A DNA stretch of 64,000 bases from Dethiobacter sp. (GTDB taxonomy: Bacteria > Bacillota > Dethiobacteria > Dethiobacterales > Dethiobacteraceae): positions 1 through 64,000 of the forward strand of contig JAGXRN010000053.1 in assembly GCA_018335875.1 (NCBI GenBank), read 5' to 3'. The translations under genes were made by a program, and so were the position numbers. Shown piece by piece: positions 1 through 64,000 of the stretch; the stretch's first letter is position 1, and each line of letters opens with the position of its first letter. Below the pieces are notes generated by a model. The model was given only the letters and a program-made list of their open reading frames with translations. It made no database searches and had not been told where the DNA came from.

Positions 1-1
1 A

Positions 2-340
2 AAAAAAAACCAACTCTTCCATAAAGCAATAGAGATGTACCCGATAATCCTGATACTAATTCAATTCCTTAAAGACGTGTATAACGTATTCGACTCTCGT
101 GATATCGGTGCACTTGATATGCTGATTCATACATACAGTGAAAGCGACGTCGACGCTTTGGCACAATATGTGAAGGGACTGTCCGATGATTATGAAGCTA
201 TAAAAAACAGCTTGGTTTATGACGAGATAAGCAATGGCCCCATAGAAGGAGTCAACAGCAGAATCAAAGCAATCCACCGAAGGAGTTCGGGTAGAGCAGG
301 TATTTTCTTGCTCAATGCGTACATGGTTTTACCGGGCTAA
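2..340 (+). pseudogene. C-terminal remnant of an ISL3-type transposase, cut by the window edge
   Basis: The reading frame is open to the left edge, so the true start lies outside the window. About 113 residues are visible. The diagnostic part is the segment reading NGPIEGVNSRIKAIHRR near the end, which matches the region around the last catalytic acidic residue of ISL3-family DDE transposases (family knowledge). After it the protein stops within about 24 residues, shorter than the usual tail, so the copy is probably decayed, although the left part cannot be judged. A second, unrelated insertion sequence begins immediately downstream. Confidence 0.6.
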
Positions 341-423
341 AATATACAGAAATTGCTATATTACCCACGCTTATGAGTAAGAGCCTAATTAGTGTGGGAA
401 CCTGTAGATTGGAGGCCCACACT

Positions 424-1326
424 ATGGCAGAAAACAAAGATAATGAGACTGTCCTTTTATTCGGACGGGAATTTACAGCACTGGATCTCTGGATAGTTAC
501 AGAAACAGTGCGCAGGTTCCCCCAGCTCAGTCGGACGGAACTGGCCAACACTATCTGCGAGAACCTCCAGTGGGTAGCACCAAATGGCCGCAACAAGGTC
601 GAATCCTGTATCCAGCTCTTAGAGCGACTGAATTCCGAGGATAAGATACGACTACCAAAAAAGCGGAGGCCAGGGAATCAAACTTCAAGACGGGTTGTCC
701 CAACCTCAAAAACAGATGCCCCTGCTGGCATCGCGTGCAGCCTGGCCGATTCGGGTGTGGAATTAAAGCCTGTATTGGACAGATCCGAGGTAAGCCTTTG
801 GAACCAATATGTTGAGCGCTATCACATCCTTGGGTACAGACAGCCTTTTGGCGCACACCAGCGTTACTTCATACTATCCAGTGATGAAAGATACCTCGGT
901 TGCATTCTGTTTTCTGCTGCCGCCTGGGCGCTGGAAGCCCGGGACCAGTGGATTGGATGGACAGAAACCGACCGTAGCAAGAGGCTGCACCTGGTTGTTA
1001 ACAACACTCGTTTTCTCATCTTCCCATGGGTCCAAGTTAAGAACCTGGCAAGCAAAGCTTTATCCTTAGCTGCAAAGCGTATCGGTTACGACTGGCAGGA
1101 CCGATATGGTTACAGACCGGTGTTGCTGGAAACCTTTGTAGACCCGGAGGAATACCGGGGCACCTGTTACAAGGCGGCCAACTGGATAATGTTGGGATGG
1201 ACAGCGGGAAGGGGCCGGATGGATCGGTACAAACAATATCCGTCTTCCCCAAAACATATCTACGTGTACCCCCTGAATCGTGATTTCCGGGCAATCCTGC
1301 GTGGAGAAAGCGGGGGTGGGCAATGA
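424..1326 (+). CDS. DUF4338 (DruA-like) protein carried by an insertion sequence
   Basis: A 300-residue protein started at ATG 424, eight bases after a GGAGG ribosome site; an upstream in-frame ATG at 373 has no such site. The N-terminal third (about residues 10-85) looks like a helical DNA-binding region. Residues about 120-290 match DUF4338, the domain named after DruA of the Druantia defence system: a GYRQPFGAHQRYFI block, a WIGWT block and a C-terminal ANWIMLGWTAGRGR block. Stand-alone DUF4338 genes are common inside transposons, and here the gene overlaps a transposase gene by 11 bases. I therefore read it as an insertion-sequence accessory gene and not as part of a Druantia locus, since no helicase or other Druantia gene is nearby. 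Its biochemical role is unknown. Confidence 0.7.
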   Translation: MAENKDNETVLLFGREFTALDLWIVTETVRRFPQLSRTELANTICENLQWVAPNGRNKVESCIQLLERLNSEDKIRLPKKRRPGNQTSRRVVPTSKTDAPAGIACSLADSGVELKPVLDRSEVSLWNQYVERYHILGYRQPFGAHQRYFILSSDERYLGCILFSAAAWALEARDQWIGWTETDRSKRLHLVVNNTRFLIFPWVQVKNLASKALSLAAKRIGYDWQDRYGYRPVLLETFVDPEEYRGTCYKAANWIMLGWTAGRGRMDRYKQYPSSPKHIYVYPLNRDFRAILRGESGGGQ

Positions 1327-2580
1327 GCGAAGACAACCTCAAACGCCAGGAACACGGGGGAGGAGAAAACAGCGGGAGCTTAGAGAACAACTGAAAAGTA
1401 TGGGGATGCAATATCCCCAAAACTCCACCCTTCCAAACCGCAAGAGCGGCCATAAAACAACGGAGGAAGAACAGGAAGCCGTACAGGCCGCCGCCGAAGA
1501 GAAGCTCAAAGTAAGTTATCAGTTACTACCGGGGCTGTTAAAAAAATTATCCAGTGTTCCCGACCCCCGGGATCCGAAAAAAATCAAACACCAGATGGCA
1601 GTAATGATGCTCTATGGTATCCTCTTGTTTATGTTTCAGCTCACGTCACGGCGGAAAGGAAATGAAGAGTTAACGGGTCCTCAGCTGCTGGAAAACCTGC
1701 GCTCCCTTTTTCCGAATCTGGAGGATATGCCGCACCAGGATACACTGTGCCGCCTGTTGCAAAATATGGATGTAGATCAGGTTGAAGACTGTTACTTAGA
1801 TTTGTTGAGGCACTTAATCCGCAGAAAGAAGTTTCGGCATCTCCTACGTAAGAACAGGTATCTTGTAGCAATCGATGGCACACAAAAATACGTAATGAAA
1901 GAATGTTGGGACGAGCGCTATCTTCACCGCAGGATCCAGGGAAAAGACGGGGAATGGGAGTATTACGCCTACGTCCTGGAAGCGGTTCTAGTGTTTGCTA
2001 ATGGCATGGTACTGCCGCTAATGAGCGAGTTTCTGGAGAACAGCGTGGAACTGGAAGCGGTTGAAGACTACGAGAAATGGAAACAGGACTGTGAACTAAA
2101 GGCCTTCCACCGTTTAGCCAGGCGGCTGAAGCATGAGTTTCCAAAACTGGCCTTTACCCTTCTTCTTGACGGATTGTACGCCAACGGGCCGGTCATGGAA
2201 GCCTGCCGCAAGAACAAGTGGGAATTCATGATCGTGCTGAAAGACAAATCACTGCCTTCGGTATGGGAAGAAGCACAGGGTCTGATGCGCTTGGATACCA
2301 AAGGAGAGTACCAACTAAAGCGGGTGTGGCAGGGCCGGAGACAAATATTCCGATGGGCCAACGGGGTCGAATATGACTACGGTGTTAACCGGCGCAAATC
2401 GCTTTTAATTCATGTGGTGGTATGTGAGGAAGCTTTTGAAGAAATCGATGCCAAAACAGGATGCGTTGTAACCAAAACCAGCCGTCACGCCTGGATTTCC
2501 AGTAACCCCATGGACCGGAAGAACATCCATGAACGCTGTAATCTGATGGGCCGCAAACGCTGGCTGCATGAGAACAACAA
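1316..2580 (+). pseudogene. DDE transposase truncated at its 3' end
   Basis: The likely start is GTG 1316, overlapping the DUF4338 gene by 11 bases with GGAG nine bases upstream; ATG 1400 is an alternative. Candidate catalytic motifs are an IDGTQ block near residue 183, a LLLDGLYANGP block near residue 280 and a final RKRWLHEN block near residue 416. Such transposases normally run on for tens of residues past that last motif. Here homology-like sequence ends near base 2580 and the frame then runs nonsensically through a promoter and a tRNA gene to a stop at 2734. The right terminal repeat is therefore missing and the element should not be autonomous. The exact family is not certain. Confidence 0.7.
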
Positions 2581-2597
2581 CCCCTTTTCTCACGATG

Positions 2598-2626
2598 TTG
2601 ACAACCCCCCTAAAACCCAGTATAAT
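2598..2626 (+). promoter_or_regulatory. Consensus sigma-A promoter of tRNA-Ala
   Basis: TTGACA at 2598-2603, a 17-base spacer and TATAAT at 2621-2626, a perfect match to the housekeeping consensus, 25 bases before the tRNA. The promoter lies only about 20 bases after the last recognisable transposase codon. Confidence 0.9.
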
Positions 2627-2651
2627 AGACATTGTCCTGCAAAGGATTATT

Positions 2652-2727
<76 letters not shown>

Positions 2728-2740
2728 TACATGAAACCAA

Positions 2741-2774
2741 AAACCACGGGAGTTTTCAACCTCGTGGTTTTTTT
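2741..2774 (+). terminator. Rho-independent terminator of tRNA-Ala
   Basis: A ten-base stem (2741-2750 with 2761-2770, one G-T pair), a ten-base loop and a run of T. It begins 13 bases after the tRNA. Confidence 0.9.
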
Positions 2775-2811
2775 GCACTCTGTCTGATTACATAATTTGT
2801 GTGCGTATAGT

Positions 2812-2844
2812 AGAGGTCAGAGGTTCGATTCCCCTCATCTCCAC
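2812..2844 (+). repeat. 33-bp copy of the tRNA-Ala 3' end (possible attachment-site scar)
   Basis: Bases 2812-2844 repeat 2693-2725 of the tRNA with one mismatch (A for G in the T stem, which breaks the pairing). The copy starts in the 3' side of the anticodon arm and stops before the final CA. Such 3'-end copies are the usual product of integrase-mediated insertion into tRNA genes. Only 119 bp separate the two copies and no integrase is present, so any element has been lost. Confidence 0.75.
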
Positions 2845-3052
2845 TGTGTGTCGGTCTGTAATGACAGACCGTCTGCCTTCCTGCGAGGACAGGAAGCATG
2901 GTCAACTTATCCGGAGATGTGGGCCACCCATTACAGGAATCGTCGCTCTATGAAACCGTAATATGCAGATTATTAAATAACGCCGAGTTAAGGACGCTAT
3001 GGAATTTTAGGTGACAATATTGCCTAATACAGGTTTAAAAACCCAATACATT
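2845..3052. other. Gene-free stretch with two perfect small hairpins
   Basis: No coding region is seen. There is an eight-base perfect stem at 2852-2859/2864-2871 with loop AATG, and a seven-base perfect stem at 2877-2883/2890-2896. Neither is followed by a T run. The stretch could be the end of a decayed mobile element; I could not identify it. Confidence 0.4.
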
Positions 3053-3451
3053 TTACCTTTTCCATGATTGAGTGAAAAGCAGTGAAATTACAGTATAGAT
3101 TATTGCCTTTACTGCCCTTGGATGAATTAAAGAGTTAATTTCCCTTTGCACATATTTAAAAATTATGTGAATTCTTATAACTTTCATAGCACCGCCGGTT
3201 GATCCCGCACAGGCGCCTATAAACATTAACGTAATTAAAAGAGCTCTGCTTAGGTCAGGCCATAAATCAAAATCAGCAGTGGTATAGCCTGTTGTGGTAA
3301 TAATCGAGGCTACCTGGAAGGATGCATAGCGCAGGCTTTCCTGGATTGTGCCGAAAACCCGGCCGTTAATGTTTAACGTTATCACCAGGATATAAATTAA
3401 GATTATTCCCAAATAAACTTTAAACTCTTTATCCTTAAAAAATTGACCCAT
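3053..3451 (-). pseudogene. Internal fragment of a TrkH/KtrB-type potassium transporter
   Basis: About 132 residues survive from a family whose members are usually around 450-480 long. The fragment holds the ASFQVASIITTTGYTTADFD segment (a selectivity-filter repeat) and the GACAGSTGGAMKVIR block that follows it in TrkH. Everything N-terminal is missing: an in-frame stop lies five codons upstream. The C-terminal quarter is replaced by unrelated residues. The gene is almost certainly non-functional. It points away from the DUF1538 operon that starts 48 bases beyond its 5' end. Confidence 0.8.
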
Positions 3452-3498
3452 AAAAGGATTATTTCAATCAAAGTCGAAAGAAAACAGGGGTGAATAGA

Positions 3499-4191
3499 AT
3501 GAATAAAATAAGAGAAACTGCTTTTGAAGTTATATATGCTGTAATACCGATAACATTGCTTGTTATATTTCTGCAATTATTTGTTATCCGGCTGCCATTA
3601 AATACTTTTATTCAATTTTTAATCAGTGTTGCTATGGTCAGTGTGGGCCTAATTCTTTTTTTGATAGGCGTTCACATTGGGCTGTTGCCAATAGGTGAAT
3701 TAATCGGTTCTTTACTGCCAAAAACAGGGAGACTATGGTTAGTAGTATTTTTCGGCTTACTACTGGGTTTTGTCATTACTGTGGCAGAGCCTGACGTTCG
3801 TGTACTTGTCATTCAAGTTGATATGGTTTCACAGGGAGTAATTTCAAAAAACGTCCTGATTTTTGCTGTAGCACTTGGGGTTGCGATATCAGTAGGCCTT
3901 GCCATGATGCGAATCATTCTGAATATTTCGCTTTACTATCTGTTAATTGGCGGCTATACCCTGGTTTTTATTCTGGCTGCGTTCACCCCTTTGCACTTTG
4001 TTCCTGTATCATTCGATGCCGGCGGTGTTACTACAGGACCAATGACAGTACCATTTATACTCGCTCTGGGGGTTGGTGTCAGCTCTGTTTTAGCCGGAAA
4101 GAGTACTTCAACTGACGGGTTTGGACTAATTGCCCTTGCTTCAATTGGACCGATAATCGCAGTCCTCTTGTTAGGGGTGATTTATTTTTGA
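3499..4191 (+). CDS. DUF1538 membrane protein, first copy
   Basis: A 230-residue protein with about seven hydrophobic segments and no signal peptide beyond the first helix. The ATG at 3499 is chosen because an AGGGGTG site lies six bases upstream; GTG 3490 is in frame but overlaps that site. Two motifs recur in its neighbour: AEPDVRVLVIQVD near residue 100 and FDAGGVTTGPMTVPF near residue 177. DUF1538 proteins often carry two such units in one chain of about 500 residues; here the units are separate genes. They are predicted transporters of unknown substrate. It is the first gene of a four-gene operon with two PII-like regulators, which suggests regulated transport. Confidence 0.8.
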   Translation: MNKIRETAFEVIYAVIPITLLVIFLQLFVIRLPLNTFIQFLISVAMVSVGLILFLIGVHIGLLPIGELIGSLLPKTGRLWLVVFFGLLLGFVITVAEPDVRVLVIQVDMVSQGVISKNVLIFAVALGVAISVGLAMMRIILNISLYYLLIGGYTLVFILAAFTPLHFVPVSFDAGGVTTGPMTVPFILALGVGVSSVLAGKSTSTDGFGLIALASIGPIIAVLLLGVIYF

Positions 4192-4940
4192 GCGGCATAC
4201 AAACATTTAATGGTTTTAATCATGTACTGGCAGAGGTTTTATTCGCATTAATTCCTTTGCTGATTTTGTTTATTATCTTTCAGATATTTTTTCTAAAACT
4301 CCCCAGGGGAAAGCTAAAAAACATGTTTATAGGTCTAATCCTTACATTTTTAGGACTGTCACTTTTTCTGCAAGGAGTTAAAGCAGGATTTTTACCGGTG
4401 GGTGAAGCAATCGGTATCGCTTTGGGCAGTAAATCTTACAATTGGATTGTTATACCCATCGGATTTGCTTTAGGGTTTGTAGCTACCCTCGCTGAGCCGG
4501 CGGTGCGTATTCTGATTTTTGAGGTTGAAAAAGCATCCAGCGGTTATATTCCTCAACAGATTATACTGTACACATTATCATTAGGCGTGGGGGTTGCTGT
4601 GTCAGCTTCCATGTTTAGAATACTTTTAGGGTTGCCATTATGGTACTTTATTGCCCCCGGCTATTTAATAGCTCTCCTATTAACCAGATTTTCAAACCGT
4701 ACATTTGTTTCGATTGCATTTGATTCCGGAGGAGTGGCAACAGGGCCAATGACAGTTACATTTGTAATGGCCATGGCAATCGGTGTTGCCAACTCAATCG
4801 AGGGTCGGGATCCAATGCTTGTTGGTTTTGGTATGATTGCGTTAGTGGCTCTGACTCCAATATTATCCGTACTGCTTTTAGGGATACTCTATAGCAGAAA
4901 GGAGAAGGAAAATGAGCGAAAATTTGCTGCCAAACTATAA
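4188..4940 (+). CDS. DUF1538 membrane protein, second copy
   Basis: Starts with TTG whose last bases overlap the stop of the first copy (TTGA), eight bases after an AGGGGTGAT site, so translation is probably coupled. The 250-residue product has the same topology as the preceding protein and the same two signatures, AEPAVRILIFEVE near residue 103 and FDSGGVATGPMTVTF near residue 183. The two proteins probably pair as the halves of one transporter (inference from the fused forms seen elsewhere). The C-terminus is a short charged cytoplasmic tail (RKEKENERK), and its last 29 bases overlap the first PII-like gene. Confidence 0.8.
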   Translation: MSGIQTFNGFNHVLAEVLFALIPLLILFIIFQIFFLKLPRGKLKNMFIGLILTFLGLSLFLQGVKAGFLPVGEAIGIALGSKSYNWIVIPIGFALGFVATLAEPAVRILIFEVEKASSGYIPQQIILYTLSLGVGVAVSASMFRILLGLPLWYFIAPGYLIALLLTRFSNRTFVSIAFDSGGVATGPMTVTFVMAMAIGVANSIEGRDPMLVGFGMIALVALTPILSVLLLGILYSRKEKENERKFAAKL

Positions 4941-5277
4941 GTTGATCGTGTCTATTGTCAACAAAGGAAAAGCAAAAGCGATAGTGTCTGCTTCAAAGCA
5001 AGCAGGAGCTGAAGGTGGAACTGTTATTTTAGGAAGAGGTACAGGCACTAACGAATCAAAAACATTTTTTGGCATATGCATTGATCCCGAAAAAGAAGTC
5101 ATCTTAACACTAATTGAAAACTGCATGGCCGATATAGTATTATCCTCCATTGTAGAGGCCGGAAAATTAGAAAACCCGGGCTGTGGGATTGCATTTGTAC
5201 TGAACACGAAGCAAATAGCAGGTATATTTCATTTACTGAAATCATGTTATAGGGGGGCCCATGATGGAAAAGAGTAA
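4912..5277 (+). CDS. PII-like signal-transduction protein, first copy
   Basis: 121 residues, ATG after a strong AAGGAGAAGGAAA site. The core reads like a GlnB-family fold: a first strand LIVSIVNKGK, the segment ASKQAGAEGGTVILGRGTG that corresponds to the start of the T-loop region of PII proteins, and a C-terminal GIAFVLNTKQIAGI. The classical T-loop tyrosine is not evident, so uridylylation is unlikely. PII proteins are trimers that bind nucleotides and small effectors and often gate a neighbouring transporter. The gene position suggests it acts on the DUF1538 pair. The final 12 or so residues after HLLKS are poorly conserved against its sister. Confidence 0.8.
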   Translation: MSENLLPNYKLIVSIVNKGKAKAIVSASKQAGAEGGTVILGRGTGTNESKTFFGICIDPEKEVILTLIENCMADIVLSSIVEAGKLENPGCGIAFVLNTKQIAGIFHLLKSCYRGAHDGKE

Positions 5278-5581
5278 CCAATATGATTTAATTGTTACGA
5301 TTGTAAATAAAAATCAGTCGGAAGTAGTGGTAGAAGCATCCAAGCAGGCCGGAGCTGAAGGCGGAACTATTGTTTTCGGCAGGGGTACCGGAGTACGTGA
5401 ACAGGCAAAATTATTTGGCATTACTATTGAGCCTGAGAAGGAACTAATCTTAACTTTAATTAAAAGAGACCTCACTGAAACAGTATTGGATTCGATTATA
5501 GCTAAAGCTGATTTAAATAAGCCAGGCAAAGGGATTGCTTTTGTCTTAGATGTAGAAAAAGTAGTTGGTATTAATCATTAA
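5264..5581 (+). CDS. PII-like signal-transduction protein, second copy
   Basis: 105 residues from the second of two adjacent ATG codons (5261, 5264), six bases after AGGGGGG. It overlaps the first PII-like gene by 14 bases. It is clearly paralogous to that gene across its whole length, with the same ASKQAGAEGGT block, a GRGTG block and KPGKGIAFVLDVEKVVGI at the C-terminus. Two PII-like proteins for two DUF1538 units suggests either a heterotrimer or one regulator per unit; the sequence cannot decide. The operon seems to end here. Confidence 0.8.
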   Translation: MEKSNQYDLIVTIVNKNQSEVVVEASKQAGAEGGTIVFGRGTGVREQAKLFGITIEPEKELILTLIKRDLTETVLDSIIAKADLNKPGKGIAFVLDVEKVVGINH

Positions 5582-5618
5582 TTAAATAAGCGCCATGGGT
5601 TGAGTATCGGGAGATAGG

Positions 5619-5646
5619 TTGACAGAATTTTGACATGGAATACAAA
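5619..5646 (+). promoter_or_regulatory. Candidate promoter upstream of prfC
   Basis: TTGACA at 5619-5624, a 16-base spacer and TACAAA at 5641-5646. The -35 is perfect but the -10 is weak. It lies about 60 bases before the chosen prfC start. Confidence 0.4.
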
Positions 5647-5707
5647 AATTCTCCACGCCTGAAAAGATACTTTGCAGCAGGCTATGCAAACAGAAAGGAT
5701 AGGAACA

Positions 5708-7288
5708 TTGACACTACAATTAAACACCCACGAAGAAGTAAACAGCAGACGCACATTTGCTATTATATCCCACCCCGATGCGGGAAAAACGACGTTAACC
5801 GAGAAATTATTGGTTTTGGGAGGCGCTATCCGCCTTGCCGGTTCAATTAAGGGGAGAAAGACAAAAAAATACGCTGCCTCCGATTGGATGGAGATGGAGA
5901 GGCAGCGTGGAATATCTATTACTTCCAGTGTCCTGCAGTTTTCCTACAACGGATACCGGGTAAATATTCTGGATACGCCCGGGCACCAGGACTTTAGCGA
6001 AGACACATATCGTACACTGACGGCTGCGGACAGTGCCCTCATGCTCATTGATATAGCCAAAGGCGTTGAGCCGCAGACTATCAAGCTGTTTGAAGTCTGC
6101 CGCAGGCAGGGCATTCCGATTTTTACTTTTATTAATAAGATGGACCGCCATGGCAGGGAACCATTGGACCTGCTTGATGAGATTGAAAAAGTTCTCGGCA
6201 TCGGCTCCTGTCCTTTCAACTGGCCAGTCAGGCTAAGTTCAGGTAATTATGGTCTTTATGACAGAAGGCTGCAAAAAGTGGAGTTATACAAAGGAGGGCA
6301 GAAGAACGGGGAACCTGGCACAGGGGAAAGTATAAACCATGCTGAAATGAAGAATATCATGGAAGCTGAACTTTATAACAGCTTCTGTAAAGAAATAGAA
6401 CTTCTGGATGTTGCGGGTGAGCCGTTTAATGAAGAAAAAGTAAGGAGGGGAACGCTGACGCCGGTGTTTTTTGGCAGCGCTATCAACGGCTTTGGGCTGT
6501 CAGCATTTTTTCACGAATTTCTTCAGCTTGCCGCTCCTCCCGCAAAAAAGAATAGCAGTATCGGATTAATCGAGCCGCTGTCAGATAACTTTTCAGGGTT
6601 TATTTTCAAGATTCAGGCCAATATGAATCCTGCGCATCGAGACCGTATCGCTTTCTTAAGAGTATGCTCAGGAAAATTCACACGTGATATGACTGTGAGC
6701 CATGTGCGGACGGGGAAAAAAATCTGTCTTTCCCAACCGCAGCAATTTTTGGCACAAGACCGTCAAATCGTTGAAGAAGCATATCCGGGAGATATTATTG
6801 GCATATATGACCCCGGTATTTATCAAATCGGAGACACTCTGTCCCAGGAGAATTCTTTTGAGTTTGAAAAGCTGCCCCGTTTTTCACCCGAGCTTTTCTC
6901 CGGCGTGACTGTTCGTGATGCCATGAAGTATAAACAGTTTCACAAAGGATTGTCTCAATTGAAAGAAGAAGGTGCAATACAGATATACAGAGTTCCGGGT
7001 ACAGATGAAATTGTTTTGGGTGTTGTGGGGGAGCTTCAGTTTGAAGTTTTCCAATACAGGCTAAAGTCAGAATACGGCGTGGATGTTGGAATGAATCGTC
7101 TTCCCTATCAACTGGCCCGCTGGGTCAAAGAACCGCCCTCAAGTCTGGGAGGCTTTAAGGTAAAGGATGAGGGTGGCAACAGTGTTTTCCTTTATGAGAA
7201 CGACTTTTCACTGAATTGGGCAATAAGAAGAAACCCGTCTGTAACATTTTATGCCTTAGAAGAACTCCCCGGTAATTTCAGACAGTAA
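5708..7288 (+). CDS. prfC: Peptide chain release factor 3
   Basis: A 526-residue GTPase that recycles RF1/RF2 from the ribosome after peptide release. The TTG start at 5708 is preferred because AAAGGA lies seven bases upstream and it leaves the short lead normal for RF3 before RRTFAIISHPDAGKTT, the P-loop; ATG 5684 is an alternative with a poor ribosome site. Other G motifs are visible: RGISITSS (switch I), DTPGHQDFSED (G3) and NKMDR (G4). The SDWMEMERQRGI segment is typical of RF3 and separates it from EF-G. Length is normal. It appears monocistronic. Confidence 0.95.
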   Translation: MTLQLNTHEEVNSRRTFAIISHPDAGKTTLTEKLLVLGGAIRLAGSIKGRKTKKYAASDWMEMERQRGISITSSVLQFSYNGYRVNILDTPGHQDFSEDTYRTLTAADSALMLIDIAKGVEPQTIKLFEVCRRQGIPIFTFINKMDRHGREPLDLLDEIEKVLGIGSCPFNWPVRLSSGNYGLYDRRLQKVELYKGGQKNGEPGTGESINHAEMKNIMEAELYNSFCKEIELLDVAGEPFNEEKVRRGTLTPVFFGSAINGFGLSAFFHEFLQLAAPPAKKNSSIGLIEPLSDNFSGFIFKIQANMNPAHRDRIAFLRVCSGKFTRDMTVSHVRTGKKICLSQPQQFLAQDRQIVEEAYPGDIIGIYDPGIYQIGDTLSQENSFEFEKLPRFSPELFSGVTVRDAMKYKQFHKGLSQLKEEGAIQIYRVPGTDEIVLGVVGELQFEVFQYRLKSEYGVDVGMNRLPYQLARWVKEPPSSLGGFKVKDEGGNSVFLYENDFSLNWAIRRNPSVTFYALEELPGNFRQ

Positions 7289-7378
7289 AATGAATAAGTC
7301 TGCCCTCAAGGTTTAGCGCTTTGAAGTTAAAATACGACTTAATAGAAAACTTTAGCATATAATAGGATGTTTTACAAA

Positions 7379-7414
7379 AAAGACGAGTCCCCCGTGAAAT
7401 GGGGGATTCGTCTT
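7379..7414. terminator. Strong hairpin between prfC and thiE
   Basis: A 14-base stem (AAGACGAGTCCCCC with GGGGGATTCGTCTT) around a seven-base loop. On the plus strand it is followed by GCTTAC and not by a T run, whereas on the minus strand it is followed by TTTTTTG. It could terminate prfC weakly. The better T run faces the direction that has no gene, so a mobile-element origin is possible. Confidence 0.55.
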
Positions 7415-7421
7415 GCTTACA

Positions 7422-7445
7422 TGTTTATACAAAATTAGATATAAT
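7422..7445 (+). promoter_or_regulatory. Candidate thiE promoter (-10 element)
   Basis: A perfect TATAAT at 7440-7445 lies 25 bases before the thiE start codon. The -35 region has only a weak match. No TPP riboswitch is visible here, unlike upstream of thiW. Confidence 0.45.
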
Positions 7446-7469
7446 AAAGAAAAAAAGGCGGTAGATTTT

Positions 7470-8120
7470 ATGAAATATCTAACCGAGGATAAAAGAAAAA
7501 AGCTTAATACAGATATCTATGCCATTACAGCAGAAGAGTACTCTTTGGGGCGTGGCAATATTAAAACGGCTGCTGATATGCTGGCAGCGGGGATTAAAAT
7601 AATTCAGTACAGGGAAAAAGAGAAAACAGCCCTGGAAAAATACAGGGAGTGCCGTATTATCAGGGAAATGGCCCGACAAAAAGGTGCACTTTTTATCGTC
7701 AACGACGACTTGGGTATCGCTTTGGCCGTAGAGGCCGACGGAGTGCATGTGGGGCAGGACGATCTGCCTCCGGCTGAAATCAGAAAAATTACCGGAGAAA
7801 AAATGATTATCGGCCTTTCCACACACTCACCGGAACAGGCCCGCCGGGCTGTGGCGGAAGGAGTCGCTGATTATTTAGGGGTAGGGCCCATTTATAAAAC
7901 TGAGACCAAAAAAGATGTGGGCGACCCTGTGGGCCTTGCTTACCTGGAATATGTTGCAGCCAATATCCCCCTCCCTTTTGTGGCCATCGGAGGGATTAAA
8001 GAGAGCAATATCCTGGAAGTATGGCAAAAGGGAGCCAGATGTATTGCTATGTCAAGTGAAATCGCAGGAGCAGCCGATATTGCAGATAAAATAGCCAGTA
8101 TCAGGAGAGTCCTGAAATAG
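7470..8120 (+). CDS. thiE: Thiamine phosphate synthase
   Basis: A 216-residue TIM-barrel enzyme that joins HMP pyrophosphate to thiazole phosphate to give thiamine phosphate. ATG 7470 follows a GGCGG site; the frame is open further upstream but has no better start. Family signatures are present: IIQYREKEK near residue 50, IVNDDLGIALAVEADGVHVGQDD near residues 80-100, YLGVGPIYKTETKKD near 138 (phosphate-binding region) and FVAIGGI near 172. It is convergent with the symporter gene, with six bases between the two stop codons and no terminator, next to a TPP-riboswitch unit. Confidence 0.93.
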   Translation: MKYLTEDKRKKLNTDIYAITAEEYSLGRGNIKTAADMLAAGIKIIQYREKEKTALEKYRECRIIREMARQKGALFIVNDDLGIALAVEADGVHVGQDDLPPAEIRKITGEKMIIGLSTHSPEQARRAVAEGVADYLGVGPIYKTETKKDVGDPVGLAYLEYVAANIPLPFVAIGGIKESNILEVWQKGARCIAMSSEIAGAADIADKIASIRRVLK

Positions 8121-8126
8121 TTGCTG

Positions 8127-9551
8127 TTAGAATTTTACGTCATGGATTTTCTCGCCAAGCCCATCCAGGTCAATTGGCAGGCCGCTTCTGCCAAGAACTA
8201 ATGTTAGGGCAACCGGAATAAAAAATGCAATGGCAAAAGAAAATAGCAGATTGCCCCGGGTGAATGCGGGATTGGGGAAGAAAAGCAAGCCGGCAAAAAT
8301 CCCTGCCAACGTGGATGATACTGCCGCCCACCCAGGGTAGTGACGGGAATAGAAACCGTAAAAGGTGGGGAAAACAGCGGCGGCGCAGACAAGGTCAGCG
8401 ACAAAGAACAGGTAAAGCACGCTGTACCCCCGGGAAGCAACCAGGATTGCCGCCGCACATATGGCGCCTGTAATAATTCTGGCAGCAGACAAGAGTTGAT
8501 TGCGGCCAATACCTTTACTGAAGCGTGCTATATCAACTGTAAAAACACTGGCTATACCATTAATGAGGGTGTCTGCACTGCTCATAACCAGTGCAATGGC
8601 CAAAATAAGCACAACATTAATGACCCAGGACGGAGTTACATTAAGCACAACTTCAAACAATGCTGAAGACGGCGAGGCCAAAGTGCCTTCCGCCACGGCC
8701 ATTAAGCCGAAAGAACCGGCTATCATCACAATTGGCACAATTAATAACCCGGCAATAAGGAAGGACTTGCGCACGGTGGCATCGTCACGGCAGGAATACA
8801 CTCTTGACCAGAAACCCTGGTGAAACAAGTTGGCTGCAATGACAGCAATTATCAATGTGGCTGTAAACTGCCAGGCGCCCACATGCCCAAGGCTCAGCAG
8901 CGAGGAGTCCACCTGCCGGACACGGTAAACAATATTTCCAGCCCCCCCCAGAGCCAGGGTGGTGCCGATAAAGGCGAGAAGCAAGGTGGGGAGAAAGATG
9001 AAGGTTTGGATGGTATCTGTGAAAATGGTGCCTCGTATGCCGCCGTATGTAGTGTAGATCAGTGTGCCTCCTCCCACCAGCAGGGCAGTCACCCACAGAG
9101 GATTCCCTGTTACAAGGAAAACGGCAAGCGCGATCCCTGTCAATTCAGCAGCCAGAAAAACAGCCATGTAAAAAACAGATACAACCAAAACTACTGCGTA
9201 CATACCTTTTCCATAGCGATAGTATACATATTCCGGCAGAGTGGAACCATGTGGTGCAAGTTGACGCAACCTCGGGCCCAAAACAGAATACAAAATGATA
9301 ACCAAAGCCTGAGCTACCGCATAGCCGCCAAAGGCTGTGAGCCCACCCCAGGCGCCGGACTCAGCCGGGCTAAATAAAATCCACGCCCCCATTATGGAAG
9401 CAAGCACAGTGGCCACAGCCGGCCATATTGTCAGCGTTTGCCTGGCGGTAAGAAAATCATCCACGGTCTGAAGCTGCCGCCGCGTGCTGTAGATATAGAC
9501 CACTCCGGCAAGAGTGAAAATCACTACCGGTAAAAGAACCCAAAAAATCAT
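8127..9551 (-). CDS. Sodium:solute symporter family transporter
   Basis: A 474-residue protein with about 13 membrane helices typical of the SSS (SLC5-like) family, including the early ARQTLTIWPAVATVLASIMGAW region that matches the first core helices and a later VMSSADTLINGIASVF segment typical of the sodium-site helix. AGAGGTG precedes the ATG. It starts 29 bases after the thiW stop on the same strand with no terminator between them, so it should share the TPP-riboswitch transcript. The substrate is unknown; a thiamine precursor is the natural inference from that context. SSS members also carry sugars, amino acids, pantothenate and carboxylates. Confidence 0.85.
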   Translation of the reverse strand: MIFWVLLPVVIFTLAGVVYIYSTRRQLQTVDDFLTARQTLTIWPAVATVLASIMGAWILFSPAESGAWGGLTAFGGYAVAQALVIILYSVLGPRLRQLAPHGSTLPEYVYYRYGKGMYAVVLVVSVFYMAVFLAAELTGIALAVFLVTGNPLWVTALLVGGGTLIYTTYGGIRGTIFTDTIQTFIFLPTLLLAFIGTTLALGGAGNIVYRVRQVDSSLLSLGHVGAWQFTATLIIAVIAANLFHQGFWSRVYSCRDDATVRKSFLIAGLLIVPIVMIAGSFGLMAVAEGTLASPSSALFEVVLNVTPSWVINVVLILAIALVMSSADTLINGIASVFTVDIARFSKGIGRNQLLSAARIITGAICAAAILVASRGYSVLYLFFVADLVCAAAVFPTFYGFYSRHYPGWAAVSSTLAGIFAGLLFFPNPAFTRGNLLFSFAIAFFIPVALTLVLGRSGLPIDLDGLGEKIHDVKF

Positions 9552-9580
9552 TTACTGCACCTCTTCCCGCTGTTATAAAC

Positions 9581-10084
9581 TCATTTTATTCTGCCTGGCC
9601 CTTTATTCCACATTCTCAGGATAAACATTCCTATGATGGCGCCCGATACACTGCTCATGGTAAAGGGGATAATAAAAAAGAAAGCTGCACCTTTAAAGCC
9701 CAGCAGTAATCTCGCCAGGGGGAAGGCCACCAGGGCGCCGATAATGCCTGTCCCCAGTACTTCACCGAGTGCCGCAAAATGTTCTTTTTGAAAATAACGG
9801 AAAGTAAATCCGGCAAGCAGCGCCCCGAAAATACTGCCCGGGTAAGCAAGGGGCGTTCCCGTCCCTGTCAGGTTTCTAATTGTAGAAGTAAGAATCGCGG
9901 CTATCACAGCCGGCCCCGGGCCAAAAAGTGCTCCGGCCAATACATTAATCGCGTGCTGGACCGGGTAAACTTTGGCTACACCTATTGGAATGGAAAACGG
10001 TGAAGCAATACTACCCATTGCTACAAGTAAAGCTATATAAGTTAATCTGCGTAAAGGAAAACCTTTTACTAAAGAAGTTTCCAT
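9581..10084 (-). CDS. thiW: ThiW, substrate-binding (S) component of a thiazole ECF transporter
   Basis: A 167-residue integral membrane protein. ATG 10084 follows GAAAGGATGTG; the longer open frame upstream overlaps the riboswitch terminator and is not coding. The sequence has five or six hydrophobic helices and the ThiW-like block IGVAKVYPVQHAINVLAGALFGPGP followed by RNLTGTGTPLAYPGSIFGALLAG. ThiW is a predicted ECF S component for the thiamine precursor hydroxyethylthiazole. No ECF ATPase or T component lies nearby, so it would use shared modules encoded elsewhere. A TPP riboswitch with its own terminator sits in the leader. Confidence 0.9.
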   Translation of the reverse strand: METSLVKGFPLRRLTYIALLVAMGSIASPFSIPIGVAKVYPVQHAINVLAGALFGPGPAVIAAILTSTIRNLTGTGTPLAYPGSIFGALLAGFTFRYFQKEHFAALGEVLGTGIIGALVAFPLARLLLGFKGAAFFFIIPFTMSSVSGAIIGMFILRMWNKGPGRIK

Positions 10085-10164
10085 GTGGACACATCCTTTC
10101 GTGAAATGTTTTGTCAGGAAACATACGTGAACCATTGGTGAGCTTTGGTGCCTTTTAAGAGCTA

Positions 10165-10193
10165 AAATTATAAACGGGCCGCTAAGGGCCCGC
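10165..10193 (-). terminator. Attenuator terminator of the TPP riboswitch
   Basis: On the minus strand, CGGGCC/GGCCCG stem with a six-base loop followed by TTTATAATTTT, between the aptamer and the thiW start. Ligand-bound aptamer is expected to favour it. Confidence 0.85.
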
Positions 10194-10218
10194 AACACAT
10201 AAATATTATGTATAACAC

Positions 10219-10329
10219 ATTCCCTACGCTGGCATTACCCAGAGCGGAAAATAATTTCCGCCAAACAGGTTCTACGGGTTGGGAAACTAATGTTTTCCCT
10301 CTCAGCCCCACAAGGAGCACCCCTGGTAA
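10219..10329 (-). ncRNA. TPP (THI element) riboswitch
   Basis: On the minus strand the conserved THI blocks occur in order: AGGGGTGCTCC, GGGGCTGAGAGG, ACCCGTAGAACCTG, GGTAATGCCAGCGTAGGGAA. A variable hairpin (GGCGGAAATTATTTTCCGCT) sits between the last two. The arrangement is the canonical thiamine-pyrophosphate aptamer upstream of thiamine genes. With the following terminator it should shut off thiW and the symporter when TPP is abundant. Confidence 0.97.
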
Positions 10330-10345
10330 ATATTAAGTTACTTTA

Positions 10346-10374
10346 AATGTAGCATGTAAGGATTTCTCTGTCAA
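10346..10374 (-). promoter_or_regulatory. Sigma-A promoter of the thiW unit
   Basis: On the minus strand TTGACA (10374-10369), a 17-base spacer and TACATT (10351-10346), just upstream of the riboswitch. Confidence 0.85.
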
Positions 10375-10507
10375 TAAAAAATTATTTAATACTTTCTGAC
10401 GGTAGTGGACAATATGTTAAAATTACCTAATCAGCGCGGAATATTTTTAATGCAAGAGGAGAAATTAATAAGGGTGAAAGCGAGGAAAATCATTTAGGAG
10501 GTAATCT

Positions 10508-11173
10508 ATGTACACTACGACGGTAAATCCCTGGCAAACCAGTGGCTTTGTGCCGCAACAACAGTTTGCCGCTCAATCCTTTTTACCGATCCAGTCAATT
10601 CCGCAGGTGCAGGGATATAACCTTCCCATGCAAACGGGAGCAACGGTTGTTTCACCCTGGGGTTATAGCCTGCCGGTGAATATGTATTCCCCTGCTGCAA
10701 ACATCCAGTCCGGTTTTGTTCCGCAAACTGCCATCAGCTACGGGTTTAACCCCAATCTGGCATGGCAGGCGGTAAACCCCATGGTTGCCGGCCAGTTTGC
10801 TCAGGCAAGTGCCCAAATGCAGCCGCAAATGCTCAATGTGGGCGGTTTAACCACAGGCATCCGGGCAACCACCGGTTTTGCCGAGCCCAGGGTAGAATTA
10901 GCAGAAACCAATAACGACGTTATAGTAACTGCCGAACTGCCAAACGTCGATCCTAACAACATTTACCTGTTGGTAACAGATGATTCTATCAGCATTTCAG
11001 CCCTGGCCATTGCAGGTGGCCTCACCAGCAGTGTTCACAGGACTGTTGCTTTGCCGACCCATGTAAAATCCGAGTTTCTTGATGTCAGCTACACCAATGG
11101 CACCCTGGAATGCCGTCTGCCAAAATCAGACCTTGCCACAAGGCGCAGGGTGAAAGTAAACCCAACCGGATAA
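10508..11173 (+). CDS. Hsp20/alpha-crystallin-like protein with a long Gln/Pro/aromatic-rich N-terminus
   Basis: A 221-residue protein with AGGAGG before its ATG. Residues 1 to about 125 are low in charge and rich in Q, P, F, N and M (for example FVPQQQFAAQSFLPIQS), with no recognisable domain. Residues about 130-215 form an alpha-crystallin-like domain: EPRVELAETNNDVIVTAELP, SISISALAIAGG, and TNGTLECRLPKS near the end, which resembles the conserved NGVLxIxLPK of small heat-shock proteins. The usual A-x-x-x-NGVL is degenerate. Such proteins occur in spore formers, where some are coat-associated. It sits 51 bases before a second Hsp20 gene, probably co-transcribed. Confidence 0.75.
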   Translation: MYTTTVNPWQTSGFVPQQQFAAQSFLPIQSIPQVQGYNLPMQTGATVVSPWGYSLPVNMYSPAANIQSGFVPQTAISYGFNPNLAWQAVNPMVAGQFAQASAQMQPQMLNVGGLTTGIRATTGFAEPRVELAETNNDVIVTAELPNVDPNNIYLLVTDDSISISALAIAGGLTSSVHRTVALPTHVKSEFLDVSYTNGTLECRLPKSDLATRRRVKVNPTG

Positions 11174-11224
11174 CACAATAACAATTCCCGCTTTCACCCA
11201 ACCTTATTGCAAAGAGGTGGAATT

Positions 11225-11686
11225 ATGTTTCAAAACGTGCAACCCTTTTCTGCGGGTATGCTGCCAGGCAACCCGACAGAGGCAAGGCAGCTTGTTCCCA
11301 GAGTAGATGTTGTGGAAGCTCAGGAGGAAATAATCTACATATTTGAAGTTCCCGGCATTGAAATCAACTCAGTTAATGTAGAAATCGGGAATGGGACACT
11401 TCAAGTAGACGGGCAGTTGGAAACAGGATTGCCCCAAGGCAACTTGAACTATCTCTACCAGGAACGTTCACCCTCCAAAAAATATGGCCGCTTGCTCTCT
11501 ATCCCGCCTGAAGTTGACCATGAAAATGTGAAGGCCAATGTTAAAAACGGCCTGCTGATGGTTCATTTCCCCAAAAAAAATACAGGCAAGCGCCTGCCGG
11601 TGAATCCTCAGGAACAACAGGAGTTACAACAAGGACAGGTAAAAAAACAGCGTAAAAAATACACTGTTAATGACCCCAAGCATTAA
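11225..11686 (+). CDS. Hsp20/alpha-crystallin family small heat-shock protein
   Basis: 153 residues from ATG 11225, after AGAGGTGG. A short N-terminal arm leads into a complete alpha-crystallin domain at about residues 25-115: VPRVDVVEAQEEIIYIFEVPG, NGTLQVDGQ, YLYQERSPSKKYGRLLSIPP (the position of the conserved R-x-F-P strand) and KNGLLMVHFPK. The C-terminal tail is very rich in Q and K, and the I-x-I/V motif that docks small heat-shock dimers is not obvious. It pairs with the gene just upstream and is followed by a terminator. Confidence 0.88.
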   Translation: MFQNVQPFSAGMLPGNPTEARQLVPRVDVVEAQEEIIYIFEVPGIEINSVNVEIGNGTLQVDGQLETGLPQGNLNYLYQERSPSKKYGRLLSIPPEVDHENVKANVKNGLLMVHFPKKNTGKRLPVNPQEQQELQQGQVKKQRKKYTVNDPKH

Positions 11687-11695
11687 GCGCAACAG

Positions 11696-11722
11696 CCAGG
11701 TAGTATGTTACCTGGTTTTTTT
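11696..11722 (+). terminator. Terminator after the Hsp20 pair
   Basis: CCAGGTA/TACCTGG stem followed by seven T residues, ten bases after the second hsp20 stop. Confidence 0.92.
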
Positions 11723-11960
11723 ATTCATCTGCACTGGTGTCCTCTTGTTCATCAACTATAATCAGGTTTTTTCTGCAGTCAAAAGCAGATTGACGATAAA
11801 TGTAAGGTATATAAGCCGAGGATTCGTTGATATTGCGATAGCGGGTAATATGTCTTGGTAATGAAGGAATGGGGGGAGGCAGCTTTTTTTTAATTTCCAT
11901 ATTTTTATCACCTCTGATTCATGTTTTGATAACCTTTTGATGCCATTGTGGCATTTCTAT

Positions 11961-12953
11961 TTATTCAATTGCTTTCCATGCCTGCCGGAGGATTTCCAGA
12001 CAGACAGGGGGAACATCCGGGCCGGGTTGCATTTGACGGGCTACCCGGCCTTCAAAGACAAAGGCATCCAGCTTTTTAATACTTTCAATAATTCCTCCTG
12101 TGGCCTCAAATTCAATCTGCTGCTCCTGTTCGTCAAGCAGGGTTGCCGGATTAAAGGGTGACAGCAGTTTTAGGTCATCTTCATAATTCTCGTAAAGGCT
12201 CCACATTAACTCTTCCACTTCAGATGAGGGCGCAGTGACGTTGAGGTTAACACGGTTTTTTGCTTCGTGGCGTGGAATCATATAATTGTGAGCGTGTAAT
12301 TCTTCAGAAAGGTTTTTTATTATGGATTCAATCTGAGCAGATTGACCGGAGTGAAGCTCCAGCAATTTCCTTCCCAGGGAACGGATAAGAAGATAGTTTC
12401 TGTGGACATTTCCCAGCGACAGTGGGTGTACCACCCTGGAAAGGCGGAGGAATACTTCGGCAAGCTGTTCTTCATGGTTTAAACCGCCCATTTCTTTAGC
12501 CAGCGAAATATAAGATATTACGTCCTCCACACTGACAGGGATTCTTGCAGTCCTGTTATGGGGATCCCTGGGATTAAAAGCATTGGCTACACTTGGGTCA
12601 ATGGGGCTCAGTTCACCCATTTTCCCCATTATAATCTCGTCGGCACCCAGGCAGATTAACGTCCCGGCACTGTATGAGCGGAAAGGAATAAGGGCGCTAA
12701 AATGTTGACAGTACTCACGGATTAAGTTTACCAGCCTCCAGGGAGTGAGAACATCACCTCCCCTGGTATAAAGAAACAGGCTTATTTTTTCCCGTTCGCC
12801 CATCGGCTTAAGATGACGGTAAAAAATGCGGATAATATCCGGAGCAATTCTTGTGCTCAGGTTTTCCCTGTCACCTGTTACATAGCATACCAGGGATGTA
12901 TTTAATTTCTCCTCTAATTGTGCGATCAGCTCTAATCTTTTTTTGCGTCCCAT
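11961..12953 (-). CDS. SDH-family Clp-fold serine proteinase
   Basis: 330 residues. The central part matches the serine dehydrogenase proteinase (SDH_protease) family of the ClpP/crotonase fold: LFLYTRGGDVLTPWRLVNLIRE near residues 59-80, then PFRSYSAGTLICLGADEIIMGKMGELSPIDPSV near residues 90-123, where the serine of SAGT is the expected nucleophile. It lacks a clear signal peptide, so it is probably cytoplasmic. Family members are membrane-associated or cytosolic proteases of poorly known role. It appears to be a single-gene unit. Confidence 0.82.
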   Translation of the reverse strand: MGRKKRLELIAQLEEKLNTSLVCYVTGDRENLSTRIAPDIIRIFYRHLKPMGEREKISLFLYTRGGDVLTPWRLVNLIREYCQHFSALIPFRSYSAGTLICLGADEIIMGKMGELSPIDPSVANAFNPRDPHNRTARIPVSVEDVISYISLAKEMGGLNHEEQLAEVFLRLSRVVHPLSLGNVHRNYLLIRSLGRKLLELHSGQSAQIESIIKNLSEELHAHNYMIPRHEAKNRVNLNVTAPSSEVEELMWSLYENYEDDLKLLSPFNPATLLDEQEQQIEFEATGGIIESIKKLDAFVFEGRVARQMQPGPDVPPVCLEILRQAWKAIE

Positions 12954-13011
12954 GCTTACACCTGCCTATACTATATTTTTACCCTTGATCAGTGATTATA
13001 TTTATCATAAA

Positions 13012-13053
13012 AGATAACCGGGGGCGCCATTTTCATGGCTCCCCCGGTTATCT
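13012..13053 (-). terminator. Terminator after obgE
   Basis: A 19-base near-perfect stem (13012-13030 with 13035-13053) with a four-base loop, lying 38 bases after the obgE stop and followed on the minus strand by a short T run. Confidence 0.8.
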
Positions 13054-13090
13054 TTCCTATATATTAATTTACTTTGATGGCACGCTTCCT

Positions 13091-14939
<1,849 letters not shown>

Positions 14940-15017
14940 AATAATATTCCCCTTAAATAAAGATTAACGCGCAATATTTCATATATTCTCTTTTATCCAC
15001 TTTAATCCTGTTTAGGC

Positions 15018-15046
15018 AAAAAAAATAACCGGGTAGCTACCCGGTA
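15018..15046 (-). terminator. Terminator after rpmA
   Basis: On the minus strand ACCGGGTAGCTACCCGGT, a self-complementary stem, followed by TATTTTTTTT. It should reduce transcription into spo0B and obgE. Confidence 0.8.
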
Positions 15047-15049
15047 TAT

Positions 15050-15322
15050 TTATAAAATTGCTTCCTGCGTCGGCGGATATACACTGACCTGCTTCTTATC
15101 ACGGCCTTTTCTCTCAAAAGCAACAACTCCGTTGACCGTTGCAAACAGAGTGTCATCATTGCCTCTGCCTACGTTAAGTCCGGGGTGAATCCTGGTACCG
15201 CGCTGGCGGACAATGATGCTGCCGGCGGAGACCAGCTGCCCGTCGGCTCTTTTTACACCCAAATATTTAGGGTTGCTGTCACGACCGTTACGGGAACTAC
15301 CCACACCTTTCTTATGAGCCAT
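15050..15322 (-). CDS. rpmA: Ribosomal protein bL27
   Basis: 90 residues beginning [20 protein letters not shown], the universal L27 N-terminus. Its N-terminal arm reaches the peptidyl-transferase centre. Unlike most Firmicutes it has no nine-residue leader ending in FF that must be cleaved by the protease Prp, and the prp (ysxB) gene that usually lies between rplU and rpmA is also absent (only 45 bases separate the two genes). Confidence 0.98.
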
Positions 15323-15367
15323 GAGAGTTCACCTCCTATTCTTTCTACAGCAATTGCTGGGAATTAC

Positions 15368-15679
15368 TTAAAGCTCGATTTTGTCAATCAAAATCCTTGT
15401 GAAAGGTTGGCGATGGCCCTGTTTGCGGCGATAATTCTTTTTGGCTTTAAACTTGAAAACAATAATTTTTTTACCTTTGCCGTGGTCAAGAACTTTGCCG
15501 CTGACAGTTGCACCATCCAGATAGGGTTGGCCGACCTGCAGCTTATTGTCCTTCTTAACCGCCAGAACCTTTTCAAACCCCACTTCGGAACCTACCTCAG
15601 CGGTAAGCAGCTCCACATTAAGAATGGAACCCTCTTCTACACGATACTGCTTTCCGCCTGTTTCAATAATGGCGTACAT
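15368..15679 (-). CDS. rplU: Ribosomal protein bL21
   Basis: 103 residues, full length: [18 protein letters not shown] at the start and the basic segment [19 protein letters not shown] near the end, both diagnostic of L21. It binds 23S rRNA. It is the first gene of the rplU-rpmA-spo0B-obgE cluster, led by a consensus promoter and an 84-base leader. Confidence 0.98.
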
Positions 15680-15763
15680 GAAAACATTTCACTCTCCTAT
15701 CAAGACTCACCGGCAGAGGTACCATAACAGGTTTCAACCTCAGTCCGAGTGGTTACGACGTAC
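15680..15763 (-). promoter_or_regulatory. rplU 5' leader, candidate L21 autoregulatory element
   Basis: The transcript leader from the predicted start to rplU is about 84 bases and contains complementary pieces (for example AGGTTGAAACCT). Firmicute rplU genes often carry an L21 leader RNA at this place. I infer it mainly from position; the structure was not verified. Confidence 0.4.
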
Positions 15764-15769
15764 TCAAGT

Positions 15770-15798
15770 ATTGTAGCATACACGCCAAGCCTTGTCAA
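15770..15798 (-). promoter_or_regulatory. Consensus sigma-A promoter of rplU
   Basis: On the minus strand TTGACA (15798-15793), a 17-base spacer and TACAAT (15775-15770). Confidence 0.92.
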
Positions 15799-15911
15799 TT
15801 GCTGGTTGCGACTTCTTGCGACTTGCATGCGGTCCGCTATTTTGGAGAAACATTACCCTGATTTTGCCAAATCTTTAAAATTGATTTCCAAATTGTTAAC
15901 AAATGTTACAG

Positions 15912-15947
15912 CAAAAAAAAATCACCCGCTAAAAAAAGTGGGTGATC
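15912..15947 (-). terminator. Terminator after the RNase E/G gene
   Basis: On the minus strand an ATCACCC/GGGTGAT stem followed by eight T residues. Confidence 0.9.
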
Positions 15948-15962
15948 ATTGTCGAGGTTTTA

Positions 15963-17645
15963 TCAAACCATTTTTGCCCGGGCGAATGTACGGGATACCT
16001 CTATAATCTCAACGGGGATTTTCTCGCCTACGTAGGCGCCGCCGTCTTGGACATCAATTACAAATCCATTGATACGGGCAATGCCGTCATAGGGGTTATT
16101 TGCATGAGGTTCTTCTATTTTAACCTTGTGAAGTTCCCCTATTTTGACAGGGTAAGCAAGGCGCTTTATTTCCTCCAGGCTTCCTGTGCTTACTATCCGA
16201 TATTTTTCCACATGAACATTGTCGTTGCCGCGGATAAAAATTGTCTTGCCGCTCTCCTCTTCCAGTTTGGAAAGATAAGACCCCCCCGGACCAATTAACA
16301 GACCGGCTACGCTGTGGTGCATTTCCACAAGCACAGCCTCAGCATCGAGGTCAGACAGAAAACGGCTCAATTGCTTCTCCGTACGTGCTCCAACCACGTC
16401 AGCGGCAAGCACCTTCCCACGCCCCCCGCAGTAAGGACAGGTCTGCTGTAATACAGAACCCAGACCCTGGCGCGATTTCTTTCTTGTCATCTCCACCAGG
16501 CCAAGGCCCGTCAAGCCCAGGATATGAGCTTTAGTCCTGTCATTCTTCAATCTTTCCGACATTCTTTCCAGGACAAGGCGGCGGTGATCTTCCGACTCCA
16601 TATCAATAAAATCAATGATGATAATGCCTCCAATGTCGCGTAAGCGTATCTGCCGGATGATCTCATCGGCAGCGTCCAGATTTGTTTTAAAAACTGTATC
16701 CGCCAGATTGGTCTTTCCTATATATTTGCCTGTGTTAACATCAATAACTGTTAATGCTTCGGTATGGTCAAATACCAGGTAACCGCCGCAATCCAGCCAT
16801 ACTGTTCTTGAAAGCGCCCGTTCTATTTCTGCTTCCACACCGTAAACTTCAAAAATCGGCTCCTTGCCTGAGTAGAGGTTAACCCTTTTTTTAAGAACAG
16901 GGTCCACGTATTCAAGCGCTTCAAGAATTTTTTCATATTCATAGCGTGTATCTACAATCAGCTGGTCAATTTGTTCGGTAAACAAGTCCCTGATGATGCG
17001 GTAGATTAGGTCGAGGTCATGGTATACCAGGTGAGGAGCAGATTTTTGCCTGTAGCGTGACTGAACACGGTCCCAAAGGGGTGTAAGAAAATTCAAATCC
17101 TGCCGGAAAAACTCTTCATCCTGCCCCTCCCCGGCCGTACGCACAATCAGGCCCGTCCCTTCAGGCCGCAGGTCGGCAACAATCTGTTTAAGCCTTTCCC
17201 GCTCCTGGGGCTCCTCGATGCGCCGGGAGATGCCGGTATACTCAACTGTCGGCATTAATACAAGATACCTGCCCGGGATGGTAATCTGCCGTGTCACTCT
17301 TGCGCCCTTGCTTCCAAACGGCTCCTTGACGGCTTGCACCATAATTTCCTCTCCGCTTTTAAGCAATTGCTCAATAGTCTTTTTTTTCTGTGAGCCGTTT
17401 TGCGGAATCTCTTCTCCGGACAGCTGGGCATCATCCACAAACAGGAAAGCATTTCGTTCAAGTCCAATGTCTATAAAAGCTGCCTGCATACCGGGCAGGA
17501 CATTGGCAACTATTCCCTTATAGATGTTGCCTACCACACGCTGGTGTACCGGCCTTTCAAGGTAAATTTCCACGGGCTTGTCATTTTCCAGCACAGACAC
17601 CCTGGTCTGCTTGCTGTCACAATTGATAATAATCTTTTTTTGCAT
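15963..17645 (-). CDS. rng: RNase E/G family endoribonuclease with a C-terminal TRAM domain
   Basis: 560 residues. The S1-like domain is near residues 35-120 (GNIYKGIVANVLPGMQAAFIDIG). The catalytic DNase I-like part carries TVIDVNTGKYIGK and IIIIDFIDM, which hold the metal-binding aspartates. The Zn-link CPYCGGRG is near residue 415. After a KH-like GLLIGPGGSYL segment, the last 60 or so residues form a TRAM domain (KVKIEEPHANNPYDGIARINGF and DVQDGGAYVGEKIPVEI). It cuts single-stranded RNA in rRNA maturation and mRNA decay. It ends the cluster of TIGR03960, TIGR03936 and rng on the minus strand. Confidence 0.92.
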   Translation of the reverse strand: MQKKIIINCDSKQTRVSVLENDKPVEIYLERPVHQRVVGNIYKGIVANVLPGMQAAFIDIGLERNAFLFVDDAQLSGEEIPQNGSQKKKTIEQLLKSGEEIMVQAVKEPFGSKGARVTRQITIPGRYLVLMPTVEYTGISRRIEEPQERERLKQIVADLRPEGTGLIVRTAGEGQDEEFFRQDLNFLTPLWDRVQSRYRQKSAPHLVYHDLDLIYRIIRDLFTEQIDQLIVDTRYEYEKILEALEYVDPVLKKRVNLYSGKEPIFEVYGVEAEIERALSRTVWLDCGGYLVFDHTEALTVIDVNTGKYIGKTNLADTVFKTNLDAADEIIRQIRLRDIGGIIIIDFIDMESEDHRRLVLERMSERLKNDRTKAHILGLTGLGLVEMTRKKSRQGLGSVLQQTCPYCGGRGKVLAADVVGARTEKQLSRFLSDLDAEAVLVEMHHSVAGLLIGPGGSYLSKLEEESGKTIFIRGNDNVHVEKYRIVSTGSLEEIKRLAYPVKIGELHKVKIEEPHANNPYDGIARINGFVIDVQDGGAYVGEKIPVEIIEVSRTFARAKMV

Positions 17646-18333
17646 CTATTTGCACCTCATTCTTTATCAAAGCCACATATGCAGGTCTTTGCAGTCGGGC
17701 GCCCACCCGTACATACAAAGCAGTCCTGTGCAGCATGAGTCTCTCTTCTGCCATTCCAAGCAAGGCCAGGATTTCCTGAGGCCTTGCCCCACCGTCACCT
17801 CCAGTCTGCAGCAGCATTGACAACTGATGGCCGCTTAGGCTCTTTTCAAGCTCCAGGTTAAGCACAAGAGGGCGGATATCCAATTTTTTTTTACCTCGTT
17901 TTCCTTCTCTCTCCACTGGCAGCGACTCAGAAGACAAAAGACTGTTTACAGCGCCGCCAAGTTCTGAGGGCTCATTTAGCCCGCAGGAAACATGCCAGCT
18001 TGCCGCGCCAATCAGCGACATGAGTGGCGGAATACCGTCAGGAATGTCCTGCCTGCCGTGGATGGAAAGGCCGGAGGGCAGCGCATCCGCCAACCGTTTA
18101 AAGCCATCGTTGTTTACAGCTTCAGTAAACTGTATATCAAGATACTCGTCAGAGCTGGTCACTCCCACGGGCAGTGCAGAGGCGAATGAAAGCTTCTGGT
18201 GAGGGTTAAAACCCGCGCTGTAGGCCACAGGCAGTTTTGAGCGCCGGATTGCGCGCTGCCACAGCCGCATCAGGTCCAGGTGGGACAAAAAGCAAAGCGG
18301 CAGTTCTTTACTGAAGTTAATCCAGGTTCTCAT
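17617..18333 (-). CDS. TIGR03936 (DUF2344) radical SAM-associated protein
   Basis: 238 residues from ATG 18333, which follows AAGGAG; the longer open frame is inside the upstream gene. The N-terminal block RTWINFSKELPLCFLSHLDLMRLWQRAIRRSKLPVAYS with GFNPHQKLSF is characteristic of the DUF2344 family, which always partners the TIGR03960 radical SAM protein. It overlaps that gene by 17 bases and overlaps rng by 29. Function is unknown; the conserved link with RNase E/G and ribosomal protein genes suggests an RNA- or translation-related role. Confidence 0.88.
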   Translation of the reverse strand: MRTWINFSKELPLCFLSHLDLMRLWQRAIRRSKLPVAYSAGFNPHQKLSFASALPVGVTSSDEYLDIQFTEAVNNDGFKRLADALPSGLSIHGRQDIPDGIPPLMSLIGAASWHVSCGLNEPSELGGAVNSLLSSESLPVEREGKRGKKKLDIRPLVLNLELEKSLSGHQLSMLLQTGGDGGARPQEILALLGMAEERLMLHRTALYVRVGARLQRPAYVALIKNEVQIDAKKDYYQL

Positions 18334-20173
18334 ATGGTTCTCCTTCTGAGCCGCAGCTTCCAACCAGTACAGCCATGCCGCAGCCCAGACAGCTGGTACG
18401 GCAGTCTCCGGTTACCTGGCCAGTCAGTGCGCGCCGGTATTCACTGAGCAGATAACGATTGGCAACACCGGAGTCGAGGTGTCCCCAGGGCAGGGGACTG
18501 TCAGTTTCTAAAGTGCGCGAGGCATACTCTTCAATGCCAAGGCCTTCTTCAGCAAAGGCCTGCTGCCAGCCTGTATAAGAAAAATGCTCATCCCAACCAT
18601 CAAGTTTGCAGCCATGCTCAACAGCACGGCGGATAACCGGGTTAAGCCTGCGGTCGCCCCTTGACAAGGCAGCCTCAAGCAGGCTTTCCTCCACACCATG
18701 CCACTGAAAATTCAAGCCCGGCCCGCGCAGTCCGTTTCTTAGCAGCTGCTGCCGCCGCAGTATTTCTTCTCTTGAAATTTGACCCACCCACTGAAAAGGG
18801 GTGTGGGGTTTTGGCACAAAAACAGATGCTGAAACTGTGACCCTCGGCTTGCCGCGGCCTCCGGACTGCCTAAAGGCCTGTACAACTTTGCGCGCCATGG
18901 CGGCAATACCGCGCAGGTCCTCATCCTCTTCGGTCGGCAGACCAATCATGAAATAAAGCTTAACGTTTGACCAGCCCGCTTTAAAGGCATGGCTCACCGC
19001 TGAAATCAGGTCTTCTTCGCTCACATTCTTATTGATTACATCACGCAGGCGCTGCGAGCCGGCTTCGGGAGCAAAGGTGAGGCCGCTCTTGCGAACACGC
19101 TGCACCTGCTCAGCCAAGTCAACAGAAAAGGAATCAAGCCGCAGTGAGGGCAGTGACAGCGATACCCCCTCCCGCGCAAGATCCCGGCCCAACTCCTCCA
19201 CCAACACGCCTATACCACTGTAATCGCTGCTGCTTAGTGAACTGAGAGCTATTTCATCATAACCCGTTGACTCCACCATTTTCCCTGCCAGTTCCCTGAG
19301 TGTTTCAGGCTTACGTTCTCTGACAGGACGATAGATTATACCTGCCTGGCAGAAGCGGCAGCCCCGTGTACAACCGCGAAAGAGTTCCAATACCAGACGG
19401 TCGTGAACAATTCCACCATATGGCACAATAAACTCCGTAGGATAAGGAGCCTTTTCCAGGTCAGTCACCACTGCACGGCTCACACGCTCAGGCAGTCCAA
19501 AAAGCGGCCGTGTTCCCTGATAAGCGCCATCGGGGCTGTACTCTTCACGGTAGAAAGAGGGCACATAGACACCAGGCACCTCCGTAAGGCGCCTCAATTT
19601 ATCTTGGCGTGATAAAAGCTTCATTTCAGTGAGAATGTGCAGTACTTGCGGCAGCGCCTCTTCGGCGTCACCAAGAAGAAAAAAATCAAAAAAATCGGTA
19701 ACGGGCTCAGGATTAAAAGCGCCGGGCCCGCCCCCCGCTACCAGCGGATCCGGGTCTTTCCGCTCTGCCGCCAGCTGGGGGATACCGGACAGTTTAAGCA
19801 TGTGCAGGATAGTAGCGTAAGACAGTTCATACTGCAGTGTAAACCCCACCAGGTCAAAGTCTGAGAGCGGAGTGGTAGTCTCCAGTGAACAGAGCGGAAA
19901 TTTTTCTTCCTGCATAATTATTTCCATGTCGTTATCCGGTGCAAATACTCGCTCCGCCAGCCAATCAGGTTCCATGTTAATAATATGGTAAAGGATTTTT
20001 AAACCCAGGTGCGACATGCCAATCTCGTAAAGATCAGGAAAAGCGAGCGCTACTTTAATTTTTGCCTTGTCATGCCCTTTGCGGACAGAATTGACTTCAT
20101 TGCCCATGTAGCGTGTTGCTTTTTGCACACGGGGCAGAATTTTTGTCCATAAAAACGTTCTGTAATCTTCCAT
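18317..20173 (-). CDS. TIGR03960 B12-binding radical SAM protein
   Basis: 618 residues from the second of two tandem ATGs, better spaced from GGAGG than the first at 20176. An N-terminal B12-binding-like domain (about 40-190, with LAFPDLYEIGMSHLGLKILY) precedes the radical SAM core, whose CTRGCRFC cluster motif lies near residue 270. The C-terminal part ends in a cysteine pattern (CRTSCLGCG) that could hold another metal. Family members of this length occur across Clostridia next to DUF2344 and RNase E/G. Substrate unknown. Confidence 0.9.
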   Translation of the reverse strand: MEDYRTFLWTKILPRVQKATRYMGNEVNSVRKGHDKAKIKVALAFPDLYEIGMSHLGLKILYHIINMEPDWLAERVFAPDNDMEIIMQEEKFPLCSLETTTPLSDFDLVGFTLQYELSYATILHMLKLSGIPQLAAERKDPDPLVAGGGPGAFNPEPVTDFFDFFLLGDAEEALPQVLHILTEMKLLSRQDKLRRLTEVPGVYVPSFYREEYSPDGAYQGTRPLFGLPERVSRAVVTDLEKAPYPTEFIVPYGGIVHDRLVLELFRGCTRGCRFCQAGIIYRPVRERKPETLRELAGKMVESTGYDEIALSSLSSSDYSGIGVLVEELGRDLAREGVSLSLPSLRLDSFSVDLAEQVQRVRKSGLTFAPEAGSQRLRDVINKNVSEEDLISAVSHAFKAGWSNVKLYFMIGLPTEEDEDLRGIAAMARKVVQAFRQSGGRGKPRVTVSASVFVPKPHTPFQWVGQISREEILRRQQLLRNGLRGPGLNFQWHGVEESLLEAALSRGDRRLNPVIRRAVEHGCKLDGWDEHFSYTGWQQAFAEEGLGIEEYASRTLETDSPLPWGHLDSGVANRYLLSEYRRALTGQVTGDCRTSCLGCGMAVLVGSCGSEGEPYENLD

Positions 20174-20176
20174 CAT

Positions 20177-20463
20177 ACCTCCGGAAAATTTATGTTTTTA
20201 TTTACTATTTTTCTACTATGGAGTGCTTAATAATACTTCGCCCTTCATACCCAAATCCCTCCATATCTTTTACCTTAATAGCAAGAAAATCCATAGCAAG
20301 AAAATAGTGTGCCTTTCTTTAAAATGTCTTGCCAAGCGGCCTTGTGTTTGGTAAAATTAAATAGTTAATTCCAACAAATAAAATACGGCATTCCGCTTGG
20401 AAGCTGCGTATTGCCTCACGTTACAGCAAGAACTTAATTTATCATAGAATAGGGGTGATAAAA
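20177..20463. other. Divergent intergenic region
   Basis: It separates the minus-strand TIGR03960 cluster from the plus-strand antiporter-like gene. It is AT-rich and contains a short direct repeat (AGCAAGAAAAT, twice near 20280-20307). I see no RNA gene, and the promoters are not clear-cut. Confidence 0.5.
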
Positions 20464-22128
20464 ATGGGCTTCACTTTTTTATTTCTGGGTTTTTCAGCCA
20501 TAATTTCACCGGTCTTTTTTGTGCTCTCGGCTAAAAAAAGATATTACTTGCTGATATCACTTTTATCCATTGTAATCTTGTCCGCCTTTTTAGACCTTTA
20601 CAGCCCGGGTAACGGAAGTGTAACCACTATTACACTGGGGGATGGGCTTGGGCCTCTTTCAATCTTCTTTAGTATTCATCCTTACAGCAGAATAGCTGCC
20701 TTTGGTTTTGCACTGGTGGGATCATTGGCCATCCTCTATGGCCTTGAGGTAGCAAAACCAAGCGAACAGGTGCTTTCACTCTGGGCACTGGCAAGCGCCA
20801 TGGGTGTTGCTTTTGCCGGCAATTTTATTACTCTATTTATTTTCTGGGAGCTCTTGACGTTAACAACTGCATCTCTGATTATGATAAACCGCACGCCGCA
20901 CTCTTTGCGTATGGGATTCCGCTTCCTTTATTTCCAGCTTGCCGGCGGCCTCCTGCTATTCCTTGGCATTGTCCAGCAGTATGCAGCTACCGGCTCCCTG
21001 GCCCTTGTAGTGCCGGAGGCGGGATTAGCTTTCTTTATACTGGGAATAGGTGTTAAAACAGCATTTATACCTCTTAATATGTGGCTTCCCTGGGGATACC
21101 CCGCTGCATCATTCAACTCCAGCGTGCTCCTTTCAGCGCTCACTACCAAAGTCGGTGTCTATGCCCTGGCTCGTATACTGCCGCCCAGTTCACTAATTGC
21201 ATTTATGGGCGCTGCAATGGCAATCTACGGAGTATGTTTTGCTATTTTTCAAACTGACCTGCGGCGCCTTCTCTCCTACCATATCATCAGCCAGGTGGGC
21301 TTTATGGTAGCCGGCGTGGGGCTTGGGCTTTCACTGTCAGTCGATGGCGGCCTGCTGCATCTGGTTAACCATATGTTTTACAAAGCGCTGCTCTTTATGA
21401 GCGCAGGCGCCCTTATTTATGTAACCGGGACAGGAGACCTGCACGAGCTGTATAGAAAGCATGGCAATGGAGACCTGCCCACCTGGAAAGCGCTGCCCTA
21501 TGCAACAATAGCGGCAGTGGCAGGAGCACTGGCCATTGCCGGGGTGCCTCCGTTTAACGGCTACGTCAGCAAGTATCTGCTCAAACGCGCTGTAGCCGGG
21601 GTAAGTCCCATTGAATGGATGTTGTTTGCAGCAGGCGTGGGCACAGCTTTGTCCTTTTCAAAATTTGTATATTTTGGTTTTATAAAATCACGTGCCAAGA
21701 TTATAAGAAAACTACCCGTAAGCATGCAGGCTGTAATGATGGTTTTGGCAGCAAGCCTTCTTATCCTTGGTATCAGACCACAATTAATAGGCGGGTTGCT
21801 CCCCCATGGCTCGTACCTTACTGTTTATTCCCTTAAAGGGGTCTTCGCCTCCCTGCAGCCTGTGGCCGGGGGAGTACTCCTGTTCATGATTTTAGCCGGA
21901 TTGCTAAACCCTGCACATGACCACAGGCAGCTGGCAGCACCGATCTGGCTTGCGTTTCCGGTTACACTCGTTGAAGTAAAAAACAGCATCAACAATGTAA
22001 GAGCAAAGGTTGAAGTTATTAATAACAGCCAGATGATTATTCTAATGACCATTGCATTTTTGCTGGTTGTCTTCTACACTTTTACATTCTTTACCCTTAC
22101 ATTTACCATTAACAACCGCCTCTTGTAG
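20464..22128 (+). CDS. Orphan NuoL/MrpA/MrpD-like ion-translocating membrane subunit
   Basis: 554 residues, ATG after AGGGGTGAT. About 14 membrane helices of the proton_antipo_M family. The expected functional residues are present: a glutamate in IFWELLTLTTASLIM near residue 140 and a lysine in GVKTAFIPLNMWLPWG near residue 200, as well as a broken-helix LLSYHIISQVGFM near 275. It differs from the three MrpD-like proteins in the Mrp operon: LHVWLP becomes LNMWLP, and the usual AHxxAPSPxSA run is replaced by GYPAASFNSS. No other subunit gene is adjacent. It may join the Mrp complex, substituting for the missing MrpA N-terminal part, or act alone (inference). Confidence 0.8.
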   Translation: MGFTFLFLGFSAIISPVFFVLSAKKRYYLLISLLSIVILSAFLDLYSPGNGSVTTITLGDGLGPLSIFFSIHPYSRIAAFGFALVGSLAILYGLEVAKPSEQVLSLWALASAMGVAFAGNFITLFIFWELLTLTTASLIMINRTPHSLRMGFRFLYFQLAGGLLLFLGIVQQYAATGSLALVVPEAGLAFFILGIGVKTAFIPLNMWLPWGYPAASFNSSVLLSALTTKVGVYALARILPPSSLIAFMGAAMAIYGVCFAIFQTDLRRLLSYHIISQVGFMVAGVGLGLSLSVDGGLLHLVNHMFYKALLFMSAGALIYVTGTGDLHELYRKHGNGDLPTWKALPYATIAAVAGALAIAGVPPFNGYVSKYLLKRAVAGVSPIEWMLFAAGVGTALSFSKFVYFGFIKSRAKIIRKLPVSMQAVMMVLAASLLILGIRPQLIGGLLPHGSYLTVYSLKGVFASLQPVAGGVLLFMILAGLLNPAHDHRQLAAPIWLAFPVTLVEVKNSINNVRAKVEVINNSQMIILMTIAFLLVVFYTFTFFTLTFTINNRLL

Positions 22129-22155
22129 CTTCTGTTAATCGTGGATTTAATGCAG

Positions 22156-22205
22156 AAAACGGCTTCTTACACGCAGATCAATTTGCGGTCAGTCGCCGTT
22201 TTTTT
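22156..22205 (+). terminator. Probable terminator of the orphan subunit gene
   Basis: AACGGC near 22158 pairs with GCCGTT near 22195 around an internal small stem, followed by seven T residues. Confidence 0.6.
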
Positions 22206-22230
22206 GATATTATGAGTTTGTGATTGCCCC

Positions 22231-22352
22231 AGGCCGTTCAAAAAGGATGCAGAACGCGAAGCCAGATTGCCCGGCACCGCAGGCGTATCTTACATACGCT
22301 GAGGATGCCGGGCATTCGCAGTGACAAAGTAATGCGCCTTTTTCAACGGCCT
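22231..22352. repeat. 122-bp palindromic (MITE- or REP-like) element
   Basis: The outer 16 bases (AGGCCGTTCAAAAAGG) and the matching right end (CCTTTTTCAACGGCCT) are inverted copies with one mismatch. The inner GCCCGGCA...GCGTAT and ATACGC...TGCCGGGC arms form a second, 20-base imperfect stem around CTTAC. The outer stem, a less-matched middle and the inner stem give a long hairpin. The element lies four bases from the spoIVFB stop. Only one copy is in the window. Confidence 0.7.
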
Positions 22353-22356
22353 GAAA

Positions 22357-23241
22357 TTATTTGCGAGTTATGGCCGTCCTCACAGCGGCATAAATGCCTT
22401 TACTCATAATGGTATCAATTATATCACTTTCCATCGCCTCGCCAATAATACGCCCGTCCCTGCCCACTATCAGGATGCGGTGGTATTTCTTCATGGCAAA
22501 ACGGCGCAGCACCTCTTTAAGCGGCGCATCATCCAATGCCATCAGGATCACAACAGGCATAACTCCCTGGTCGAGAAGAACTTTTTTTTTGCTGCTTAAG
22601 CTGCGGATAAATGCGTAGACTGCAACTGTATGTTCCCGTGTGGCCGCAAAATAAAGAAAAAATGCTGCCGCAAAGAGAGTAATATGAAAATGGCCGTCAT
22701 AAAAAAGATACATACCAAGAAGCAGCATCACAACAGACATCAGCTTACTGATACGGATAGCCACTTCCGTTGCCTGCTGGAAGCCGAGCAGAGACGTTAG
22801 CCTTGCGCGTAAAATACGTCCCCCATCAAGCGGCAATGCGGGAAGAAGGTTAAAAAAGCCTAGTACCAGGTTGCAGCGGATAAAAAAAAGAAATGTTTCA
22901 TTTTTCTGCCATTCCGGCATATTGGCATAAGCAACCAGCGCTATCGCAACCAGAAAAAAGTTGAACAGCGGGCCGGACATAGCCACATTGCTTTCAACCT
23001 GCGGGTCAAGCTCCAGGACATCTTCAATTCGCGCCACTCCGCCGAAAGGAAAAAGGACAACCTCTCCCACCTCCAGGCCATGGGCGCGGGCCACCAGCAT
23101 ATGGACAACTTCATGAGCGAGGACAAGGCCAAACAGAATAAGAGTTTCTCCCAGGTAACCATAGAAGGCCAACAGAAACACGAGCAGAATAAAAACCCAG
23201 TGAAATTGGACAGTAATCCCGTAAAACCTGAAGATTTTCAA
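22357..23241 (-). CDS. spoIVFB: SpoIVFB-like site-2 (M50) membrane metalloprotease
   Basis: 294 residues with about six membrane helices. The zinc motif HEVVH is at 43-47 and the second ligand lies in NLLPALPLDGGR (Asp 139). Residues about 220-290 form a single C-terminal CBS-like region. SpoIVFB cleaves pro-sigma-K in the mother cell during sporulation; a few homologues have other targets. The position 12 bases after a SpoIVFA-like gene supports the sporulation assignment. Confidence 0.88.
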   Translation of the reverse strand: MKIFRFYGITVQFHWVFILLVFLLAFYGYLGETLILFGLVLAHEVVHMLVARAHGLEVGEVVLFPFGGVARIEDVLELDPQVESNVAMSGPLFNFFLVAIALVAYANMPEWQKNETFLFFIRCNLVLGFFNLLPALPLDGGRILRARLTSLLGFQQATEVAIRISKLMSVVMLLLGMYLFYDGHFHITLFAAAFFLYFAATREHTVAVYAFIRSLSSKKKVLLDQGVMPVVILMALDDAPLKEVLRRFAMKKYHRILIVGRDGRIIGEAMESDIIDTIMSKGIYAAVRTAITRK

Positions 23242-23253
23242 ATGACTTCACCC

Positions 23254-24033
23254 CTAACGGAATTCGCCCATGAACTCCAGTGGGTCAACCGGCTCACCTT
23301 CTTTCCAGACTTCAAAGTGAAGATGGTTTGCACCCGGGCCAGATGAAGCCACCACAGCAATCTGTTGCCCGCGGACAACATTTCTGCCCTCACCCACTTT
23401 AGGAGATGCACACCGGCCGTAAACTGTTACCAGGTCTTCGCCATGCTTGATGTAGATAGTGAGCCCATAAAGAGGGTGTTCCTGTATCAGGGAAACAACC
23501 CCTGATAAAGCGGCATAGACAGGAGCGCCTCCATCTGCTTCCACATCAATGCCGTAGTGCATCTCGGTATCGCTGCCCGCCGCTCCCTGCCTGGTCCCAT
23601 ATGGACTGACCAAGATACCGCTGACCGGAGCACCCATAATTTCTTCCACATCGTCAGGCACTTTGCCTGGAGGGCTCTCCTGGCGACGCCAGTTAATGTC
23701 ACGTACTGACTGGATAACAGGCTGAATCTGCCCCGCCAGTTCTCCCGGGTTCATCTGGTAGACTGTAAGATAATGTACCGCACTTACCAACCTGTTAGTC
23801 AGCGGAAAATTCAGCAGGCTGAAAAGCCCAAGCAAAATAACCACAAGCATGGCCGCCACCGACTTTTGAAAAAAATACTCATTTGTCTGGTGCAGCAGTT
23901 GACCTGGAAATTTTGCCGGAAACCATTCATCCTTTTCGCCATGCCCCCATAAAGAATCCCGTGCGCCTCTGCGTTTGTTGATTCTATCACGAAGACTGGA
24001 GCGTGGAACCTGCCAATTACGTTTCTTTTTCAA
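23254..24033 (-). CDS. spoIVFA: SpoIVFA-like protein with a degenerate M23 (LytM) domain
   Basis: 259 residues: a basic cytoplasmic N-terminus (1-57), one membrane helix (about 58-76), then an extracytoplasmic linker and a LytM-type domain (about 140-255). The zinc ligands look intact (H159 and D163 in MHYGID; H239 in HLHF), but the second conserved histidine of the YGH motif is replaced (YGRC, residue 207), so endopeptidase activity is doubtful. SpoIVFA anchors and inhibits SpoIVFB and is itself cut by signalling proteases. It is followed 12 bases later by spoIVFB. Confidence 0.85.
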   Translation of the reverse strand: MKKKRNWQVPRSSLRDRINKRRGARDSLWGHGEKDEWFPAKFPGQLLHQTNEYFFQKSVAAMLVVILLGLFSLLNFPLTNRLVSAVHYLTVYQMNPGELAGQIQPVIQSVRDINWRRQESPPGKVPDDVEEIMGAPVSGILVSPYGTRQGAAGSDTEMHYGIDVEADGGAPVYAALSGVVSLIQEHPLYGLTIYIKHGEDLVTVYGRCASPKVGEGRNVVRGQQIAVVASSGPGANHLHFEVWKEGEPVDPLEFMGEFR

Positions 24034-24104
24034 TTTATCACCCCCTGGGGATGGTTTGTCCCTGTAAAAGATATATATTTAGCAGACAGGAAATATATAC
24101 TAAA

Positions 24105-24137
24105 AAAATACTGCCTGACACTTGTCAGCAGTATTTT
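24105..24137 (-). terminator. Terminator after the B12-binding radical SAM gene
   Basis: AATACTGCCTGACA pairs with TGTCAG-CAGTATT around a short loop; on the minus strand it is followed by TTTTTTTAG. Confidence 0.85.
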
Positions 24138-24155
24138 ATCAGCCACCGATACCGG

Positions 24156-26009
24156 TTATCTGTTCGTCAAGCCTGACCCTGCTTGCTTTGCCTGGTCTTT
24201 TCTGCGCAAGCGGGAGGAGCGGCGTGGGGGCATAAGTGTTTGCCATGTAAACCTAAGGCCCAGCCTTAACAGTGACAGGATGCTGCTGAAGCGGCGTCGG
24301 ATAGGCCAGCGCATTTCTTCTTTACCACAGAGGATAAACTCTGTGCCGTCGATATCCAGTTCACTGTGGAGTTGGGCAAGAATCTCAGAGGCCAAAGCGG
24401 GAGCAATGGGGGTTCTGGGGAAGCAGCCGAGTGTGCTTTCCACAATCTCATCGATTTCTGCCATTACCATTTCAGACTTCACAATACCTGCTTTGGCTGC
24501 CTGGTAATCCTTCTCTTCTATTAATCCCATCTCATACTTTAATTCATTAAACCCGGTTGCAGTATCGTAAGTGGCTGCAACAATCTGGTCGCGGTTCATC
24601 CACTTTGTTTCATAATTGAGCATATATTTCCAGCTCGGCGCAAGCAGTGCCGTGCGGTAACTTTCCAAATCGCTCCATAACTTTGTGTATCCATATTTAT
24701 CAGGGTCTTCATAAATAGCGCTGCCCGGGTCAAGAAAAGGAGCATACGGAGCAGCATAGGGGACCACGCGGCAGGGTGAGCCAAATTCATCCCGCAGTTC
24801 TTTCAGCAGATGCCGCGAATAATCTACACAGCCCACGGCATCCTCGTAGCTCTGCCGGGGCAGGCCAATGATAAAAAAGAGGTCAATTTTCTGGCAGCCG
24901 TTTCTTAGAGCTGCCCGCATGGTATTGTTAATATCTTCATTTGAATACCTGCTAAACTTACCGCCGATGCTTCTGATGCTTTCACTTTGCGTCTCCACAC
25001 TCACTTGCAGGCTGTATTTAGCAGTAGCCTTTTGCAAGCGTCCCAAAAATTCGTCACCAGCCGGCCTGAAAAGCTCAAACACAAATTCATTTTCCACATT
25101 TTCACGCGACAGGCGGTCTAAGAACTCGTTTGCATAAGCCGACCCGCCCTGGCGCAGGTCGTGGACAACAAAAATAGGGGCTTTAGTGAAAGAGGTAATG
25201 GTGCGTACATCCTCAATCAGTTTGGCCGGTGAGCGAAAAGCAGGGTTGGATCTGGCGCAGATTTTTTTATAGGCCTCCCTGCCTCCCCCGCAGATCGCGC
25301 AATTATAGGTGCACCCGCGCGAGGTCAGCAGCATTGTCATGGGGTATTTAACCCAATCCATGTAAGGCATGGGGTTGTGAATACTTCCATACCTGAGAAT
25401 AGAGCTTACTACATACTGGTAGCTGGGAATACTGACATAATTAATACTGGAGGGGACATGACTCAGCTCATTTTCTTTTACTAAGCCATTGATGTCCTTA
25501 TAAGTCAGATTGGGGACCTGTGCAAGGTCTCCGTTACCGGAAAGAGCATTAAGCAGACAGCAGCACGGCTCTTCCACCGAGTCGCCCCTGAGGACATAAT
25601 CGACGCAGTCATACTGTACAAGCTCCCTGTGATAATAGGAAGCAGTCAGGCCGCCCATAATTACCGGCTTTTGCGGATGATATTTTTTTATAAGGCGGGC
25701 AATCTCTATACTGCCATGGGCATGGGGGAGCCAATGCAAATCAAGCGCAAAAAACCGCGCTTTACTTTTTGCTATTGTCTTTTCCACGTCATAGTGGGCA
25801 TCAGAAAGCATGCGGTAGGCAAGATTAATCAGTTGAGCCCGATAGCCCCTGCCTTCAAGGTACTCGGCAATGCTGGTCAAACCAACGGGATACATTTCAA
25901 AGACGTTGGTAGACGGGATAACATCGGCTATGGGGCCAAAAACTGCTTTGTGTTTCCGGAAATCATAGACGCTTGGCGCATGTAAAAACAAGATGTCAGT
26001 TTTAAACAC
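24156..26009 (-). CDS. B12-binding domain/radical SAM protein, unknown substrate
   Basis: 617 residues. Residues about 1-190 form a cobalamin-binding-type Rossmann domain (PVGLTSIAEYLEGRGY and IMGGLTASYYH); residues about 225-470 form a radical SAM core with TSRGCTYNCAICGGG, whose CxxxCxxC binds the iron-sulfur cluster. It resembles the TIGR04190-type family, but I cannot confirm this. The last 60 residues are basic (RRSSRLRRKDQAK) and may be a tail without fold. It is a stand-alone gene between two terminators. No lipid, tRNA or peptide partner is visible, so the substrate is open. Confidence 0.75.
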   Translation of the reverse strand: MFKTDILFLHAPSVYDFRKHKAVFGPIADVIPSTNVFEMYPVGLTSIAEYLEGRGYRAQLINLAYRMLSDAHYDVEKTIAKSKARFFALDLHWLPHAHGSIEIARLIKKYHPQKPVIMGGLTASYYHRELVQYDCVDYVLRGDSVEEPCCCLLNALSGNGDLAQVPNLTYKDINGLVKENELSHVPSSINYVSIPSYQYVVSSILRYGSIHNPMPYMDWVKYPMTMLLTSRGCTYNCAICGGGREAYKKICARSNPAFRSPAKLIEDVRTITSFTKAPIFVVHDLRQGGSAYANEFLDRLSRENVENEFVFELFRPAGDEFLGRLQKATAKYSLQVSVETQSESIRSIGGKFSRYSNEDINNTMRAALRNGCQKIDLFFIIGLPRQSYEDAVGCVDYSRHLLKELRDEFGSPCRVVPYAAPYAPFLDPGSAIYEDPDKYGYTKLWSDLESYRTALLAPSWKYMLNYETKWMNRDQIVAATYDTATGFNELKYEMGLIEEKDYQAAKAGIVKSEMVMAEIDEIVESTLGCFPRTPIAPALASEILAQLHSELDIDGTEFILCGKEEMRWPIRRRFSSILSLLRLGLRFTWQTLMPPRRSSRLRRKDQAKQAGSGLTNR

Positions 26010-26062
26010 GTTTAAGCTCCTATCATTGAGTAGTCAACCTGCCGGCTGTTATGCATCTGAAA

Positions 26063-26102
26063 AAAAGAGGCTGCCGACCCTGTTTGTCAGCAGCCTCTTT
26101 TT
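26063..26102 (-). terminator. Terminator of the rnfG-to-cytochrome array
   Basis: AAAGAGGCTGCCGAC pairs with GTCAGCAGCCTCTTT with T runs on both sides. It follows the diheme cytochrome stop by six bases. Confidence 0.92.
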
Positions 26103-26107
26103 GCTGT

Positions 26108-26359
26108 CTATCGGTGACAGGCTAAGCAGTTTTCCCTGTCAGGGTGATCAAACAGAGGCGCCATCTTAATTCCGCGCACGTGACAGGAAATACATTCTGA
26201 TGGGATGTATTCTCCTGAAACATGGGGGAATGGAGGTATCGTACCCGGTGATGTCCTGGCAAAAGCAGCAGTAAAGGCAAAGCTCAGTACAAAGATAAGG
26301 GCAACAATGCCGACTATAAAAATCATACCGACAAAATTTGATTTATTCATGCTGCTCAT
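26108..26359 (-). CDS. Small membrane-anchored diheme c-type cytochrome
   Basis: 83 residues: one N-terminal membrane helix (about 10-33), then a short exported domain with two heme-binding motifs, CISCH (56-60) and CLACH (78-82), separated by 17 residues, and ending one residue after the second motif. Two further histidines (46 and 72) could be axial ligands. The length resembles the tiny cytochromes that hand electrons to or from a membrane cytochrome b. It overlaps the cytochrome b gene by four bases (ATGA), so the two products are probably made in equal amounts. Confidence 0.88.
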   Translation of the reverse strand: MSSMNKSNFVGMIFIVGIVALIFVLSFAFTAAFARTSPGTIPPFPHVSGEYIPSECISCHVRGIKMAPLFDHPDRENCLACHR

Positions 26360-27048
26360 GCCACATGCCCTCCCGTTTCAGAGGCTTTTTTGTCTTCTTT
26401 AACTTCTATAACCTCGGTAGCTTCCCCTGCCCAGGCCGGCCAGATTTTCCTGGCAGTTTTTTCATCGATGCATCCGTCTCTGAACATAGTGCGGGCCATA
26501 CCCCTGTAGGGCTTATAGAGTCCCGAGCCCAGCACCACATGCCCTCCCAGCATGGCAAGGAGAACAATGGCACCCATCCTGTGCAGCCAGCCCAACAGAA
26601 CCATCTCCCGCGGTGACAGTCCGGGGAAAAGAACCCATACCAGACCTGTAGCACCGAGCAGCGCACAAAGGCCGATAGTCATGCCGCCGTTAAATTTCTG
26701 GCCCGGATTATATTTACCCTCAAACAAAGGCATCTTGGTCTTGGTATTTGTCAACACATAAAGAGGAAACAGCGCCATCCACTTGGTATCAACCATTGTC
26801 CAGTGAGTTATCTCTTTAATAAACTTGATAAACCCTTTCCAGTTGATTATAACCATGATAAGCGGAACAGCGATGAAAACAAGTGCTGCTGCCCTGTGAA
26901 CCAACATCGTTACCCTATAGCCGCCGATTAATCTCGCCAGCCAGGGCCAATACCAGGTGAGGCCGGTAAAAAAGAGAAGAGCAGTTGCAATAAGGTGAGT
27001 CCAGTGTACAAAACGCTCACGTTTGCTGTTGCGGTAAAAAGTTTTCAT
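26356..27048 (-). CDS. Formate dehydrogenase gamma (FdnI)-like cytochrome b
   Basis: 230 residues with four or five membrane helices. The histidines expected to hold the two b hemes are at H18, H51, H156 and H170, matching the spacing in FdnI-type cytochromes, and the loop KYNPGQKFN near residues 112-120 is typical of this family. The tail (about 205-230) is charged. These subunits pass electrons between a quinone and an iron-sulfur or cytochrome partner. No formate dehydrogenase genes are nearby; the partner is instead the diheme cytochrome with which it overlaps. Confidence 0.88.
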   Translation of the reverse strand: MKTFYRNSKRERFVHWTHLIATALLFFTGLTWYWPWLARLIGGYRVTMLVHRAAALVFIAVPLIMVIINWKGFIKFIKEITHWTMVDTKWMALFPLYVLTNTKTKMPLFEGKYNPGQKFNGGMTIGLCALLGATGLVWVLFPGLSPREMVLLGWLHRMGAIVLLAMLGGHVVLGSGLYKPYRGMARTMFRDGCIDEKTARKIWPAWAGEATEVIEVKEDKKASETGGHVA

Positions 27049-27084
27049 GATTTCACCCTCTCCTGAATTGTATTTACCCCCGGC

Positions 27085-27741
27085 TTACAGAGCTTCGAGT
27101 TCCTCTATGTCACGCTCTGTCTCCGAGCTGTAATAGATTAAACTGTGTATTTCTATGGTCAGATCGGCATAGTGGATGTGGACTCCTTTAGGGACCTGAA
27201 GCCTGACAGGCGCCATATTAAGTATTGCGGTTACGCCTCCTTCTGCCAGTTCATCAACCACTTCCTGGGCACATTCTGCGGGAACAGTTACTATTGCTAC
27301 CTTTATTTTAGCTTCAGTGATAAAATCCTTTAGCTGTTTAGCATCTTTCACTTCAAGGTCAAATATTTTCTGTCCGATTACCTGAGGGTCGCGGTCAAAA
27401 AGGCCTACTATGTTAATGTAAGGATTTTTGGCTATATTGTAGCGGCTGATAGCGGTACCAAGATGCCCCATTCCCACAATAATTACACTTGTCTGCCTGT
27501 TCAACCCGATGATTGTAAGTATTCTTTCACGAAGATACTCTGTGTTATACCCGCTCCCCCTGGTACCGAACGCTCCAAAATACGCAAAATCCTTTCGTAT
27601 TTGCTCTGCGCTGAATCCCGTAATCTCACTTAGGCTTCTTGAAGATACAATTTCCACGTCACGCTTAATCAGATTGTCGAGTATACGCAGGTAGAGCGGA
27701 AGACGCTTGATTACCATCCTTGGGATACTTCTGTAAGGCAT
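27085..27741 (-). CDS. rex: Redox-sensing transcriptional repressor Rex
   Basis: 218 residues. N-terminal winged helix (RSLSEITGFSAEQIRKDFAYFG) and C-terminal Rossmann domain with the NAD(H) motif VGMGHLG near residue 90. Rex senses the NADH/NAD ratio and represses redox genes when NAD is abundant. It is embedded between menA and cytochrome b on the same strand, spacing 66 and 36 bases, so it may autoregulate this array. I did not find a convincing Rex operator nearby. Confidence 0.95.
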   Translation of the reverse strand: MPYRSIPRMVIKRLPLYLRILDNLIKRDVEIVSSRSLSEITGFSAEQIRKDFAYFGAFGTRGSGYNTEYLRERILTIIGLNRQTSVIIVGMGHLGTAISRYNIAKNPYINIVGLFDRDPQVIGQKIFDLEVKDAKQLKDFITEAKIKVAIVTVPAECAQEVVDELAEGGVTAILNMAPVRLQVPKGVHIHYADLTIEIHSLIYYSSETERDIEELEAL

Positions 27742-27807
27742 TTACATTCCTCCTGTCTTTCTTTTAACATGGGCTAGTATTCAGGTATCTTAGTGAACTT
27801 CAATTCG

Positions 27808-28704
27808 TTAAATATACCTGCTGAGAGCAAGTCCAAAGATGAACAGAAGTCCAAACTGGAGATGAAGCTGAGCTGCCAGCACATCAACCATTGGCAGTTG
27901 CGGAGAATGCTTACCTTGTGCGGTAATCTCTATTACATTGATCGGTTTCAGGGAAAACGGCACCGTAATCAAAGTTAGAAGTGCCCATTTGCTGAGGAAG
28001 CCGCTAAGTGACATTACTACTACGATAAGATAGGCACTGCCAACAAGAAGATAATAGAGGAAACGTGCTTTTTGACGCCCAAGAACTATAGACGGGCTTT
28101 TAATGCCATGCGCGCTGTCATGTTCTATATCCCGATACTCATTGGCATATAAGATTGCGCCTACCAGGCACCCCACAGGCAAAGAAGCAAGCATCACAGG
28201 CAGGCTTATGGCTGCGGTCTGCACATAGTAAGCTCCTCCGACCATCAGAGGCCCCATTAACAAGAACACTAACGGTACACCTAAGCCACGGTATTTATAG
28301 GCCGGGCCGGCAGTATAAAAGTAGCCTCCGGCCAGGCCGGTTACCGCAAGTACCAAGAGCAGCGGCCCGCGGATAAGAAAAAGGTAACCCGTGATTGGGA
28401 TAACCAGGCTTAAAGCAACGATGCCGCCTGTGAGAATTTTTTTTGGTTCCATGAGAGAAGCCGTCAACACTCCGCTTGAACCGTAAGACTCAGGTGTGTC
28501 AATGCCGTTTGTATAATCATAATAGTCGTTGATAAGGTTGGTGCCTGTATGGAGTAGCATTCCGCCTGCAAGGGTAAGCACAAACAGGAGGAGGTTAAAG
28601 TAACCGTCGTTTACACCAAGTATCGTGCCAAGAATTACAGGAATGACTGAAGCCGGATAGGCAAACGGACGTACCGCCTGAGCCCAGAGCTTAATTTCAG
28701 ACAT
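27808..28704 (-). CDS. menA: MenA-like 1,4-dihydroxy-2-naphthoate prenyltransferase
   Basis: 298 residues from ATG 28704, after AAGGAG; it overlaps nothing. UbiA-fold membrane protein with about eight helices. The first Asp-rich motif is NLINDYYDYTNGIDT near residue 55 and the second is NEYRDIEHD near 190; both bind the prenyl diphosphate via magnesium. It should make demethylmenaquinone or a related naphthoquinone. It starts 13 bases after the rnfD stop, so it is the fourth gene of this array. No other men genes are present in the window. Confidence 0.88.
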   Translation of the reverse strand: MSEIKLWAQAVRPFAYPASVIPVILGTILGVNDGYFNLLLFVLTLAGGMLLHTGTNLINDYYDYTNGIDTPESYGSSGVLTASLMEPKKILTGGIVALSLVIPITGYLFLIRGPLLLVLAVTGLAGGYFYTAGPAYKYRGLGVPLVFLLMGPLMVGGAYYVQTAAISLPVMLASLPVGCLVGAILYANEYRDIEHDSAHGIKSPSIVLGRQKARFLYYLLVGSAYLIVVVMSLSGFLSKWALLTLITVPFSLKPINVIEITAQGKHSPQLPMVDVLAAQLHLQFGLLFIFGLALSRYI

Positions 28705-28717
28705 ATATTTATCTCCT

Positions 28718-29725
28718 TTAAGCTTGAGAGCGCTTAAAAATAAAGCCAAATTTTCTTCTTCTGGTCATTTTATCTATATAGGGAACACAGGCATTTAAAA
28801 TCAGGATGGAAAACAGTACTCCCCCGTCCGGAACCCAGAACTGTGACGCGAACAAGCGGAAGAATACAACAAGCAGCCCAATCCCCATCCCGAAGATTAT
28901 GGCGCCTTCTTCTGTTATGGGGCTTGTCACCCAGTCAGTAGCCATGAAGAAAGCACCAAGAATCAAGCCTCCGGTCAGGACATGGTAAATCGGGTCAGCG
29001 CCAAACAGGAAGGTGAATACCATAACTGTGCTTATGATTGAAACAGGTATAAACCAGTTGATTTCTTTTTTGTAAAGCAGGTAAGCGGCGCCAACCAGCA
29101 GAGCAAGTATAGAAGTTTCCGCCAATGCTCCTCCTTTAAAGGCAAAAAGAAAACTGATGTAAGGCGACATCGGCATATTATGGGCCAGCCGCATCAGCGG
29201 CGACGCTTTGGAGAGAGCATCGACAACTTCCAACTGGTACAAATAAGGAGTTGTAAACGGAAGCACACGCATCAGAAAAGAAGCCATGTAAACTAAACTG
29301 GCACGACCTATAAGCAAAAACAATCTTGCCGCCAGCGCAGGATTAAATCTGTTCCACCCCAGGCCGCCCATGTATTCACGAAACAGCGCTGTTGCTAAAA
29401 ACCCGCCAAGAGTATACAGGGGCACTACAGCCCACCATGCCGTGGGCGGCAGCGTCAGTGCAAGCAGCAGACCTGTCACCACAGCCGTCCCGTCATGCAG
29501 TGTCGGCTCCTGTCCTTTTGCTCTTCTTGCTATCACTTCACCAAGAACGGCGCCGGTTACGCATACTGCAATGACAAGGATGGCACCAAAGCCAAATATA
29601 TAGAGTGAAACCAGAATAACAGGAGTAAGTGACATAATAACATTTTTCATTGCTCCGGCTACGGTCTCCCTTGATTGCAGGTGCGGGGCCGGGCCTACTA
29701 CTAAGCTTTCAGCAGTTATACTCAT
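28718..29725 (-). CDS. rnfD: RnfD-like subunit of an incomplete Rnf module
   Basis: 335 residues with about nine helices. It matches RnfD/NqrB (GLGWNRFNPALAARLFLL and FFMATDWVTSPIT). The covalent-FMN position reads VDALSKASPLMRL with Ser 175 where most RnfD proteins have Thr; the second RnfD in this window has Thr (T150 in TTAATPL). It sits 12 bases after rnfC, followed by menA. The family transfers electrons across the membrane with flavin and, in complete Rnf, moves sodium or protons. Here the RnfA and RnfE partners are missing from the array. Confidence 0.92.
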   Translation of the reverse strand: MSITAESLVVGPAPHLQSRETVAGAMKNVIMSLTPVILVSLYIFGFGAILVIAVCVTGAVLGEVIARRAKGQEPTLHDGTAVVTGLLLALTLPPTAWWAVVPLYTLGGFLATALFREYMGGLGWNRFNPALAARLFLLIGRASLVYMASFLMRVLPFTTPYLYQLEVVDALSKASPLMRLAHNMPMSPYISFLFAFKGGALAETSILALLVGAAYLLYKKEINWFIPVSIISTVMVFTFLFGADPIYHVLTGGLILGAFFMATDWVTSPITEEGAIIFGMGIGLLVVFFRLFASQFWVPDGGVLFSILILNACVPYIDKMTRRRKFGFIFKRSQA

Positions 29726-29737
29726 AATTTTTTCCTC

Positions 29738-31051
29738 CTACTTTTTATGACGTCTGACCATTATTTCTGTTTTTGCTTTTTTGATTAAATTAACAGTGGG
29801 CCGTTTGGCAAGACATACATAGGAGCACGTACCGCATTGCATACAATCCAGAGCGTCCCACCTTTCAGCCTCTCCGTAATTGTCCAACTCAACACAGGTA
29901 CTGATATAGTTGGGGTAGAGAAGCATGGGACAAAACCTGACGCACCTGCCGCAGCGTACACAGTTGTGAGTGTCTGTCTCCTGAGCCTCTTTTTGCGAGG
30001 GTAGAAGCACCACACCGTTGGTGCTTTTGACCACAGGCACACTCAAATCAGCTTGCGAAAACCCGGTCATTGGACCTCCGAGCAGAACTTTGGTGAATCC
30101 TTCTTTCAGGCCACCACATTCGTCAATTAGCTGCTGTATAGGTGTCCCTATTTTTACCAGCAGATTGCCCGGCTCTACTATATTTTGGCCTGTCACTGTC
30201 ACAATCCGGTCTATCAGAGGCTTATTCAGTACAGCAGCCTCATATATGGCGAAAGTAGTAGCCACATTCTGCACCAGCACACCCACATCAAAGGGCAACC
30301 CCCCTGAGGGCACTTCCCTGTCCATGACAACCTTAATCAGGTGTTTCTCAGAACCCTGTGGGTATTTTGTGGGCAGAGAAACAACCTCAATCCTGGTGTC
30401 GTCAATGTGCTGCCTGATCAGATTAATAGCATCACTCTTGTTATCTTCAATACCAAAGTAACACTTTTGCACACCCAGAGCTTTCAGCAGAAGCTTGGCG
30501 CCGGCAACCAACTTGTCCGGTTGTTCAAGCATTAGCCGATGGTTGCATGTCAGGTAGGGTTCACATTCACAGCCGTTTAGGATAACTGTATCAACCGGCT
30601 TAGCTGGGTTTAATTTAACCGATGTGGGGAAAGCCGCCCCTCCCATGCCTACAATCCCCGCCTCGGTGATGGCAGTAATGATTTCCTCACGGCTTAAACT
30701 GTCCAGATCTCTTGGCGGCCCAAACACAGCCGGTTCTTGCTCGCGGTCTACTTTAATCACAATGCTGTTTATTTTTTCACCGGTAAAATTAGGTCTTGGT
30801 TCAATAGCCGTTACAACTCCTGTAAGACTGGCATGAACCGGTGCACTGAGAAACTTTTCGCTGTGGCCTATTTTTTGTCCTGCCACCACTCTCTCGCCAA
30901 CCTGCACCAAAGGCTCACAGGGGGCGCCGGCGTGCTGCTGAAGCGGTATTATAATCTCTTCAGGCAGGCCGGCCGGCCTGGTGGGCTTTTGACTTGTCAG
31001 CTCTTTATAATAGGGAAGATGGATGCCCTCTTTGAAAACTGCCAGACTCAT
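29738..31051 (-). CDS. rnfC: RnfC-like NADH- and iron-sulfur subunit of an incomplete Rnf module
   Basis: 437 residues. N-terminal barrel-like domain (APCEPLVQVGERV), flavin/NADH domain (GIVGMGGAAFPTSVKL near 140-155, then ECEPYLTCNHRLM) and two 4Fe-4S motifs, CVRCGRCVRFCPM near 366 and CMQCGTCSYVC near 407. RnfC is the peripheral subunit at which NADH and FMN react. It is the second gene of the rnfG-C-D-menA array, preceded by a 203-base gap. It is about half identical in pattern to the RnfC at 56.5 kb but clearly a different copy. Confidence 0.94.
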   Translation of the reverse strand: MSLAVFKEGIHLPYYKELTSQKPTRPAGLPEEIIIPLQQHAGAPCEPLVQVGERVVAGQKIGHSEKFLSAPVHASLTGVVTAIEPRPNFTGEKINSIVIKVDREQEPAVFGPPRDLDSLSREEIITAITEAGIVGMGGAAFPTSVKLNPAKPVDTVILNGCECEPYLTCNHRLMLEQPDKLVAGAKLLLKALGVQKCYFGIEDNKSDAINLIRQHIDDTRIEVVSLPTKYPQGSEKHLIKVVMDREVPSGGLPFDVGVLVQNVATTFAIYEAAVLNKPLIDRIVTVTGQNIVEPGNLLVKIGTPIQQLIDECGGLKEGFTKVLLGGPMTGFSQADLSVPVVKSTNGVVLLPSQKEAQETDTHNCVRCGRCVRFCPMLLYPNYISTCVELDNYGEAERWDALDCMQCGTCSYVCLAKRPTVNLIKKAKTEIMVRRHKK

Positions 31052-31254
31052 AACTTTTCCTCCGTTCTAAAGCTGTAATTTATTTTAAAGCCAAACCTTC
31101 TCTCTGCTATCCCACTGCTTACCAAATCCTAGAGAACGTTATCCCATTCACAGTGGTCAACAAAAAAATAAAAAATTGGGTCGGTATCGTTTCAGCAAAT
31201 CCTTGGTGCGATTCTACGCTGTGAGGAACTGTTTAAAATTATCGGGCTTAATCA
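31052..31254. other. Gap between rnfG and rnfC
   Basis: A 203-base stretch with no credible reading frame, no clear terminator and no recognised RNA. It could hold an internal promoter or decayed coding sequence. Confidence 0.4.
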
Positions 31255-31827
31255 CTACTTTAAGTTAAGAGCGAGGAAGAGGTCGATGGCATCAAGGATA
31301 CCGTTGGCGACTGCGCGTGAGGATACGGTGGCGCCGGAAACAATATCCACATCATCCAGAGAAAACGCTCTCTTTCCTGCAATCAAAGTCTTGTCTTTAA
31401 ACTGGGAAAGAAAAACCTGACTTTCCACTTTGGTACCTATACCCGGGGTTTCACCGTGATTGCGGATAATTACATCTCTGAGACTGCCATCACTGGTAAC
31501 CAGGACAAGCACCTCAAGAGGTTGGCCCCAGAAACCTTTCCTATTGCCGGGAACCGCAGCAGCAAAGACATTATTGTTTTTTACTCCAAGGTATACATCG
31601 TGGCCGTTTACATCGACCTGTTCGTATGTATCTGCCTCGGGCATAAGCCTATCCAGAGCATTCATCAGAGCAACATATTCATTATGGGCTATAATGGGGG
31701 CGGTGTGCTGGCGGGTCATTGTGATAGCGCTTGCAGAGATTGCGCAAATAATGGCTAATACCAATGTCCCCCGGATACCTTCTCTTACCCAATTGGTAGG
31801 TTGTTTTGCATACACTTCAGAAGTCAT
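31255..31827 (-). CDS. rnfG: RnfG-like flavoprotein subunit of an incomplete Rnf module
   Basis: 190 residues: membrane helix near 20-37, then an extracytoplasmic FMN-binding domain. The covalent FMN site is the SGAT motif (DIVSGATVSSRAV), with the acceptor Thr at 167. ApbE attaches FMN phosphoester to this residue. It is the first gene of the array on the minus strand, transcribed away from the two-component genes. The second RnfG in the window (54.9 kb) has the same motif at T151. Confidence 0.92.
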   Translation of the reverse strand: MTSEVYAKQPTNWVREGIRGTLVLAIICAISASAITMTRQHTAPIIAHNEYVALMNALDRLMPEADTYEQVDVNGHDVYLGVKNNNVFAAAVPGNRKGFWGQPLEVLVLVTSDGSLRDVIIRNHGETPGIGTKVESQVFLSQFKDKTLIAGKRAFSLDDVDIVSGATVSSRAVANGILDAIDLFLALNLK

Positions 31828-32182
31828 TCAACTCACCTCTTTCTGTTTTCTACTACCTTTTGACCATATAAGCAGTACGCTTGTGAATTTATATCTGAAA
31901 GTTCTGCTTATTCTCATTTTAAAGGAGTACTCATCCCGCGTCCATCGGGGATTGTGCCAATTTAAAGCATTCTTTTTACCCGCGTAGCAGAATAGAACAT
32001 GGGGGTAAAATCATACCTAAGGTGGGGTAATACCTGTTATCCCTATAGGAGATTTAAAACAAACTCTGGCTTGCAGCCGCTACTTATGCTATGCTATTAG
32101 ATAAGAACATAATTATTATTTCCGTACATTAATAACGGTGCTGCAGGCTGGCAGCACCGGTCGGCTAAAGGGGCTAATTAGT
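31828..32182. other. Divergent control region between rnfG and the kinase gene
   Basis: A 355-base gene-free stretch that must hold the promoters of both divergent units. It is AT-rich. I saw a single half-site-like TTGTGAA at 31881 but no clear palindrome, and no promoter strong enough to call. Confidence 0.5.
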
Positions 32183-33574
32183 GTGAGCGTGCTAAACAGA
32201 ATCAGCGGGATACGCGGTAAAGTAATCGGTATTGTCTTGGTTGTGACACTGATGCTGTCAATATTAACCATAGTTTATATACAGACAACCCTGCAGTCTG
32301 CGCTGGCTGAGCAGCTTGAGCAAAAAGCGGTTTCCATTGCCAGAGATGTTGCCTCCCGCAGTATTGACATGATTCTTTCAAATAACTTCTATACTATGCA
32401 CAGGCTCGCCAGGGATACTATGGAGAACAACCAGGATGTAAGTTATGTAATTTTTTTACAAAATGATAAAGTTCTGGCCGATACCTTTCTGGGTGGTTTT
32501 CCTACTGACCTGGCGCCGGCAAACCCCCTTACTCCAGACAAAAGATTTAGTCTGGCCAGGGTTCAGACAGAAGAAGGGATTCTGCGTGACGTCGCCGTTC
32601 CTGTCCTTGGAATGGACGGTGTGGTTGTGAGGGTAGGCGTCCTTGATCACAGCATTAAAACCACTCTTTCCTCAGCCACCCGTCAGCTGCTGCTAATCTC
32701 AGCGCTAACTTTCCTTTTAGGTAGTTTCACAGCTTACCTCCTAACCACGCTAATAGTTATAAGACCCATCAGCATCCTGTCAAAATCGGTTCAGGATGTA
32801 TCACGGGGAGACCTCACCAGGCAGGTGCGGGTAAAATCACATGATGAACTAAGTGAACTGGCAGGAGCTTTCAATACCATGGTCAAGCGTCTTGCCACGG
32901 CCCACAGAGTACGAAACAGGCTGTTAAAAAAGATTATTCACACCCAGGAAGAAGAAAGACGCAGAATAGCCAGGGAACTACACGACGAAACCGGTCAGAC
33001 ACTGATGACACTGATGATTGCCCTCAGCCAAATTGAAGATTCCGAAACTGTTTCCGACCTGAAAAAATACACACGGGAATTCCGCACTCTGCTCCTGCAC
33101 ACACTGGAGAGCGTCAGGCTTCTGGCCTGGAAACTGTCCCCCATCCCCCTGGCAGATTTAGGCCTAAAAGCGGCAGTTGAACTTTTTATTAAAAAATATT
33201 CCAGAAATGATAACTGGAAAATAGAGTTTCAGGCAGATGGTTTTGATAAAAAAAGGCTATCCCCTGAGATTGAGACAGCCGTCTATCGTGTTGTGCAGGA
33301 AGCGCTGACAAATGCCGCCAAACACGCACAAGCCCGCAATGTATCAGTAATAATGAAATGCGATGACCAGAATGTTGTTGTAATAATCGAAGATGACGGC
33401 AATGGGTTTGATGTATCGGCCGTTAAAGAAGAAGGAATCTTTAACACATGCCTGGGACTGGCATCCATGGATGAGAGGATTTCCCTTGTGGGAGGGACAC
33501 TTAATATTGAATCCGCTGCACACGGCACCACCATTTACATTAAGATACCATTAAATTATTCAGGGGGTGATTAA
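32183..33574 (+). CDS. NarX/LiaS-type sensor histidine kinase
   Basis: 463 residues from GTG 32183, spaced well from AGGGG; a longer frame from 32138 is open. Membrane helices at about 13-33 and 169-193 enclose a ~135-residue extracytoplasmic sensor. A HAMP segment (about 195-245) and a HisKA_3 box ARELHDETGQTL (His 267) follow. The ATPase domain has EALTNAAKHA and EDDGNGFD. It overlaps the response regulator gene by eight bases. Divergent position beside rnfG suggests it may sense redox or an electron acceptor for that array (inference). Confidence 0.9.
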   Translation: MSVLNRISGIRGKVIGIVLVVTLMLSILTIVYIQTTLQSALAEQLEQKAVSIARDVASRSIDMILSNNFYTMHRLARDTMENNQDVSYVIFLQNDKVLADTFLGGFPTDLAPANPLTPDKRFSLARVQTEEGILRDVAVPVLGMDGVVVRVGVLDHSIKTTLSSATRQLLLISALTFLLGSFTAYLLTTLIVIRPISILSKSVQDVSRGDLTRQVRVKSHDELSELAGAFNTMVKRLATAHRVRNRLLKKIIHTQEEERRRIARELHDETGQTLMTLMIALSQIEDSETVSDLKKYTREFRTLLLHTLESVRLLAWKLSPIPLADLGLKAAVELFIKKYSRNDNWKIEFQADGFDKKRLSPEIETAVYRVVQEALTNAAKHAQARNVSVIMKCDDQNVVVIIEDDGNGFDVSAVKEEGIFNTCLGLASMDERISLVGGTLNIESAAHGTTIYIKIPLNYSGGD

Positions 33575-34241
33575 AATTTCTAGGTTGACAAATATCATGC
33601 TTGTGGATGACCATACCCTTTTTCGCTCAGGCCTCAGAATGCTCCTGGAAAAGCAGCCTGATATCAGTGTTGTCTCCGAAAATGCCAATTCAACGGACGC
33701 CATCAACGCTCTTCCTGAAACAGAAGTTGACTTGGTTCTGATGGATATCGGCCTGCCCGATATTGACGGGCTGGAGGCGACGCGCTTGATTAAAGAGAAG
33801 CACCCAAACGTAAAGGTTATAGTATTAACCATGCACAACGATGAACCTTATTTGTTAAAGGCGCTGGAGGCCGGAGCATCCGGCTATGTGCTCAAGGAAG
33901 CGGCAAGCACTGAACTGGTTTCGGCCATCCGTACAGCCATGAAAGGCGAAATGGCCATCCACACGTCAATGGTAAAGCACCTGGTAAGCAAGGCGCTCAC
34001 GGGCAAGACTGAGGCTGCGGCCGTGACTGAAGGCGTTTTAACAAACCGTGAAAGGGAAGTTCTGCATTACATCGGCCTGGGATACACAAACCGCGAGATT
34101 GCCGACATCCTGATTGTAAGTGTTAAAACAGTGGAAAAACATAAAGCCCATATCATGGAGAAACTTAATCTTAAACGCCGCCACCAATTGGTGGAGTATG
34201 CCATAAAAAAAGGCGTCGTCAACATGGCGCAGCAGAACTAA
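33567..34241 (+). CDS. NarL/LuxR-type response regulator
   Basis: About 224 residues. Receiver domain with the acidic pair LVDDH, phosphoacceptor Asp 60 (LVLMDIGLPD) and the Lys of YVLKEA; LuxR-type helix-turn-helix at about 155-220 (LTNREREVLHYIGLGYTNREIADIL). The start is uncertain: GTG 33567 lies inside the AGGGGGTGAT site, and a TTG at 33585 is an alternative. Overlap with the kinase gene suggests translational coupling. It is followed by a strong terminator. Confidence 0.92.
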   Translation: MIKISRLTNIMLVDDHTLFRSGLRMLLEKQPDISVVSENANSTDAINALPETEVDLVLMDIGLPDIDGLEATRLIKEKHPNVKVIVLTMHNDEPYLLKALEAGASGYVLKEAASTELVSAIRTAMKGEMAIHTSMVKHLVSKALTGKTEAAAVTEGVLTNREREVLHYIGLGYTNREIADILIVSVKTVEKHKAHIMEKLNLKRRHQLVEYAIKKGVVNMAQQN

Positions 34242-34246
34242 CGAAA

Positions 34247-34280
34247 AAAAGAGCGGTCTTCAGATGAAGACCGCTCTTTA
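34247..34280. terminator. Bidirectional terminator between the response regulator and rodA
   Basis: AAAGAGCGGTCTTC pairs perfectly with GAAGACCGCTCTTT around AGAT, serving two convergent units; A/T runs flank both sides. Confidence 0.93.
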
Positions 34281-34296
34281 GATTCAACAGCATGAC

Positions 34297-35403
34297 TTAA
34301 AACATCAGCTTATGCCTGCGCATACCTATATTAAGCACCAGTCCAAGCGCAATTAAATTGGCGAGCACCTGGCTCCCGCCGTAGGACATAAACGGCAGCG
34401 GCAGGCCTGTGACGGGCATGATGCTGATTGTCATACCGATGTTGACAAGCACCTGGAAAGTAAGCATGGATGCCACACCGATGCAAATCAATGCGCCGAA
34501 AGTATCCCTGGCCAGTGACGCGGTACGGATTACCCTGTATATAAGAAGCAAAAACAGCAAAAGTAGCACCACGCCACCGATAAAGCCCATCTCTTCCGCC
34601 AGCACTGAAAAGATAAAATCTGTGTGCTGCGCCGGCAGGAACTCCAACTGGCTCTGTGTCCCTTCAAATAAGCCTTTGCCCCTCAGCCCTCCCGAGCCTA
34701 TGGCTATCATGGATTGTATCAGCTGGTAGCCGTAAACCAGCGGATCGGATTCAGGGTTTATAAAAACAGTGAGACGCATCTTCTGATAAAGTTTTAATTT
34801 GCTCCAGAGAATGGGAAAGCCCACGCCAATACCGACAACAGCATAGAGCAGCAGGTGCCTTACTCTGGCGCCGGCAATGAACAGCATGCCGTAGAGAATG
34901 GCTATAAAAACAAGTGAAGTCCCAAGGTCAGGCTGCAGAAAGATTAAAGCCATGGGCAAAGCCACGTGCATAAATGACGGGATGATACTAAATATACTGT
35001 CAAAATTCCCCTCCCGCGAAACCAGGTGGCGGGCGAGCGATATTATAATTATTACTTTGGCAAATTCGGACGGCTGCAGGTCAAAAACCTTGAGGTCTAT
35101 CCAGCGCTGCGCTCCGCCGCCTTCCCTGCCGACAAAAAAAACGGCAAGCAAAAGGCCCAGATTAAAAACATAGAGATAAGATGAAAAACGATAAAACTGG
35201 GTGTAGTCAATACTGACCACAACCAGCATAACAACTAAACCTATCGCAAACCTCACGGCCTGGCGTTTCACAAAATAGTTTGGATCGCCGGTCGGATTTA
35301 CCAGGGTGGCGCTGCTGATTACTATGAGGCTGACCATCATAATGGCGCCGGCTGTAAAAAGCAGCAGGAAATCGAAATTACGGAAAATACGGCGGTCAAA
35401 CAA
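34297..35403 (-). CDS. rodA: RodA, SEDS peptidoglycan glycosyltransferase
   Basis: 368 residues from TTG 35403, which follows AAGGGGAT; the upstream extension to 35463 has no ribosome site and is not conserved-looking. About ten helices, with SEDS signatures QPSEFAK near 115, QPDLGTSLV near 160 and the C-terminal TGLPLPFMSYGGSQVLANL. RodA polymerises glycan for side-wall growth together with PBP2. It is the last gene of the mreB-to-rodA cluster and ends at the bidirectional terminator. Confidence 0.95.
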   Translation of the reverse strand: MFDRRIFRNFDFLLLFTAGAIMMVSLIVISSATLVNPTGDPNYFVKRQAVRFAIGLVVMLVVVSIDYTQFYRFSSYLYVFNLGLLLAVFFVGREGGGAQRWIDLKVFDLQPSEFAKVIIIISLARHLVSREGNFDSIFSIIPSFMHVALPMALIFLQPDLGTSLVFIAILYGMLFIAGARVRHLLLYAVVGIGVGFPILWSKLKLYQKMRLTVFINPESDPLVYGYQLIQSMIAIGSGGLRGKGLFEGTQSQLEFLPAQHTDFIFSVLAEEMGFIGGVVLLLLFLLLIYRVIRTASLARDTFGALICIGVASMLTFQVLVNIGMTISIMPVTGLPLPFMSYGGSQVLANLIALGLVLNIGMRRHKLMF

Positions 35404-35498
35404 GGTTTCATCCCCTTGCGGTAAAAATAAGTGCAGTGTTTCCACGCACTTAATTATATACAACTATCTATGATTGGTAAAGCGCCAAGAACAGCCAA

Positions 35499-35765
35499 TC
35501 AAGGGGCCCGGCGGATAGATTTAATTGCCAGGTTGGCTTCAAGTACTGCAGTACCGTCTGTATGGTGCAAATTAATCACGGTGTGCCGCTCATCAATCTC
35601 CATATACTTGGAAATTACACTAATCATTTCTTCTTTGATTTTTTCCAGGAATTCCGGGGAGACAGTAGCTCGGTCGTGCACAAGAACCATGCGCAGACGT
35701 TCCCTGGCCACATCCTTACTGTCCTGCCTCCCTGTGAGGGCGTTAAGTAAAGCGCGCAGATTCAT
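35499..35765 (-). CDS. minE: MinE, topological regulator of MinD
   Basis: 88 residues: N-terminal RRPSS-free helix (LRALLNALTG), anti-MinCD region VARERLRMVLVHDRA and a C-terminal dimer region. MinE stimulates MinD ATPase and drives pole-to-pole oscillation. The three min genes run minC-minD-minE with close spacing, which marks a MinE-using Clostridia group and not Bacillus (DivIVA/MinJ only). Confidence 0.95.
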   Translation of the reverse strand: MNLRALLNALTGRQDSKDVARERLRMVLVHDRATVSPEFLEKIKEEMISVISKYMEIDERHTVINLHHTDGTAVLEANLAIKSIRRAP

Positions 35766-35779
35766 CGATTCACTCCTTC

Positions 35780-36580
35780 CTACCCACCAAAGCCAATAAT
35801 TTTTTTAATTTTACCCAACAGTGTCCGGTTTTTATAGATATTAAGCATTGGTACTTCCTGCCCGAGAAGACGTTTGGAAATATTACGGTAGGCCTGCGCG
35901 GACATAGAACCATTGATGGCTGACACCACCGGTTCACCGCGGTTTGTGGATACTATGATTCTTTCATCATCAGGAATTATGCCTAACAGCTCAATGGCCA
36001 GAATCTCCAGTATATCGTCGATATCCATCATATCACCACGCCTGACCATTTCGGGACGGATACGATTGATAATCAATCGGGGATTTGAGAGTTCAGCAGC
36101 TTCCAAAAGTCCGATAATACGGTCAGCATCTCTTACTGCAGAGACCTCCGGCGTAGTGACTATAAGGGCACGGTCCGCACCGGCAATAGCATTTCTGAAA
36201 CCCTGTTCAATGCCGGCAGGGCAATCCACCAGTACAAAGTCAAACTCTTCTTTCAGTTCTTCACAGAGCTTTTTCATCTGGTCAGGAGACACGGCATTTT
36301 TATCCCTGGTCTGGGCAGCCGGGAGCAAATAAAGATTTTCAAAACGTTTATCACGGATTAGTGCCTGCTTCAGACGGCAGCGCCCTTCCACAACATCCAC
36401 AAGGTCATACACAATACGATTTTCAAGCCCCATTACAACATCTAGGTTTCTCAAACCTATGTCTGCATCTATAAGTGCTACTTTTTTGCCTTCTATAGCT
36501 AATCCGGTACCCAGGTTGGCAACTGTGGTCGTCTTGCCGACGCCGCCTTTTCCCGAAGTTATTACCAAAACTTCACCCAT
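35780..36580 (-). CDS. minD: MinD, septum-site ATPase
   Basis: 266 residues. Deviant Walker A GKGGVGKTT near residues 10-18, NLDVVMGLENR near 45, DCPAGIEQGF near 120 and a C-terminal amphipathic membrane-targeting helix (RTLLGKIKKIIGF). It recruits MinC to the membrane. It starts 26 bases after minC and is 14 bases ahead of minE. Confidence 0.97.
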   Translation of the reverse strand: MGEVLVITSGKGGVGKTTTVANLGTGLAIEGKKVALIDADIGLRNLDVVMGLENRIVYDLVDVVEGRCRLKQALIRDKRFENLYLLPAAQTRDKNAVSPDQMKKLCEELKEEFDFVLVDCPAGIEQGFRNAIAGADRALIVTTPEVSAVRDADRIIGLLEAAELSNPRLIINRIRPEMVRRGDMMDIDDILEILAIELLGIIPDDERIIVSTNRGEPVVSAINGSMSAQAYRNISKRLLGQEVPMLNIYKNRTLLGKIKKIIGFGG

Positions 36581-36606
36581 CTTATGACCTCCTCTTCCTC
36601 CTGTGT

Positions 36607-37269
36607 TTAAGCGCCTGCCCTGGTATTGATTGAAGCAATTACTATGCCGTCCTCACTGATATACGCGTATTCAGGCACAGCGGGCAGCAGCGGTTCCCCG
36701 TCAGGAGCCCTGGAAAACATATCGGCGATGCGGAGTTGAGCCGGAACCAGGCGCAGCGCTACCACAGAAGCATCCCTGTTGCCCGCCGCCCCTGCATGGA
36801 CAGTGCCGCGAACTGTACCAAAAACAATGACATCTCCTTCAGCAACCACTTCTGCACCGGGATTAATATCACCAAACACCACAACGCTGCCTGCAAAACG
36901 GATAATCTGGCCGGAGCGAAGGGTGCGCTTGATAATTAGCGAGCGGTCTTCCCTTTGGCCGCCTGCTTTGCGTTTGTCCTTTTTCTGCCGTTCAATGGTG
37001 GCATTAAATGCTTTTTCATCTCCGTTTTCAATGGCTGCCAGCCTCATTTCGCTGTTTTCCCTGATAGTCGCAGCCAGCATCTCCTTTTCACTGCCTGAGA
37101 GTAGACGTGCACCTACATTCACACGTACTTCCGCATCGGCAAAAAAAGAGGCTCTTTGCTTCAGGCGTTCTGCCAGTTCATCTATAATCCGGTTAAAATC
37201 AAAGCCGTCAAGACAATAAATTATAACACCGTCTTTAGTCCCTTTAAACTCAACGGACATTTTCCTCAT
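36607..37269 (-). CDS. minC: MinC, FtsZ inhibitor
   Basis: 220 residues from ATG 37269, six bases after GGAGG; neighbouring ATGs (37275, 37260) are possible. The N-terminal domain is about residues 1-105 and the C-terminal beta-solenoid 110-215 (SGQIIRFAGSVVVFGDINPGAEVVAEGDVIVFG). It blocks Z-ring assembly at the poles together with MinD. Confidence 0.93.
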   Translation of the reverse strand: MRKMSVEFKGTKDGVIIYCLDGFDFNRIIDELAERLKQRASFFADAEVRVNVGARLLSGSEKEMLAATIRENSEMRLAAIENGDEKAFNATIERQKKDKRKAGGQREDRSLIIKRTLRSGQIIRFAGSVVVFGDINPGAEVVAEGDVIVFGTVRGTVHAGAAGNRDASVVALRLVPAQLRIADMFSRAPDGEPLLPAVPEYAYISEDGIVIASINTRAGA

Positions 37270-37293
37270 TAACATCCTCCGCTTTTGGCGCCA

Positions 37294-39060
37294 TTAATTC
37301 GCATAGTATTCGCCAAGAATCAGATTAGCAACGGGTACAGCGGCCTGGTAGCCCAATCCCCCGTGCTCAACAATGATGACAAAGGCAATTTCAGGCGCCT
37401 GTGCCGGAGCGTAACCCGTAAACAGGCTGTGCGCGCTCCAGCCTGGTATAGATTCGGCAGAGCCGGTCTTGGCGGCCACCTGTACAGGAAGATTGCGCAG
37501 CACTGAAGCGGTGCCGCCCAGTTTTGCTGTGGCTTCCATACCCTTTTGTACAGCAGCCCATGTTTTTTCGCTATAGTTAAGTTGATTTAAAATTTCCGGC
37601 TCAGCCACAAAGACTGTTTCACCCTGGTGATTGACTACCTGGCTCACGAGGTGGGGTTTATAGTGCGTTCCGCTGTTGGCAAGCATGGCTGTGTAGTTGG
37701 CAAGCTGCAGCGGAGTAATCATATGCCCCTGGCCGATGGCTGCAGTTAGTACGTCTCCCGGATTCCAGCGCACACCAGGTTTACGCCGCAGCAGTATGCC
37801 CAGGTTCTCCCGTCCAAGGTCAGTCATACCTGTGGCGCTGCCGAGGCTCAACTCTTCCGCATAGGAAATTACACGGTCTATACCGAGGCGAACTCCCAGT
37901 TCAAAGAAAAAGATGTTGCAGGACTTGGCAATGGCATCAACCACGTTTAAGGAGCCGTGGACAGCGTTGTTGAAACAGCCGCGCAGCACATCACCCGTGA
38001 AGAACTGCTTACGGCCTGTGCATGTTATGATACTGCGTTCGTTGATTATCCCTTCCTCCAGGGCAGCCACGGCCACCGCCATCTTGAAGGTTGAACCCAC
38101 AGGATAACCGCCGCTGAAAGCTTTATTGAAAAGAGGATTATCACGGTCTGCTGTCAATAAGTTAAAGTCCCTGCTTACAGTATTGAGGTTATAGGAGGGG
38201 TAACTTACCATGGCCAGAATTTCCCCGTTATTGGGGTTAATGGCTACAAAGACGCCTTTGCCCAGTTGTCCATTGCCGGCCTCAATACCCTCGTTGATCA
38301 CTTTTGCCAGTGACCGTTCGGCAATTTCCTGCAGGCGACTGTCGATTGTCAGGCGCAGGCTGTGTCCGGGGACAGGGTCCTCTTTGCCTAACACGCTAAT
38401 CCGTCTGCCAAAACTGTTTGCTTCAACAAAAAGCTTACCCTCAGTCCCGCGCAGGTAGTGTTCCCACGTGCTTTCTATCCCGGAGGCGCCTATGAGATCA
38501 TTTATCCTGTAAAACTCGCCCTGTTCGCGTTTTTGCTGGAGTTGGCTGCTGCTTATCTTGTTTACATAACCGAGGACATGGGCAGCGAGACTGTTGTTAA
38601 CATAATTTCGGATAGGTTCTGTCTCAATTATAACCCCGGGCAGGTCCATTCTGCGCTCACCTATCTTGGCTACCACTTCGGCGGAAACATCTCTTTTTAA
38701 GCGGATGGGGGCAAATGTGGAAAAGCGCTGTTTCCAGATCTCGTCACGGATAGCCTCTTCATCCATTTCCAATAGCTCGCTCAGATAGTGAATGACTTCC
38801 GGCTGTTCACGTTTTGGCAGATCCAGCAGCGATACTGTAAACCCCGGACGGTTGCCAACCATAAGCTCCCCGTTGCGGTCAAAAATTTCGCCGCGCGGGG
38901 CTGTAATCGGCAGCTGTCTTGTCCTGTTGAATTCCGCCTTGGCAAAGTAATGATCATACTGATAAACCTGCAGCCATGCCAGGCGGGAGGCTAGTACCAG
39001 TATTACCACCACTACCAGGGCGATAAAGACACGCAGCCTTTTTATCGTGGATTTACTCAT
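37294..39060 (-). CDS. mrdA: Penicillin-binding protein 2 (elongasome transpeptidase)
   Basis: 588 residues: N-terminal anchor helix (about 10-30), PBP dimerisation domain (PRGEIFDRNG near 55-64), and a transpeptidase domain with active-site S323 in STFK, S380-C-N and K531-T-G. These are the three classical motifs. It cross-links lateral wall with RodA. It overlaps nothing and sits 11 bases after mreD. Confidence 0.95.
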   Translation of the reverse strand: MSKSTIKRLRVFIALVVVVILVLASRLAWLQVYQYDHYFAKAEFNRTRQLPITAPRGEIFDRNGELMVGNRPGFTVSLLDLPKREQPEVIHYLSELLEMDEEAIRDEIWKQRFSTFAPIRLKRDVSAEVVAKIGERRMDLPGVIIETEPIRNYVNNSLAAHVLGYVNKISSSQLQQKREQGEFYRINDLIGASGIESTWEHYLRGTEGKLFVEANSFGRRISVLGKEDPVPGHSLRLTIDSRLQEIAERSLAKVINEGIEAGNGQLGKGVFVAINPNNGEILAMVSYPSYNLNTVSRDFNLLTADRDNPLFNKAFSGGYPVGSTFKMAVAVAALEEGIINERSIITCTGRKQFFTGDVLRGCFNNAVHGSLNVVDAIAKSCNIFFFELGVRLGIDRVISYAEELSLGSATGMTDLGRENLGILLRRKPGVRWNPGDVLTAAIGQGHMITPLQLANYTAMLANSGTHYKPHLVSQVVNHQGETVFVAEPEILNQLNYSEKTWAAVQKGMEATAKLGGTASVLRNLPVQVAAKTGSAESIPGWSAHSLFTGYAPAQAPEIAFVIIVEHGGLGYQAAVPVANLILGEYYAN

Positions 39061-39071
39061 TATATTCCCCT

Positions 39072-39584
39072 TTAGCCGGTGCTTTCAGGTTCGTGAAAAA
39101 ACATCCGGCGTTTTTGAGCGGTATAAAGATAAGGGTAAGCTATGGCCATCACCAATATGTGCATGGCTACACGGGGCAGTGAGAAGTGCTGTAAGTAATG
39201 GATAAACGTGACTTGCGGATTAAAGTACATATTCATGAGAAGGTATGTTACGGCTTCGTTTAATACAGTAAGGACAGTAACCACTATAACCGGCACAGGC
39301 ACAAAATCCCTGTAAATCTCATGGGCCAGAAGCCCTGCCAGCAGTCCTGCCAGCATTTTACCAAATGTAAAAAATCCAATCGGCGAGGCAAAAACAATGT
39401 CTTGCAGCATTCCGGCAGAAAAGCCAAGCAGGGCGCCTCTCTTGCCATCGGAAAGCAGAGCGAGGGCCACTACAACCACAAAGAGGATGTCGGGATGAAC
39501 CCCGCCGGTCCCTGCCAGCGCCAGTACAGAGCCCTGGATGACCAGACTTATTACAAATAGTCCAAAAATAAAAATTATTCCCAT
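39072..39584 (-). CDS. mreD: MreD, rod-shape membrane protein
   Basis: 170 residues with five helices, about the usual size. A HPDILFVVVVALALLSDGKRGALLGFSAG segment near residue 30 is a typical MreD region. It bridges MreC to the elongasome. It starts four bases after the mreC stop. Confidence 0.9.
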   Translation of the reverse strand: MGIIFIFGLFVISLVIQGSVLALAGTGGVHPDILFVVVVALALLSDGKRGALLGFSAGMLQDIVFASPIGFFTFGKMLAGLLAGLLAHEIYRDFVPVPVIVVTVLTVLNEAVTYLLMNMYFNPQVTFIHYLQHFSLPRVAMHILVMAIAYPYLYTAQKRRMFFHEPESTG

Positions 39585-39588
39585 CCGG

Positions 39589-40443
39589 CTATTCCCTCTT
39601 TTCCGTGACAGGAATTACAACAAAAACCTCTTCAAGGCGGTTGAAATTGGCAGCCGGGCGCAGCAGTGCGTACTGCAGAATACCGTATTCGTCTTCGCCG
39701 GTTTCCAATACATGGCCGATTACCAATCCCTTGGGGAATATTTCGCCAAGGCCCGAAGAAATAACTATATCTCCCGGTTGAATATTAGCTTCCCGCGGCA
39801 GGTTGATCATCCTCAGATAGCCTGGAATGCCGGGCGCGCTTTCCACCACGCCCACCTGGCCTGGCTCGCGGGAGCGCTGTACAAAGGCGCTCACGGCAGG
39901 GCGTGAGTCGGTGAGCAGAAGAACCTGCGAGGAAATGTGGGAGACAGAATAAATACTGCCCACTAATCCCTCACTGGTCACCACAGCCATATTTTTTTTC
40001 ACACCGTGCATTGAGCCCCTGTTTATGGTCATAGTCTGAAACCAGTTGCTGGCATCCCTGGCTATTACTTCGGACGCAATCAGTTGATATTCCGATTTTT
40101 CCCTTAAATCAAGCATCTGGCGCAGGCGGTGGTTCTCTTTCCGCAATTCTGCCAGCTGCGCCTCCAGTGTGGAAGAGGCTGCCAGCTGTTCATGCAGCAG
40201 GGCATTCTCTTTAAGAAGCAGTTGGTACTCCCTTACCGACGCGAAAACGCTTTCAGCCGAGAAGGTTAAACGCTGAAAGACCCCTTGTACAGGGGCCACA
40301 ACAGTCAGCAACATCTCCTCCATCAAGGTTATCTTTTGCCTGCCCTGGGAAGTAAAAGAGGCCAGGATGAGCAAAAAGACAAAGATGAGCAGGATGGAAA
40401 CGGGCTTCTTACGGATTTTAATGGGGGTTAGCAAATTCTTCAC
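39589..40443 (-). CDS. mreC: MreC, rod-shape scaffold protein
   Basis: 284 residues: an N-terminal anchor helix (about 17-32), a coiled coil (about 60-110) and a beta domain (WFQTMTINRGSMHGVKKNMAVV, IVISSGLGEIFPKGLVIG). It activates the RodA/PBP2 complex from outside the membrane. It lies 28 bases after mreB. Confidence 0.94.
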   Translation of the reverse strand: MKNLLTPIKIRKKPVSILLIFVFLLILASFTSQGRQKITLMEEMLLTVVAPVQGVFQRLTFSAESVFASVREYQLLLKENALLHEQLAASSTLEAQLAELRKENHRLRQMLDLREKSEYQLIASEVIARDASNWFQTMTINRGSMHGVKKNMAVVTSEGLVGSIYSVSHISSQVLLLTDSRPAVSAFVQRSREPGQVGVVESAPGIPGYLRMINLPREANIQPGDIVISSGLGEIFPKGLVIGHVLETGEDEYGILQYALLRPAANFNRLEEVFVVIPVTEKRE

Positions 40444-40471
40444 CCTTCACGCAATTCATGGCATGGTCAAT

Positions 40472-41509
40472 TTAGTGCATGCGGCGTGGACTGACAGCCA
40501 CGCGCCTTAAAAGTTCTATTTCAGCCAATGCCTTGCCGGAGCCAAGAGCCACACAGTCGAGAGGGTTGTCCGCTATATAAACAGGCATGGCGGTTTCTTT
40601 GGCAATGAGCCGGTCAAGGCCGTGCAGAAGCGCACCGCCTCCGGTCATGACAATACCCTTGTCCATGATGTCAGCTGCCAGTTCGGGTGGTGTTTTCTCC
40701 AGTGTAATTTTAATAGCTTCAAGAATATTGGAAACCGGGTCGGCAAGTGCCATTTCTATTTCCGCATCAGTCACATTTTGCGTTTTCGGCAGTCCGGTAA
40801 CCAGGTCACGACCGCGTATATCCATACGCTTGGGGTTTTTTTCATCACGAAAAGCTGTGCCAATTGTAATTTTTATTTCCTCCGCTGTACGCTCACCAAT
40901 CATAAGGTTATAGTTCTTTTTAATGAATTGTACAATTGCTTCATCCATTTCATCGCCGCCGACACGGATAGAACGGCTGGTTACAATACCACCGAGAGAA
41001 ATAATGGCAACTTCAGTGGTGCCGCCTCCGATGTCCACGATCATACTGCCTGTGGGCTCCCCAACGGGAAGGCCTGCTCCAATAGCGGCGGCCATGGGTT
41101 CCTCAATCAAGAAGGCCTCTCTGGCCCCAGCCTGCCTTGTGGCGTCAATAACAGCACGCTTTTCCACCTCTGTGACACCGGATGGCACACAGACGACAAC
41201 ATGGGCTTTAAAGATGGCTTTGCGCTTATATGCCTTGGCGATAAAGTGCCGCAGCATGGTCTGTGTCACTTCAAAGTCGGCGATTACGCCATCCTTCATG
41301 GGCCGGATAGCAACAATATTCCCCGGTGTGCGGCCAATCATGCGTTTTGCTTCTTCGCCTACTTCAAGGATGGCCCCTGTATCCCGCCTGATAGCCACCA
41401 CGGACGGTTCACGCAGGACTATACCTTTACCTTTGACAAAAACAAGTGTATTGGCTGTTCCTAAGTCAATCCCTATATCCCGGGAAAAATATTTCGTTAT
41501 AAAGCGCAT
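40472..41509 (-). CDS. mreB: MreB, actin-like rod-shape protein
   Basis: 345 residues from ATG 41509, after AAGGGGAC. Actin-type nucleotide motifs: [12 protein letters not shown] near the start, [12 protein letters not shown] near 162, [12 protein letters not shown] near 285. MreB filaments orient wall synthesis. It is the first gene of mreBCD-mrdA-minCDE-rodA. Confidence 0.97.
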
Positions 41510-41582
41510 AAGTTTGTCCCCTTTCATTTCTGCTGCAAATAGACTGCCGGCTCACAGTTCGGAGAAATCTGTTACACACTAC

Positions 41583-41612
41583 ATTATACCAAATGTAGAG
41601 TCCCGGCCTCAA
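41583..41612 (-). promoter_or_regulatory. Promoter of the mreB cluster
   Basis: On the minus strand TTGAGG (41612-41607), an 18-base spacer and TATAAT (41588-41583) with an extended TG just upstream of the -10. Confidence 0.8.
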
Positions 41613-41637
41613 TATGTAATATCCCCCAACAAGCAAT

Positions 41638-42327
41638 CTAGAGGAGTCCCTTTTCCCGAAAACTGATATATCTCCCGTCGCCGATAACCACATGGTCAAG
41701 AACTTCAATGCCTACCAGTCTGCCCGCCTCGGTCAGCCTTTTTGTCACATCCAGGTCCTCGCGGCTTGGCGTAGGGTCGCCACTGGGATGATTGTGCACC
41801 AGTATAATACAGGCGCACGCTTTCTGGATTGCCGGACGAAAAACTTCCCGCGGGTGGATAAGTGAAGCATTGAGGCTGCCGATGGATATCTCTTCAAGGC
41901 CCATCAATTTATGTTTGGTGTCAAGCAGTACTATGAGGAAATGCTCACGGAGTTTGTGCCGCAACTTCTCCATCACAAGTGCAGCCGCATCCCCGGGAGA
42001 GGTGACTGACGACTGCCCGGAACGTATGCGGCCGGCAAGCCGTTTAGCCATTTCCACAGCCGCAAGCAGCGTAACAGCCTTCACCGGGCCAAGGCCCTTG
42101 ATGGCACAAAATTCTTCGCTGGTTAACCGCGGCAGCCTCTCCAGGCCGCCAAGCTCTACCAGTACCCTCTCCGCCAACTGTACAGCTGTCTCATTTTTTG
42201 TTCCTGTCCTGATAAAAATTGCCAAAAGTTCCGCATCTGACAGTGCAGCCGCACCGTCCTGAAGCAAGCGTTCTCTTGGCCGTTCACTCGGAGGCAAATC
42301 CTTGATGGTCAGGCGCCTGGATGTCAT
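41638..42327 (-). CDS. radC: RadC (JAB-domain) protein
   Basis: 229 residues from ATG 42327, after GGAAGGAG; the longer frame runs into maf. Helix-hairpin-helix region (about 60-80) followed by a JAMM metal site (EISIGSLNAS, HNHPSGDPTPS near 175). Despite the historic name, a repair role is not established. It overlaps maf by 44 bases. Confidence 0.93.
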   Translation of the reverse strand: MTSRRLTIKDLPPSERPRERLLQDGAAALSDAELLAIFIRTGTKNETAVQLAERVLVELGGLERLPRLTSEEFCAIKGLGPVKAVTLLAAVEMAKRLAGRIRSGQSSVTSPGDAAALVMEKLRHKLREHFLIVLLDTKHKLMGLEEISIGSLNASLIHPREVFRPAIQKACACIILVHNHPSGDPTPSREDLDVTKRLTEAGRLVGIEVLDHVVIGDGRYISFREKGLL

Positions 42328-42922
42328 AAATACCAGCTCCTTCCCAGATACGTATACCAAAACTGCCAAATAGCTGCCAAAGAGCTGCCAAAGGCAGACC
42401 CACCACATTAAAATAACAACCGTCAAGCCTCTCTACAAATACAGCTGCCTTTCCCTGTATGCCGTACCCTCCTGCCTTGTCATACGGCTCACCGCTGTCT
42501 GTATACCAGCTTATCTCCTCTTCCTTAAGCTCACGCATAAAGACACGGGTAGTTTCCACATGGGTAAGGACTCTGTTTTCCGGCTGCCCAATCAATGCCA
42601 GCCCTGTCAGCACATGATGCTCCCGCCCTGCCAGCAGCCTGAGCATGTCCACCGCCTCATACCTGTCACGCGGCTTGCCCAGCACCCGGCCGTCGACACA
42701 GACAATGGTATCGGCGCCAATAACAAGCGCATCAGTTACCCCCGCGGCCACCGCCCTTGCTTTGGCTAACGCGAGTCTTTCCGCCATCTGATATGGCTCA
42801 CAGTGATCTAATTCATCCTCGGCCACTCCGCTCTTAACTACAGTGAAGGAGAAGCCAAGCTGCCTGAGCAGTTCAGCACGACGTGGTGAAGCTGATGCTA
42901 AAATAATTGCTTTCACTGGCAC
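42284..42922 (-). CDS. maf: Maf-like nucleoside triphosphate pyrophosphatase
   Basis: 212 residues. Starts ASASPRRAELLRQLG, the Maf hallmark, with IGADTIVCVDGRVLGKP near 70 and a DKAGGYGIQG block near 150. It hydrolyses non-canonical nucleoside triphosphates and influences septum formation. Positioned seven bases after the Gx transporter gene. Confidence 0.94.
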   Translation of the reverse strand: MPVKAIILASASPRRAELLRQLGFSFTVVKSGVAEDELDHCEPYQMAERLALAKARAVAAGVTDALVIGADTIVCVDGRVLGKPRDRYEAVDMLRLLAGREHHVLTGLALIGQPENRVLTHVETTRVFMRELKEEEISWYTDSGEPYDKAGGYGIQGKAAVFVERLDGCYFNVVGLPLAALWQLFGSFGIRIWEGAGIYDIQAPDHQGFASE

Positions 42923-42929
42923 TCAACCT

Positions 42930-43457
42930 TTAAGCTTTATATGGCCGCGACACGTGCGACAGTGCCTGGTTGGCATAACCAACTGCCATGCCGGTAAAGA
43001 AACCGGTGGGGAGAGCAAGGATAAGCAGAAGCGGCAGATACAGTTTAAGCAGGTTTATATTTCCGATCAACACACTGGCAGTGGCGACCTGGGCTGTATT
43101 ATGCGCCACTGCGCCGAGGATGCTGACAGCCACCAATGAAATGCGGCCGCTGCGCCACAAGCGTATGCCGATGGCCATGGCAGCGGTGGAAACAATACCA
43201 CCGGTAAAACTCAGATAAAAACCAAAGCCCAGGAAATTGCCGAGAAATATACTGCCAAGCACTGTCCGTATTACTGTCACAAGCAGCGCCGGTTTAAATC
43301 CGTAAAGTATAAATGTGAGGAGGGTAATAATATTGGCAAGTCCAAGCTTAGCCCCCGGCACAAGCATCGGCAATGCAATGGTGGCCTCCACGGTGTGTAT
43401 AACCAGTGCAAAAGCCACAAGCAGCGAGAGATGAGTCATCTTTCGTGTATTTGTCAT
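42930..43457 (-). CDS. Gx transporter family protein (heptaprenyl diphosphate synthase component I-like)
   Basis: 175 residues with five or six helices and the PGAKLGLANIITLLTFILYG block of the family once annotated as heptaprenyl diphosphate synthase component I and now often called Gx transporter. It overlaps the apbE gene by four bases (ATGA). The family regularly accompanies apbE and FMN-binding proteins, which suggests a part in flavin or membrane redox supply. Exact function unknown. Confidence 0.8.
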   Translation of the reverse strand: MTNTRKMTHLSLLVAFALVIHTVEATIALPMLVPGAKLGLANIITLLTFILYGFKPALLVTVIRTVLGSIFLGNFLGFGFYLSFTGGIVSTAAMAIGIRLWRSGRISLVAVSILGAVAHNTAQVATASVLIGNINLLKLYLPLLLILALPTGFFTGMAVGYANQALSHVSRPYKA

Positions 43458-44464
43458 TGGCGGATCTCTACTTTACCAGCGAGGCCGCTTGTAATGTGGA
43501 CTTGCTCATCTTCGGTAATCATGATTGCCTCAAGTTCAGGCAGAGATTCGATTATCTCCATCCCTTTTTCCAGGCCCAGCACAAAAAGCGCTGTGGAGTA
43601 GGCATCGGCTGTAAAAGCATCCGGTGCAATGACTGTGACACTTATTATACCGCGCGAAGGTTCGCCGGTTTTGGGGTCGATGATATGGTGATATCGCACA
43701 TCATCCACCACAAAAAAGCGTTCATAGTCGCCTGAAGTTACAATGGCTTTATCACGCAGCTCGACAATGGCTATAATTCCACGCCTGTCGCGAGGGTGCC
43801 TTACGCCTATGCGCCATGCACTGCCATCTGGTTTTTCTCCGATTACCCTGATGTCGCCGCCGGCATCGAGGTAGGCGGAAGTAATCCCCTGCTCAAGCAA
43901 AGCCTCAATTGCCATATCAACTATATAGCCTTTTGCAATACCGCCCAGGTCCAGCTCAGTGCCGCCTCCATCCAGAAAAACCGTACCGTCGTTATTATTT
44001 ACCTGTACTCTGCGAAAATCCACCAGTTTAACAGTTTGAGCCAGTTCATTTTCGCTTGGAACATAGACATCAGCACTGCCAAACCTCCACAAATTTATCA
44101 GCGGTGCGATGGTGATGTCAAAGGCGCCTCCTGTTTGTTCGCCTACCTGAAGCGACTTTTTTATCACATCGAGAGCCTCCGCAGAAACAACAATGGGCCT
44201 TGTCCCGGCGTCCCGGTTTAGAACAAACACTTCTGAATCAGTGTGATGCCTGTCCAGGATTATTTCCAGACGGTACATCTCCCCAAAAGCTGAACTGAGC
44301 GCATTAACCCCCTGCCGGCGGTTTCTGGTATAAATAACACTGTTCACGATAGTATCCATGAGAAATTCAGTGCGCTCTATTTTCTTTTCTGCCCGGACCA
44401 TATAAAGAACAAAGCCCGCAAGAATAATACCTACGGCAAGGTATATCAAAGATGATTTTTTCAA
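43454..44464 (-). CDS. apbE: ApbE, FAD:protein FMN transferase
   Basis: 336 residues from TTG 44464, seven bases after GGGGAG. Residues 5-24 form an N-terminal membrane anchor without a lipobox cysteine, unlike many ApbE lipoproteins. The core has FDITIAPLINLWRFG near residues 120-134, ELDLGGIAKGY near 170 and the metal-site block TADAYSTALFVLG near 295. ApbE attaches FMN to Thr/Ser of RnfG, RnfD and NqrC-type proteins outside the membrane. This copy should serve both Rnf sets in the window. Confidence 0.93.
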   Translation of the reverse strand: MKKSSLIYLAVGIILAGFVLYMVRAEKKIERTEFLMDTIVNSVIYTRNRRQGVNALSSAFGEMYRLEIILDRHHTDSEVFVLNRDAGTRPIVVSAEALDVIKKSLQVGEQTGGAFDITIAPLINLWRFGSADVYVPSENELAQTVKLVDFRRVQVNNNDGTVFLDGGGTELDLGGIAKGYIVDMAIEALLEQGITSAYLDAGGDIRVIGEKPDGSAWRIGVRHPRDRRGIIAIVELRDKAIVTSGDYERFFVVDDVRYHHIIDPKTGEPSRGIISVTVIAPDAFTADAYSTALFVLGLEKGMEIIESLPELEAIMITEDEQVHITSGLAGKVEIRQ

Positions 44465-44551
44465 GAAGTATCTCCCCGTTTACATTGAGTTGTCGTAAAC
44501 TACTCAGCCTTGCGCCAAGGGACAGTCGCTGATTAGTTACGGTTTTCCTTC

Positions 44552-44580
44552 AGTTTAACACGGACTGGAGAGCAAAGCAA
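44552..44580 (-). promoter_or_regulatory. Candidate promoter of apbE-Gx-maf-radC
   Basis: On the minus strand TTGCTT (44580-44575), a 17-base spacer and TAAACT (44557-44552). Confidence 0.5.
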
Positions 44581-44610
44581 CCGACTGGTGACATTTTACT
44601 TCTTTCCATG

Positions 44611-44640
44611 CCTGAGGCGCCACGCGGCGCCTCAGGTTTT
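44611..44640. terminator. Hairpin after the Mrp operon
   Basis: CCTGAGGCGCC pairs perfectly with GGCGCCTCAGG around ACGC. T run on the plus-strand side only; it lies just after the last Mrp stop on the minus strand. Confidence 0.65.
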
Positions 44641-46834
44641 AAATATTTTTAGTGTAATAGATGAGTATAAAGAGAAAAAGCCCAAGCATCAGTGCCATCA
44701 GGAATGAGTCAAAATTCAGGTTTTTAATATTCCAATCAGTAGGCCTCCCCCGCATCCTGTCCCACAGGCTGCGCGAGCGGCTGCCAGACTGTTCATACAT
44801 ATCATCAAGTGTGCCGTCAAGCTCTGCTGTCTTGTCGGCCAGTTGCCTGGCCAGTTTGCCTGACTTTTCATATGCTTCGTTTAGTGCGCCATCAAAACGC
44901 TCCGTCTGCTCAACGAGCCGCCTTGCCACACTGCCGGACTTTTCATATGCCTGGTTAAGAGAAGAATCAAAAGTACCGATATATTTGCAAACGCCTGTTC
45001 CAATCTGTCCTGTTTTAAGATATGTCTGGTTGAGTGCCACGTCAAAAGATGTGGTAATCCTGCAGACTGTGCCAAGAAAGAAATTAAAGAGGGGGAAATA
45101 AAATATATATTCCACGCTGAGCCATTTTGGAGGCTGCCAGGAGAAGCCCCTGAAGTGGTCAAGGAAGAGATACATGATGACGGCTAGAGTCAGAACAACG
45201 AGGGGTTCCTTTAGGTCAGCCCAGGCCCATACATTTAACTTGCTGATATAGCCGACAGAGTAGGGATCAAAGTTGAAGCCGGCTGTGGCCGGAACCACCA
45301 GGTTCTTGAGAACAAAGGTGGGGAATATACCAATTCCCATTATAATTACAGCATAGAGTGCTAAGATTGCCTTTATCAGCGGTGAGACTTTAAAGTCTCT
45401 TTTAGCCTCTGTTATTTGCGATCTGCCAAGGAATAGCTGCTCAAACAGCCTGGCAAAGTAGACAACTGTCATGGCACTGGCGAGCACAAAAAGCTTTTCT
45501 GCCACAAGCAGGTTACCCATGTGGCCGTATTTGTGCGCATCAACAATGGCGTGATGAAGGATGGTCTTTGACACATAGCCGTTTAAGCCCGGAATGCCGG
45601 CAATACCAGCGTATGCTATCAAAAAGGTAACCCCCACAAAGGGAACTTTCCGGAACATGCCGCGGATTCTTGTGATATCAACATCAAGCATCAACAGGTA
45701 AATAGCGCCTATCATCATAAAGAGTGAAGCCTTAAAGACTGAGTGGTTAATAATATGATAGATGGCTCCGGCAAAGCCAATAGCCCCTTTCTCATAACCG
45801 AGAAAGGCTGCTACCCCAATGCCCATCAGTATATAGCCCATCTGACTGATACTGCTGCAGCCCAGTATTTTTTTGGCATCATTCTGCAGCATGGCAAGTG
45901 TCGCTCCAAGCAGCATGGTGATGATTCCCAGCCATATTACGCCAAGTCCGATATAACTTATTATTTCAGCCCCTATAAGAGGGATGTCGGGTGATGCCGG
46001 AGTGAAAATCAGTGTCAGTACCCGTATAATGCCATAAGCTCCCGCTTTGAGCATAACAGCAGAAGAAATGGCGTTAACAGGGGAAAGTCCCTCCTCATAT
46101 GCCCTTGGCAGCCAGATATGAAACGGCGCCATGCCCATTTTAATACCAAAGCCGACTAAGAAGAGCGGAATCACGACCAGTGGATTTATCCCCGCAGCGA
46201 GAATTTTTTCAAGCATGGGAACAAGTTCAAGCGTACCTACTCCCCAGTAGATAATAAATATGCCCATCAGCAATGAAAGGCCGCCTGCCACACCCATGTA
46301 GATGGCAATGGCGCCTGCCTTCATGGCGCCGGGCGTCTGGCGGTGAATTACCAGCACATAAGACGAAAATGTCATTAGCTCAAAGAAGAGAAAAAGGCTG
46401 AACAGGTCACCGGCCAGAACCACGCCCAGACAATGCCCCAGTGTGGCAAGCAGGAAAGTGTAAAAGCGGTTCTGCGCGTGCTCACGTTTCATATAAACAG
46501 TGGCATAAAGCGTGGCTAAAAGCCAGCTGGCGGAAAAAAGAGCAGCAAATAAGAAGCTCAGGAAATCGGCGCGAAAAATCAGGCCGTATTCCATGAAACC
46601 GGCAAAACGATAGACAATAGTACCCTGCTGGATCAGAGGATACATCGACATTACGATGCCGAATGTTATCAGCGCCGTCAGGACCGCGCATGCAGAGCGG
46701 AGTTTTTCCGAGTAGAGGCCGGCCAGAAACGTCAGGAGCGAGCCGGCAAGGGGAAACAGCACCGCTATCACCGGTAATAATGACGTGATTACTTCAGTTA
46801 TAACCTTACTTTCCTGTGCAGCTGCAAAAAACAT
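44639..46834 (-). CDS. MrpD/NuoL-like antiporter subunit with four 25-residue C-terminal repeats
   Basis: 731 residues, some 230 more than its two sisters. Residues 1 to about 560 form the 14-helix ion-translocating core: E in FELMTFSSYVLV near 150, K in GIKMGMAPFHIWLP near 240, and GCSSISQMGYIL near 325. Residues 596-695 are four contiguous 25-residue repeats with consensus xFDxxLNxxYEKSGxxARxL, mostly polar and helical in appearance, then a final membrane helix (about 705-728). The repeat region sits where complex I NuoL has its lateral helix; equivalence is only a guess. It is the last gene of the operon. Confidence 0.87.
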   Translation of the reverse strand: MFFAAAQESKVITEVITSLLPVIAVLFPLAGSLLTFLAGLYSEKLRSACAVLTALITFGIVMSMYPLIQQGTIVYRFAGFMEYGLIFRADFLSFLFAALFSASWLLATLYATVYMKREHAQNRFYTFLLATLGHCLGVVLAGDLFSLFLFFELMTFSSYVLVIHRQTPGAMKAGAIAIYMGVAGGLSLLMGIFIIYWGVGTLELVPMLEKILAAGINPLVVIPLFLVGFGIKMGMAPFHIWLPRAYEEGLSPVNAISSAVMLKAGAYGIIRVLTLIFTPASPDIPLIGAEIISYIGLGVIWLGIITMLLGATLAMLQNDAKKILGCSSISQMGYILMGIGVAAFLGYEKGAIGFAGAIYHIINHSVFKASLFMMIGAIYLLMLDVDITRIRGMFRKVPFVGVTFLIAYAGIAGIPGLNGYVSKTILHHAIVDAHKYGHMGNLLVAEKLFVLASAMTVVYFARLFEQLFLGRSQITEAKRDFKVSPLIKAILALYAVIIMGIGIFPTFVLKNLVVPATAGFNFDPYSVGYISKLNVWAWADLKEPLVVLTLAVIMYLFLDHFRGFSWQPPKWLSVEYIFYFPLFNFFLGTVCRITTSFDVALNQTYLKTGQIGTGVCKYIGTFDSSLNQAYEKSGSVARRLVEQTERFDGALNEAYEKSGKLARQLADKTAELDGTLDDMYEQSGSRSRSLWDRMRGRPTDWNIKNLNFDSFLMALMLGLFLFILIYYTKNI
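44750..45049 (-). repeat. Four tandem 75-bp (25-residue) coding repeats
   Basis: The units cover residues 596-620, 621-645, 646-670 and 671-695 of the last Mrp protein. All begin with an aromatic/aliphatic-plus-Asp pair (FD, FD, FD, LD) and share a Y-x-K/Q-S/T-G core at positions 10-14. The spacing is exact at protein level though the bases have diverged. Confidence 0.9.
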
Positions 46835-46840
46835 GATGTC

Positions 46841-48325
46841 TTAATAGCCTCCTCTGAGTAAGAAGTCGGCCGCCACCTTTGACAGGTCGAAAGGAAGATT
46901 GGTTGGCAGCAGTCCAAAAAGTAGACAGCTCACTGCCAAAATGGCAATTGGAATCAGCATTTTATATGGCGCTTCGTTGATTTTTACCAGCTCGTGCCCG
47001 TGGCCTTCTTCGGCGCCAAAAAAGGCGGCGATAATAATAGGCAGGTAATAAAGGCCGTTAAGAAGACTGCTCACAAGCAGAATCAGCACATAGAACGGCA
47101 TACCGGCATCCATGGCGCCAAGCGCCAGCGTCCACTTGCTTAGGAACCCGTTAAAGGGCGGAATGCCGATCATGGCCAATGCCGCCAGGGTGAAAGCAAA
47201 CATGGTGAAGGGCATCTGTTTGCCGATCCCACCAAGCTCTTTTATGCTGCGTTTGCCTGTCTTTAGGATTATGGCGCCGGCGGCGAGGAAGAGTGTGCTC
47301 TTCATAAAGGCATGGCTGAAGATATGAAAGATATTGCCGATTAAAGCACGCTCAGTAAGAATGGACATGCCAAGCAGGATATAACCCATCTGCCCGATAC
47401 TGGAGTAAGCAAGGCGCCGCTTCAGATCATCCTGCGTTATGGCCACGGCAGACCCCAGCAAGATTGTAATTATGGCTACCACTGTGAGAATCATTGTCCA
47501 ACCGGACGACCTCATCAGTTCAATGCCAAAAACATGGAAGATTACACGCAGCAGGCCGTAGGCGCCTGTTTTAAGCATTATTCCTGAGAGCAGGGCGCTG
47601 GCCGGCGACGGCGCCACCGGGTGGGCATCAGGCAGCCAGACATGGAGCGGAAACATACCTGCTTTCATACCAAAGCCAATCAGAAACGAAATGAAAGCAA
47701 AGAAAGCAAGGGCGGACGGCTCCTTTATTAATGTCGTCCCGGACAGTGTAACTGACCCTCCCAGTTCAAAAGTAATTATAATGCCAAAGAAAAGGGCGAG
47801 GCCGCCGATGATGGTCATAATCAGGTATTTATAACCTGCCCGCAGGGCTTCAACAGTTTCTTCGTGAACAACCAGCACATAAGAGATAAGCGACATCGCT
47901 TCAAAGAAAACAAACAAGGTGAATAAATCACCGGCCATGAATATTCCCATACAACTGGCCAGTGTAATGATTAGAACCGGGTAGTAACGGTTGCAGCCGT
48001 GCTCCTTGCACATATAGTCAATGGAGTAAATTGATACCAGCATCCAGATAAATGAAGACAGGAGTGCCAGTGAAAAACTGAGGATATCTACCCGGAAAGA
48101 TATTTCCAGGTTGGGCAGGAGTTGGAACATACGGTACCCGATAATATTTCCGGCCATGATATCAGGGTACATTGCCACCACAGACAGAAATGTAACAACG
48201 GAGGTCGCAACAGCCAGAGCGTTACGCATCTTTTCGGAGTGCTGTTCCACGTAGTAAATTACAAATGTCATGATGACTGGGAACATCACCACCCAGACAG
48301 GCAGGAAGGACGTCTTCATTTCCAC
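46841..48325 (-). CDS. MrpD-like antiporter subunit, second copy
   Basis: 494 residues, about 14 helices, typical MrpD length. Signature residues are E in VFFEAMSLISYVLV near 142, K in GMKAGMFPLHVWLPDAHPVAPSP near 220 and LAYSSIGQMGYILLG near 308. MrpD-type subunits form the proton/sodium pathways of Mrp antiporters and membrane hydrogenases. It lies six bases upstream of the repeat-bearing copy, and 66 bases after the first copy. Confidence 0.92.
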   Translation of the reverse strand: MEMKTSFLPVWVVMFPVIMTFVIYYVEQHSEKMRNALAVATSVVTFLSVVAMYPDIMAGNIIGYRMFQLLPNLEISFRVDILSFSLALLSSFIWMLVSIYSIDYMCKEHGCNRYYPVLIITLASCMGIFMAGDLFTLFVFFEAMSLISYVLVVHEETVEALRAGYKYLIMTIIGGLALFFGIIITFELGGSVTLSGTTLIKEPSALAFFAFISFLIGFGMKAGMFPLHVWLPDAHPVAPSPASALLSGIMLKTGAYGLLRVIFHVFGIELMRSSGWTMILTVVAIITILLGSAVAITQDDLKRRLAYSSIGQMGYILLGMSILTERALIGNIFHIFSHAFMKSTLFLAAGAIILKTGKRSIKELGGIGKQMPFTMFAFTLAALAMIGIPPFNGFLSKWTLALGAMDAGMPFYVLILLVSSLLNGLYYLPIIIAAFFGAEEGHGHELVKINEAPYKMLIPIAILAVSCLLFGLLPTNLPFDLSKVAADFLLRGGY

Positions 48326-48391
48326 GGAAATCCAGCTCCCTTTGCTAGTTTTTGCTTACTCCTCAAGATGTTTATTCATGAAGTTTATTAG

Positions 48392-49876
48392 TTAAAATCC
48401 CCTAAGAACCTGGGCCGCCCTGGTAACCAACTCGACAAGGCGAGAGGGGAAAACGCCAAAAAACAGGCAGCCAAAGCCAAGCACCACGAGCGGTACAGTC
48501 ATCTGTACGGGCAGGCGCTCAGGCTCCGCCACTCTTCCCTCAGGCTTGGCAAAAAAAGCATTTACTATGATTGGCAGGTAGTATACTCCGTTTAACAGGC
48601 TGCTGACCAGGATAACAGCCGCAAACAACGGCTTGTTGGCATCAAGGGTGCCCAGTGCCAGGTACCACTTGGAAATAAATCCGTTTGTTGCGGGGATGCC
48701 AACCATGGCCATAGAGCCGATAGTAAAGGCAGTGGCAGCAACTGGCATGGTGTGGCCGATTCCTTTTAAGTCGCTTAATTTGCGTACACCGGTGGCATAG
48801 ATAAAGGCGCCGGCGGCAAGAAAAAGCATGGATTTCATCATGGCGTGGTTTATAATGTGCAGGATGCCGCCAATCAGGCCATTCTGGCTCATCAGTCCCA
48901 CACCGAGGAAAACATAACCGATCTGAGCGATGCTGGAATATGCCAGCATCTTCTTAATGTCTTCCTGCACAATGGCAAACATGGAGCCTACAATAATAGC
49001 AAATGTAGCCATCCACAGCAGCATGTTCATTACCGGTATCATGCCGACAAAATCAGCTGGAAAAACCCTGTAGAGAAGCTTGATCATGGCCACAGCATAT
49101 ATTTTAATCACCAAGCCCGACAATACAGCCGAAGACGGGGATGGCGCCGAGGAATGGGCGTCAGGCAACCAGACATGGAGCGGGAAGAGCGCGGCTTTTA
49201 CGCCAAGCCCCACCATCAGGAGCGCCAACGCAACCAGGATATTCTTGGGGTAGACAGACATTGCCGTTTGCAGCCCTTCAGCCACAAAATTAAAGTTAAG
49301 GTGGCCTGTGATCATGTAGACCATGGCAATTGCAAGCAGTATGCAGCCCGAGCCCACCGCAGACAGCACCAGGTATTTAAAAGCAGCCTCGATACACTCT
49401 CTTTTATCTTTTATAGATATTATAGCACAAGATGCGATGGCACAGATTTCAATAAAGACAAAAAGATTAAAAAAATCATTGGTAAAAGCCATTCCAAGCA
49501 TGGACGCCATCAGCAGCAGATAGAGCGTGTAATACCAGCCCATCAGGCTTTCTTTGATCTCGTGCAGCAGGTCTTTTGAGCCGTATATAATTATGAGTAA
49601 ACCAACACCCGTGAGTGTAATCCCCATAAATACAGCCAGGTGGTCGATATAAAACTCAATTCCCCAAGGAGGGGGCCAATCGCCCATACGATAGTGAAAG
49701 GGCCCGCTTGCCATCACCTGTTGCGCCATATATAGGGAAGAAAAGAGCGAAAATGTAATAGCACCCAATGTTACCGGCAAGCACCATTTTTTGCGCCAGC
49801 GGGCAAAAAGAGGCATCAGATAGGCAAAAAAGAGCGGTACAACCACTACCAGGACCGGAAGGTGAGTTGAACTCAC
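48392..49876 (-). CDS. mrpD: MrpD, antiporter subunit
   Basis: 494 residues with the same fold: E in FVFIEICAIASCAIIS near 142, K in GVKAALFPLHVWLPDAHSSAPSPSSA near 225 and LAYSSIAQIGYVFLG near 308. It overlaps mrpC by four bases (ATGA), the conserved C-D order of Mrp operons, so I treat it as the MrpD proper. Confidence 0.92.
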   Translation of the reverse strand: MSSTHLPVLVVVVPLFFAYLMPLFARWRKKWCLPVTLGAITFSLFSSLYMAQQVMASGPFHYRMGDWPPPWGIEFYIDHLAVFMGITLTGVGLLIIIYGSKDLLHEIKESLMGWYYTLYLLLMASMLGMAFTNDFFNLFVFIEICAIASCAIISIKDKRECIEAAFKYLVLSAVGSGCILLAIAMVYMITGHLNFNFVAEGLQTAMSVYPKNILVALALLMVGLGVKAALFPLHVWLPDAHSSAPSPSSAVLSGLVIKIYAVAMIKLLYRVFPADFVGMIPVMNMLLWMATFAIIVGSMFAIVQEDIKKMLAYSSIAQIGYVFLGVGLMSQNGLIGGILHIINHAMMKSMLFLAAGAFIYATGVRKLSDLKGIGHTMPVAATAFTIGSMAMVGIPATNGFISKWYLALGTLDANKPLFAAVILVSSLLNGVYYLPIIVNAFFAKPEGRVAEPERLPVQMTVPLVVLGFGCLFFGVFPSRLVELVTRAAQVLRGF

Positions 49877-50256
49877 AGGGATTCCCCTCCCCTGATACGC
49901 ATAATTTCTTCAGCATCAATAGTGCCATAGTGTTGGTAAAGCTTGATTATCAGGCTAAGAGCGTAGGCGGTAACGCTGACCGCAACAACTATTCCTGTCA
50001 GAATCAGCGCCGAAGGGAGAGGGTTTATATAGGTATGAGACACCCCTGGCTCAAGTATGGGCGCCCTGCCACCGCGCACATAACCGATGGCGACAAAAAA
50101 GAGAAAGATCGAAGTGTCCATGATATTCATACCTATAATCTTTTTTATCAGGTTATTGTGTGTAAGCATGGTATGAAAACCGATAACAAAAAGAATAATG
50201 GCAAAGAAATAGAAGCTGTTTTGGTGCAGGCGAAGCAGCATTTCAATCATGGCCAT
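49873..50256 (-). CDS. mrpC: MrpC (NuoK-like) antiporter subunit
   Basis: About 127 residues from ATG 50256 (50250 is an alternative; both follow GGGAGAGGGG). Three helices and the NuoK/MrpC-like block IKKIIGMNIMDTSIFLFFVAIGY with LPSALILTGIVVAVSVTAYALSL. It overlaps mrpB by 14 bases. Confidence 0.92.
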   Translation of the reverse strand: MAMIEMLLRLHQNSFYFFAIILFVIGFHTMLTHNNLIKKIIGMNIMDTSIFLFFVAIGYVRGGRAPILEPGVSHTYINPLPSALILTGIVVAVSVTAYALSLIIKLYQHYGTIDAEEIMRIRGGESL

Positions 50257-50680
50257 GCCCCTCTCCCTCAATCAAGGTGTAAAATAAAGTAATCATGGTA
50301 CTGGCCACTTTTATGCCCACGCCGGCGGTAATAACCATGATAGCTCCGCTGCTGAACAAATTTCCCGGAGTGCCAAGCGGAAAGCCCGCTACTCTGTTGC
50401 CAAGGAAATTTGTGCCAAGTAAAATAGCAAAGAGGCCCATGCCGGCAAAAATAAGCGCCCCGCCGCTCTCCAACACTGAAGAAGCATCATGAGAAAGTTT
50501 TTTTGTGCCTTCAGCCAGGTTAAAAGCGAGTGCGTAGAGGATCATGCTGGAGGCGACAACAGCACCGCCGGAGAAGCCGCCTCCGGGTGAGAGGTGGCCG
50601 TGAAGGATTACATACAACCCGTAGAGCTGGACAAACGGTACAAGCATGCGGCTGATATAGCGGACAATAATGTCTTCCAA
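50243..50680 (-). CDS. mrpB: MrpB antiporter subunit
   Basis: 145 residues with four helices and the MnhB block LYGLYVILHGHLSPGGGFSGGAVVAS near residue 20. The His and glycine-rich GHLSPGGGFSGG is typical. It lies 36 bases after the preceding MbhE-like gene. Confidence 0.92.
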   Translation of the reverse strand: MEDIIVRYISRMLVPFVQLYGLYVILHGHLSPGGGFSGGAVVASSMILYALAFNLAEGTKKLSHDASSVLESGGALIFAGMGLFAILLGTNFLGNRVAGFPLGTPGNLFSSGAIMVITAGVGIKVASTMITLFYTLIEGEGHGHD

Positions 50681-50716
50681 TGTGGTTCACCTCACTAAAG
50701 CTTTCACTTTCACATG

Positions 50717-50992
50717 TCAGTGGGAATGCGCTTTAATAGTGGAGAGAGCTGCAGCGATGGCCACAAACAGAACCGTAGCTTCGCCCAGGGTATCAAAAGC
50801 ACGGTAGTCAGTAATAATACTGGCAATGACATTAAGTGCTCCGGTTTCCTCGATACTTTTTTCGATATAACGCTCAGAAACCTCGTTATTGGTTGGGTTG
50901 CCCGGCTCGCCGAAGGTAGGCATTTCCAGTACGGTAGCCACAAGAGCAACCATGATTACAGCCAGGAAGATAAATACCAGCAGTTTTCTCAT
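50717..50992 (-). CDS. MbhE-like (MrpA C-terminal) membrane subunit
   Basis: 91 residues: one N-terminal helix, a polar loop, then TDYRAFDTLGEATVLFVAIAA, the segment that in MrpA and membrane-bound hydrogenases (MbhE) follows the DUF4040 part. It overlaps the DUF4040 gene by one base. It replaces one part of a fused MrpA here. Confidence 0.88.
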   Translation of the reverse strand: MRKLLVFIFLAVIMVALVATVLEMPTFGEPGNPTNNEVSERYIEKSIEETGALNVIASIITDYRAFDTLGEATVLFVAIAAALSTIKAHSH

Positions 50993-51231
50993 TACTCCTG
51001 CCTCCTTGTCTTACTGATGGCGGCCACAAGCAGCAGCGTGGTAACTCCGGCACCAAGAGCAGCCTCCGTGATAGCAATATCCGGCGCAGCTAATAACTGC
51101 CAGAGAACAGCCATAATCAGGCTGTAGGCTGCAAAAATAATCACTGCCGCCAAAAGATCGCGCGTACGGGCCACAGCGATGGCACACAAAACCATAAAGA
51201 TAAGCAACAGGTACTGCAGCACATAAGTCAA
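50992..51231 (-). CDS. DUF4040 (MbhD/MrpA-type) membrane subunit
   Basis: 79 residues from TTG 51231, which sits nine bases after GGTGG and overlaps mrpG by four bases; longer frame possible. The core is RDLLAAVIIFAAYSLIMAVLWQLLAAPDIAITEAALGAG, with the acidic residues of DUF4040. In archaeal membrane-bound hydrogenases this is MbhD; in Bacillus it is the C-terminal part of MrpA. Confidence 0.88.
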   Translation of the reverse strand: MTYVLQYLLLIFMVLCAIAVARTRDLLAAVIIFAAYSLIMAVLWQLLAAPDIAITEAALGAGVTTLLLVAAISKTRRQE

Positions 51232-51569
51232 GATTTTGCACCACCTTCTGTCTTGTCCATGCTGAAGGAGCCCTCGCATAAGGGCGCGTCATTGCTGCGG
51301 TAAGCAGCCCGGGCGATAACATGGGCGGAAGTGGGATTTGTCACCCAGACAAAAATAATGAGCAGTATCAGTTTAATGCTGGTAGCAGGAAATCCGGTAT
51401 AGAGCGCATAAAGTGCAAGAGCAAAAAGAATAAGCCCCGCACCCAGAGTATCGCATTTAGTGGTGGCATGCATGCGAGAGTATGCATCAGGGAGCCTGAG
51501 CAGGCCGATGACGCCGATCATGAAAAAAAAGATTCCGGCAGTAAGAATGGGGATAATAATAAAAGCCAT
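51228..51569 (-). CDS. mrpG: MrpG antiporter subunit
   Basis: 113 residues with three helices and the MnhG block GVIGLLRLPDAYSRMHATTKCDTLGAGLIL, with a 40-residue hydrophilic tail. It lies 11 bases after mrpF. Confidence 0.93.
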   Translation of the reverse strand: MAFIIIPILTAGIFFFMIGVIGLLRLPDAYSRMHATTKCDTLGAGLILFALALYALYTGFPATSIKLILLIIFVWVTNPTSAHVIARAAYRSNDAPLCEGSFSMDKTEGGAKS

Positions 51570-51580
51570 GTCCTTCCTCC

Positions 51581-51853
51581 TTACTCCAGGGCGCCTGTCT
51601 CAAGATATTTGGCCACCCCGATTGTGGCAATAAAGCTTATCAGTGCATATACCATGGCAACATCCAGGAAAAACTCCTGGTGAAAAACAAGTGATACCAG
51701 GGCAATAATAACCACTGTCTTGGTCCCGATCACGTTGATGGAAACAATTCTGTCAGCAGCGGTGGGGCCGACGTAAGCACGGTAAAGGCACATAAATGTT
51801 GCTGTCATCAATATAATAGCTGTCACAATCAAAGCAATCTCTTCAAGCGGCAC
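51581..51853 (-). CDS. mrpF: MrpF antiporter subunit
   Basis: 90 residues from GTG 51853, nine bases after AGGAGG; the open frame to 51871 overlaps that site. Three helices with RAYVGPTAADRIVSINVIGTKTVV, the MrpF hallmark containing the conserved D-R-I. It overlaps mrpE by 11 bases. Confidence 0.93.
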   Translation of the reverse strand: MPLEEIALIVTAIILMTATFMCLYRAYVGPTAADRIVSINVIGTKTVVIIALVSLVFHQEFFLDVAMVYALISFIATIGVAKYLETGALE

Positions 51854-52355
51854 CGGACTCCACCTCCTCAATTTCCACGAGCCTGCGTGTCATGTCCCAA
51901 TCCGCCACATCCTCGGCATTGGCCCGCGTTATACAGTGGACAATATAAAAGTCTTCCTCCAGCTCAACTGTAAGGGTTCCCGGCGTAAGAGTGATGGAAT
52001 TGCCCAGGATCACCCTGTATAAAGGCTTATTAATTTTTGTGCTGAATTTGACAAAGCAGGGCGAAATCCCCATATCACGGCGCAGCACTATTTTCGCCAC
52101 ATCCCAGTTTGATTTAAAAATGGCAACTATAAGGTGATAAAGATAAACAACCCACTTTATAATGGTGGTGCGCAGGTAAAGGGGCCTCTCAGACTTGAGC
52201 AGCAAAATATCCCTGTTAAACATGGCCACACCTATGGCACAGAGAGCGCCGACAAGAAGGTGCTGCCAGTGAAGCCGCCAGGTAATCAAAAGCCAGAAAA
52301 GAAAGAGGATACAGGCCGTACCCCAGAAGGTTATCCCGTATTTACTCTTGTTCAT
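51843..52355 (-). CDS. mrpE: MrpE antiporter subunit
   Basis: 170 residues from ATG 52355, after AAGGAG. Two or three helices and the [25 protein letters not shown] block that is diagnostic of MrpE. It overlaps moaC by 14 bases, which is unusual and suggests shared translation. Confidence 0.93.
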
Positions 52356-52845
52356 AGCTGCTCTCCTTATCTTTTCTTTGATAGTGGCCCGATTTTCCAC
52401 CTGTCTTTTCAATCAGCCGGATGCTGCCGATTACCATTTCTTTGTCAATTGCTTTACACATATCATACACTGTAAGCGCAGCAGCAGACACCGCAGTAAG
52501 AGCTTCCATTTCCGCGCCTGTTTTACCGGTCGTACTGACTCTGGCCTCAATCTCCAGAATATTCCGTCCCTGATCCGGCAAGAATTCGAGCTCCACACCT
52601 GTAAGAAGCAGAGGATGGCACATAGGCACCAGCTGCCAAGTCTGCTTTGCGGCCATAATTCCCGCCACCTGCGCCACAGCCAGCACATCACCTTTGGCAA
52701 CTGAGCCAAGGACAATCCGCTTCAGTGTCCCGGGCGCCATAGTTACCTGGCCCCTGGCCACAGCTGTGCGTTTTGTAACTTCCTTGTCCGAGACATCAAC
52801 CATTCGGGCACGGCCCTCAGTATTTATATGAGTAAGCTTATCCAA
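52342..52845 (-). CDS. moaC: MoaC, cyclic pyranopterin monophosphate synthase
   Basis: 167 residues from TTG 52845, eight bases after GGAG; the ATGs further upstream would add a non-conserved lead. MoaC features are [18 protein letters not shown] near the start, the [12 protein letters not shown] active-site block near 75 and [25 protein letters not shown] near 115. It makes a molybdopterin precursor. No other moa/mod gene is in the window. It is the first gene of the Mrp transcript. Confidence 0.93.
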
Positions 52846-52887
52846 AGAACACAACTCCATCAATTTGCTTAGAATTGCAACGGTTTT

Positions 52888-52916
52888 AGTTTACACCCCT
52901 CGACATCAATTGTCAA
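52888..52916 (-). promoter_or_regulatory. Promoter of moaC and the Mrp operon
   Basis: On the minus strand TTGACA (52916-52911), a 17-base spacer and TAAACT (52893-52888). Confidence 0.82.
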
Positions 52917-52942
52917 CGAAAAACACACATCTCAGACACTCA

Positions 52943-52979
52943 TAAAAGCGGTGCGGAAGGCCTTCCGCACCGCTTTTAT
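52943..52979 (-). terminator. Terminator of the complete Rnf operon
   Basis: A self-complementary hairpin of AAAAGCGGTGCGGAAGG and its inverse, beginning next to the rnfB stop codon. Confidence 0.82.
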
Positions 52980-53761
52980 TAAGCTATGGTATTTCGCGGG
53001 CAGGATTCCACGCACTTTCCGCAATTGGTGCATATATAGCTGTCAATAACTGCCAGGTTGTTTTCCATGCGGATCGCGTTCTCAGGGCAATTCTTAACGC
53101 AAATGCCGCAGGCAATACAGCCTCGCTCGCAGACCGACCGGACCTGCTTTCCTTTATCCTGTGACTTGCAGCGCACATAGTGATAAGTTTTAGCATTAAC
53201 CATATCAATAACCTGGCGAGGACAGGCATTCTTACATTTTGCACAGCCTGTGCACTTGTCAATATCCACAATCGGCAGTCCGTCCTCACTCATGGTAATG
53301 GCGTCGAAAGGACAGACGCGGGCACAGGTGCCAAGCCCCAGGCATCCATACTGGCAAGCCTTGTTGCCTCCACCAAACATTAATACCGCTTTGCAGTCCC
53401 TGTAGCCATCGTAGACTGATTTATCTTTGGCCACGCTGCAACCACCGAGGCAGACCGGCTGCGCCACAATTCTCGCCTCTGCGGCAGGTGTCTCCTGCCC
53501 CAGCAGCTCCGCAATTTTAGCTGCGGTAGCAGAACCTCCAGGCGTACACCCGCTCACAGGCGCATTGCCTGCCACTACTTCTTCGGCAAACTTGGCGCAT
53601 CCGGGATAACCGCAGGCGCCGCAGTTAGCACCAACTAAGGCCTCCTGAACCATTTCAATCCTGGGGTCCACTTCCACGGCAAACTTCTGCGACGCATAGG
53701 CCAGCAGAGCCCCGAAAATAATCCCCAGTCCCCCCAGGCTGATAATAGCAACAGCTAACAT
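52979..53761 (-). CDS. rnfB: RnfB, ferredoxin-type iron-sulfur subunit
   Basis: 260 residues: membrane anchor (about 3-25), a 4Fe-4S domain with CGACGYPGC near 48 and further cysteines, then ferredoxin-like pairs CARVCPFDA, CTGCAKCKNACP, CIACGICVKNCP and CTNCGKCVESCP. RnfB receives electrons from ferredoxin. It is the last gene of the complete operon (C-D-G-E-A-B). Confidence 0.97.
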   Translation of the reverse strand: MLAVAIISLGGLGIIFGALLAYASQKFAVEVDPRIEMVQEALVGANCGACGYPGCAKFAEEVVAGNAPVSGCTPGGSATAAKIAELLGQETPAAEARIVAQPVCLGGCSVAKDKSVYDGYRDCKAVLMFGGGNKACQYGCLGLGTCARVCPFDAITMSEDGLPIVDIDKCTGCAKCKNACPRQVIDMVNAKTYHYVRCKSQDKGKQVRSVCERGCIACGICVKNCPENAIRMENNLAVIDSYICTNCGKCVESCPRNTIA

Positions 53762-53780
53762 GTGTTCTTCTCCTCCTTGC

Positions 53781-54359
53781 CTACTGCATCATGCCCTGGA
53801 ATCCCATAAAAGCAATGGACAGGATTCCGGCAATAATGAGAGGTAGAGCTACTCCACTGAAATGTTTTGGAATAAAAGCAAGCTCCAGGCGTTCCCTGAT
53901 TCCGGCCATGATGACCAGGGCCAGAGTAAAGCCTACCGCTGCGGCTACGCTAAAGATAACAGCCTCAAACAGGCTATAGCCAATCTGGATGTTCAGGAGA
54001 GCCACACCAAGCACGGCACAGTTGGTAGTAATAAGCGGCAGGAAAATCCCGAGCGCCTGGTAGAGAGCCGGGCTTATTTTACGGATTACCATTTCCACAA
54101 ACTGGACAAGCGTTGCAATTACCAGGATAAAGACTATTGTACGCAGGTACTCAAGGTCTCTGGGCACAAGCAGGAAATGTTCAATCGGCCAGGTAACCAG
54201 AGCCGTCATGGCCATAACAAAGATAACGGCCATGCCCATACCCAGGGATGTCTCGGTTCTCTTTGAAACGCCAAGAAACGGGCAGATGCCAAGAAAACGC
54301 GAGAGCACAAAATTGTTGATAAAAATGGCGCCGAAGATAATTATTATAATGTTCTGCAT
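53781..54359 (-). CDS. rnfA: RnfA membrane subunit
   Basis: 192 residues, six helices. NNFVLSRFLGICPFLGVSKR near 16 and TTNCAVLGVALL near 110 hold the cysteines that bind the intramembrane 2Fe-2S cluster with RnfE. 19 bases before rnfB. Confidence 0.97.
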   Translation of the reverse strand: MQNIIIIIFGAIFINNFVLSRFLGICPFLGVSKRTETSLGMGMAVIFVMAMTALVTWPIEHFLLVPRDLEYLRTIVFILVIATLVQFVEMVIRKISPALYQALGIFLPLITTNCAVLGVALLNIQIGYSLFEAVIFSVAAAVGFTLALVIMAGIRERLELAFIPKHFSGVALPLIIAGILSIAFMGFQGMMQ

Positions 54360-54373
54360 GGGTTATCCCCCCC

Positions 54374-54973
54374 TTACTCCAGTTTAAATTTTTTAGACAG
54401 CATATTTACCAGAGCCATCAGCAGGCCAAGCGCAAGAAATGCGCCGGGCGGAAAAGCAAAGACCTGAAAGGGCTGGTAGCCAAAACCAAGGAGATTGCGC
54501 CCAAAGATAGTGCCGGCGCTGAGTATTTCACGTACCGCCCCCAGGATTGTCAGGGAAAGTGTGAAGCCAAGGCCGATGCCAAGGCCGTCAGCCACTGAGT
54601 TAACAACTGGATTCTTGGAGGCAAATGCTTCGGCGCGCCCTAAAATAACGCAGTTCACTACAATCAGCGGCACAAATATTCCAAGTTGTGAATGAAGCCC
54701 GGGCTGGTAGGCCTTGAGCAGCATGTCAACCATGGTCACAAAAGTGGCAATGACCACAATAAAGCAGGGAATCCTGATTCGGCTTGGAATTAAATCCCTC
54801 AGCACAGCGATGAAAAGATTGGAGAATACCAGCACTGCCGTGGTGGAAAGGCCCATGCCTAATCCATTGGTAGCCAGTGATGTAACAGCCAGCGTGGGGC
54901 ACATGCCCAGCACTAACCGGAAGACAGCATTTTCTTTGACAATACCTTTGGTAAAGTCACGCATTATATTCAT
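54374..54973 (-). CDS. rnfE: RnfE membrane subunit
   Basis: 199 residues from ATG 54973, seven bases after GGAGGT; the longer frame extends into rnfG. LVLGMCPTLAVTS near 22 and VVNCVILGRAEAF near 105 match the cysteine-bearing RnfE helices. 14 bases before rnfA. Confidence 0.96.
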   Translation of the reverse strand: MNIMRDFTKGIVKENAVFRLVLGMCPTLAVTSLATNGLGMGLSTTAVLVFSNLFIAVLRDLIPSRIRIPCFIVVIATFVTMVDMLLKAYQPGLHSQLGIFVPLIVVNCVILGRAEAFASKNPVVNSVADGLGIGLGFTLSLTILGAVREILSAGTIFGRNLLGFGYQPFQVFAFPPGAFLALGLLMALVNMLSKKFKLE

Positions 54974-54974
54974 T

Positions 54975-55508
54975 TCACTTACCTCCGGCAATAAAGATAT
55001 CCATGATTTCCTGCAGCTCTTGTTTAACACCCGAGGCCATGGCCCGGGCAGACACGGTGGCGCCGCTGATACTGTCTATATCCTTACCGACGGCAAAAGC
55101 ATCATCGGCCGTTTTCCCTACAAACTGTTTGCGGAAACCATCCTCGGTGATCTTTGAGCCAAGGCCAGGTGTCTCTGAGTGATCGTTTATTTGCAAGTCA
55201 ACTATTTTTCCATCGGCGTCCACGGCCAGAGTAAAGATGATGGTACCGCCATAACCCCCTGTGCGTCCTTCATACACCACACCGGTCAGTTTCCCGCCGG
55301 CGTAGCCCACAGTGGCTGTCCTCCCATCCACCTCCCTGGGTTTAACTTCATCCACAGCAGGGAAAAGCGACTGCATCTGCTCGATTCTTTCCTGCTCCAG
55401 CCTTTTTGCAATAATCTCAGAGGTACGGGCGTTGGTGATGGCGAGCGCGCCTGCCGCCACAGCGGAGATTATCATCAGCGTCAAAGCGAGCCTGGTTATT
55501 TCTCTCAT
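54975..55508 (-). CDS. rnfG: RnfG, covalent FMN subunit
   Basis: 177 residues: N-terminal helix (about 8-25), FMN domain and SGAT motif in DSISGATVSARAM, acceptor T151. It overlaps rnfD by a single base (TAATG), consistent with coupled translation. Confidence 0.96.
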   Translation of the reverse strand: MREITRLALTLMIISAVAAGALAITNARTSEIIAKRLEQERIEQMQSLFPAVDEVKPREVDGRTATVGYAGGKLTGVVYEGRTGGYGGTIIFTLAVDADGKIVDLQINDHSETPGLGSKITEDGFRKQFVGKTADDAFAVGKDIDSISGATVSARAMASGVKQELQEIMDIFIAGGK

Positions 55509-56440
55509 TATTTAGTCACCTCCCCAAACTTCCTGGGTAGAGTGGCGCTGTCAATCAGCGGTGTCACAGCATTCATAAGCAGGATAGCAAAAGTAACGCC
55601 TTCGGGGTATATACCGTAGAGCCGGACAAGCATGGTTATCAAACCACAGCCCACACCAAAAATCAGCTTGCCGCGTGCGGTAACAGGAGATGTGACCATG
55701 TCTGTGGCCATAAAAAGGGCGCCAAGCATCACGCCGCCGGCAAGAACATGAAATAGTCCGGCTGAAACCATGGCCGTCAGAGAGCCGCTTCCTGCCAGAA
55801 AGACACCCATGATAAATACAGTGCCAAGGTAACCACCGGGTATGCGCCAGTCAATATGTCCTTTATAAAAGAGCCAGGCAGCGCCAAGCAGCAGGGCAAA
55901 AGCACTCGTTTCACCGATACTGCCGGGCACAGTTCCAAAAAATAAGCTGACAAACCCGGTCTGAACACCTTTGGCTGCCAGGGGCAAAGGTGTGGCCGCC
56001 GTAGTCAGATCGAGAGGGCTCAGCCATCCTGTCATATGTGCAGCCCAGGAAACCATTAAGATAGCGCGCGCCACCAGCGCCGGATTGAAGATATTATTGC
56101 CAATGCCGCCGAACACCTGTTTTCCTATGGTAATGGCCACCACGCCGCCTATTACAGGCAGCCACCAGGGAGGCGCCGGGGGCAGAACCATCGCCAACAG
56201 CAGGCCAGTCACAGCGGCACTGCCATCGCCGAGGATGTTTTTATCTCTTAAAATAACAGCTTCGGTAACCATGGCTGCCAGCATACAAAGAACCATTGTC
56301 AGAAGAGCCTGGTAGCCGAAAAAGATCACCCCGGCAATAGCAGCGGGGAATAAGGCCAAAAGTACATCGCTCATCACGCTCTGTATTGACTCAGGAGTCC
56401 GCAGGTGAGGCGACGATGAAACAACCAGTTTAACTTCCAT
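55508..56440 (-). CDS. rnfD: RnfD, membrane flavin subunit
   Basis: 310 residues with about nine helices. FMN attachment region TTAATPLPLAAKG, acceptor T150; NNIFNPALVARAILMVSW near 115. This copy carries Thr at the attachment site, in contrast to the Ser in the incomplete module. 24 bases after rnfC. Confidence 0.96.
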   Translation of the reverse strand: MEVKLVVSSSPHLRTPESIQSVMSDVLLALFPAAIAGVIFFGYQALLTMVLCMLAAMVTEAVILRDKNILGDGSAAVTGLLLAMVLPPAPPWWLPVIGGVVAITIGKQVFGGIGNNIFNPALVARAILMVSWAAHMTGWLSPLDLTTAATPLPLAAKGVQTGFVSLFFGTVPGSIGETSAFALLLGAAWLFYKGHIDWRIPGGYLGTVFIMGVFLAGSGSLTAMVSAGLFHVLAGGVMLGALFMATDMVTSPVTARGKLIFGVGCGLITMLVRLYGIYPEGVTFAILLMNAVTPLIDSATLPRKFGEVTK

Positions 56441-56464
56441 CAGTTATCCCTCCTTTGCGTCACG

Positions 56465-57793
56465 TTACTTTCTGCGTTTTGCTGCAATATCGCCCTTGGC
56501 CATACGAATCCACTGTACCAGCGGCCGCTTAGCCGGGCAGACATAAGTGCAGCAGCCGCACTCTATACAGTCCATGGCGTTAAATGCTTCTGCTTTTTCG
56601 TATAAACCATGCTCCACTGCGCCACCAATAAAGAGCGGCATAATGCTGACGGGGCAGACATCTGAGCATTTGGCGCATTTAATGCACGGCTTGATCTCGT
56701 GTATTTTTACTTCAGCATCAGTCAGGCAAAGTATTCCCGATGTACCCTTGATGACCGGCAGGTCAGCACTGGGTTGCGCAAGCCCCATCATGGGGCCGCC
56801 AAGGATCATCTTGCGGATGTTTTCCTTAAAACCGCCGCATTGCTCTATAACTTCACTGATCATGGTGCCTACACGGACACGCATATTTTTAGGCTCATTA
56901 ATACCTGAACCGGTGATTGTGACAATACGCTCAATCAAAGGCCTGCCGAGCCGCACAGCCTCTGAAACAGCAATACATGTACCCACATTCTGCACCACAC
57001 AGCTCACATCCATGGGCAACCCGCCTGAGGGGACTTCCCTGCCGGTGAAGACGTTAATCAGCTGCTTTTCCGCGCCCTGGGGGTATTTGGTATGGAGGGC
57101 ATGCACCTCTATATTAGCCTCGCCTGCAGCCGCTTTTTTCATAGCTTCCACTGCATCCGGTTTATTATCCTCAATGCCTATATAGCCTTTAGGTGCATTA
57201 ACCGCCTTCATCACCAGTTTAAGGCCTATTACTATATCGTCAGGGCTTTCAAGCATTGCCCGGTGGTCGGAGGTGAGATATGGTTCACATTCTGCCGCAT
57301 TGACAATTACAAATTCAATTTTTTTATCCGGAGGCGGTGACAGTTTAACATGGGTGGGAAAAGTGGCGCCTCCCATACCCACAATACCTGCTTCACGAAT
57401 AATCTTTTTCAATTCACCGTCACTGAGTTCTTCATAGTTTGGATTAGGCTTAATATCCTCATGCCAGGTATCCTGTCCGTCCGACTCAATATAAACAGCC
57501 TGGACAGGCCGGCCCAGCACGTGGTTGCACATGCCGATTTGAATCACCTTGCCTGAAACACTGGAGTGGACAGGCGCGGAGACAAATCCCTTACTGTCGC
57601 CAATCTTTTGGCCCATTTTCACTTCATCGCCGACCGCTACCAGCGGCTCACACGGCGCACCTATATGTTGGGCCAGGGGGATAACCACTGTTGCAGGCGG
57701 CCGGGCCGGCACTGTGGGCTTGCCCTCTGTTGCTCTTTTAAAGTGTCCCGGATGGATGCCGCCTTTAAACGTTTTAAAACTCATATGCTTCAT
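56465..57793 (-). CDS. rnfC: RnfC, NADH and iron-sulfur subunit
   Basis: 442 residues from ATG 57793 (57784 is possible), after AGGGGTGA. GIVGMGGATFPTHVKL near 143-158 binds NADH/FMN; CIKCAKCSDVCP near 371 and CIECGCCTYVCP near 411 hold two 4Fe-4S clusters. First gene of the complete Rnf, which couples ferredoxin oxidation to NAD reduction and pumps sodium or protons. Confidence 0.97.
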   Translation of the reverse strand: MKHMSFKTFKGGIHPGHFKRATEGKPTVPARPPATVVIPLAQHIGAPCEPLVAVGDEVKMGQKIGDSKGFVSAPVHSSVSGKVIQIGMCNHVLGRPVQAVYIESDGQDTWHEDIKPNPNYEELSDGELKKIIREAGIVGMGGATFPTHVKLSPPPDKKIEFVIVNAAECEPYLTSDHRAMLESPDDIVIGLKLVMKAVNAPKGYIGIEDNKPDAVEAMKKAAAGEANIEVHALHTKYPQGAEKQLINVFTGREVPSGGLPMDVSCVVQNVGTCIAVSEAVRLGRPLIERIVTITGSGINEPKNMRVRVGTMISEVIEQCGGFKENIRKMILGGPMMGLAQPSADLPVIKGTSGILCLTDAEVKIHEIKPCIKCAKCSDVCPVSIMPLFIGGAVEHGLYEKAEAFNAMDCIECGCCTYVCPAKRPLVQWIRMAKGDIAAKRRK

Positions 57794-58142
57794 TCACCCC
57801 TTTTTGAAGAGAATCGTAAGTTTTTTGACCTAACATTGAGGTATTCGAGAAATCATGTGCGAATCCTGCCTTATTGTTCTTTTAATATTTTGCTATTCTC
57901 ATTCTTAAAACTTTTTTTCATTTTTATTCAAAAAAATTAAATAATAAGCAACCCTCCCGTGTTTTCTCATTGGGGCGGACAGACAACTGGTGTTTACCCT
58001 ATTGAATTTTACTTAAAACCATAAGAAATATTCCACAGGGGCAGGGTAATCCCCTGCCCTCATGTGAAAAATATTTCAAATTAAAATATTTTTTAGAAAG
58101 GTTAACGCGTACGTCAAAAAGCATAAGTCAGGGAGCACTAAA
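57794..58142. other. Long leader region upstream of the complete Rnf operon
   Basis: About 350 bases, very AT-rich, with no gene. It contains a GC-rich hairpin (GGGCAGGG with CCCTGCCC, 58039-58046/58052-58059) without a T run. A promoter must lie in the 57,850-58,000 part but none is a clear consensus. Confidence 0.5.
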
Positions 58143-58171
58143 AATGCGGCAGGGAGAGCCCCTGCCGCATT
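58143..58171 (-). terminator. Terminator after folC
   Basis: AATGCGGCAGGG pairs with CCCTGCCGCATT around a short loop; on the minus strand it is followed by TTTTTA. Confidence 0.9.
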
Positions 58172-58179
58172 CTGCGCAT

Positions 58180-59475
58180 TTATAGCAGTTTTTTAAGTGC
58201 CGCCCTGGCCTCGCTGATTGTATAGAGTGAGCCGGAGATACAAACTGCATCATTGGCAGCAGCTTTCCCCACAGTAAGCGTCACAGCATCTGCCACACCT
58301 GGTATTATATCTATGGCGGCATTTGTATGCCGGGTGGCAAACTCAGCTACTCTGTACGGATCCGCCGCACGGGGGTTGTCGGGTTTGGTAATCACCAGTG
58401 AAGCTGTGGCAAGGGGTGCAATCAGGCCGATTATCTCCTCCACCGCCTTGTCGCCGAGGATTCCCAGCACTAGATGCAGCCTCCGCTGCCCCAGCAGTTC
58501 ACGCAGCGCCTCGCGCAGGGCGATGATACCGTCAGCATTATGAGCGCCGTCAACAATGACAAGCGGCTCACGGGAAAAAACTTCAAGGCGGCCGGGCCAG
58601 CGTGCTGAAGAAAGGCCCAGGCGCACCGCACTTTCATGAAAAGGGATGCCCGGCATTAATTCTCTGGCGGCAAGCGCGGTGACGGCGTTTTTTACCTGGT
58701 GCCTGCCCAGCAGCCCGATTTTTAAGTTCTCAAGGCTGCGGTTTTGGCTTTTGTAAGAAAAAGATTGGCCGTCCAGTGAGGCAGCACCGTAACTGTAAGC
58801 TATATCCCTGTCGATAACAGTCAGGGGCGCATTGCGCCGGGCGGCAATTTCGCTGATTACAGCAAGCGCTTCCGGCTTCTCGGCGGCAGTGACCACGGGC
58901 ACTCCCTGCTTGATGATGCCTGCTTTTTCGCCGGCAATCTTTGCAACGGTGTCCCCCAGGACCTGAGTGTGTTCAAGCCCTATATTTGTAATTACACATA
59001 CCTTTGGTGAAAGGACGTTGGTGGCGTCAAGGCGCCCGCCCAGTCCCACCTCCACTATTACCCAATCGGGGTCCTGCCCCGCAAAGTAGTTAAAAGCAAG
59101 TGCTGTGACAACCTCAAACTCGGTGGGGTCTCCCAAGCCGCCCCGACCCACTTTCTCAGTCAGGGGCCTCAGCAGTTCCACCTGCCGCACCAGTTCTGAC
59201 TCGTTTATATCGCGCCCGTTTATTGCCATGCGGTTGTTAAAGGACTCCAGATATGGTGACGTGTAAAGGCCGGTGCGAAAGCCCTGCGCTTCCAGCATGG
59301 CAGCAAGCATAACGGCAGTTGAGCCCTTGCCGTTGGTGCCGGCAATGTGGACGGTATGCAGCCTGAGGTGCGGGTTGCCAAGCTCTGCCAGAATTCTTTC
59401 GATTCTTTCCAAGCCCTGATTGGAGCCGAAACGGTAAAGACTGTGAATCCAGTTAAGCGCTTCATGGTAGTTCAA
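58180..59475 (-). CDS. folC: Bifunctional folylpolyglutamate/dihydrofolate synthase
   Basis: 431 residues. P-loop HIAGTNGKGSTAVM near 44-57, TSPYLESFNNRMAING near 73 and VEVGLGGRLDATNVL near 140, then a C-terminal ligase domain with VDGAHNADGI near 305. It adds glutamates to folates. It follows valS by 13 bases, a frequent pair in Firmicutes. Confidence 0.96.
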   Translation of the reverse strand: MNYHEALNWIHSLYRFGSNQGLERIERILAELGNPHLRLHTVHIAGTNGKGSTAVMLAAMLEAQGFRTGLYTSPYLESFNNRMAINGRDINESELVRQVELLRPLTEKVGRGGLGDPTEFEVVTALAFNYFAGQDPDWVIVEVGLGGRLDATNVLSPKVCVITNIGLEHTQVLGDTVAKIAGEKAGIIKQGVPVVTAAEKPEALAVISEIAARRNAPLTVIDRDIAYSYGAASLDGQSFSYKSQNRSLENLKIGLLGRHQVKNAVTALAARELMPGIPFHESAVRLGLSSARWPGRLEVFSREPLVIVDGAHNADGIIALREALRELLGQRRLHLVLGILGDKAVEEIIGLIAPLATASLVITKPDNPRAADPYRVAEFATRHTNAAIDIIPGVADAVTLTVGKAAANDAVCISGSLYTISEARAALKKLL

Positions 59476-59488
59476 GCAAAAGCACTCC

Positions 59489-62140
59489 TTAAGCCAACTC
59501 TAAGTCTTGCAGGCGGGTTAGGACCTTGTGGCGGCGCTGTCGGTAATCTTCCACCTTGTCGCGTTCAGCAGCAATTACTTCTTCCGGTGCTTTGGCCAGG
59601 AAGCCGGCATTAGCCAGCTTGGATGAACAGCGGCCAAGTTCAGACTCGAGGCTTTGCAGCTCTTTTTTAAGCCGCTGCTCCTCCGCCGGCAGGTCGATAA
59701 GGCCAACGAGCGGCAGGTAGATGTCAACTCCGCCCACGACGGCAGTCAGCGACTGGCGGGGCTTTGCAGCGAGCTCCCTGACAATTTGCGCCTCCTCGAT
59801 GAAAGCAAGCTTTTTGAGTGTTTCCACGCCGCTTGTGAGCGCCTGATAATCATCATCCCCGGCAGCATGGAGCACAACATTTACTTTCTTTGACGGCGGC
59901 AGCTGCACCTCGCTGCGTAAATAACGGACAGTTCGTGTTACTTCCATAACCAAACTCATACGTGCGTAAGACTGCGGGTAATCCAGTGACTCGTCGTAGA
60001 CAGGCCAGGGCGAGAGCATGACAGTCTCACCGCTGTGCGGAAGTTGCTGCCATATTTCCTCGGTAATAAAAGGCATGTACGGGTGGAGCAGGCGCAGCGT
60101 CCTGTCCAGGACATAGGTCAGCGTTGAGCGGACCTTATCCCTGCCTGCGTCTTCGCTCTTGTTGTAAAGTGTGATTTTGGCCATCTCCACATACCAATCG
60201 CAAAAATCGCTCCACAGGAACTCATAAATGGTGCGTGCGGCCTGTCCCAGTTCATAACTGTCAAGCAGCCTGTTTACTTCACGCACCGTCTGATTATAGC
60301 GGTGTAAAATCCAGGCATCCGCATCGCTCAGTTCTCCCGACAGGTCGATCTGGTCTACGTGGAAATCCCCTAAATTCATGAGCACAAAACGGGAGGCATT
60401 CCAGATTTTGTTGGCAAAGTTGCGGCTGCTTTCCACATTTTCCTGGCGGAAGCGCAGGTCATTGCCGGGCGCCTGGCCGGTAACCAGTGTGAAGCGAAGG
60501 GTGTCCGCGCCAAACTCATTGATTACCTCCAGCGGGTCCACACCATTGCCCAGCGATTTGCTCATCTTTCTTCCCAGGGAATCGCGTACCAGCCCGTGAA
60601 TATAAACGGTATGAAAAGGGATGTCTTTCATGAATTCAAGCCCCATAAAAATCATGCGCGCTACCCAGAAAAAGATAATATCATAGCCGGTGACAAGCAC
60701 ATCGGTGGGATAAAAATGGGCAAGGTCAAACGTCGCATCGGGCCAACCCAGAGTGGAAAAGGGCCACAGGGCTGAGGAAAACCATGTATCCAGCACATCC
60801 GGGTCCTGGACAAATTCAGTGCTGCCGCAGCGCGGGCAGCTTTGCGGGTCTTCACGCAGCACAAGCATCTCCCCGCAACCGCAGTACCAGGCGGGAATCC
60901 GGTGTCCCCACCAGATTTGACGCGAGATGCACCAGTCTCGGATGTTTTCCATCCAGCCCAGGTAAACCCTGGTGAAGCGTTCAGGTACAAAGCTGGTCTT
61001 TCCGTTTTTAACATTTAGAATGGCCGGCTCGGCAAGCGGTTTCATACGCACAAACCACTGTTTGGAAAGAAGCGGCTCGATGGCAGTGCGGCAGCGCTGG
61101 CAGTGCCCGACGGCATGGGTATGTTCTTCCACTTTTAAAATCAGGCCGGCCGCCTCCAGGTCTTCCACCACGGCCCGGCGTGCGTCGTAGCGGTCAAGTC
61201 CCGCGTATTTGCCCGCCTGGGCAGTCATTGTCCCGTCATCTGCAATTACTGCTACAGACGGCAAATTGTGCCTCTCGGCCACTGCAAAGTCGTTGGTGTC
61301 GTGGGCGGGCGTGATTTTAACAGCGCCGCTGCCAAAGGCAGGGTCAACATAATCGTCGGCCACCACGGGTATCCTCCGCTCCATCAGCGGCAGCAGCACA
61401 AATTTTCCGATTAAGTGGCTGTAGCGTGAATCCTGCGGGTGGACAGCCACGGCGGTATCACCAAGCATTGTCTCGGGACGTGTTGTGGCCACGATAATTT
61501 GTCCATCCCCGTCAATGACGGGATAGCTGATAAAGGTCAGAGTTCCTTCCTTATCCTCATGCTCCACTTCAATGTCTGAAAGAGCGGTATGGCAGCGCGG
61601 GCACCAGTTAATAATGTAGTCTCCGCGATAAATAAGCCCTTTCTCAAACAGAGAGACAAAGACCTCGCGCACTGCGCGCGAGCAACCTTCATCCATGGTA
61701 AAACGCTCCCTTGACCAGTCACAGGAAACACCAAGTTTCTGCAGCTGTCTGACTATACGGGAGTGGTATTCTTCTTTCCACTCCCAGACACGCTCCAAAA
61801 ATTTCTCGCGTCCCAAATCATGTCGATTGACCCCTTCGTCGGCCAGGTGCTCCTCAACTTTTATCTGGGTGGCAATACCTGCATGGTCTGTACCCGGCAA
61901 CCACAGTGTATCAAAACCCTGCATGCGTCTGCGACGGATTAAAATGTCCTGGATGGTGTTGTCCAGGGCATGTCCCATGTGCAGTGTTCCTGTCACATTG
62001 GGAGGAGGAATGACTATGGTAAAAGTCTCTTTGTCAGGGTCGCCGGGAGCCCGGAAAAAACCGTGCTCCAGCCACGTGCTGTATATTTTGTCTTCCACTT
62101 CGCCGGGGGAGTAAACCGGCGCCAGATTTTTCTCTGTCAT
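59489..62140 (-). CDS. valS: Valyl-tRNA synthetase
   Basis: 883 residues from ATG 62140 after AAGGAGG (GTG 62143 is in frame). Class I signatures: [17 protein letters not shown] near 46, KMSKSLGN near 525. The editing domain lies at about 190-340 and the C-terminal coiled coil at about 810-880. Length is typical of bacterial ValRS. Its leader is only about 50 bases, too short for a T-box. Confidence 0.97.
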
Positions 62141-62198
62141 CACAAAAGTCCTCCTTACTAAACCTTGCTGAGCAGCTACATTTCTCTATCTTTTCTAA

Positions 62199-62227
62199 AA
62201 TATATCTAAAGCGGTTAACTATGTCAA
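62199..62227 (-). promoter_or_regulatory. Promoter of valS-folC
   Basis: On the minus strand TTGACA (62227-62222), a 17-base spacer and TATATT (62204-62199). Confidence 0.88.
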
Positions 62228-62246
62228 GGAGCAAGCCTGCAAAGAG

Positions 62247-62275
62247 ACGGGCAGGCCTTTGCCTGCCCGTTTTTT
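62247..62275. terminator. Hairpin between engB and valS
   Basis: ACGGGCAGGC pairs perfectly with GCCTGCCCGT around CTTT. T run on the plus-strand side; on the minus strand (the direction of engB) it is followed by TCTCTTTG only. Confidence 0.65.
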
Positions 62276-62282
62276 AAAGCTT

Positions 62283-62864
62283 TTAAAGATATTGAACAAT
62301 CCGCCGCCAGACTTCTTCTTTTCCCTCTCCTGTTTCCGCGGAATAGAGAATCACCGGACCCTGCGGGCCAAGCCCCAGGCCTTTCCTGATCTGGTCAACA
62401 TGGAGCTGCCTTTTACTGCGCGATATCTTGTCGGTCTTGGTGGCAACGATAACAGTGGGGAGGTCAAAGTGTATCAGCCACTCATACATGTCTCTGTCCT
62501 GGTCTGTAGGAGGGTGGCGAATATCAACAAGCATAATAATCAACTTCAGTGTCTCACGTTCACGGAGATAAGATTCAGCAAAAATACCCCAACTCTTCTT
62601 CATCTCCATGGAAACACGGGCATAACCGTAGCCGGGAAGGTCCACAAAATAGAAAGAATTATTGATGAGAAAAAAATTGATGGTGCGCGTTTTGCCGGGG
62701 GTGGAACTGGTGTGGGCAAGTTTTTTTCTGTTGAGCAGCGAGTTTAAGAGCGTTGATTTACCCACATTGGAACGCCCGACAAAAGCGAATTCAGGCAGTT
62801 CAATTTTTGGAAACTGTTCTTGTTTGACAGCACTGGCAGTATAGTCCGCGGAAATTATTTTCAT
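62283..62864 (-). CDS. engB: EngB (YsxC/YihA) GTPase
   Basis: 193 residues. P-loop [11 protein letters not shown] near 30, [11 protein letters not shown] (switch I), DLPGYGYA (G3) and TKTDKI (G4). It helps 50S ribosome assembly. It overlaps lon by four bases (ATGA). Confidence 0.96.
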
Positions 62865-64000
62865 TTTTGTTCTTTCGCCAACGCATGCACCAGCACCTGG
62901 TCCATGTGTTCCACGTGCACAAACTCCAGCTTGCGGCGCACATTTTCGGGGATATCAGGAACATCTTTTTTGTTGTCGGCAGGCAGAATGATCGTTTTGA
63001 TACCGGCGCGGTGGGCTGCCAGTACTTTTTCTTTAACACCGCCAATGGGAAGCACACGCCCGCGCAGTGTAATCTCTCCTGTCATGGCCACAGTCCTCTT
63101 TGAAGCACGCTGTGTCAGCGCGGAAATAAGGGCACAGGCCATGGTAATGCCCGCAGAAGGACCGTCCTTGGGGATGGCGCCTTCGGGGATGTGGATATGA
63201 ATATCATACTCTTCATGGAAGTTTTCATTGATCCCCAGGGATTTGGCACGCGTCCTGATATACGACAGGCCGGCCTGGGCTGACTCACGCATGACCTCAC
63301 CCAGCTTTCCGGTGAGGAGCAGCTTACCTTTTCCTTTCATGAGAGTAACTTCAATCACCAGCGTATCTCCACCGGTCTCGGTCCAGGCAAGCCCTGTGGC
63401 AACTCCCACCTCATCCTCTTTTTCGGCGAGGCCATAGCGGAAGCTTGGAATACCAAGATATTTATTTACGCTCTGTACTGTGACTGCAGAGTATTTTTTC
63501 TTGTCCCGTACCACTTCTTTGGCAGTCTTGCGGCAGATGGAAGCAATCTTTCTTTCCAGGTTGCGCACCCCGGCTTCCCGGGTATACTGGCGGATGATTT
63601 TACGCAGCGTATTTTCGGATACTACCAGTGTGCTGCTGCTTAAACCATGCTCTTTTAGTTGTTTGGGCAGGAGATAGCGTTCGGCTATTTTAACTTTTTC
63701 TTCTTCAGTGTAACCGGGAATATAAATAGTTTCCATTCTGTCTATGAGCGGCTGGGGAATATTGTAGAGAGTATTTGCAGTTGTAATGAACATCACATGG
63801 GACATATCAAAGGGGATTTCCATGTAGTGATCGGAAAAAGAATTGTTTTGCTCCGGGTCAAGCACCTCAAGCAAAGCTGCTGACGGATCGCCTCTGAAAT
63901 CAGTGGACATTTTGTCGATTTCATCAAGCAGAAAAACAGGATTTTGCGACTTGGCCTGGCGCATGGCCTGAATGATTCGCCCGGGCATGGCGCCCACGTA
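62861..64000 (-). CDS. lon: Lon protease, C-terminal part (runs off the right edge)
   Basis: Frame is open to the edge; 379 of roughly 800 residues are visible. The remaining AAA+ part has [30 protein letters not shown] (Walker B), MFITTANT (sensor 1) and [12 protein letters not shown] (sensor 2). The protease domain has the catalytic Ser in PKDGPSAG and Lys in [10 protein letters not shown]. Clp-independent ATP-driven protein degradation. The lon-engB pair is conserved. Confidence 0.97.

Follow-up and report, generated by a model that had tools for sequence, protein, structure and literature searches.

Gene content and layout of the array

The window analyzed here is the whole 64,000-nt stretch of Dethiobacter sp. 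DNA. On its minus strand, seven genes occupy positions 26108-31827 in the order rnfG, rnfC, rnfD, a menA-like gene, rex and the genes encoding a cytochrome b and a diheme cytochrome c. Domain searches bore out these names (FMN_bind/RnfG, RnfC, RnfD, UbiA/MenA, Rex and Ni_hydr_CYTB/FdnI-like). The features of the array and its context are as follows.

31255..31827, minus: rnfG; one transmembrane segment (20-38), FMN_bind domain, SGAT at 164-167
31052..31254, minus: rnfG-rnfC gap of 203 bases; T-rich stretch, no notable fold
29738..31051, minus: rnfC; NADH/FMN domain, GMGGAAFP at 135, both 4Fe-4S motifs
28718..29725, minus: rnfD; riboflavin ligands N128 and D264 kept, Ser175 at the FMN-bearing Thr position
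27808..28704, minus: menA-like UbiA prenyltransferase; 298 aa from the ATG at 28704, NEYRDIEHD motif
27085..27741, minus: rex, redox-sensing repressor (domain searches)
26356..27048, minus: FdnI-like cytochrome b; four heme His, KYNxGQK at 112
26108..26359, minus: membrane-anchored diheme cytochrome c; 83 aa, CxxCH at 56 and 78, further His at 46 and 72
26060..26102, minus: rho-independent terminator; 17-pair hairpin and T run 3' of the diheme c gene
32138..34241, plus (context): HAMP/HisKA_3 sensor kinase and LuxR-type response regulator, divergent from the array
43454..44464, minus (context): ApbE flavin transferase
52979..57793, minus (context): complete rnfCDGEAB, a separate set

The intergenic distances, in array order, are 203, 12, 13, 66 and 36 bases, followed by a 4-base overlap between the cytochrome b and diheme c genes; the distance of 13 bases takes the ATG at 28704 as the better menA start. 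The genes from rnfC through diheme c are thus tightly spaced and share one terminator. Folding gave -27.6 kcal/mol (z -7.9) for the hairpin after the last gene and nothing special (z 0.09) for the rnfG-rnfC gap. The promoter/terminator scan did not list this terminator, probably because the T run is absorbed by the stem, and it was confirmed via folding; promoter matches in the scan were at chance level. The coordinates, gaps and hairpin all agree with a first-pass annotation of this DNA, which had described seven genes in one direction ending at one terminator.

The same annotation had proposed a redox-controlled route. A search with two consensus forms of the Rex operator found nothing above chance and no operator in the array, and this part of the proposal was not borne out. 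The divergent sensor kinase/response regulator pair is a possible regulator of the array.

Cofactor sites and the quinone question

Apart from the FMN-bearing position of RnfD, the cofactor motifs of the array proteins are intact. RnfC (TIGR01945, 524 bits) has all eight 4Fe-4S cysteines (364/367/370/374 and 403/406/409/413). RnfD (335 aa; TIGR01946, 242 bits) consists of the RnfD domain only, with no fused NqrF-type NAD domain. RnfG is the most divergent member of the array (TIGR01947, 81 bits vs a cut-off of 102) and keeps SGAT, the expected covalent FMN site. The Ser175 of RnfD replaces a residue that is Thr in the other 41 of the 42 RnfD compared. Ser is, by comparison, a known flavin acceptor in other ApbE substrates (PMC10979944), and the ApbE encoded in the window could in principle flavinylate RnfG and RnfD.

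In the cytochrome b, His 15, 51, 156 and 170 correspond to the four FdnI heme-ligand positions; the protein scores below the curated TIGR01583 cut-off, though the heme His and the quinone-site motif are present. While the array shares this FdnI-type subunit with formate dehydrogenase-N (FdnGHI), it lacks FdnG and FdnH, neither of which is encoded nearby, and has the diheme cytochrome c instead. The latter contains the heme motifs CISCH and CLACH, and its N-terminus has a single hydrophobic segment; it had no Pfam or NCBIfam match and no significant match in a PDB search. In FdnI-type cytochromes b, the known direction of electron flow is from the outside to quinone; the flow first proposed for this array, from quinone through cytochrome b to an exported cytochrome, runs the opposite way.

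The menA-like product, one of two such prenyltransferases in the genome, scores above the TIGR00751 cut-off. Its close relatives (64-69% identity) sit away from rnfCD in other contexts, and menA was therefore rejected as a lead to further arrays. A profile search of this genome found no MenD above cut-off; MqnE was not found, and an MqnA-like match was only weak. Since both MenD and MqnE are missing from the search results, the naphthoquinone leg of the pathway is doubtful and the identity of the quinone is uncertain. Of the route originally put forward, the transfer from NADH to flavins is consistent with the C-D-G arm of solved Rnf structures, while its continuation to a naphthoquinone is not supported.

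The location of the menA relatives also bears on a second reading, in which RnfCDG would be an NADH-linked arm for an outside partner and menA, cytochrome b and diheme c an independent quinone/cytochrome unit for an exported oxidoreductase whose genes lie elsewhere. Other molybdoenzymes are present in this genome, and the best cytochrome b relative (genome G186, 41%) adjoins a molybdoenzyme and a tetraheme cytochrome, with other relatives found in FdnGHI operons. However, the tight spacing from rnfC through diheme c to one terminator argues against two units, as does the cytochrome b itself, which is present in single copy, has no match within the same class and is adjoined by no exported oxidoreductase gene in the array. 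Two independent units are therefore considered rather unlikely.

Stand-alone RnfC-RnfD pairs in related genomes

Conservation of the whole array, the lack of which the first-pass annotation had set as one of its own refuting tests, was not observed; the array was found in none of about 97 genomes of the class and about 400 sampled from the phylum. RnfCDG together with cytochrome b and diheme c was likewise found in no other searched genome, and the functional link among these proteins therefore has a single gene neighbourhood behind it. Conservation is confined to the rnfC-rnfD core. Dozens of genomes encode RnfC and RnfD of the window's type as a lone pair, with none of G, A, E and B alongside. 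The pair usually shares an operon with an exported formate dehydrogenase that contains selenocysteine (FdnG-FdnH), or else accompanies a thiosulfate-reductase-like molybdoenzyme.

RnfD of this type was compared at 51 loci (48 distinct) in other genomes. There, rnfC adjoins rnfD in 46, and four of the five lacking rnfC end at a contig edge. An FdnH-like four-cluster protein is encoded in 41 of the 51 loci and a molybdoenzyme catalytic gene, whole or partial, in 35; RnfG, A, E and B were found in none. An in-frame UGA is read through into HS.TV in 22 FdnG genes (20 distinct), and FdnG2 scores above the FDH-N cut-off. A scan of contigs with the RnfD alignment returned mostly ordinary Rnf sets of Bacteroidetes.

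In the RnfD tree, the stand-alone type and the RnfD found in complete Rnf sets are separated (support 100/99), and the RnfD of the window nests inside the stand-alone type, with the RnfD of genome G074 as its sister (99/96). The RnfC tree does not fix the exact position of the window RnfC. Genome G074 was considered and rejected as a further instance of the array; its rnfD lacks an rnfC partner, is preceded by 464 non-coding bases and is followed by a gene for an FMN-binding lipoprotein. The window array is a variant of the stand-alone type, with RnfG in place of FdnGH as outer partner and with the added cytochrome b and diheme c.

Dozens of relatives retain the same RnfC-RnfD type with no other Rnf subunits beside it, which indicates that RnfC, D and G without A, B and E do not represent decay. 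The complete RnfCDGEAB expected at 53-58 kb is also present, and the view that the array is not a decayed sole copy was thereby upheld. A different contig bears a third, Rnf/Nqr-like set, and an E/A pair other than that of the complete set is on contig C1. While RnfE, A and B are absent from the array, they could, given these separate sets, be shared; RnfC, D and G of the array would then be alternative subunits that join RnfE, A and B from the complete set and alter its electron outlet. This would suit solved Rnf structures, in which RnfG has little contact with RnfD and is kept in place chiefly by RnfA/E (PMC11889175). However, C, D and G are already encoded in the complete set, the RnfC-RnfD type lacks A, E and B in all loci seen, mostly beside formate dehydrogenase, and most genomes carrying it also have an ordinary RnfD elsewhere, which makes subunit sharing quite improbable.

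The genome also has a formate dehydrogenase locus that is broken (truncated fdhE; fdnG without most of its middle, fused to the end of fdnH) and has no rnfCD. The array could thus be what remains of a lost formate dehydrogenase system, an arm that no longer has a fixed partner. The broken locus may be an assembly fault, however, and the array genes are intact and include rnfG, which was seen in no formate dehydrogenase-linked locus. Moreover, the formate dehydrogenase-linked RnfD of the same family form their own clade, outside which the window RnfD falls. A leftover arm appears quite improbable as well.

Proposed electron flow and known systems

We tentatively favor, with a probability of about 0.48, the reading of the array as a half-Rnf, i.e., an NAD(H)-to-outer-face arm that lacks both RnfB, the ferredoxin arm, and the ion-pumping RnfA/E. 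Electrons from NADH would enter the FMN and 4Fe-4S clusters of RnfC, pass to the flavins of RnfD and, crossing the membrane, reach the outside FMN of RnfG. This first half of the path is well supported; in solved Rnf, RnfD carries electrons across the membrane between the outer RnfG and the cytosolic RnfC and reportedly takes no part in Na+ transport (PMC11889175). For the second half, we infer that RnfG, the outer partner in the window, would pass electrons to the anchored diheme cytochrome c as a putative second one, which would hand them to some acceptor or partner on the outside. Alternatively, the FdnI-type cytochrome b could carry them back to a quinone at the cytoplasmic side of the membrane, in a redox loop that would stand in for the missing A/E/B limb. 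Rex would adjust the array to the NADH/NAD+ ratio. Several points count against the half-Rnf reading: the presence of the full combination in no other searched genome, the Ser at the FMN-bearing position of RnfD (1/42), the uncertain quinone, the failure to find a Rex operator, and the probable loss of the main hold on RnfG, since RnfA/E are missing from the array.

A more specific form of this reading, which we regard as unlikely, is a new NADH:quinone (or NADH:external acceptor) oxidoreductase that would consist of RnfC-D-G, diheme c and the FdnI-type cytochrome b. Electrons would go out via the RnfCD arm and back via cytochrome b, in a U-shaped path like that of Rnf/Nqr, with a heme limb for RnfA/E/B and no ion pump.

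Rnf is commonly treated as one six-subunit pump. The loci described here suggest that the NAD-side arm can be separated from the rest as a module, which evolution has wired to different outside enzymes, namely formate dehydrogenase, thiosulfate-reductase-like enzymes and, here, cytochromes. As relatives encode the same arm with an exported formate dehydrogenase, its outer partner appears to be exchangeable. In syntrophs, NADH could in this way be linked through the membrane to a CO2/formate enzyme on the outside; the inside-negative membrane voltage would push electrons outward, and such wiring would be a direct route for reverse electron transport. With a two-subunit arm, the old question of how electrons from NADH end up in formate outside the cell becomes testable.

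An rnfCD pair adjacent to formate dehydrogenase has been noted in one paper, for the single genome MAG unFirm_1, with RnfC and the formate dehydrogenase detected in the metaproteome (PMC5080403). Like the array, that locus has RnfC and RnfD without RnfA, E and B; unlike the array, its outer partner is formate dehydrogenase, and no rnfG, menA, rex or cytochromes are reported there. With the Rnf complex of A. woodii and C. tetanomorphum, the array shares RnfC, D and G with their cofactor motifs and the same proposed NAD-side arm, but it has Ser instead of the FMN Thr in RnfD and, lacking RnfA, E and B, would have neither ferredoxin input nor the RnfA/E ion path. The Nqr/Rnf-like two-subunit complex (PMC8238504, PMC10979944) also has RnfD- and RnfG-type subunits without A/E/B, a proposed NAD(P)H-to-outside flow and, as in the array, an RnfD in which the flavinylation Thr is not conserved. 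The RnfD of that complex is fused to an NqrF-type NAD domain, whereas the array uses a separate RnfC and adds cytochromes.

Bare rnfC-rnfD pairs beside exported molybdoenzymes

When the window RnfD was compared with those of 100 relatives, the matches fell into two score groups (about 230-342 bits and about 160-229 bits), and the flanks of the high-scoring group contained rnfC-rnfD pairs without rnfG, rnfA, rnfE or rnfB. The usual neighbours of this stand-alone type were genes for FdnG, split by an in-frame UGA, for FdnH, which carries a membrane helix at its C-terminus, and for FdhE. Together they represent an FDH-N-type formate dehydrogenase that contains selenocysteine and is exported by Tat; in such loci RnfC-RnfD takes the position of the cytochrome b subunit. 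Among the 51 stand-alone-type RnfD loci counted (48 distinct), rnfC was present in 46, an FdnH-like gene in 41 and a catalytic molybdoenzyme gene, whole or partial, in 35, while rnfG, rnfA, rnfE and rnfB were found in none. The arrangements observed include:

L037 4407-11442, L042, L046-L048, L053, L071, L219 and others: operon joining rnfC-rnfD to selenocysteine fdnG, fdnH and fdhE; cytochrome b gene absent
L054 6732-12900, L064 4314-10500, L116 3844-9940, L224 561-6500: rnfC-rnfD, FdnH-like gene and PhsA-like molybdoenzyme gene instead of formate dehydrogenase
L045, L049, L052, L055, L057, L220: rnfC-rnfD and FdnH-like gene, no catalytic molybdoenzyme gene nearby
L125 5881-8964, L226 7992-11015: RnfC-like proteins of ~1000 aa, 25-27% identical to RnfC, by rnfD and a molybdoenzyme gene

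In operons of the L037 type, RnfCD can be read as the arm that connects an exported formate dehydrogenase to the membrane. The thiosulfate reductase (PhsA)-like enzymes scored under the PhsA cut-off. MAG names and habitats point to the Bacillota class Dethiobacteria as the probable lineage. The stand-alone type extends past the class into other families of the phylum, and named records that carry it include Anoxynatronum buryatiense, Natronincola peptidivorans and a Dehalococcoidia MAG. This general association of RnfCD with exported molybdoenzymes outranks the variant found in the window in importance.

Rnf genes in related settings have been reported previously. In one digester MAG, rnfC-rnfD lies beside a formate dehydrogenase, and both RnfC and the dehydrogenase were detected in the metaproteome (PMC5080403); a haloalkaliphilic acetate oxidiser has been reported with RnfC, RnfD and two RnfG (PMC6295475), and NAD(P)H-to-outside flow has been proposed for a two-subunit Nqr/Rnf-like system (PMC8238504, PMC10979944). 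Direct interspecies electron transfer has been reported for the class Dethiobacteria (PMC10608574).

The array in the window

26108-31827, minus strand: rnfG, rnfC, rnfD, menA-like, rex, cytochrome b and diheme cytochrome c genes
3' of the diheme cytochrome gene: terminator hairpin, 17 pairs, -27.6 kcal/mol, z -7.9
52979-57793: complete rnfCDGEAB
42930-44464: apbE, then immediately a gene of the heptaprenyl diphosphate synthase component I family

The seven genes are as the first-pass annotation described them, and the complete rnfCDGEAB it placed apart from them is present; the array is real and intact rather than decayed. Domain libraries identified RnfG, RnfC, RnfD, a UbiA/MenA prenyltransferase, Rex and an FdnI/b561-type cytochrome b. 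For the final gene these libraries gave no family match; its product has two CxxCH motifs, two more His and a single N-terminal membrane segment. The menA start is likely the ATG at 28704. Since folding shows no special fold in the 203-base gap after rnfG, this gene could be either co-transcribed with the others or transcribed separately.

The RnfD tree places the window inside the stand-alone type, split from complete-set RnfD (100/99), outside its own family's clade of formate dehydrogenase-linked RnfD and sister to an RnfD from another genome, G074 (99/96). This sister lacks rnfC; after it come an FMN-binding lipoprotein and the third, Nqr-like set. The exact position of the window RnfC was not settled in the RnfC tree. 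Among these stand-alone-type loci the window alone has rnfG, and it alone replaces the FMN-bearing Thr of RnfD by Ser (1/42 RnfD); N and D, two key contacts to riboflavin according to PMC11889175, are retained. We regard the array as a new version of the RnfCD arm.

No relative of the cytochrome b in the class passed the E 1e-8 threshold; the best match (41%), in genome G186, adjoins a formate dehydrogenase/nitrate reductase-like molybdoenzyme and a tetraheme cytochrome. The nearest menA relatives (64-69%) lie away from rnfCD. Conservation of the array in a relative, a condition set for its reading in the first-pass annotation, was not borne out: the whole array was found nowhere else in searches of ~97 genomes from the class and a sample of ~400 from the phylum, with no further member of the genus included. 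The complete array stands as one case, and no paper on it was found in the open-licence literature.

Electron path and quinones

In the solved Acetobacterium woodii Rnf, electrons from RnfB cross via RnfA/E to the outer RnfG and return by way of RnfD, with its FMN and riboflavin, to RnfC and NAD+, RnfD reportedly having no part in Na+ transport (PMC11889175); a second study describes much the same path, with Na+ transport attributed to RnfD (PMC9588780). Because of this path, RnfC-RnfD can be read as an arm complete in itself that joins NAD(H) to the outer face, the firmer part of the mechanism, to which we give a probability of about 0.7. In the formate dehydrogenase-linked loci, FdnGH on the outside stands in for RnfG/A/E/B, which fits this reading. 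In the window array the outer end of the arm would be RnfG, and among the products encoded with it just one, the diheme cytochrome, is an outside one-electron carrier. FdnI (PDB 1kqf) takes up electrons on the outside and delivers them to menaquinone at the cytoplasmic face. Since the diheme cytochrome is the sole such carrier, the cytochrome b retains the FdnI heme ligands and the KYNxGQK motif, and the direction of FdnI is known, we favour a path in which electrons would pass from NADH through RnfC, RnfD and RnfG to the diheme cytochrome, and from there either to an outside acceptor or to cytochrome b and quinone. The first-pass annotation had placed the quinone and cytochrome b before the exported cytochrome, and electrons could run either way through cytochrome b. 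The cytochromes may be linked to RnfCDG, as their gene position suggests.

Neither known menaquinone route is evident in the source genome, as MenD-type matches were under the family cut-off, MqnA reached only 39.9 bits and MqnE was not found; MenD or MqnE above cut-off was likewise found in none of seven other genomes tested. MenA-like genes occur in most of these eight genomes, the source genome and seven relatives. The source genome has two, the second by a six-heme cytochrome gene on the opposite strand (contig C54, L269 6438-7415 and 8172-9629).

Other Rnf and formate dehydrogenase genes in the source genome

The source genome (3.19 Mb, 85 contigs, 97.7% complete, 6% contaminated) has three RnfD genes. 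The third, on contig C1, belongs to a set of RnfC/NqrA-like, D, G, E, A and NqrF-like subunits accompanied by a five-heme cytochrome and a second rex. This complex (L082 4870-13131; also L033 1545-7759), whose RnfC/NqrA-like subunit carries Fe-S motifs, looks intermediate between Rnf and Nqr. A formate dehydrogenase locus on contig C80 (L079 7632-9242) is broken: fdhE is truncated, rnfCD is missing, and fdnG lacks its export signal along with the greater part of its middle and is joined to the end of fdnH, which may reflect decay or an assembly fault. On contig C47 (L242 9862-10351), RnfC-, RnfA- and RnfB-like fragments inside ~500 bases are the remains of a further Rnf operon.
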